Origin: an uncultured Alphaproteobacteria bacterium
GTDB taxonomy: Bacteria; Pseudomonadota; Alphaproteobacteria; Methylaequorales; Methylaequoraceae
NCBI GenBank assembly: GCA_902567115.1
Contig: CACFLF010000005.1
Span: forward strand, 1 to 33,224
DNA length: 33,224 nucleotides
Reading direction: 5' to 3'
The notes below the pieces were generated by a model. That model searched no databases, was not told where the DNA came from, and saw nothing but the letters and a program-made list of their open reading frames with translations. Position 1 is the stretch's first letter. Each line of letters starts with the position of its first letter. Below are positions 1 to 33,224 of this stretch, piece by piece. Position numbers and translations under genes: made by a program.

Positions 1-1
1 T

Positions 2-661
2 GCAGGAAGAGTAGCTGATATGCATTTGTTGTTAGAGAAAATTGAATTGAAAATAGTTGCTGAACATTATCACAAGGTTGAACATCATCTTATGTCAAAA
101 AAAAATGTTTCATTAAAAAATATTAACAAAGTATATAGTCATACTCATGCTTTATCTCAGTGTAGAGCTAATATTAAGAAATTGAAACTGGAACCTGTAA
201 ATTATATTGATACTGCAGGGGCAGCAAAATTTGTAAGAGATAGTCAGGATTCAGATATTTCTGCAATTGCATCCATGCTAGCATCTGAAATTTATGAGCT
301 AAGAATACTAAAAAAAAATCTGCAAGACAGAAGAGATAACATAACTAGATTTTTAGTTTTTTCAAAGAGTAGTCCAAAAATAAATATGGATCGAAAGGTA
401 ATCACATCTATTGTTTTTAATACGAAAAATATTCCAGCATCTTTATATAAAGCTTTGGGAGGTTTTGCAGAAAACAGTATCAATTTAACAAGATTAGAAA
501 GTTTTTTTGTAAATAAAGATTTTAAACAGTTTTCTTTTATAATTGATGTTGAATCGCATCCTGACAACAGAAGCTTTAAGAAAGCATTGAAAGTTCTTAA
601 AAGTTTTTCATCCAAATTTAGAATACTTGGTTTTTATGAAGCCTCAAAATTTAGAAAATAA
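2..661 (+). CDS. pheA: Prephenate dehydratase, C-terminal part (5' end outside window)
   Basis: Frame is open from base 2 (AGRVADMHLL...). Motifs: 'DRRDNITRFLVF' and ACT domain 'NIPASLYKALGGFAENSINLTRLES'. Confidence 0.9.
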   Translation, partial: AGRVADMHLLLEKIELKIVAEHYHKVEHHLMSKKNVSLKNINKVYSHTHALSQCRANIKKLKLEPVNYIDTAGAAKFVRDSQDSDISAIASMLASEIYELRILKKNLQDRRDNITRFLVFSKSSPKINMDRKVITSIVFNTKNIPASLYKALGGFAENSINLTRLESFFVNKDFKQFSFIIDVESHPDNRSFKKALKVLKSFSSKFRILGFYEASKFRK

Positions 662-700
662 TATTATTTAAAAGTAAAAAGTTTAATGATAAGTTTAAAC

Positions 701-791
701 GGGAGTTGAATTTAGGCAATAGGTTCGCCAATCCGGTCAGAACTGAAAAGAAGCAGCCGTAACGTTTTCTATTGGGTTAAATTTCAGCTCC
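701..791 (+). ncRNA. ffs: Small bacterial signal recognition particle RNA (4.5S)
   Basis: Contains 'CCGGTCAGAACTGAAAAGAAGCAGCCGTAACG', close to the conserved SRP domain IV core GGTCAGGNCCGGAAGGNAGCAGCC. Ends pair (GGGAGTTGAATTTA / TAAATTTCAGCTCC), followed by a T-run. Lies just upstream of dnaX. Confidence 0.93.
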
Positions 792-806
792 TTTTTTTGA
801 TTTTTT

Positions 807-2537
807 ATGAAGAATTCTAACAATTATATAGTATTAGCAAGAAAATATAGACCACAAAAGTTATCAGAAATAATCGGTCAAGAAGAAACCTGTAAAATAA
901 TTGAGGGTTCAGTCAAGTTAGACAGAATTGCTCATGCCTACTTATTTTCTGGTACAAGAGGAGTGGGAAAAACGACACTTGCAAGGATATTAGCAAAGAT
1001 CGTTAATTGTCTGAACCTCAGTAAGGAAATGGTTGACCCCTGTGGCAATTGTAAAAATTGTGAATCTATTGATTTTGGGAATAATATTGATGTAGTGGAG
1101 ATTGATGCAGCAAGTAAAACTGGTGTTGCTGATGTAAGGGAAATAATAGATAACGTCAATTATAAACCAGTCTCTGCCAAAAAAAAAATTTTTATAATAG
1201 ATGAAGTTCACATGTTATCAAAAGCTGCTTTCAACGCATTACTAAAAACTTTAGAAGAACCTCCAATAGATGTTATATTTATATTTGCGACGACGGAAAC
1301 TGAGAAAATCCCACTAACAATTCTTTCACGGTGCCAACGCTTTCAGCTTAAAAGAGTCGATACAGATTTAATTGGTCATTTTTTAAAAGAGATTTCAAAA
1401 AAAGAGGGTTTTGAGATTGAGTTAGAGGGATGCAATTTAATAGCCCAATCTGCTGAAGGTTCTGTGAGGGACTCTTTGTCAATTCTTGACAATGTTCTTA
1501 CAAGAGGAAATCCAGTTAGAATTCAGAATATTAAAACCGTTATAGGTTTATCTGACAACAATTTGGTTTTAAAACTACTGAGAGCTCTATTTGAAGGGGA
1601 TCCAAAAGTTGCGTTAGATATATTCGAAGATTTATACAGCAAAGGGGCCTCTGTAAAAATTTTAAGCCAAACGTTGATGAATTTAACCTACCATTCAATT
1701 AGAATTAAAAGTGAAGTTGATATTGAAAGTTTACACCTTGATAAAAAAATTTTAGAAACCGTTGAATTTATTGCTAAAAACTTTGAAATGGATTTTTTAA
1801 TTAGATTTTGGGAACTCATGCAAAAATATATTAATGAAATTAATAACTGTTTTGACGAAAAACAATTTTTTGAGATGACTATAATGAGACTATGCTTTAT
1901 TTCTTTGGTTCCGACACCTTTTGAATTACTTAAAGAAAATGAATCAATTAAAAATGAAGATAAAATTGAGATTAAGGCTAAAACCAAAACAGAATCAAAT
2001 GTTTCTGAAAACACAATTAAAAAATCCAATGATTTAGACACCACAGAAACCATAAGTAATCTAGCATTAGAGCCAAAACCTAAAAAAATTATTGAAACAG
2101 AAAACAAAACAGATGCAAAAATAAATAATTTAGCAAGATTTAAAAAAATTGTAGACAAAATTGAAAATAAATCAGAAATTCTGATAGCCCATCACCTAAG
2201 AACCTCATTTAAATTAGTCACAATTAAAGACAATAACAATATCAGGGAAATTGAGCTTGAAAATATATCTGAAAATAAAGATTCAAGAAAGATTTTATGG
2301 AAAGCATCTAAACTTATAAGTGAGATTGAAAAAGAAAGATGGACAATAACTTTATCAAGTAGAAAAGGCTTTCAGTCTTTAAAAGAGTACGAAAGAACAA
2401 TTGAAAAAAATAAGATTATAGAAATATGTAATGATAACTTTATAAAAAAAATTCTTGAAATCATTCCATCTTCTGAAGTAATTTCAATACAGGAACTAGA
2501 AAATGATAAATTAATGAAAAGGGAAGAAAATGAATAA
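807..2537 (+). CDS. dnaX: DNA polymerase III subunit gamma/tau
   Basis: 'ARKYRPQKLSEIIGQE', Walker A 'GTRGVGKTTLARI', 'FIIDEVHMLSKAAFNALLKTLEEPP', Zn-binding 'CGNCKNC'. Confidence 0.97.
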   Translation: MKNSNNYIVLARKYRPQKLSEIIGQEETCKIIEGSVKLDRIAHAYLFSGTRGVGKTTLARILAKIVNCLNLSKEMVDPCGNCKNCESIDFGNNIDVVEIDAASKTGVADVREIIDNVNYKPVSAKKKIFIIDEVHMLSKAAFNALLKTLEEPPIDVIFIFATTETEKIPLTILSRCQRFQLKRVDTDLIGHFLKEISKKEGFEIELEGCNLIAQSAEGSVRDSLSILDNVLTRGNPVRIQNIKTVIGLSDNNLVLKLLRALFEGDPKVALDIFEDLYSKGASVKILSQTLMNLTYHSIRIKSEVDIESLHLDKKILETVEFIAKNFEMDFLIRFWELMQKYINEINNCFDEKQFFEMTIMRLCFISLVPTPFELLKENESIKNEDKIEIKAKTKTESNVSENTIKKSNDLDTTETISNLALEPKPKKIIETENKTDAKINNLARFKKIVDKIENKSEILIAHHLRTSFKLVTIKDNNNIREIELENISENKDSRKILWKASKLISEIEKERWTITLSSRKGFQSLKEYERTIEKNKIIEICNDNFIKKILEIIPSSEVISIQELENDKLMKREENE

Positions 2538-2853
2538 TATGTCACAAATAATGAAACAAGCAAAAGCAATGCAAGAAAAAATGGCTGAAATGCAAAAAAA
2601 AATAGAAGATACTGAAATTGAGGGAAGCTCTGGTGGAGGAGCTGTTAAAATTGTAATGAATGGAAAACACGAAGTTAAGAATCTTTTTATAGACCCTTCA
2701 ATTGTTAATTCAGACGAAAAGGAAGTTTTAGAGGATCTTATTATAGCAGCCTTAAACGACGTAAATAAGAAAATTGCTGAAAATACAAATGATCAGTTAG
2801 GTTCGATTTCTGGTGGTATGGGCTTACCTCCTGGTTTAAAGTTACCTTTTTAG
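2530..2853 (+). CDS. ybaB: YbaB/EbfC nucleoid-associated protein
   Basis: 'MSQIMKQAKAMQEKMAEMQ' and C-terminal 'GGMGLPPGLKLPF'; between dnaX and recR. Confidence 0.93.
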   Translation: MNNMSQIMKQAKAMQEKMAEMQKKIEDTEIEGSSGGGAVKIVMNGKHEVKNLFIDPSIVNSDEKEVLEDLIIAALNDVNKKIAENTNDQLGSISGGMGLPPGLKLPF

Positions 2854-2857
2854 ATGT

Positions 2858-3457
2858 ATGTCATCTCTTGGAGAATTAATTAATATTTTTTCAAAGTTAC
2901 CTAGTTTAGGTCCAAGATCTGCAAGAAGAATAGTACTTTATTTACTTAAAAATAAAGAAAAGATCATCCCAACTTTAATGACAACCATTGAAAATGTTAA
3001 ATCAGAGCTTTCTTATTGCCATTTATGTGGAAATGTTGATGTGGTTAATCCTTGTAACATATGCGCTGATGATAAAAGAAAAAATGGAAAATTATGTATT
3101 GTCGAGGACATAGGAGATTTATGGGCAATCGAAAAAAGCAAAGCGTTCAATGGAACTTACCATGTTTTAGGTGGTGTTTTGTCAGCAATGGACGGAGTTG
3201 GACCTGATCAACTCAACATTTTTTCATTATTAAAAAGGTTAGAATCTGGTTCTGTCAAGGAGGTAATAATAGCTACCAATGCTACTACGGAAGGTCAAAT
3301 AACCGGACAATATATTGCTGATGAGTGTTCAAAATTTCAAATTTTAATTACAAGATTGGCTCAAGGAATTCCTATTGGAGGTGAACTTGATCTGTTAGAT
3401 TATAATACAATGTCAACAGCATTTATTTCTCGATCTGAAATAAAAAAAATTAGTTAG
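2858..3457 (+). CDS. recR: Recombination mediator RecR
   Basis: 'LPSLGPRSARRI', Zn finger 'CHLCGN...CNIC', Toprim 'VVEDIGDLWAIE'-type region and 'ATTEGQITGQYIAD'. Confidence 0.95.
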   Translation: MSSLGELINIFSKLPSLGPRSARRIVLYLLKNKEKIIPTLMTTIENVKSELSYCHLCGNVDVVNPCNICADDKRKNGKLCIVEDIGDLWAIEKSKAFNGTYHVLGGVLSAMDGVGPDQLNIFSLLKRLESGSVKEVIIATNATTEGQITGQYIADECSKFQILITRLAQGIPIGGELDLLDYNTMSTAFISRSEIKKIS

Positions 3458-4436
3458 AATCGTCTAATTTCAATAATTTTTCTCGTTTATTTGAAATTTT
3501 TTTTGAGGTTATCAAAATGTCGTTAAGATCAACCTGGGCACTAGAAAAGTGACTATCCATCTTTTTAATACGACTCTCAAGCCTGATTAATTCTGTATTT
3601 AATTCTTTCAAATGTTGAAAAATAAAAGTTGCATTATTCTGGATTTTTTTATCTCTTATAAGGCTTTCAATCGAATTCAGAATTATCCACAAAGTTGTGG
3701 GTGAAACTAGAAAAACTTTTGTCATGTAAAATGTTTCGCTAAGTTCTGGAAATAATCTAAATATTTCTAAATAGACTTGTTCGCTAGGAATGAAAATTAA
3801 AGCAATATCTGAAGTTTCTCCTGAAATAAGATATTTTTCTTGAACTGCTGAAATATGATTTTTGATATCAGATTTAAATTTTTTAAGAAGCTTAAGCTTT
3901 TCGTCTTTTGAAACTGACTTTTGGAATTTTTCAAAACTTTCTTTTGGAAATTTAGCGTCAATACAAGTTTTATTAAGAGAACCTGGTGACATAATCATAC
4001 AATCAACCCTTGAGCTATTTGATAATGTTTTTTGAAACTCGTAATGGTCTTTGGGGAGGTGATCCTTGATTAAATTTTCAAGTAACATTTCGCCGAACCT
4101 TCCCCTTTGGGTTGTATTTGATAAAAAGTTTTTTAAATCAACAACGTTCTCGGTTAAACTTGAAATATTTTGTTGAGCCCTATCAATCAAGGACATTTTT
4201 TCTCTAATTTGACTTAAGTTGTTATGATTTTCAAAAGATGATTTATCGAACTTTGAATCAATTTTGTCGAAATTTCTTATAATTAAATCTGATATTGATT
4301 GCTCAATTATTGATTGTTTTTCCAATAGAATTTTAATTCTCTCTTTTGTATTGTTGTTTGATATAAAAAATTGTAAAAATAAGACAATCAATAACAAAAG
4401 AATAATAATATAAAAAACCTGGTTAGTAATTATCAT
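3450..4436 (-). CDS. rmuC: DNA recombination protein RmuC family
   Basis: N-terminal TM helix then coiled coil; 'GRFGEMLLENLIKDHLP', 'DCMIMSPGSLNKTCIDAKFPKE', 'FLVSPTTLWIILNSI'. The tracked ORF starts at 4505; the Met at 4436 (MIITNQVF) avoids overlap with def. Confidence 0.88.
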   Translation of the reverse strand: MIITNQVFYIIILLLLIVLFLQFFISNNNTKERIKILLEKQSIIEQSISDLIIRNFDKIDSKFDKSSFENHNNLSQIREKMSLIDRAQQNISSLTENVVDLKNFLSNTTQRGRFGEMLLENLIKDHLPKDHYEFQKTLSNSSRVDCMIMSPGSLNKTCIDAKFPKESFEKFQKSVSKDEKLKLLKKFKSDIKNHISAVQEKYLISGETSDIALIFIPSEQVYLEIFRLFPELSETFYMTKVFLVSPTTLWIILNSIESLIRDKKIQNNATFIFQHLKELNTELIRLESRIKKMDSHFSSAQVDLNDILITSKKISNKREKLLKLDDSN

Positions 4437-4447
4437 AGTAAAATTTA

Positions 4448-4972
4448 ATGAGTGTTTTGGATATATTAATAATACCTGATAAAAGATTAAAGTACAAATC
4501 AACAAATGTTGAAGCTTTTGACGAGTATCTTAAAAGCATTGTGAAAAACATGTTTGATACCTTGGTTGCTTCAGGAAACGGTATTGGCTTAGCCGCGCCC
4601 CAAGTGGGTATTAACAAAAGAATTGTTGTGATTGACCTCAAAGAGGATGGAAAATCAAATCCAATGACTTTAGTAAACCCTAAAATTTTAAGTTCGTCAC
4701 CTGAGAGGTTAATTAATGAGGAGGGGTGTCTATCTATTCCTGGATATTATGCGGATGTTAAAAGGCCGTCTGAAATAGAGGTTGAATGGTATGACTTGAA
4801 AGGAAAAAAAAAAAAGAAGAAATGTTCTGGCTTGCTATCAATTTGTATTCAACATGAAATCGATCATTTGGATGGAATCTTATTTATAGATTATTTATCG
4901 AAATTAAAAAAAAAAAGAGCTCTCGAAAAGGTTAAAAAAATTCAAAAAAAAAATAATGAAGAGTCTAAATAA
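4448..4972 (+). CDS. def: Peptide deformylase
   Basis: 'GIGLAAPQVG', 'EGCLSIPG', 'QHEIDHLDGILFIDYL'. Confidence 0.97.
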   Translation: MSVLDILIIPDKRLKYKSTNVEAFDEYLKSIVKNMFDTLVASGNGIGLAAPQVGINKRIVVIDLKEDGKSNPMTLVNPKILSSSPERLINEEGCLSIPGYYADVKRPSEIEVEWYDLKGKKKKKKCSGLLSICIQHEIDHLDGILFIDYLSKLKKKRALEKVKKIQKKNNEESK

Positions 4973-5909
4973 ACTGTGCATTGGATTTTACGGTACATCA
5001 GAGTTTTCATTAAGCTTCCTAGAAGAGTTATTTTCTCAGAATATTAAAATTTCATATATTGTTACTAAGCCACCAATTCCTTCTGGAAGGGGGAAAAAAG
5101 TTAAAATTTCACCTGTTCATGAATGGGGTTTAAAGAATAAAATTGACGTTTTAACTCCTGCAGATATTAAAGACAGAAAATTTTTAGACTATGTAAAAAA
5201 AAAAAAAATTGATTTTAATATTATAGTTGCATATGGAAATATTTTAACAAAAGAAATTATAAATATCCCAGATTATCTTAGTATTAACGTTCATGCCTCA
5301 TTATTACCAAGGTGGAGAGGGGCGGCACCAATTCAAAGAGCTATCTTGTCAGATGATAAAGAAACAGGTGTATGTATAATGAGGCTAGATGAAAAACTCG
5401 ATTCAGGTCCAATAATAACTTTGCAAAAAATTATTATTGAAGATGACGATAATTACGAAACTGTGTACAAGAAGATAGTTTTCTTTGGCAAAAAAATATT
5501 GAGAGATGCAATTCTTAAAATTATCAATGATGAAGTTAATTATGTGTATCAGGATGAAAGATTTGTAACATATGCCGAAAAAATAAAAAAAAATGAAGCA
5601 CAAATTAATTGGGAGAAAGATGCTCATGAAATTAATCAAAAAATTAAGGCCTTTAGTCCCAAACCTGGGGCTTGGACAATTATTCGAAATTCAGACACGA
5701 GAATTAAAATCCTTAAAGCCAACATAATTAAAGAAAAAGATTACCAAAAAAAGGATAAACTTAAGATTGGTGGAGTAGACGAAGATCTTGGGGTTAGATG
5801 TGGTAAAGATTTCTTGAAAATAAAAATTCTTCAAAGGAATGGAAAAAAACCAATTTCTGCAGTTGACTTTTTAAACGGAAATAAAATTTCAATTTCAGAA
5901 TTTTGTTGA
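4956..5909 (+). CDS. fmt: Methionyl-tRNA formyltransferase
   Basis: 'GFYGTSEFSLSFLEEL', 'SINVHASLLPRWRGAAPIQRAI', 'FSPKPGAWT'; overlaps the def 3' end. Confidence 0.96.
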   Translation: MKSLNKLCIGFYGTSEFSLSFLEELFSQNIKISYIVTKPPIPSGRGKKVKISPVHEWGLKNKIDVLTPADIKDRKFLDYVKKKKIDFNIIVAYGNILTKEIINIPDYLSINVHASLLPRWRGAAPIQRAILSDDKETGVCIMRLDEKLDSGPIITLQKIIIEDDDNYETVYKKIVFFGKKILRDAILKIINDEVNYVYQDERFVTYAEKIKKNEAQINWEKDAHEINQKIKAFSPKPGAWTIIRNSDTRIKILKANIIKEKDYQKKDKLKIGGVDEDLGVRCGKDFLKIKILQRNGKKPISAVDFLNGNKISISEFC

Positions 5910-6655
5910 TGGGAAGAATTAAACTTACAATTGAGTATGATGGTAGTGAATACGTAGGTTGGCAAAAACAACAAAATGGTAGATCCATTCAAGAAGAAAT
6001 AGAAATTTGTCTAGAAAAACTATTTAATTCAAAAATAAAAATTTATGTTTCTGGACGTACTGATGCTGGTGTGCACGCCTTTGGACAGATTGCACATTTT
6101 GACCTAAAAAAATCACATATTGAAACAAAAAAAATATCAAATGCATTAAATTATTTACTTAAAAAATCGAAAAATAAAATAACAATTCTTAAATCTGAAA
6201 AGGTTTCTGCAATCTTTCATTCAAGATTCTCCGTGAAAAAAAAAATTTATTTGTATAAAATTTTAAATAGACCAACGCCATCATTTATTTTAGAAAATAG
6301 AGTATGGCATTTCCCAAAATTATTAAATACTGGCAAAATGAAAGAGGCATCTCATGTATTAATTGGAAAAAAAGACTTTAACGCATTTCGCTCAATAAAT
6401 TGTCAGGCTAAAACCTCAATTCGATCGTTAGAAGCAATAAAAATAAAAAAAAATAAAGACAATATTGAAATTAGAGTTTTTGGTAAATCGTTTTTACATA
6501 ACCAGGTTAGAATTATCATTGGAACGTTGGTGAATGTGGGTATAGGAAAATGGGACGATGAGAAAGTTTCAGAAATTTTGAAATCTAAAGATAGAACGAG
6601 AGCCGGGCCAACGGCGCCATCGTGCGGACTTTATTTGGAAAAAGTTACTTATTAA
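5909..6655 (+). CDS. truA: tRNA pseudouridine(38-40) synthase
   Basis: 'EYDGSEYVGWQKQQNGRSIQ', catalytic 'SGRTDAGVHAFGQIAHFD'. ATG at 5909 overlaps the fmt stop (TGATG); the tracked start at 5903 is TTG. Confidence 0.95.
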   Translation: MGRIKLTIEYDGSEYVGWQKQQNGRSIQEEIEICLEKLFNSKIKIYVSGRTDAGVHAFGQIAHFDLKKSHIETKKISNALNYLLKKSKNKITILKSEKVSAIFHSRFSVKKKIYLYKILNRPTPSFILENRVWHFPKLLNTGKMKEASHVLIGKKDFNAFRSINCQAKTSIRSLEAIKIKKNKDNIEIRVFGKSFLHNQVRIIIGTLVNVGIGKWDDEKVSEILKSKDRTRAGPTAPSCGLYLEKVTY

Positions 6656-7793
6656 ACTTGTTCTTTAGAAATATATTTTTAATGAATTGATGGTAGATTT
6701 TGGTTAATTTATCAATACTTCTTATCTCAACCATTTCATTTACTTTGTGCATTGTTTTTCCTACTAGACCAAATTCTACGACTGGGCATATTTCTGAGAT
6801 AAATCTCGCATCTGAGGTTCCGCCAGTGGTACTTAATATTGGGTTACATTTTGTAACTGTTTTTATCGATCTAACAAGTGAATCTGTTAGAATATTAGAA
6901 TAGTTAAAAAAAGACTCGCCAGAAACTTTCGAGTAGAGTTTATATTTTGTTGTCACTAATTTGATCCTTTTTTTTATAAGACTAATAACTTGTTGCGAAT
7001 TAAATTTATCATTGAACCTGACATTGAATCTTATTTCAACTTTTCCAGGTATAATATTTGATGTGAAGTTTGACGAATCAATAGATGTAATAATTAATTT
7101 TGTAGGTTGAAACCTTTTTGATCCTGAATCAAAAGGTTTATGAAGTTCTTTAAATATTTTTTCTAAATTATCTATTGGATTATCTGCTTTTTCAGGGTAA
7201 GCGACGTGTCCTTGTTCCCCAAGAACTTCTAACAAAAAATTAATACTTCCTCTTCTCCCAATTTTAATCATTTCACCGAGTCTATTTGGATTAGTTGGTT
7301 CACCAACTAAACAATAATCAATCTTTTTTTTTTTTGTTTTTATCCATTTTATTAGACTTTTAGTTCCAAACTCTGCTTCTCCCTCTTCGTCTGAAGTTAT
7401 AAGAAAAGAAATGGTTCCATCAAAGGCAAATTTATTCTCCTCAAGAAAGATTTCTGTAGCAACCATGAAAGACGAAATAGCCGTTTTCATGTCACTCGCT
7501 CCTCTCCCATACAATCTTCCATTTGTTATATAAGGTTCAAAAGGATTGGTTTTCCATTTTTTTAGATCACCTGGAGGTACAACGTCAGTGTGACCTGCAA
7601 AACAAAGATTTGGTCCCTCGCCCCCTTTGAATGATGCATAAAGATTCTTAATTTTGTTAGCCCCAGACTCTAGTATGTGGCAGTTAAACTTTTTTTTCTT
7701 TAAAACTTTTTGAATATAATCTATCGCTCCAGAATTATCAGGCGTTACACTCTTAAATTTTATAAGCTTTGATGATAACTCAATTGTATCCAT
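6645..7793 (-). CDS. dapE: Succinyl-diaminopimelate desuccinylase
   Basis: 'CFAGHTDVVPPGDLKKW', 'GRGASDMKTAISSFM', 'SDEEGEAEFGT', 'STTGGTSDARF'. Confidence 0.95.
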   Translation of the reverse strand: MDTIELSSKLIKFKSVTPDNSGAIDYIQKVLKKKKFNCHILESGANKIKNLYASFKGGEGPNLCFAGHTDVVPPGDLKKWKTNPFEPYITNGRLYGRGASDMKTAISSFMVATEIFLEENKFAFDGTISFLITSDEEGEAEFGTKSLIKWIKTKKKKIDYCLVGEPTNPNRLGEMIKIGRRGSINFLLEVLGEQGHVAYPEKADNPIDNLEKIFKELHKPFDSGSKRFQPTKLIITSIDSSNFTSNIIPGKVEIRFNVRFNDKFNSQQVISLIKKRIKLVTTKYKLYSKVSGESFFNYSNILTDSLVRSIKTVTKCNPILSTTGGTSDARFISEICPVVEFGLVGKTMHKVNEMVEIRSIDKLTKIYHQFIKNIFLKNKFNK

Positions 7794-8644
7794 TATGACC
7801 TAAGAAGATCGTTAATTGACGTTTTTGATCTTGTTTTTGCGTCAACTTTTTTTACAATTACTGCGCAATATAAACTGGGACCGATTTCTCCATTTTTAAG
7901 GTTTTTTCCCGGTAAAGATCCAGGAACCACAACGGAATATGCTGGTATTTCTCCAAAATAAATCTCTCCTGTTTCTCTATCTACAATCTTGGTGGATGCA
8001 CCAACATAAACGCCCATTGAAATTACACTTCCTTCTTTAACAATTACACCCTCAGCTATCTCTGATCTTGCGCCAATGAAGCAATTATCTTCAATTATTA
8101 CAGGGTTAGCCTGCAAGGGTTCTAAAACTCCACCTATACCTGCTCCACCGGAAATGTGAACATTTTTTCCAACCTGAGCGCAGGAACCTACAGTTGCCCA
8201 AGTGTCAATCATTGAACCACTATCAACAAAAGCACCTAAATTTAAAAATGAAGGCATTAAAACAACGTTTTTTGCAACAAAAGCTGAATACCTTACTATT
8301 GCTCCAGGAACAGATCTAAAACTTCTTTTTGTCCATTCATCTTCGACCCAACCAGATGTTTTAAGATAAACTTTATCAAACCAGCTATATTGGCCTCTTC
8401 TCGAATTTGAAATCCCACTGGAAAAGATTACATTATCTTGAGTTTTAAATGAAAGTAAGATTCCTTTCTTTATCCATTCATTTGTAATCCAATTATCGTT
8501 TTTTTTTTCGCAAACTCTTATTTCACCAGAGTCGAGTAGTTGGAGAACACTAAATATATTTTTTTTAATATCTGGATCAGAAAAATTTAAACTTTCTCTT
8601 TCTTCCCAATATTTTTCAATTTCTTGTTTAACGTTTGAATTCAT
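7793..8644 (-). CDS. dapD: 2,3,4,5-tetrahydropyridine-2,6-dicarboxylate N-succinyltransferase
   Basis: Left-handed beta-helix hexapeptide region '[60 protein letters not shown]'. Confidence 0.96.
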
Positions 8645-8657
8645 ATTTTTTTATAAT

Positions 8658-9317
8658 TTATAAAACTTTACTTATCATATCTAAAGCATTTATTACAGTT
8701 TTAAATCTAAAATCAATGTAAGATCGAGATTCACTACTTGATTTCTCTGAAATATGTATAGTAGTAAAACCCTTTAGTGATGCAGACATAAGATTTTTTT
8801 CTAAATCGTCAAAATAGGCAGTTTCCAAAGGGTTTAGTTCATATTGTTTTATTAATTTATTAAGTGATGATTTCATTGGCTTTGGTATATAATTTGATTT
8901 TGTTATATCAAAAATGTCTAAGAACTGATCTTCGATTCCTAAACATCTCAAAATTTTTTTTGCATACTTATAATCACCATTTGTATATACGATTTTACTA
9001 CCAGGGAGAGCTTGGAGTTTACTTCTTAAAATTTTGGAGTGTTTTAAATTGTTTAAATTAATATTGTGAACATAATTACAAAATTCTTGGGGATCAACTT
9101 TATAATGCTTCATCAATCCATAGAGTGTTGTTCCATATTTCTTATAAAAATTTTTCTGTAATATAAAAGATTTTGTCTCGGATAACTCAAGTTTTATCGA
9201 AATGAATTTTTTCATCCTTTCGTCAATTTGAGAAAATATTCCTAGATTTGGTGAATACAATGTATTGTCTAAATCAAATAACCAATTTTTCTTTTTTGCT
9301 AAATTTTGAATTAACAT
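8658..9317 (-). CDS. HAD-family hydrolase, pyrimidine 5'-nucleotidase-like
   Basis: HAD motif I 'WLFDLDNTLYSPNLGIFSQID', motif II 'YTNGDYKYA', motif IV 'AYFDDLEKNL'. Confidence 0.85.
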   Translation of the reverse strand: MLIQNLAKKKNWLFDLDNTLYSPNLGIFSQIDERMKKFISIKLELSETKSFILQKNFYKKYGTTLYGLMKHYKVDPQEFCNYVHNINLNNLKHSKILRSKLQALPGSKIVYTNGDYKYAKKILRCLGIEDQFLDIFDITKSNYIPKPMKSSLNKLIKQYELNPLETAYFDDLEKNLMSASLKGFTTIHISEKSSSESRSYIDFRFKTVINALDMISKVL

Positions 9318-10213
9318 CAGCTGGTGATCAAAGTACCTACGCCTCGTTCAGTAAAAATTTCTAATAAAATGGCATGTGGAACTTTGCCATTTAATATAAC
9401 TGCAGCTTTTACACCCTCTCTTACAGCGTTCACACAGGTCTCGATTTTAGGTATCATTCCTCCTGATATAGTTCCGTTTTTAATAAGTTTTTTTATATCT
9501 TTTAATGAAATCTCCGTTAATAAATTACCCTTTTTATCGAGAACTCCGTCAACGTCAGTCAAAAGAATTAATCTTTCAGAATTAATGTTTGAAGCGACGC
9601 TGCCAGCCATAATATCAGCGTTAATGTTGAAGGTTTCAAAACTCTTATCAAATCCTATTGGCGAAATAACTGGGACTAGATTAGATTGAAGTAGCCATCT
9701 TAAAAGTTCTTTATTAATTTTATGTGGTTGTCCTACAAAACCAATATCTGATAATTTAGAGGCTTTGAAGTTTGAACGGGGTATTTTTATTTTTTTTGTC
9801 TCTGCCAATAATGCATCTTTTCCAGATAAACCTATACCTCTTCCTCCTTCCTTATTAATTTCCATTACAATTTCTTTATTGATTGAGCCGGATAATACCA
9901 TTTCAACAATTTTCATGGTTTTTTTGTCAGTTACTCTCAAGCCATTTATAAAGTTACTCTCAACTCCAAGCTTATCAAGCATATCTTTTATTTTTGGCCC
10001 CCCTCCGTGGACAACAACTGGATTGATTCCAACTTGTTTTAGAAGCACAATATCTTTGGCAAAACTTGAGCTAAGATTTTTTTCTCCCATCACAGCTCCC
10101 CCTAGCTTAACGGTTATATTTTTACCTGAATATCTCTGCATGAATGGTAATGCTTTTGAGAGGATTGTAGCTTTATTTATTAAGTCTTGAGTATTTGTTT
10201 TGGAAATTTTCAT
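9317..10213 (-). CDS. argB: Acetylglutamate kinase
   Basis: 'VKLGGAVMG', 'VVVHGGGPKI', 'INADIMAGSVA', 'SGGMIPKIETCVNAVREGVKAAVILNG'. Confidence 0.96.
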   Translation of the reverse strand: MKISKTNTQDLINKATILSKALPFMQRYSGKNITVKLGGAVMGEKNLSSSFAKDIVLLKQVGINPVVVHGGGPKIKDMLDKLGVESNFINGLRVTDKKTMKIVEMVLSGSINKEIVMEINKEGGRGIGLSGKDALLAETKKIKIPRSNFKASKLSDIGFVGQPHKINKELLRWLLQSNLVPVISPIGFDKSFETFNINADIMAGSVASNINSERLILLTDVDGVLDKKGNLLTEISLKDIKKLIKNGTISGGMIPKIETCVNAVREGVKAAVILNGKVPHAILLEIFTERGVGTLITS

Positions 10214-10221
10214 TATAATTA

Positions 10222-10797
10222 TTAGGAACTCATTAAGAATTTTTTCAGTAAAATAATAGTATTAACTTGCTTTATGCTTGTATTAAAGAACTTTTTATTT
10301 AATTTTTTATCCGCAATATCATTTAAATTTCTAAGATGATCAAGTTGGCACTTATTTTTAAGTCTGTCTTGTTTCGTAAAAACTATGAAAATTTTTTTTT
10401 TAATAAAAATGTTCAATTGACTAATTATATCTTCGTCAATTTTTTTAAATCCATGCAAAGAGTCGATTAAGACAAGAAATTTACAGATATTTTTTCTTTT
10501 TTTAACGTAGAAGTCCACGAGTTTATTAAGTTTGAATTCATCACCTTTTGAAATTTTGGAGAATCCATATCCTGGAAAATCAACAATTCTGAATTTTCCT
10601 TTCAATTCAAAAAAAACTAAAGATCTAGTTCTACCTGGTGTTTTTGAAGTCTTAGCAATTTTTAAATTTGTAATAGAATTAATCAAAGAAGACTTTCCAA
10701 CATTTGAGCGTCCCCAGAAAACTATTTCAGGAATTTCGTCTTGTGGTAGATCAGTAAATTTATGAGCCTCAGTTAAGAATTTCCAGTTCTCAGGCAT
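10222..10797 (-). CDS. engB: Ribosome biogenesis GTP-binding protein YihA/YsxC/EngB
   Basis: G1 'GRSNVGKSSLINSI', G2/G3 'KTSKTPGRTRSLVFFELK...IVDFPGYGFSK', G4 'FTKQDRL'. Confidence 0.95.
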   Translation of the reverse strand: MPENWKFLTEAHKFTDLPQDEIPEIVFWGRSNVGKSSLINSITNLKIAKTSKTPGRTRSLVFFELKGKFRIVDFPGYGFSKISKGDEFKLNKLVDFYVKKRKNICKFLVLIDSLHGFKKIDEDIISQLNIFIKKKIFIVFTKQDRLKNKCQLDHLRNLNDIADKKLNKKFFNTSIKQVNTIILLKKFLMSS

Positions 10798-10800
10798 TTG

Positions 10801-12498
10801 TCAACTAACCGGATTATCGGCTTTTTGTTTCTTTAAAAGAAAATACTGTTGAGCAATAGAAAGTATATTATTAATTGTCCAGTAAACAACCATTCCAGAG
10901 GGGAAGGTGGCCAATAAGAAAGTAAAAATAAATGGTAACATCATAAATATTTTAGCTTGAATCGGATCAGGTGGTGGTGGGTTAATCTTTTGTTGAAGAT
11001 ACATTGTAAGCCCCATTAATATTGGCCAAATACCAATTGTTAAAAACATTGGGGGATCCCATGGAATTAATCCAAAAAGGTTAAACAAACTTGTTGGATC
11101 GGGTGCAGACAAATCTTTTATCCATCCAAAAAATGGTGCATGTCTCATCTCAATAGAAACAAAAAGAACTTTATAAAGTGCGAAAAAGATAGGTATTTGA
11201 ATTAATATTGGCAAGCAACCAGATGCAGGATTAATCTTTTTTTCTTTATACATTGCAAACATTTCTTGATTCATCTTAGCTTTATCGTTTTTATATCTTT
11301 CTCTTAATCTTTGGATTTCTGGAGTTAATATTCTCATTGCATTCATTGATTTAAAAGATTTATTTGCTAATGGAAAAAGCAAAACTCTGATACAAATGGT
11401 AAGAATTATTATTCCTATTCCGAAGTTTCCTGAAAGTCCTGATAGGAAGTGTAGGGCATAGAAAAGTGGTTTTGTAAGAAAGTAAAACCATCCAAAATCT
11501 ACTGACAAATCGAGTTTGTTGATTTTTAGTTCTTGAATATATTTGTCTATTAATGGAACTTCTTTAGCTCCAGCAAATACGTATGATTTAATTTTCATAC
11601 TTCCGTCATTGGGGAGTGATTGAATAGATTCGTTTATAAAATCAATTTGAACCGAATTTGGATTATTTTCGAGATTTTTAAATCTTGCTTTAAATGGTTT
11701 ATCGTTTTCAGGAAAAATAGCAACCTGCCAATAATGGTCAGTAAATCCAATCCAACCATTTTTAGTAACTTCCACTATCTCATTTTCTTCCTCTATTTCA
11801 TCGTATGTAACCTCTTTGAGAGTGTCATTAAAAACCCCCAATGGTCCTTCGTGAAGAATAAAAAATTTATTAGCCGGTCTATAATTTTTTCTTCTGAGAT
11901 ATGAAAAATTAGTGATTTCAACAGTCTTACCTGATTTATTGATCACTTCGTCTTCGACTGAAATCATAAAATTATCGTCTACATTTATTTTTCGTTCAAA
12001 CTCTATCCCTTTACCATTGTTCCAAGAAAGTTTGATTTCTTCACCTGTTTTGAATTCATTTTTTTCTGCTTTCCAAAGCGAGTCTTTTCCGGGCATTTCC
12101 AAAGATCTGTCAGTTGATGCCCAGCCTAGTCTTAAAAAATATGGTTTCTCTGAGTTTACATTAGATAGGATTTGAATTTTTTCATTCTTTCCGATAGTTC
12201 TAAAATAGTCTTTAAGAAAAAGTTCATCAAATGTTGCTCCATACAAATTAATTGAACCTTCAAGTCTTTTAGACTCAAAGTTTATTCTCTTTTCTTTATT
12301 TCTCCCTATTGATATCGACTCTTTACTCTCTAAGGTAGGAATATTTTCATCGGTCTTTGGAACTACAACAGGATTTTTTGGCAGTTCCTCTTGTGTTTTT
12401 ATTTGAGTCTTTGGATTAAAGAAGAAGTCATAGCCAATGAGCACAAATAATGAGAAGACAACTGCTAATAATAAATTTTTTTGATTATCCATGTGCAA
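10801..12498 (-). CDS. yidC: Membrane protein insertase YidC
   Basis: 'MDNQKNLLLAVVFSLFVLIGYDFFF', 'KMNQEMFAMYKEKKINPASGCLPILIQIPIFFALYKVL', 'PSGMVVYWTINNILSIAQQ'. Start may be the Met at 12492. Confidence 0.97.
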   Translation of the reverse strand: MHMDNQKNLLLAVVFSLFVLIGYDFFFNPKTQIKTQEELPKNPVVVPKTDENIPTLESKESISIGRNKEKRINFESKRLEGSINLYGATFDELFLKDYFRTIGKNEKIQILSNVNSEKPYFLRLGWASTDRSLEMPGKDSLWKAEKNEFKTGEEIKLSWNNGKGIEFERKINVDDNFMISVEDEVINKSGKTVEITNFSYLRRKNYRPANKFFILHEGPLGVFNDTLKEVTYDEIEEENEIVEVTKNGWIGFTDHYWQVAIFPENDKPFKARFKNLENNPNSVQIDFINESIQSLPNDGSMKIKSYVFAGAKEVPLIDKYIQELKINKLDLSVDFGWFYFLTKPLFYALHFLSGLSGNFGIGIIILTICIRVLLFPLANKSFKSMNAMRILTPEIQRLRERYKNDKAKMNQEMFAMYKEKKINPASGCLPILIQIPIFFALYKVLFVSIEMRHAPFFGWIKDLSAPDPTSLFNLFGLIPWDPPMFLTIGIWPILMGLTMYLQQKINPPPPDPIQAKIFMMLPFIFTFLLATFPSGMVVYWTINNILSIAQQYFLLKKQKADNPVS

Positions 12499-12539
12499 CG
12501 GTAATATTAATATATGATAGTACTTTATATTTCAATATA

Positions 12540-12953
12540 TTAAATTACTAAATTTTTTACCGCATCCAAAAAATCTTTTTCAAGTTCTGAATACTTTTTT
12601 TTTTCTATCTGTTTTTTTGGAATTATTTCAAGTTTTGTGTTCTTTGGCATTGAACTAAGGTTATTTACTACAATACTCCTGATAATTCTTTTTAGATAAT
12701 TTCTTTTAACAGCATTGCCAATTTTTCTAGACACTGTTAAGCCGAAATAAAAACCTGATTGAAAGGATAAAAAATAATTTATTATAAAAAATTTGGCGTA
12801 AATGGTTTTGCCTTTTTTTCTTATATCAAGAAATTCTGCTCGCTTTTTTAAAACATAACAAGTTTTAGGCGGAGATTTTTTTTCTTCCTTTTTGTCTTCT
12901 TCTCGCAAGGACTTTTTTTCCTCCGGACGACGACATTCTTGATCTAAAGCCAT
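12540..12953 (-). CDS. rnpA: Ribonuclease P protein component; N-terminal extension read through rpmH in another frame
   Basis: '[15 protein letters not shown]' and RNR-type motif '[23 protein letters not shown]'. The only ATG/GTG/TTG codons upstream of the conserved core are ATG 12953 and TTG 12908, both inside rpmH. Confidence 0.9.
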
Positions 12954-12999
12954 GTCTGTTTTTCCTGACTCTATTACTTGGTTGAAATGTTCTTTTCAT
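12865..12999 (-). CDS. rpmH: 50S ribosomal protein L34 (not in the ORF track)
   Basis: Manual reverse-complement translation: [44 protein letters not shown] (44 aa), full L34 signature; GAGGA Shine-Dalgarno-like site upstream of the ATG. Confidence 0.97.
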
Positions 13000-13052
13000 A
13001 ATATTTCCTCATTATTGTTTATAACAGAAAAATACTTTTGTAAATTAATTTG

Positions 13053-14719
13053 TTAATTTCCTCTAACTGTCCCATCTCTTCTAGAGTCAGCTACTGCTTC
13101 GAAATTCTTTTTTTTTTTAATTATGATTGCAAGTCCGCTTGTTAAATTCCTTTTTAATGCATTTTGTTTTACAATGTCTCTTAATGAATCAGTTTCAACA
13201 AATATCTTATCTTTGATTTTGATATAATTTGGCTCGTTGATTGCTCTTTCGATATTTTTATTTAGATACAGTGTTGAGATAAGCGATTTAAATACGTAAG
13301 AAATAATTGCTTTGCCGCCTGGTGAACCAACTGTCATATAAAAATTTTTATTATTGTCAAATATAATTAAGGGAGACATAGAGCTTAATGGTTTTTTTTC
13401 AGCTTGAGGTCGATTTTTAATTAAAACACCTGAATCATCAGTAATTTTAAATGAAAAATCTGTTAATTGATTATTTAAAAAAAATCCATTGGTAAATAAT
13501 CTAGAACCAAATGAACTTTCAATGCTCGAAGTTGCTGATAATACATTATTAAATTTATCAACTAAAGAAAAATGTGTGGTTGAGCTAAAGACCTCTTCAA
13601 AATTATGAATAAAAGATTTTTTTTTAAATTTTTTGAACTTTTCATAAGTTTCCACAAGATATTTTTCGCTAAGCAACTTTTCAATATTTACATCTACAAA
13701 CTTAGGATCCGCCAGTTGATCATCTCTGATGGAATATACAAAATTAAGAATTTCAAGTAATTCGTTGACGTTATTTTTTAGTTTTTCCTCGTAAAATTCA
13801 TATAAAGTTAGAGCTTGTATAATGCATATTGTTCCAGAGGAGGGTAGACTAGGTCCACAAATTTTATAATTATTTTTGAGTGTTCTACATAATGCAGCTT
13901 TTCTTTCAGGTGTATATAGTTTCAAATCATCAAGATTTAAAAATCCAGGATTATTTGACTCATTTACAACAGATACGATATCTTGAGCAATTCTACCTTC
14001 ATAAAAGCTTTGCATATTTTCAGAAATTATTTCTAATGTTTTAGTGTAATCGTTGTTAAAAAATTTTTTTTTAGGATTAGTTTTTATACTTTTATAAATT
14101 GAGTCAGGATATAAAGAGAATAAATATTTTTCTTTATTTACCGCATTGATCAGCCTGTCTGGGGGTAAGAAACCGTTTGAAGAAAATTCAATAACCGGTT
14201 TTATAACTTCACTCCAATCAAGCCTACCATAACTTTTATGAAAACTATATAAAGTTTTCAAGGTTGACGGAGTTCCAACGGATGAACCGCCAACAACAGC
14301 TTCAAAAAATCTTTTTGGATTTCCATCTTTATTTAAAAAAATATTTTCTTTAAAGATTTTTGGTGCTTTTTCTCTTCCGTCAAAACTTAAAGTTTTGTTT
14401 GTCTTTTTATTATAGAAAGTAAGAAATATTCCACCGCCCAGACCAGATGATTGCGGTTCTACTAAACCTAAAGTTAATTGAATTGCAACGGCAGCATCTG
14501 CAACAGTTCCGCCTTTTTCCAATATATCGTAACCTATTTTAGTGGCGTAATCATTAGCTGTGACAACAACAAAATGTTTGAATGTTCCCGACTTAAGACT
14601 TTTTTCAATTTTTACCTCTGAAGATTTTTCTGGTTGAATAGATTGATAAATGTCATCACTCCATGCTTCCTTTATTAAAATAGAGAAGAAGGAAAATAGG
14701 AAAAAAATTATTTTTTTTT
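13053..14719 (-). CDS. ggt: Gamma-glutamyltransferase; N-terminus extended, start codon out of frame (see findings)
   Basis: Catalytic 'STTHFSLVDKFNNVLSATSSIESSFGSRLF', 'SSMSPLIIF', 'GSPGGKAII', C-terminal 'ADSRRDGTV'. Open frame upstream of the tracked TTG encodes 'IIFFLFSFFSILIKEAWSDD...HFVVVTANDYATKIGYDILEKGGTVADAAVA'. Confidence 0.88.
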
Positions 14720-14779
14720 CATAAATAAAAGTATAAATTATTTAGACCCTCATTAAACAAAAATTATTTAAGGAACATT

Positions 14780-15565
14780 TTGAACAAAAGAAAAAAAAGA
14801 AATTCGTTAAAGAAGATTTTTTCAAAATCTAAGATTGTGTGTCTAACAGCTTACACTGCCCCGATAGCGAAAATTGCCGATAAATGTGCAGATATAATAC
14901 TTGTCGGAGACTCAGTTGGTCCTGTGCTTTACGGGCATAAAACAACAAGAAATGTCGACATGGATATGATCATAAGACACGCAAAATCGGTAGTTAAAAA
15001 CACTAAAGAAGCTTTTATCGTTGTTGACATGCCATTTGGAACTTACGAGACGTCGAAACATAAGGCATTAGAGAATGCAAGAAAAATAATTTCCTCTTCC
15101 GGTGCTATGGCAGTAAAATTAGAAGGAGGCGAAAAGGTTGCTGATACTATAGAGTTTTTAACTCAAAATAAAATTAAAGTGATGGGACACTTGGGAATGC
15201 TTCCACAATCAATTACAGGTAGACCGAAGGTATATGGTAAAAGTGAAAAAGAAAAAAAACAGATCTTTAAAGATATAAGTATTTTAAAAAAAGTTGGCGT
15301 TTTTTCTGTGGTTGTTGAATGTACTCTCAAGAAGGTTGTAGATGAATTGATAAAGGTTAGTGATTTGCCAATAATAGGCATAGGAGCATCTGAATGTTGT
15401 AGAGGACAAATAATAGTTACAGAGGATATTTTGGGAATGACCGAATTGAAAACAAAATTTTCAAAAAAGTACTTTGATTTTTTTCCTGTAGCAAAACAAG
15501 CTGTTAAAAAATTTTCTTTAGAGGTTTTAAATGGAAAATATCCAAAAAAAAATCAATGTTATTAA
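14780..15565 (+). CDS. panB: 3-methyl-2-oxobutanoate hydroxymethyltransferase
   Basis: 'LTAYTAPIAKIADKCADIILVGDSVG', 'VKLEGGEKVADTIEFL', 'VMGHLGMLPQSI'. Confidence 0.96.
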   Translation: MNKRKKRNSLKKIFSKSKIVCLTAYTAPIAKIADKCADIILVGDSVGPVLYGHKTTRNVDMDMIIRHAKSVVKNTKEAFIVVDMPFGTYETSKHKALENARKIISSSGAMAVKLEGGEKVADTIEFLTQNKIKVMGHLGMLPQSITGRPKVYGKSEKEKKQIFKDISILKKVGVFSVVVECTLKKVVDELIKVSDLPIIGIGASECCRGQIIVTEDILGMTELKTKFSKKYFDFFPVAKQAVKKFSLEVLNGKYPKKNQCY

Positions 15566-16440
15566 TAAGTGACGAGAAAACTTTATCAAGAGAAATTGAT
15601 AGTTTAAGAAAATTAGGAAAGCTAATTAATTTTATTCCTACAATGGGTAACTTGCATTTAGGACATTCAAGTTTATTTAAAAAATCAGAAAATACTAAAG
15701 AAATACGAGTAGTTAGCATTTTTGTTAACCCACTACAATTTAATGACGACAAAGATTTTTATAATTATCCTCGAACAATTGAGTCAGATAAAAAAAAACT
15801 TTTAGCAGAAGAAGTGGATGTTCTATTTCTACCGGATGCGCAAATTATAGACGTAGTAAAGTTTGCATTTAGATTGGGCCATATTGCAAGAAAACTATGC
15901 GGAGTTGATAGAAGTGGCCATTTTGAAGGAGTCGCTAAAATTATTATTAAGTTTCTGGATATAATAAAACCAGATTCTATTACTTTAGGGGAAAAGGATT
16001 ACCAACAGTTGCTAGTTATAAAAAAAATAATTAAAGACTTAGAATTTAAAACAGAAGTTAGGTCTTATCCAACGGTACGAAATAAAGAAGGAATTGCGCT
16101 CTCTTCAAGAAATAAATTATTAGGAAAAAATATTCTTCTCGCGAAATACATCCCAACAGTTTTGAAGCAAATTAATCTAGAAATAATCGAAGGGAATTTT
16201 GCACTCCATAGATTAAACTATTTCAAAGACTTTTTAGAAAAATCTGGGATTGACCGTGTTCATTATTTAGAAATTTTAAATGAAAAAAATTTGGCTAGAC
16301 TTACTAAAGTTCCCTGTATTTCACGAATTTTTATAGCAGTATCCATAAATGGAGTGAGACTAATTGATAACATGCAGATTGAATATAAATTGTCGTGTTC
16401 TAGTGATGGGTTATTGATAGTTAAAGATATTAATTTTTGA
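15556..16440 (+). CDS. panC: Pantothenate synthetase
   Basis: 'FIPTMGNLHLGHSSL', 'VSIFVNPLQFN', 'LGEKDYQQLLVIKKI', 'ALSSRNKLL'; overlaps panB by 10 nt. Confidence 0.96.
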   Translation: MLLISDEKTLSREIDSLRKLGKLINFIPTMGNLHLGHSSLFKKSENTKEIRVVSIFVNPLQFNDDKDFYNYPRTIESDKKKLLAEEVDVLFLPDAQIIDVVKFAFRLGHIARKLCGVDRSGHFEGVAKIIIKFLDIIKPDSITLGEKDYQQLLVIKKIIKDLEFKTEVRSYPTVRNKEGIALSSRNKLLGKNILLAKYIPTVLKQINLEIIEGNFALHRLNYFKDFLEKSGIDRVHYLEILNEKNLARLTKVPCISRIFIAVSINGVRLIDNMQIEYKLSCSSDGLLIVKDINF

Positions 16441-17602
16441 GATAAATATGAACTTCTTCAGCCTGAGCAGAGTTGCTGGTTGAAGAGGCAATGGAGAGTC
16501 TCTCAGTTGGCACACCCATTTCCACTATTTTAGAAAAAACTTCTGAAGCTCTATCCCTGGCTTGATCTGCGTAGCTTGATCCGCCCGATGGACTGACGGC
16601 AACAACCTCAAAACCGGCAGATGGCATTTGTTCTAACGCGCCAGAGATTGACTCAAATAAAGCTGTTGAATAGTCAAAGTTTGTATCATCAAATTTTATT
16701 ACAAGTATAGCATTGTCATAGTTAATTGGGGCTACTTTTACTTGTTTAGGTTTCGTGACAGTTGTTTCATCTGACTGTTCGACTGCTCCAGAGGAGGATT
16801 TGGTGGGTGGAGTGCTAACTGTTCCTCCAAATTTTCCGACTTCAACGTCTTCCGCTAATCTTTTCATATACTGTCTTTCGTCATTTAGTATTTGAATTTC
16901 ACGTGAAATCTTCTCTTCAAGTTCTGTCATTAATCTTTCATAAAGTACAGATGTTCTTTGTACATCATCTTTTAAAACTTTAAGTTGATTGTGGTCCTCG
17001 TCAATTGCTCCAGAAATAAAAAAACTTGAGTCAATTGCATTTTTCAGATGCCCAATTAGAGCTGCGTCAGCAGTTACTCTATTATTGACAATTTGAAGAT
17101 TGTTAACATTATTTTGAATATCTTCTAAGGCTCTTTGAGCATCATTCCATTGACCTACTAAAATAGGGTTACCAGGTGTAGTTCCTATTTGCAGTCTAGA
17201 CCTGATCGCACTTGATAAACCTTGAAAAACGGATGTTTGTTCATCAACGAGATCTTTAAACCGGAGAAAATCATTGTTGTGAGATGATATAGCATTTTGA
17301 ATGCTAGTTAGATCTGCTCTAAATTGGTTAATCTTACCTCCCACAAACGTTCCTGTGGGTCCTGCGTCGTTAACTACCTGAGTCGGAGCCATTGCAGGTG
17401 GAGGGGCATATTGTGAAGGGGGTATTTCTTGAGCATTAGCTTGGTTTATTTCCTCAACCGCCTCAGGCACTTCTTCAAGTGCTGGAGGAGCAGCAACTTC
17501 TTCATCAGAAAGTGACGGGAATACGTATTCTTGCACGCCAGTACACGAATAGCTTGAGAATAATAGAGCTAAAGCTATAAAGTTAAAATATTTTTTGGTC
17601 AT
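16430..17602 (-). CDS. Predicted lipoprotein: Pro/Ala/Glu-rich linker, coiled coil, divergent OmpA-like C-terminal domain
   Basis: Lipobox 'LLFSSYSC'; low-complexity 'EEVAAPPALEEVPEAVEE...PPSQYAPPPAMAP'; heptad-like central region; C-terminal 'FEVVAVSPSGGSSYADQARDRASEVFSKIVEMGVPTERLSIASS' resembles the OmpA C-terminal topology. Confidence 0.7.
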   Translation of the reverse strand: MTKKYFNFIALALLFSSYSCTGVQEYVFPSLSDEEVAAPPALEEVPEAVEEINQANAQEIPPSQYAPPPAMAPTQVVNDAGPTGTFVGGKINQFRADLTSIQNAISSHNNDFLRFKDLVDEQTSVFQGLSSAIRSRLQIGTTPGNPILVGQWNDAQRALEDIQNNVNNLQIVNNRVTADAALIGHLKNAIDSSFFISGAIDEDHNQLKVLKDDVQRTSVLYERLMTELEEKISREIQILNDERQYMKRLAEDVEVGKFGGTVSTPPTKSSSGAVEQSDETTVTKPKQVKVAPINYDNAILVIKFDDTNFDYSTALFESISGALEQMPSAGFEVVAVSPSGGSSYADQARDRASEVFSKIVEMGVPTERLSIASSTSNSAQAEEVHIYLKN

Positions 17603-17767
17603 TTTTTTCGCATTTTTAAAAGTGTTGTTAACAAAAGTTCGATTTTTTAATTTATAGCCTATAAATTTTTGAAAATAAACAAAAAAAAATTTTAATAAAA
17701 TTAATTTTTATTTATTTAAATTTATATTAAGTGATTTTTAATTTAAAATTGTATGGAATATTACTGA

Positions 17768-17844
17768 GTGCCCGTAGCTCAACTGGATAGAGCATCTGAC
17801 TACGAATCAGAAGGTTGGGAGTTCGACTCTCTCCGGGCACGCCA
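17768..17844 (+). tRNA. tRNA-Arg (anticodon ACG), CCA encoded
   Basis: GTGCCCG/CGGGCAC acceptor, D arm 'AGCTCAACTGGATAGAGC', anticodon arm 'TCTGACTACGAATCAGA', T arm 'GGGAGTTCGACTCTCTC', 3' GCCA. Confidence 0.96.
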
Positions 17845-17865
17845 AAAAAACTTTAATACTACTGG

Positions 17866-17902
17866 TTGACAATACTTTATCTTTAATTACTATATGTTGT
17901 GT
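17866..17902 (+). promoter_or_regulatory. Candidate nrdAB promoter with NrdR-box-like sites
   Basis: TTGACA (17866-17871), 17-nt spacer, ACTATA. 'ttaCTATATGTTGTGT' (17887-17902) fits NrdR box acaCwAtATaTwGtgt well; a weaker half-match 'tgaCAATACTTTATCT' lies at 17867-17882, 20 bp away. Confidence 0.5.
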
Positions 17903-17938
17903 TTCACAATTTTATTTTAAGAGTAGGAAATTTATTAA

Positions 17939-19801
17939 ATGAATCAATCTAACGTAAATATACTGGATCTAGCAGCACAAAAACTAGAGAATAAAGAACC
18001 CAAACAGAAACCAAGGCAACTCCAAACTGAAAGCTCTAGAGATAAGTTTTTAACTGATTTTGGAAAGGCGACACTGATAGACAGATATCTTCTCCCCGGA
18101 GAGAAGTTTCAAGATATGTTTATGAGGGTAGCAAAATGTTATAGTGACAATGATGCTCACGCTCAAAGAATATATGAGTATATTTCAAAGCTTTGGTTTA
18201 TGCCAGCAACTCCTATCCTTTCAAATGGAGGCGCCAAAAGGGGCTTGCCAATATCTTGTTTTTTAAATACAGTTCACGATAGTCTTGATGGAATTCTATC
18301 AACATGGGGAGAAAACGTGTGGCTTGCGTCAAACGGAGGTGGCATAGGAACATATTGGGGTGAAGTTAGATCGATTGGAGAGACAGTCAAAAAATCTGGA
18401 CAAACCTCAGGTATCATTCCCTTTGTCAGAGTTATGGATTCTTTAACACTAGCAATTTCTCAGGGTTCTCTCAGAAGAGGTTCAGCGGCTTGCTATCTTG
18501 ACATTCATCATCCAGAGATAGAGGAGTTTTTAGAAATAAGAAAACCTTCAGGTGATTTTAATAGAAAAAGTTTAAACCTGCACCACGGCATTAACATAAC
18601 AGACGAGTTTATGGAATGTGTTAAACATAACAAAGAGTTTTGTCTTAAAAGTCCCAAAACCAATGAAACGCTCAGAAAAGTAAATGCTAGGGAACTTTGG
18701 CAAAAAATACTTGAGACAAGAATGCAGACCGGAGAGCCTTATTTGGTCTTTATGGATACAGTAAATAAAAATATGGCCAAACATCAGCAAAAGCTTGGAA
18801 TGAAAGTTAGAACCTCCAACCTATGTAGTGAAATTATGCTACACACTGGCTTAGATCATCATGGAAAAGACAGAACTGCAGTATGTTGTCTCTCATCCGT
18901 AAATTTAGAAAAATGGGACGAATGGTCAGGGCAAATAAACTTCATAGAGGACATAATGAGATTTTTAGATAATGTCCTCGAAGACTTTATTGATAATGCA
19001 CCCGATTCAATGAAAAATGCAATTTACTCAGCTAAAATGGAAAGATCAGTTGGTCTCGGAGCCATGGGCTTTCATAGTTTTCTTCAGAAAAAAGGCGTTC
19101 CGTTTGAAAGTGCAGTTGCCAAAAGCTGGAATGCAAAATTCTTCAAGCATTTAAAAAAAGAAGCTGATAAAGCGTCACTGATTCTTGCTATGGAAAGAGG
19201 AGCTTGCCCTGACGCCTCAGAGATGGGAGTAAAAGCTAGATTTAGTCACAAACTAGCGATAGCACCTACAGCATCAATTAGTATCATTTGTGGTGGAACA
19301 AGTGCTTGCGTTGAACCTATACCTGCTAACATCTACACACATAAAACCCTTTCAGGTTCTTTCACAGTAAAAAATAAATATCTGGAGGATTTATTAGATT
19401 CGAAAGGTCTAAACACTGAAAAAATTTGGCAAAGTATTTTGGAAAATGATGGATCCATATCCCATCTTAAGGAATTAAGCGAAAACGAGAAAGCAGTTTT
19501 CAAAACAGCATTTGAAATCGATCAGAGGTGGATAGTAGAAATGGCTGCAGATAGAACTCCATACATATGCCAAAGTCAATCAATAAATCTTTATTTGTCA
19601 GCAGATATTGATAAATGGGATTTAATGATGCTTCATTGGAAGGCGTGGGAGTTAGGTATTAAAAGTTTGTATTATTGCCGATCTAAATCTATACAAAGAG
19701 CAAGTTATGCTGGGGTAGAAGCCGACAATACAAAACAATGGCCCTCTAAAAATATAGTAGAGGAGAAAACAGATTATGAGGAATGTTTGTCGTGTCAATA
19801 A
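17939..19801 (+). CDS. nrdA: Ribonucleotide reductase large (alpha) subunit, no N-terminal ATP-cone
   Basis: 'PATPILSNGGAKRGLPISCFLN', 'NLCSEIMLHT', 'CCLSSVNLEKW', 'MGFHSFLQKKGVPFES', C-terminal 'ECLSCQ' redox tail. Confidence 0.92.
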   Translation: MNQSNVNILDLAAQKLENKEPKQKPRQLQTESSRDKFLTDFGKATLIDRYLLPGEKFQDMFMRVAKCYSDNDAHAQRIYEYISKLWFMPATPILSNGGAKRGLPISCFLNTVHDSLDGILSTWGENVWLASNGGGIGTYWGEVRSIGETVKKSGQTSGIIPFVRVMDSLTLAISQGSLRRGSAACYLDIHHPEIEEFLEIRKPSGDFNRKSLNLHHGINITDEFMECVKHNKEFCLKSPKTNETLRKVNARELWQKILETRMQTGEPYLVFMDTVNKNMAKHQQKLGMKVRTSNLCSEIMLHTGLDHHGKDRTAVCCLSSVNLEKWDEWSGQINFIEDIMRFLDNVLEDFIDNAPDSMKNAIYSAKMERSVGLGAMGFHSFLQKKGVPFESAVAKSWNAKFFKHLKKEADKASLILAMERGACPDASEMGVKARFSHKLAIAPTASISIICGGTSACVEPIPANIYTHKTLSGSFTVKNKYLEDLLDSKGLNTEKIWQSILENDGSISHLKELSENEKAVFKTAFEIDQRWIVEMAADRTPYICQSQSINLYLSADIDKWDLMMLHWKAWELGIKSLYYCRSKSIQRASYAGVEADNTKQWPSKNIVEEKTDYEECLSCQ

Positions 19802-19834
19802 TTTTAACAATTTAAACATAAATAAGGAGAAAAA

Positions 19835-20869
19835 ATGGACGGAAACAAAAACGATTTAATTGAAAATAAAAAACCAGGTCTTTTGACCTCATCTCACTCT
19901 TATAAGCCTTTTAGGTACCCTTGGGCTTTTGATTTCTGGAAAAGACAACAACAAGTTCACTGGATGCCGGAAGAAGTTCCTTTAGGTGAAGACTGTAAAG
20001 ACTGGGTTATTAAATTAAATGATAATGAAAGAAATCTATTAACTCAAATTTTCAGATTTTTTACTCAATCTGATGTTGAAGTAAATGACAATTATATGGA
20101 GAGATATTCTCAGGTATTCAAACCTACAGAAGTAAAGATGATGATGTCTGCTTTTTCAAACATTGAAACTGTTCACATTGCAGCATATGCGCTTTTGCTA
20201 GAAACAATCGGAATGCCAGATACGGAATTTTCTGCATTCTTAAAATATAAAGAGATGGCAGATAAGCATGACTACATGCAGCAGTTTACCATTGATTCAA
20301 ATCACGAAATTGCAAAAACAGTAGCAATGTTTGGAGGATTTACCGAAGGATTACAACTTTTTGCAAGTTTTGCAATGCTTCTAAATTTTCCAAGACACAA
20401 TAAAATGAGAGGAATGGGTCAAATAGTTACATGGTCTGTTAGAGACGAATCTCTTCATTGCGAAGGAATGGTGAAACTCTTCCATGAATTTGTGAGAGAA
20501 ACAAAATGCATGACCAAAAAATTGAAAAACGAAATAAATGAATGTTGTGTAAAAGTAGTTGAATTAGAAGATAATTTTATTGATTTAGCCTTTGAAATGG
20601 GACCAGTTGAAGGAATGGAGCCGAACGATATCAAAAATTATATCAGATACATAGCCGACTGGAGACTTAAACAACTTAGTTTAGAACCAATGTTTGGGAT
20701 AAAAGAACACCCTTTACCTTGGTTAACAGAAATACTAAATGGCGTTGAACATGCTAATTTTTTTGAGGCAAGAGCTACTGAGTATTCTAAAGTTGCAACA
20801 TCTGGAAATTGGGATGGAAAAGAGGGTGTTTGGTCAACGTTCGACAAAAAACTTAAGAGCTTTGGTTAA
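19835..20869 (+). CDS. nrdB: Ribonucleotide reductase small (beta) subunit
   Basis: Metal-ligand motifs 'ETVHIAAYALLLE' (ExxH plus Tyr at the radical position) and 'RDESLHCEGM' (ExxH); follows nrdA with an AGGAG-like RBS. Confidence 0.94.
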   Translation: MDGNKNDLIENKKPGLLTSSHSYKPFRYPWAFDFWKRQQQVHWMPEEVPLGEDCKDWVIKLNDNERNLLTQIFRFFTQSDVEVNDNYMERYSQVFKPTEVKMMMSAFSNIETVHIAAYALLLETIGMPDTEFSAFLKYKEMADKHDYMQQFTIDSNHEIAKTVAMFGGFTEGLQLFASFAMLLNFPRHNKMRGMGQIVTWSVRDESLHCEGMVKLFHEFVRETKCMTKKLKNEINECCVKVVELEDNFIDLAFEMGPVEGMEPNDIKNYIRYIADWRLKQLSLEPMFGIKEHPLPWLTEILNGVEHANFFEARATEYSKVATSGNWDGKEGVWSTFDKKLKSFG

Positions 20870-20874
20870 TTTCT

Positions 20875-21966
20875 TTATTTTTCTATATATAGAGACTGGG
20901 ATGGAAAGGCAAATGAACACCTTCTTTTCTCTATAATCTTTTTTATTTCAACTGCCAGTCCATCCTTGGCTTTGATAAATTTATTATAATCATTGGTTTT
21001 GGTAAAACATCTTACTAATATATCGATAGAGCTTGGAGCAAACTCGTTGATTTTAACAATAACGGGAGTTGATTCTGAAACAATAAATTCCTTCTTGTTA
21101 GTTCGGATCGAACTTTCAATATCAGAACAAATGTTTTTAAGTTGAAGAATCGTGGTTTTATATTCTACACCAATTATCCAATTTATTCTTCTATTTGATA
21201 TTTCGGTAATATTAACAACAGCATTTTCTGCAAATTGGTAATTTGGGATGAAGCACAAAGACTTATCAAACTTTCGAATTGCAGTTGATCTAAAACCAAT
21301 TCTCTCAACAGTCCCTTCAATAATGCTTTCAATCATAACAACATCGCCTTTTTTAAACCTTTTTTCAACTAATACTAAAATACCTGAAATCAAATTTTTA
21401 AAAAGATCTTGTGCCCCCAACGCTACCGCTACTCCAAACAAACCTAAACCTGCAATTATAGGTCCAACTTTTATTCCCCACACCTCAAGAACAGCAGAAA
21501 ACCCAAGAATAAAAATTATTATTTTAACAGCACTTATTAACCAATCTAACAAGTCCTTTGTTAAAATTGTCTTAAGATTTTTTATTTTACGGCTAAAAGG
21601 TTCTATAATTTTACTAATTAACCAAAATATTGATATAGTAAATAAGGATAGGTTAATATTTTGAAAAAAAAAATTAACTTTTTGAGAAGCAACTAATAAA
21701 CTTGAAGACGCAAAGATTCCCACTGAGACAATAAAGAATTCAACAGGCTTTTCGATTGATACTAAAAATGCTTCTTTGATTTTTGTTTCAGAAAAGCTCA
21801 GAACTAGAGAAATTTTTTTAATTATTAATTTTTTAATTAGATGCCTTGATATGACGAAAAAAACAAGAACAGCTATACATGTTAATATATTCGTGAGAAG
21901 GAAACCTAAAAATGAAACATCCTTAATAAAACTAATTTTTTCTAAAATGTTGTTTAAAATTTCCAT
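20875..21966 (-). CDS. MscS-family mechanosensitive ion channel
   Basis: Several TM helices then 'GLGLFGVAVALGAQDLFKNLISGILVLVEKRFKKGDVVMIESIIEGTVERIGFRSTAIRKFD'. Confidence 0.9.
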   Translation of the reverse strand: MEILNNILEKISFIKDVSFLGFLLTNILTCIAVLVFFVISRHLIKKLIIKKISLVLSFSETKIKEAFLVSIEKPVEFFIVSVGIFASSSLLVASQKVNFFFQNINLSLFTISIFWLISKIIEPFSRKIKNLKTILTKDLLDWLISAVKIIIFILGFSAVLEVWGIKVGPIIAGLGLFGVAVALGAQDLFKNLISGILVLVEKRFKKGDVVMIESIIEGTVERIGFRSTAIRKFDKSLCFIPNYQFAENAVVNITEISNRRINWIIGVEYKTTILQLKNICSDIESSIRTNKKEFIVSESTPVIVKINEFAPSSIDILVRCFTKTNDYNKFIKAKDGLAVEIKKIIEKRRCSFAFPSQSLYIEK

Positions 21967-21967
21967 T

Positions 21968-22480
21968 TTACATTATTTTGTTGAGAATATTAATAGAATC
22001 TTCATATTCAAAACCTTGTTGAGATAATTTAGACAATACTTTATCAAAAAGTTGTTTATCTGAAATATTTAATTTTTTTTGTTTTTCTACGATATTAGAT
22101 TTATTTAAATAATTAATTAAAAGTGTTTGGTTAAGTGTCTCGTCCATAAATTTTTTTTTTAAAAATAAATTAGCTTTATCTCTGTCAAATTTTGCAGAAA
22201 GAAATTTGTATTTGATTTTTTTTTTGGAGTATCCCTTTTTAACAAAGCTATCGAATGAAATTTCTAACATTCGCTCTTCGTTGAAAAAACCAATTTTCTC
22301 GAAATATTTTAAGGTACCGAAAATCTCTTGAATAAACTTGCGATGATCTAATTCAGAAATTTTTTTTTCCAAATAATCCTTGGTGATTTTTTTTTTTAAT
22401 ATATCCTCGAATTTTCTTTTAGTAACGTTGTACCTTGATAGATAATAGGTTGAATACTTTTTTAAATAGTCAGATATCAT
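21968..22480 (-). CDS. recX: RecX-family regulatory protein
   Basis: 'YLSRYNVTKRKFEDILKKK', 'GFFNEERMLEISFDSFVKKGYSKKKIKYKFLSAKFD'. Confidence 0.75.
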   Translation of the reverse strand: MISDYLKKYSTYYLSRYNVTKRKFEDILKKKITKDYLEKKISELDHRKFIQEIFGTLKYFEKIGFFNEERMLEISFDSFVKKGYSKKKIKYKFLSAKFDRDKANLFLKKKFMDETLNQTLLINYLNKSNIVEKQKKLNISDKQLFDKVLSKLSQQGFEYEDSINILNKIM

Positions 22481-22523
22481 TGTTTATGTTTGATATTATT
22501 ATTAAATTAAACATTTGTGAATT

Positions 22524-23312
22524 ATGTATAATATAAAAAGTTTTAAAGGATTCAATTGGATTGGTTTTTTTACACTGTATAAAAAAGAAGTAAAAAGATT
22601 TTTTAATGTTTTCGCTCAAACAATTTTAGCCCCGGCAGTGACTACTATCTTATTTTATTTGATATTCACATTATCAATGGATAGAGATTTTTTAGTTTCT
22701 GGAAGTCATTCTTACTCTCAATTTCTGGCACCTGGTTTAATTTGTATGTCAATAATGCAAAATTCGTTTGCTAATACATCTTCCTCAATATTAATTTCAA
22801 AAGTTCAAGGTAACATTGTAGATGTGTTAATGCCCCCAATGTCAGAATTAGAATTAACTTTTTCGTACTGCTTAGGTGGCGTTACTAGAGGTCTATTAGT
22901 AGGTTTTTCTGTTGCAGCATTAATCTATCCTTTTGTTTCAATACAAATTTATAACTTTTTTATAATATTTATTTTTGGAGTTTTTTCGTCTTTATTATTG
23001 TCATTGTTAGGAATTTTGTGCGGAATCTGGGCTAAAAAATTTGATCATATGGCGTCAGTTACAAATTTTATTATTTTGCCACTAACATTTCTTTCAGGTA
23101 CTTTTTACACAATAGACAGATTACCAAAATTTTGGCATTTTCTAGCCAGTTGGAATCCATTTTTTTACATGATTGACGGATTTAGGTTTGGCTTTTTAGG
23201 TTACAGTGATAGCAACATAATCATAGGATTATTAATTTTATTGTTTTGCAATTTATTCCTACTAGTTTTTACAATATATGTTTTTAAAAGAGGGTATGGC
23301 TTAAGATCATGA
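22524..23312 (+). CDS. ABC-2 type transporter permease
   Basis: About six TM helices; 'SGTFYTIDRLPKFWHFLASWNPFFYMIDGFRFGFLG' is the typical ABC-2 C-terminal motif. Confidence 0.85.
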   Translation: MYNIKSFKGFNWIGFFTLYKKEVKRFFNVFAQTILAPAVTTILFYLIFTLSMDRDFLVSGSHSYSQFLAPGLICMSIMQNSFANTSSSILISKVQGNIVDVLMPPMSELELTFSYCLGGVTRGLLVGFSVAALIYPFVSIQIYNFFIIFIFGVFSSLLLSLLGILCGIWAKKFDHMASVTNFIILPLTFLSGTFYTIDRLPKFWHFLASWNPFFYMIDGFRFGFLGYSDSNIIIGLLILLFCNLFLLVFTIYVFKRGYGLRS

Positions 23313-24472
23313 GTATATTAAAGGTATATAATCCTCTAAATATTGAGATTGATCATGGAGACGGAGTTTACCTCTATTGCAAAAAAGGAACAAGATATTT
23401 AGATTTTACGAGCGGTATTGGTGTTACCAGTCTTGGTCACAGTCATCCATCTCTAATATCAGCACTTAAATCTCAAGCTGAAAAAATATGGCATTGTTCA
23501 AATCTTTTTAGAATTGAAAATCAACAAATCGTTGCTGATAAAATTACAGAAAATTCGTTCGCTGAATCAGTGTTTTTTTGTAATTCTGGAACTGAGGCAG
23601 TTGAAGCTGGTATAAAAGTTATAAGAAAATATTTTAATGCTGTAAATGAAAAAAGATTCAAAATTATTTGCGCAAAAAATTCTTTTCATGGAAGAACTTA
23701 TGCAGCTATATCCGCTAGTGGTAAATCAAAATTAACAGAGGGGTTTGAACCAGTATTAAATGGATTTAAACAAGTCGCATTTAACGATAGCAAGGCCGTC
23801 TCAAGGAGTGTAGATAAAGAAACAGCTGCGATAATGATTGAAACAGTTCAGGGTGAGGGTGGAATAACTCCTGCAAAAAAAGAATATTTAAGGGATATTC
23901 AAAAAATAGCTAATGACAATAATCTTCTCTTATTTTTCGATGAGGTTCAATGCGGTGTTGGGAGAACGGGGAAATTTTTAGCCACGGAATGGGTTAAGGA
24001 GTTAAAACCAAATATAGTAGCTATCGCTAAAGGAATAGGTGGAGGTTTCCCTATTGGAGCATTATTGTTGGATAAAAAAACCTCCAAATCAATGGACTTG
24101 GGTTCTCATGGATCAACATTTGGCGGAAATCCTCTTGCAATGGCTGTTGCCGAAGAAGTTTTAAATTTTGTATTAAATGAAGAATTTTTAGATCATGTAA
24201 GGGAAATTGGTTTTAATTTGAGAAAACTCTTAAAGGAAAATATATTAACTAAATTTCCAAAATTAGTTTCAGGTGTTAGAGGTATAGGGTTAATGGTTGG
24301 TTTAGAGGCAATTGAAAGTAATGAAATTCTAATTAAGTCTTTAACTAATGAGAAACTTCTTACTGTAAAGGCAGGACAGAATGTGATAAGAATGTTACCC
24401 CCTTTAATTTTAGAAATGAAACATGTAGAAGAGGCAATCGAAAAAATCGATAAAGCATTTTCAAACTTATAA
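23309..24472 (+). CDS. argD: Acetylornithine aminotransferase
   Basis: 'FCNSGTEAVEAGIKVIRKY', 'FDEVQCGVGRTGKF', PLP Lys region 'IVAIAKGIGGGFPIGALL', 'HGSTFGGNPLAMAVA'. Confidence 0.95.
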   Translation: MSILKVYNPLNIEIDHGDGVYLYCKKGTRYLDFTSGIGVTSLGHSHPSLISALKSQAEKIWHCSNLFRIENQQIVADKITENSFAESVFFCNSGTEAVEAGIKVIRKYFNAVNEKRFKIICAKNSFHGRTYAAISASGKSKLTEGFEPVLNGFKQVAFNDSKAVSRSVDKETAAIMIETVQGEGGITPAKKEYLRDIQKIANDNNLLLFFDEVQCGVGRTGKFLATEWVKELKPNIVAIAKGIGGGFPIGALLLDKKTSKSMDLGSHGSTFGGNPLAMAVAEEVLNFVLNEEFLDHVREIGFNLRKLLKENILTKFPKLVSGVRGIGLMVGLEAIESNEILIKSLTNEKLLTVKAGQNVIRMLPPLILEMKHVEEAIEKIDKAFSNL

Positions 24473-24473
24473 T

Positions 24474-25379
24474 ATGAAAAAATCATTTAGACATTTCTTA
24501 AACCTTCATGAAATTAGTAAAAAAGATATTGACTTAATTTTAAAGTATAGTCACAGACTAAAGAAAAACTATAAAACAAAACAATTAAAAGAAAAAAAAA
24601 TTTTAGCAATTATTTTTGAAAAACCGTCCACAAGAACCAAGATATCATTTGATGTAGGCATGAAACTCTTAAATGGAGATGTTGTTACTTTGGATCACTC
24701 TGACTCCCAGCTTGGTAGAGGTGAATCTCTAGAAGATACGATGAAAGTTTTGTCAAGTTATGTTGATATAATAGCATATAGGGGTTCAGACGAGTCGAAA
24801 CTTTACAAGCTTTCAGAAATTTCTACTGTCCCGATAATAAACGGATTAACTGATATAAGCCATCCATGTCAAATAATTGCTGATATAATGACATTACAAG
24901 AAAAATTTAGATCTCTCAATAACCTGAATTTAAGTTGGATTGGGGATGGAAATAATGTTTGCAACTCGTGGATACATGCTTCTAAACACTTCGATTTCAA
25001 TTTAAGAATTTCTTGTCCACCTGGAAATTTTCCAGAAAATAAAATTTTAAAAATCTTCAATTCAGGAAACGTTGAACTTTTCAAAAACCCAGTTGAAGCT
25101 GCACTAGATGCTGATGTAATAATTACAGATACTTGGGTGTCTATGGGTATGCAAAGCAATCCAAGAAGATTAAAAAACTTTGAAAAATTTCAAATTAACA
25201 AAGATCTACTAAACAAAACCGGAAGAACAACTTATTTTTTGCATTGCCTTCCAGCTCATAGGGGATGTGAGGTTACTGATGAGGTTATCGATGGTGAGAA
25301 TTCATTAGTTTGGGCAGAAGCTGAAAATAGGTTATATGCTCACCAATCGATACTTTTGTGGTGTTTAAAAAAAATATAA
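24474..25379 (+). CDS. argF: Ornithine carbamoyltransferase
   Basis: 'FEKPSTRTKISFDVG', 'HPCQIIADIMT', 'TDTWVSMG', 'FLHCLPAHRG'. Confidence 0.96.
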   Translation: MKKSFRHFLNLHEISKKDIDLILKYSHRLKKNYKTKQLKEKKILAIIFEKPSTRTKISFDVGMKLLNGDVVTLDHSDSQLGRGESLEDTMKVLSSYVDIIAYRGSDESKLYKLSEISTVPIINGLTDISHPCQIIADIMTLQEKFRSLNNLNLSWIGDGNNVCNSWIHASKHFDFNLRISCPPGNFPENKILKIFNSGNVELFKNPVEAALDADVIITDTWVSMGMQSNPRRLKNFEKFQINKDLLNKTGRTTYFLHCLPAHRGCEVTDEVIDGENSLVWAEAENRLYAHQSILLWCLKKI

Positions 25380-25380
25380 A

Positions 25381-26829
25381 CTATTTTTTCCAAAGCTGTG
25401 GCGATAATAGTATTAAAATTGGAAAAAGTTCTAATCTTCCTATAAGCATGCCCAGACTTAAAAAAAGTTTTGTAAAATCTGAAATAGAAGAATAATTTCC
25501 ACTTGGCCCAATGATTTCATTTAACCCAGGACCAACATTAGCTAATGTGGCGGCTGCACCAGACAGGGACGTAAGAATTTCTTGTCCGTCAAATGCTAAA
25601 ACTAGGCTGAGAGTTGCAAAAACAAAAATATACAAAAAAAAATAACCAGTAACAGAAGTCAGAATATCTTCACTAATTTCTCTGGAATTATATGTAGGGA
25701 TAAAAACACCTCTTGGTTGGATTATTTTTTTTATTAAATTTAATGAGGATTTTATAAGTATCTGAATTCTAAAAATCTTAAGACCGCAACTAGATGAACC
25801 TGAACAACCACCTACAAGCATCAGAAAAAGAAAAAGAAGGGTGGTAAATGATCCCCAAACACTGAAATCATATGTACTAAAACCACTTCCTGTGGATATT
25901 GAAGTGACGGCAAATGCCGAAATTCTGAAAGATTGAAAAAAATCTACTTCGTAGTATCTCTTCAACCAGAAAGCCACTAATATTGTGACACTTAAAATTA
26001 AAATTAAAAAAAATCGAACTTGAGAACTTGCTACAAGGTCCATCAACTTTCCTCTAATAGACTGAAATAATAGAATGAAAGGTAAGGAAGATAAAATCAT
26101 GAAAAAAATTGTTACAACTTCGATGTAAACTGAATCAAAGAAACCAATTGACATGTCTTTAGTTGAAAAGCCACCTGTTGCAATTATTGTCATACCATGA
26201 GCCACACTATCAAAACCTGTCATCCCAGCTACAAATAATGAAAAGCTGCAAATAATAGTTAGAAAGAAATAAACAAATCCAATTCCTGTGGCAATTTTTG
26301 TGGTTCTAGGAAGAACCTTTTCTTCTTTTGAGCTAAATTCACTTTGAAATAACTGCATGCCACCAATCTTTAAAATTGGGAAAATTGCAATTGCAATTAC
26401 AATTATACCTATACCACCCAGCCATTGAAGCATTGCTCTCCAAATTAAAATTGACTTCGATGTTGAATCAAGATTCTGAATAACAGTTGCGCCAGTCGTA
26501 GTTAGTCCAGACATTGATTCAAAGAATGCATCGATTAATGTTAGACTTGTTGTTCCAAGATAGAATGGTAATGCTCCAATAAATGTAAGAAGTACCCACG
26601 AAATCAGTGTAAGAAGGAAGGCTGATAAAACCTCTACATCCTTATCTTTTCTCTTAAAAATAAAAGAAACATTTAGACCAGTAAACAAGCAAACAATAGA
26701 AATTACAAAAAAAACAACCCAGTCAGTTCCTTGGTAGAAGTAATCTATGACTCCTGGTATGAAAGAATAAATCGAAAAGAAAACTAATAAGTTTCCGATT
26801 ACAAACAGAGAGGATTTTAAATTTTCCAT
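25381..26829 (-). CDS. trkH: Potassium uptake protein TrkH family
   Basis: Multiple TM/P-loop repeats: 'SGLTTTGATV', 'IIATGGFSTKD', 'VTSISTGSGFST', 'LANVGPGL', 'LSLGMLIGRLELFPILILL'. Confidence 0.93.
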   Translation of the reverse strand: MENLKSSLFVIGNLLVFFSIYSFIPGVIDYFYQGTDWVVFFVISIVCLFTGLNVSFIFKRKDKDVEVLSAFLLTLISWVLLTFIGALPFYLGTTSLTLIDAFFESMSGLTTTGATVIQNLDSTSKSILIWRAMLQWLGGIGIIVIAIAIFPILKIGGMQLFQSEFSSKEEKVLPRTTKIATGIGFVYFFLTIICSFSLFVAGMTGFDSVAHGMTIIATGGFSTKDMSIGFFDSVYIEVVTIFFMILSSLPFILLFQSIRGKLMDLVASSQVRFFLILILSVTILVAFWLKRYYEVDFFQSFRISAFAVTSISTGSGFSTYDFSVWGSFTTLLFLFLMLVGGCSGSSSCGLKIFRIQILIKSSLNLIKKIIQPRGVFIPTYNSREISEDILTSVTGYFFLYIFVFATLSLVLAFDGQEILTSLSGAAATLANVGPGLNEIIGPSGNYSSISDFTKLFLSLGMLIGRLELFPILILLSPQLWKK

Positions 26830-26832
26830 TTC

Positions 26833-27219
26833 TTAATTTAAGTTATTCCCTTGATTTGGAATATCCAGAGAGAAAGCTGGGATATCAACCTTAAATTCTT
26901 CTCCATCGAAACTTAGCATTTGATAACTTCCGTGCATTATTCCAGAACTAGTTTTCAATGGTGTTCCACTCGTATATTCAAATTTATCCCCTGGCTCTAT
27001 CGTTGGCTGCTCACCTACAACTCCTTTTCCTTTTACTTCTCTATAATTGCCATTCGAGTCGAATATTTTCCAGTGCCTGCTTATTAATTTAATTTTTTTT
27101 TTTTAATTATTTTTTATTATAACCTTATATGACCACAAGTAGGAATTTTCGTACGGATCTGAATGGTCTTCGAGGTATGTAGATTCAACAAAAACTTTTA
27201 CGTTATATTTTTTTATCAT
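26833..27219 (-). pseudogene. apaG: ApaG-family protein with one in-frame TAA (codon 39); not in the ORF track
   Basis: Manual translation: MIKKYNVKVFVESTYLEDHSDPYENSYLWSYKVIIKNN*KKKIKLISRHWKIFDSNGNYREVKGKGVVGEQPTIEPGDKFEYTSGTPLKTSSGIMHGSYQMLSFDGEEFKVDIPAFSLDIPNQGNNLN*. 'SRHW', 'GVVGEQP', 'FEYTSG', 'PSGIM'-like and 'IPAFSLD' are ApaG hallmarks. Confidence 0.88.
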
Positions 27220-27226
27220 TTTATCA

Positions 27227-28414
27227 CTATTTTAAATTCTTTAAGGAGTTATCAATATCTTCAATTATGTCATCTGAATCTTCAAGACCTACAGATAGTC
27301 TTATGAGATTTTTTGTAATTCCGAGCTCTTTTTTTTCTTTTTCATTTAGTCTATGGTGAGTTGTTGTTTCGGGGTGTGTTATTAAGGATTTAGTGTCTCC
27401 AAGATTATTAGAAATGTCTATTAAAGACAATTTATTTAAAAATGAAAATGATTTTTGTTTTTTTTCATTAGTTTTAGCATTAATTTCGAAGGAAACAATG
27501 TTTCCTCCACCTTTCATTTGCTTCATAGCTAATTTAACTTGAGGCGAATCCTTTAGAAAGGGATAATAAATCTTATTTATATATTTAGATTTTTCTAAAT
27601 ACTCTATAACTAACTCTGTATTTTTCATTTGTTGATTAATTCTAAGTTCTAGTGTCTCAAGACCTTTTATTAATACCCACGCATTAAAGGGACTTATGGA
27701 TGGACCAGTATTTCTGATGAAGGGTTTAATAAATTTATCACAATAACCCCTTTTACCTAGAATAGCTCCTCCCAAAACTCTTCCCTGACCATCGATATGC
27801 TTGGTTGCAGAATACATAACTATATCTGCGCCAAGTTTTATAGGTTTTTGTAATAGGGGTGTAGCAAAAACATTATCGACTACAACTAAAACTTCTTTTT
27901 TTTTTGCTAACTTTGAAACTTCTTCTATGTCGATAATTTCTAAACATGGATTTGAAGGGGTTTCGAAAAAAATTAATGAAGTTTTTTTTTTAAGAGCTTT
28001 TTCCCAGGCATTAAGATCTTTTCCATCTATTAATTCAACCTCAATTCCAAACCTTGGAAGAATTTCTGTTAGTATGTGATGACAACTTCCAAAAAGTGCT
28101 CTTCCTGCAACAACTCTGTCACCTTTTTTTAAGAATGACATAAAAATGGTAAAAACTGCAGCCATACCAGTAGAAGTACACCAACACACTTCTGCACCTT
28201 CTATGTCTGCTAATTTATCTTGAAGCATATGTACAGTTGGGTTTCCAAATCTGGAATACATGAATCTTTTTTTTCGTTCTTTAAATGCATCCTCAGCTTC
28301 TTCAGCTGAATTGTAAACAAAGCCAGATGTTAAAAATAATGGCTCACTAGTCTCCATGAACTCAGTTCTTTTTAAACCAGATCTAATTAACTTGGTCGAA
28401 TTATCTTTTTTCAT
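27227..28414 (-). CDS. metZ: O-succinylhomoserine sulfhydrylase (Cys/Met metabolism PLP enzyme)
   Basis: 'RFGNPTVHMLQDKLADIEGAE', 'VVDNVFATPLLQKPIKLGADIVMYSATKHIDGQGRVLGGAI', 'RLSVGLED'. Confidence 0.93.
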   Translation of the reverse strand: MKKDNSTKLIRSGLKRTEFMETSEPLFLTSGFVYNSAEEAEDAFKERKKRFMYSRFGNPTVHMLQDKLADIEGAEVCWCTSTGMAAVFTIFMSFLKKGDRVVAGRALFGSCHHILTEILPRFGIEVELIDGKDLNAWEKALKKKTSLIFFETPSNPCLEIIDIEEVSKLAKKKEVLVVVDNVFATPLLQKPIKLGADIVMYSATKHIDGQGRVLGGAILGKRGYCDKFIKPFIRNTGPSISPFNAWVLIKGLETLELRINQQMKNTELVIEYLEKSKYINKIYYPFLKDSPQVKLAMKQMKGGGNIVSFEINAKTNEKKQKSFSFLNKLSLIDISNNLGDTKSLITHPETTTHHRLNEKEKKELGITKNLIRLSVGLEDSDDIIEDIDNSLKNLK

Positions 28415-28455
28415 ATGATTTTTAGATTAACATTTCCTAAAATTTATTTATAGTA

Positions 28456-29733
28456 GTGAAAATAATGAGATCAATTTATTTTTTATATATATTTTTAATT
28501 TATTTTTGTTTTGGCTATTTTACATTAGAAGCAAGGGAACTTTCTATTAAACAAATTGAAGAAAGGAAACAAGCTGATTTAGAGAGACTTAAAGAAAGAG
28601 AGAAAAGAGGAAACAAAAAATTTTCAAAAGAAATAACATTGTCAACCAAACTCATCTTTTTGAGTATGGAAAGAAAAACTCCTGCGGTACTCTCAAATCT
28701 TGATCCTATTCTTGATGACGAGGGTTTTTATGGAGTAAAGCTTGCAATTGAGGATAATTTAACAACTGGAAGGTTCGTTGGTCACGACTATAAAGTAGAG
28801 TTTCATAGAGTCTTACTTAACGAAAATTTACAAAGTGAATTTCAAAAATTATTAAACCAAGGAAATAAATTTTTTATTGTTGATTTAAATGAAAAAGAAT
28901 TGAGAAGTCTGTTTGAAACATCCAATTCGGAAGAAATTGTCATCTTTAATGTTAGATCGAAAGCAGATTCTTTAAGGAATGAGAATTGTAAAAAAAATCT
29001 ACTACATGTCCCACCAAGTTACTCGATGCTCTCTGATGCTTTAACACAATATCTTGTAAAAAAAAAATGGAATAAATGGTTTTTAGTCACTGGACCGGAT
29101 GAAAATGATAGAAAATATGCAGATGCTCTAAAAAAATCAGCAAAAAAATTTAACATTAAAATTAAAAAAGAAAAAGTTTGGGACTTTTCAGCAGATTTGA
29201 GACGTACAGCAGGTAAAGAAGTACCAATTTTTACAAAAGGAGAAAAATATGATGTTTTGGTGGTTGCAGACGAAAAAGGTGAATTTGGTGAATATTTAAC
29301 ATATAGAACTTGGGATCCACGTCCAGTTGTTGGAACGCAGGGACTTACCCCAACGTCTTGGCATAGAACTCATGAACAATGGGGAGCAACGCAAATGCAA
29401 AACAGATTCAGAAGAGAAAGTGGAAGATGGATGACAGAAGTTGATTACCATGCATGGACTGCAGTTCGGTCAATTGGAGAAGCTATAACAAGAACAAGTA
29501 GCAATGATGTAAAAGATGTAAGAAAATATTTGTTAGGAGAAAAATTTGGTCTTGGGGCATATAAGGGAGTAAAAGTTTCATTCAGGTCATGGAACGGGCA
29601 AATGAGACAGCCAATTTTATTGGCAGCGCCAAGATCAATGGTATCTGTTTCCCCGCAGGAAGGTTATATTCATCCAGATAGTGAATTAGATACTATGGGT
29701 AAAGATCAACCTGAATCTACTTGTAAATTTTGA
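28456..29733 (+). CDS. Periplasmic ABC substrate-binding protein of the type linked to PQQ-dependent alcohol dehydrogenases
   Basis: Signal peptide; C-terminal 'DPRPVVGTQGLTPTSWHRTHEQWGATQMQNRF...MTEVDYHAWTAVRSIGEA...SFRSWNGQMRQPILLAAPRSMVSVSPQEGYIHPDSELDTMGKD' typical of this family. Start may be ATG at 28465 (28456 is GTG). Confidence 0.85.
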   Translation: MKIMRSIYFLYIFLIYFCFGYFTLEARELSIKQIEERKQADLERLKEREKRGNKKFSKEITLSTKLIFLSMERKTPAVLSNLDPILDDEGFYGVKLAIEDNLTTGRFVGHDYKVEFHRVLLNENLQSEFQKLLNQGNKFFIVDLNEKELRSLFETSNSEEIVIFNVRSKADSLRNENCKKNLLHVPPSYSMLSDALTQYLVKKKWNKWFLVTGPDENDRKYADALKKSAKKFNIKIKKEKVWDFSADLRRTAGKEVPIFTKGEKYDVLVVADEKGEFGEYLTYRTWDPRPVVGTQGLTPTSWHRTHEQWGATQMQNRFRRESGRWMTEVDYHAWTAVRSIGEAITRTSSNDVKDVRKYLLGEKFGLGAYKGVKVSFRSWNGQMRQPILLAAPRSMVSVSPQEGYIHPDSELDTMGKDQPESTCKF

Positions 29734-29754
29734 AAATTTTAATACATTAATAAA

Positions 29755-30720
29755 ATGATGAGATTTATATTTTGTTTATTATTTATTTTTGTTGCAAAAA
29801 CCTCTTTTGCTAACCTTGCTTATATAACAAATGAAAAAGACAATACTGTAAGCGTTATTGATATAAAAAAAAATAAAGTAATTAATACAGTCGAAGTTGG
29901 TCAAAGACCAAGAGGCATAATCATGTCCAAGGATGGAAAGCTTGTGCTAATTTGTGCATCCGATGATGACAGAGTCGAAGTGCGTGAAGCTGAAACACTT
30001 AAATTAAAATATTATTTACCCTCTGGCCCTGACCCTGAGTTATTCATTTTGTCACCTGATGACGAAACCCTCTACATAGCTAACGAAGATGACGCAATGG
30101 TGACTGTTGTAGATATGAATGACAAAATGATCATTGACGATATACCGGTTGGTGTAGAACCAGAAGGAATGGGCTTAACAAATGATGGCAAAGTTTTAGT
30201 GAACACCTCTGAGACTACAAATATGGCACATTTCATCGATACAAGTACTTTAGATATTCTAGAGAATGTTTTAGTTGATGCAAGACCAAGAGTAGCTATG
30301 TTTACCCCAAATGATAAAGAGGTTTGGGTGTCTGCTGAAATTGGAGGCACTGTCAAAGTTATTAACCCATCAACGAAAGAAGTTACCCACACAATAGGAT
30401 TCGAAATTCCAGGAGTTAATGAAGAGAGTATACAACCTGTTGGCGTCCGTCACACCAACGATGGTAAGTATACTTTCGTTGCATTGGGGCCTGCCAATAG
30501 AATTGCAGTTATTGATCAAAAAACTAAGGAACTAATTAAATATTTACTCGTTGGTCAAAGAGTTTGGCAACTAGCCTTTACTCCAGATCAGAAAACACTA
30601 CTCACTACCAATGGTGTGAGTAATGATGTTTCTATAATTGATGTGGAGAAACTAAAGGTAAAAAAATCTGTCAAAGTTGGTCGTTTTCCCTGGGGTGTGG
30701 TAATAAGTCCTGAGTCCTAG
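29755..30720 (+). CDS. Exported YVTN-type beta-propeller protein (PQQ-associated family)
   Basis: Signal peptide; repeated 'AYITNEKDNTVSVIDIKKNKVINTVEVGQRPRGIIMSKDGK'-type blades across the ORF. Confidence 0.9.
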   Translation: MMRFIFCLLFIFVAKTSFANLAYITNEKDNTVSVIDIKKNKVINTVEVGQRPRGIIMSKDGKLVLICASDDDRVEVREAETLKLKYYLPSGPDPELFILSPDDETLYIANEDDAMVTVVDMNDKMIIDDIPVGVEPEGMGLTNDGKVLVNTSETTNMAHFIDTSTLDILENVLVDARPRVAMFTPNDKEVWVSAEIGGTVKVINPSTKEVTHTIGFEIPGVNEESIQPVGVRHTNDGKYTFVALGPANRIAVIDQKTKELIKYLLVGQRVWQLAFTPDQKTLLTTNGVSNDVSIIDVEKLKVKKSVKVGRFPWGVVISPES

Positions 30721-30746
30721 ACGACCATATCATCAGTCATAATTTA

Positions 30747-31478
30747 ATGAGTACTGCACTTCAAATCAAAAATGTTTCGCACACCTTTGGAGAATTTAAA
30801 GCACTTAATAATGTTAGTATCAAAATAGATCCAGGAGATTTTACAGTTCTATTGGGCCTTAATGGAGCCGGAAAAACTACACTTTACTCACTAATAACAA
30901 GACTATACAACAATAATTCTGGCTCTATAAAAATTCATAATTTTGATGTTAGAGAAGAATCTTCAGATGCTCTCAAAAATATTGGAGTAGTTTTTCAACA
31001 ACCAACTCTTGATTTGGATCTTAGTGTCGAAGAAAATTTACATTACCATTCGTCCTTGCATGGATTAAGTTTCGCTGATGCTAAAGAAAGAATTGAAGAA
31101 GAAATTCGGAGAATAGATTTAACTGAAAAATTAAAAAATAAAGTACGTTCTCTTTCGGGAGGTCAACGGAGACGAGTTGAAATCGCACGATCGCTTCTCC
31201 ATAAACCAAAATTACTACTTCTAGACGAACCAACAGTTGGATTAGATATTGGATCAAGGCAAATGATTCTTAAACATGTAAAATCACTTTGTAAAAAAGG
31301 AGATCTAGCAGTTTTATGGGCAACACACTTAATTGATGAAATTGACAAAGGTGAAAAAGTTGTAATTATTCATAAAGGAGAAATAGTTGAATCGGGTGAT
31401 GTATTAAAAATAGTAAAAAAAACGAAACAAAAAAATATCAGAGATGCCTTCAATAAGCTTGTTGGGGTGAAAGTATGA
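30747..31478 (+). CDS. ABC transporter ATP-binding protein (PQQ-associated)
   Basis: Walker A 'GLNGAGKTTLYSL', signature 'LSGGQRRRVEIARSLLHKPKLLLLDEPTVGLD'. Confidence 0.96.
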   Translation: MSTALQIKNVSHTFGEFKALNNVSIKIDPGDFTVLLGLNGAGKTTLYSLITRLYNNNSGSIKIHNFDVREESSDALKNIGVVFQQPTLDLDLSVEENLHYHSSLHGLSFADAKERIEEEIRRIDLTEKLKNKVRSLSGGQRRRVEIARSLLHKPKLLLLDEPTVGLDIGSRQMILKHVKSLCKKGDLAVLWATHLIDEIDKGEKVVIIHKGEIVESGDVLKIVKKTKQKNIRDAFNKLVGVKV

Positions 31479-32278
31479 AACCGATTATATATTTGAGATG
31501 TTTTAAAGGAATTGTATTAAGAGAGGCATTAAGATTCTTTCACCAAAAAGAACGATTTTTTTCGGCACTCGTTAGACCTTTAGTTTGGTTAGGAATATTT
31601 GCTGCAGGTTTCAGGTCTGTCCTTGGTGTGGCAATAATACCTCCTTATGAAACTTATATTCCCTATGAGGTTTATATTGCCCCTGGTCTTATTGCAATGA
31701 TTCAATTGTTCAATGGGATGCAAAGCTCATTATCCATGGTTTATGACAGAGAAATGGGGAGTATGAAAACGATGTTAGTTAGTCCCATTCCAAGGTGGTT
31801 TTTGCTAATATCGAAATTACTTGCTGGTGTATTTGTTTCTATACTTCAAGTTTATGCTTTTCTAATAATTGCGTCTTTCTGGGAGATTATACCTCCGATT
31901 ACAGGTTATTTTACAATTTTACCAGCGTTGATATTTACTGGATTAATGTTAGGCTCGTTAGGTATGTTTCTTTCCTCGGCTATAAAACAATTAGAAAATT
32001 TTGCTGGGGTTATGAATTTTGTTATTTTTCCTATGTTTTTTGCCTCGTCAGCATTGTATCCACTTTGGAAGATCGAAGAAACTAGTGAATGGCTTTATTA
32101 CGTATGTTTCTATAATCCATTTACATATGCAGTTGAATCTATAAGATTTTCTATGTATTCTCAATTTAATTTTGAGTATACTGCAGGTATAGTAATTTTT
32201 ACTGTAATATTTCTTATTCTATCAATTTTGGGATATGATCCTGCAAGAGGCTCTTTACAAAAAAAAGGAGGAAGTTAG
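31475..32278 (+). CDS. ABC-2 type transporter permease (PQQ-associated)
   Basis: Overlaps the ATPase stop; 'YIAPGLIAMIQLFNGMQSSLSMVYDREMGSMKTMLVSPIPRWFLLISKLLAG', 'WLYYVCFYNPFTYAVESIRF'. Confidence 0.92.
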   Translation: MKPIIYLRCFKGIVLREALRFFHQKERFFSALVRPLVWLGIFAAGFRSVLGVAIIPPYETYIPYEVYIAPGLIAMIQLFNGMQSSLSMVYDREMGSMKTMLVSPIPRWFLLISKLLAGVFVSILQVYAFLIIASFWEIIPPITGYFTILPALIFTGLMLGSLGMFLSSAIKQLENFAGVMNFVIFPMFFASSALYPLWKIEETSEWLYYVCFYNPFTYAVESIRFSMYSQFNFEYTAGIVIFTVIFLILSILGYDPARGSLQKKGGS

Positions 32279-32281
32279 TCA

Positions 32282-32701
32282 ATGAATTTTTTAATGATTA
32301 TAATCTTTTTATTTATTCAATTGCCAAGCGAGTCAAATGCAGAGGGTGATTTATCAATTCGGTCAAAAAAGTTAGTCTTAAATTTGGGATCTGACAAAAG
32401 CGACTACGATATGTCACAAAAAATTTTTAATATGGAAACTGGCAAAGCTTATAGATTAGAAATCACAAGTATGGGATTTAAAGAATATGAATTAGAAGCA
32501 GAGGATTTTTTTAGAAATATTTGGATTCGTTCAATTGAAATAGATGGGATTGAGTTGGATGCACCTGTAATTAATGAAATAGAATTTGAGAGAGAGGGTG
32601 AAATTGAAATTAAGTTTGTACCAATTAGGCCTGGAGAATATGATTTTGAAATTGAAAGGTTACAAAGTAAAGGAATGGTTGGTAAATTTATAGTTAAATA
32701 A
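32282..32701 (+). CDS. Small exported acidic protein with cupredoxin-like C-terminal pattern but no Cys/His ligands
   Basis: Signal peptide 'MNFLMIIIFLFIQLPSESNAE'; 'FVPIRPGEYDFEIERLQSKGMVGKFIVK' resembles the cupredoxin 'pGtYefyC..hkGM.G.i.V' end; 3 nt after the permease stop. Confidence 0.7.
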   Translation: MNFLMIIIFLFIQLPSESNAEGDLSIRSKKLVLNLGSDKSDYDMSQKIFNMETGKAYRLEITSMGFKEYELEAEDFFRNIWIRSIEIDGIELDAPVINEIEFEREGEIEIKFVPIRPGEYDFEIERLQSKGMVGKFIVK

Positions 32702-32719
32702 TTTTATTAGGGAGAAAAT

Positions 32720-33224
32720 ATGATGCAAAAAATAATTTTTAATTTCTTTATTTACTTTACTATTATGCTCACGACAGCCAGTGATTCCTTATCGATCGAA
32801 CTCGATAAAACACCAAAAAAATGGCCGTGCGATCAGGTGTATAATCCTAAATTAAATCTTGGATCAATATGGCAAGGTCCTTCTATAGAGGAATCTTTGA
32901 AAGATTGGTGGAAGTATGATGATGTGATTGAATACGTTAATATATTATCTGAACCGACGTTAAGTGAGGAGAACGGAACAGTCGTCATAGAGGAATTTGC
33001 AAAAAAATATACTTATTTAGGTGTTTTAAAGAAACCTGAACAAAGAGAAAAGTTAATCTTTCTTTTTGCGGGTCTTTATCAAAAAGCTAAGGACAGAAGA
33101 GAAAGACAATATAAGGGGATCATTAAATTTGTTGATAGGCAGGAAAGTCTAAGGAAGGCAATTGGTGAATCGTCAAAGTTAATAAGAAAATATAGAAAAA
33201 ATAAAATGGATAAAAAAAGCAAAA
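32720..33224 (+). CDS. Exported protein of unknown function, 3' end outside window (not in the ORF track)
   Basis: RBS 'AGGGAGAAAAT' then ATG ATG CAA AAA; open to window end: MMQKIIFNFFIYFTIMLTTASDSLSIELDKTPKKWPCDQVYNPKLNLGSIWQGPSIEESLKDWWKYDDVIEYVNILSEPTLSEENGTVVIEEFAKKYTYLGVLKKPEQREKLIFLFAGLYQKAKDRRERQYKG... Confidence 0.85.
   Translation, partial: MMQKIIFNFFIYFTIMLTTASDSLSIELDKTPKKWPCDQVYNPKLNLGSIWQGPSIEESLKDWWKYDDVIEYVNILSEPTLSEENGTVVIEEFAKKYTYLGVLKKPEQREKLIFLFAGLYQKAKDRRERQYKGIIKFVDRQESLRKAIGESSKLIRKYRKNKMDKKSK

Follow-up and report, generated by a model that had tools for sequence, protein, structure and literature searches.

The window analysed here, a stretch of 33,224 nucleotides from an uncultured alphaproteobacterium of the Methylaequoraceae, ends in a Lut/Ped lanthanide ABC-transporter operon, the genes of which all lie on the forward strand. 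Four of them form one operon directly upstream of the gene under study and were assigned to curated TIGR families, each over its cut-off: a substrate-binding protein of a PQQ-linked ABC transporter, PedA1/LutA type (28456–29733; TIGR03863, 481.9 bits, cut-off 413.6), a PQQ-catabolism-associated β-propeller of the PedA2 type (29755–30720; TIGR03866, 486.6 bits, cut-off 287.3), an ABC ATPase of the PedB/LutE type (30747–31478; TIGR03864, 331.1 bits, cut-off 302.25) and an ABC-2 type permease of the PedC/LutF type (31475–32278; TIGR03861, 398.4 bits, cut-off 241.35). The ABC-2 family of the permease is exporter-like, an unusual match for a system that is described as importing lanthanides and that has a substrate-binding protein. 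The fifth gene of the operon (32282–32701) codes for a protein that we call CUPX, a label coined in this analysis, and that is presented below as an exported, copper-free protein of predicted cupredoxin fold.

The next open reading frame (32720–33224), cut by the contig end, codes for an exported protein of about 215 residues, which is full length and conserved in the clusters of relatives. It has no match in Pfam, contains the motif WPC.Q...QVW.GP with two conserved Cys (a further copy lies at 6434–7093 of L033), and recurs right behind the permease in many lut clusters, where it occupies the LutG slot. On this gene order, an identity of CUPX itself with LutG was rejected. LutG homologues have been reported in S. 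meliloti (PMC12628762).

The window stops 523 bases past CUPX, before the pqq and xox genes. In relatives with a complete locus, CUPX is followed by the protein of about 215 residues, pqqB, C, D and E, the divergent xoxJ and xoxG, and xoxF, and in some of them a plastocyanin-like copper protein follows pqqE. The xoxF of these relatives lies about 7–9 kb away and carries WDYDG, the extra Asp of which is a mark of lanthanide-type PQQ dehydrogenases. A XoxF match was not found in the window's own genome (an assembly that is 60% complete), while the gene is present in relatives. The initial annotation had described the setting as a PQQ/lut-like operon, and both the four families upstream and the genes found downstream in complete relatives bear this out.

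For lanthanide-dependent growth to be efficient, Pseudomonas putida needs its PedA1A2BC transporter (PMC6839425) and Methylorubrum extorquens its LutAEF (PMC7391723). The window shares with these systems the four core genes in the same order, with PQQ and xox genes nearby, and differs from the four-gene PedA1A2BC of P. putida KT2440, which has no CUPX-like extra gene (PMC6839425, PMC12997753). In M. extorquens, LutC stands between LutB and LutE, a slot resembling the one that CUPX takes in Paracoccus; the comparison is one of gene slot. A lutC mutant showed a mild growth defect with La3+ (PMC7391723). Among the genomes examined, no Methylobacterium-like lut locus with the LutC gene order was recognised.

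The CUPX gene and its genomic coupling

The CUPX reading frame runs from an ATG at 32282, 3 bases past the permease stop, to a stop codon ending at 32701, and its translation has 139 residues with no Cys and no His, so that the initial annotation was correct in coordinates, sequence and composition. A Shine-Dalgarno-like AGGAGG (32266–32271) is present 10 bases before the ATG, inside the end of the permease gene. By inspection, residues 1–20 (32282–32341) form a putative signal peptide with a hydrophobic, variable N-terminus; cleavage is predicted before E21, where indel-free conservation begins. The mature protein of 119 residues aligns without indels in 20/20 orthologues. It contains 26 Asp/Glu as compared to 17 Lys/Arg and has a pI of 4.6, in line with the median of 4.8 for CUPX orthologues versus 9.2 for the copper-type paralogues discussed below.

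Most genomes that belong to the same genus or family contain homologues with 65–100% identity, and comparison with 11 relatives gave a pN/pS of 0.04–0.18, indicating strong purifying selection; for both reasons CUPX is regarded as a selected protein-coding gene. The loss of copper ligands could also be read as the mark of a decaying, functionless copy, but this reading is contradicted by the pN/pS values, by conservation across the phylum and by operon linkage, and we give it practically no weight. Searches of PHROGs and PADLOC returned no match. Fusion of CUPX to other domains was considered and rejected, as the long open frames concerned proved to be extended reading frames or unrelated proteins.

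The distribution of CUPX was investigated in a sample of 398 Pseudomonadota genomes, in which a match with E below 1e-25 was counted as strong. CUPX was present in 31/398 genomes and PedC/LutF (TIGR03861) in 71/398; all 31 CUPX genomes also carry PedC/LutF, and in 27 of them no more than 5 kb separate CUPX from the permease gene. A strong CUPX match is missing from 40 of the 71 PedC-bearing genomes, and CUPX is therefore not essential to the transporter. A PQQ alcohol dehydrogenase is present in 29/30 CUPX genomes, and the extra Asp (WD[YF]DG) was found in 27 of 28 readable dehydrogenases of these genomes. The lut/PQQ setting proposed from the window thus extends across the phylum, tied to lanthanide-type alcohol dehydrogenases.

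The same operon was found on plasmids of Sinorhizobium, Rhizobium, Phyllobacterium, Paracoccus, Phaeobacter, Pseudosulfitobacter, Thioclava and Shinella, where the CUPX product, whenever the records are annotated, is a “hypothetical protein”. The position of CUPX in the operon is variable: it follows the permease in the window's family, mostly lies between the propeller and the ATPase in Rhizobiales and Rhodobacterales, and adjoins the substrate-binding protein in some genomes, so that no single partner is obvious from gene order. Tandem CUPX copies within one cluster were observed in two cases (L140, 9998–11108; L159, 4419–5345). On a plasmid of Paracoccus alcaliphilus the order is substrate-binding protein, propeller, CUPX, PepSY protein, ATPase, permease and LutG-like protein, the short acidic PepSY protein (L156, 5373–5624) being located between CUPX and the ATPase.

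These data also bear on the partner of CUPX. The initial annotation had suggested a partner for the dehydrogenase, and CUPX could accordingly be an assembly or maturation factor that helps PQQ or Ln3+ loading of XoxF/PedH instead of serving the transporter. In the window's family CUPX shares its locus with pqqBCDE and xoxFGJ, which would fit such a role. So would the copy on a Roseomonas marmotae plasmid (L151), which neighbours an ABC transporter of another kind, with pqqBC and genes for formaldehyde/formate oxidation close by and no PedABC set in the stretch examined. In the phylum sample, however, CUPX co-occurs with PedC and is mostly no more than 5 kb away from it, which makes the maturation role distinctly unlikely. 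A direct partnership with the enzyme is thus less probable than a partnership with the transporter module, given that the permease gene is at most 5 kb away from 27/31 copies.

Predicted fold and the vacated copper site

On its own, CUPX matches the Pfam family Cupredoxin_1 (PF13473) with 14.9 bits (E = 0.027), below the gathering cut-off of 27 bits, whereas 12 of 25 CUPX relatives match it at E ≤ 0.1, the best with E = 3.5e-8. Weak Pfam matches to EhbP and DUF3244, also under cut-off, were taken as chance, and a sequence search of the PDB gave only weak, uninformative matches to filamin and to a plastocyanin tail. A sequence profile also recovers paralogues with the full His-Cys-His-Met ligand set. 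AlphaFold2 modelling from the alignment of the mature protein produced one confident model out of five (pLDDT 75, pTM 0.70) and four poor ones; with the signal peptide kept the pLDDT was 50, and the mature-only model was used instead. Searched against the PDB with Foldseek, the mature model gave 457 matches at E ≤ 0.001, of which the best 50 all have the cupredoxin fold; among the matches listed are the Cupredoxin_1 structure 4hcf, copper nitrite reductase, AcoP and laccases. With the weaker full-length model, plastocyanin and Cupredoxin_1 ranked first. Because the predicted structure matches and homology to ligand-bearing paralogues points the same way, a cupredoxin fold (Greek-key β-sandwich) is well supported for CUPX as a structural prediction, which upholds the cupredoxin pattern that the initial annotation had seen in the C-terminal part.

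With the plastocyanin-type blue copper proteins CUPX shares the exported β-sandwich, a predicted fold matching 4hcf, plastocyanin and AcoP, and a C-terminal Gx(Y/F)...GMxGxxxV. It differs from them in its ligands, as neither the first ligand His nor the ligand Cys is present, the loop of the second ligand His is shortened, and about half of the proteins retain the Met position. The homologous cupredoxin encoded in the same genome (35% identity over the domain) retains all four ligand-type residues, belongs to a separate clade and is unlinked to the lut operon. This paralogue (G000:C10:24579–25043; L002, 1489–1971) lies beside a photolyase-like gene, occurs in many genomes of the family and is possibly a real copper cupredoxin of unassigned role.

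Orthologues (at least 95 bits) and copper-type paralogues (below 66 bits) were compared in one profile alignment. At position 69 (32486–32488), that of the first ligand His, all 15 non-redundant copper-type paralogues have His, which occurs in none of the 48 non-redundant orthologues: the window protein has Tyr, and the orthologues have Y (21), L (15), C (6), F (3), I (2) or W (1). The position of the ligand Cys is taken by Ile124 in the window (32651–32653) and by Ile or Val in 33/48 orthologues, and a Cys occurs there solely alongside Cys69. The two Cys were found together in 7/70 orthologues (6/48 non-redundant; L180, L181, L127, L187, L192, L262 and L264) and singly in none. If the two positions varied independently, a perfect match among 48 would be expected once in C(48,6) cases, about 1e-7, although kinship makes the true figure less extreme. 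Positions 69 and 124 are those which we take to be the two that would face copper, and their covariation supports both the register of the alignment and a site that is vacated and packed. In the alignment, the vacated pair appears as hydrophobic (Tyr/Leu with Ile/Val) or, in some lineages, as Cys-Cys, where it is probably a disulfide. In a maximum-likelihood tree, ligand-less and ligand-bearing proteins are parted by one branch (support 93/90), which is consistent with a single change, the direction of which we infer.

Judged from the aligned sequences, the type-1 copper site is lost across the CUPX family, and with the first ligand His and the ligand Cys gone CUPX cannot be a blue-copper electron carrier. 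This agrees with the repurposed fold without a classical copper site that had been suggested by the initial annotation. The remaining redox readings, namely electron transfer through a non-classical copper site or dithiol/disulfide chemistry of the Cys pair, could draw on the fold, on Cys69-Cys124 in some orthologues and on an operon shared with a quinoprotein. They are contradicted in the window, where the protein has neither thiol nor imidazole, and are very improbable for the family, in which no orthologue has His at position 69 and the window's own family keeps separate plastocyanin-like and His-Cys-His-Met copper proteins for electron transfer.

Conserved carboxylates

The abundance of Asp and Glu in CUPX had been proposed as a hard-cation feature, and the conservation of these residues was therefore followed in the 48 non-redundant orthologues. 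At only four of the 26 acidic positions of mature CUPX is a carboxylate kept in 92% or more of these orthologues: Glu68 (32483–32485; 44/48, 92%), Glu91 (32552–32554; 47/48, 98%), and Glu101 and Glu103 of an E-F-D/E motif (32582–32590; each 47/48, 98%). D75 is acidic in 75% of the orthologues and the remaining residues less often. None of the 15 copper-type paralogues has an acidic residue at position 68 or 103, while 13 of them have one at 101, so that E101 may be structural. In orthologue L264 part of this pattern is gone, although the genomic context is kept. The proposal accordingly stands in part: the four carboxylates are retained, whereas the other 22 acidic residues, including most of the strings quoted by the initial annotation, are scattered and poorly conserved, which argues against acidity as a function in itself. 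At the level of sequence, the four conserved positions leave a specific site or interface possible.

CUPX might then be a dedicated hard-cation protein, in which the four carboxylates would make up a specific site for Ln3+ (or Ca2+), with the cupredoxin scaffold serving as a periplasmic lanthanide chaperone, comparable in role to LutD or lanmodulin. The near-invariance of E91, E101 and D/E103 and the strong conservation of E68, the absence of acidic residues at 68 and 103 in copper-type paralogues, the acidic pI and the lanthanide-type dehydrogenases in the same genomes speak for this reading. On the other hand, most acidic residues are not conserved, E101 is shared with the copper-type paralogues, and L264 has lost part of the pattern in an unchanged context. 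CUPX is, like the periplasmic lanthanide-binding proteins LutD, LanPepSY and lanmodulin, exported and linked to lanthanides, but its fold is different, and no EF-hand or PepSY domain was found by Pfam in CUPX and its relatives; in Paracoccus alcaliphilus the adjoining PepSY protein is a separate gene. Taken together, we consider the chaperone role an unlikely, if serious, alternative.

Proposed role in the lanthanide module

With moderate confidence, we favour a role for CUPX in the periplasm, as a redox-inactive accessory to the Lut/Ped lanthanide module that serves PQQ-dependent alcohol dehydrogenases of the XoxF/PedH type; it is probably a helper of the lanthanide-uptake system and not an electron carrier. 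By computation, CUPX is a real exported protein with a predicted fold, lost copper ligands, a Cys pair that covaries in the family, and conserved carboxylates, and its gene is coupled in genomes to the transporter and to lanthanide-type dehydrogenases. Because it is exported, is without type-1 copper, follows the lanthanide transporter and the lanthanide-type dehydrogenases from genome to genome and has a few conserved carboxylates, we propose for it a docking or relay function at the transporter's periplasmic face, where it may touch the β-propeller and/or the substrate-binding protein. E68, E91, E101 and D/E103 would form its working surface, either as a charged interface or as a weak hard-cation (Ln3+/Ca2+) hand-over site. 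Contact with the transporter, the periplasmic partner and any metal binding or hand-over of a cation are what we infer from these data.

A more specific arrangement, which we regard as a long shot, would have CUPX pack on the adjacent 7-bladed β-propeller, the two proteins together forming a split counterpart of the propeller-cupredoxin architecture seen in nitrous-oxide reductase, with the conserved interface carboxylates binding Ln3+. In this respect, the β-propeller family TIGR03866 is related in sequence to lactonase-type nitrous-oxide reductase. If this arrangement were true, CUPX would be the first lanthanide-handling cupredoxin.

Both the fold and the operon are known, while a copper-free cupredoxin in a Lut/Ped operon appears undescribed, LutC having been compared by gene slot; in the open full-text literature, subscription papers being mostly outside the search, no cupredoxin was found described in lut or ped clusters. 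For the favoured accessory role, E68, E91, E101, D/E103 and the vacated 69/124 site represent defined residues that are open to direct testing. CUPX offers a clear case of a blue-copper fold that is copper-free, under strong selection and, on the reading favoured here, in a non-redox role. The route that lanthanides take through the periplasm to XoxF/PedH has yet to be worked out, and CUPX adds to the lanthanide gene set a component that is unannotated and widely conserved.
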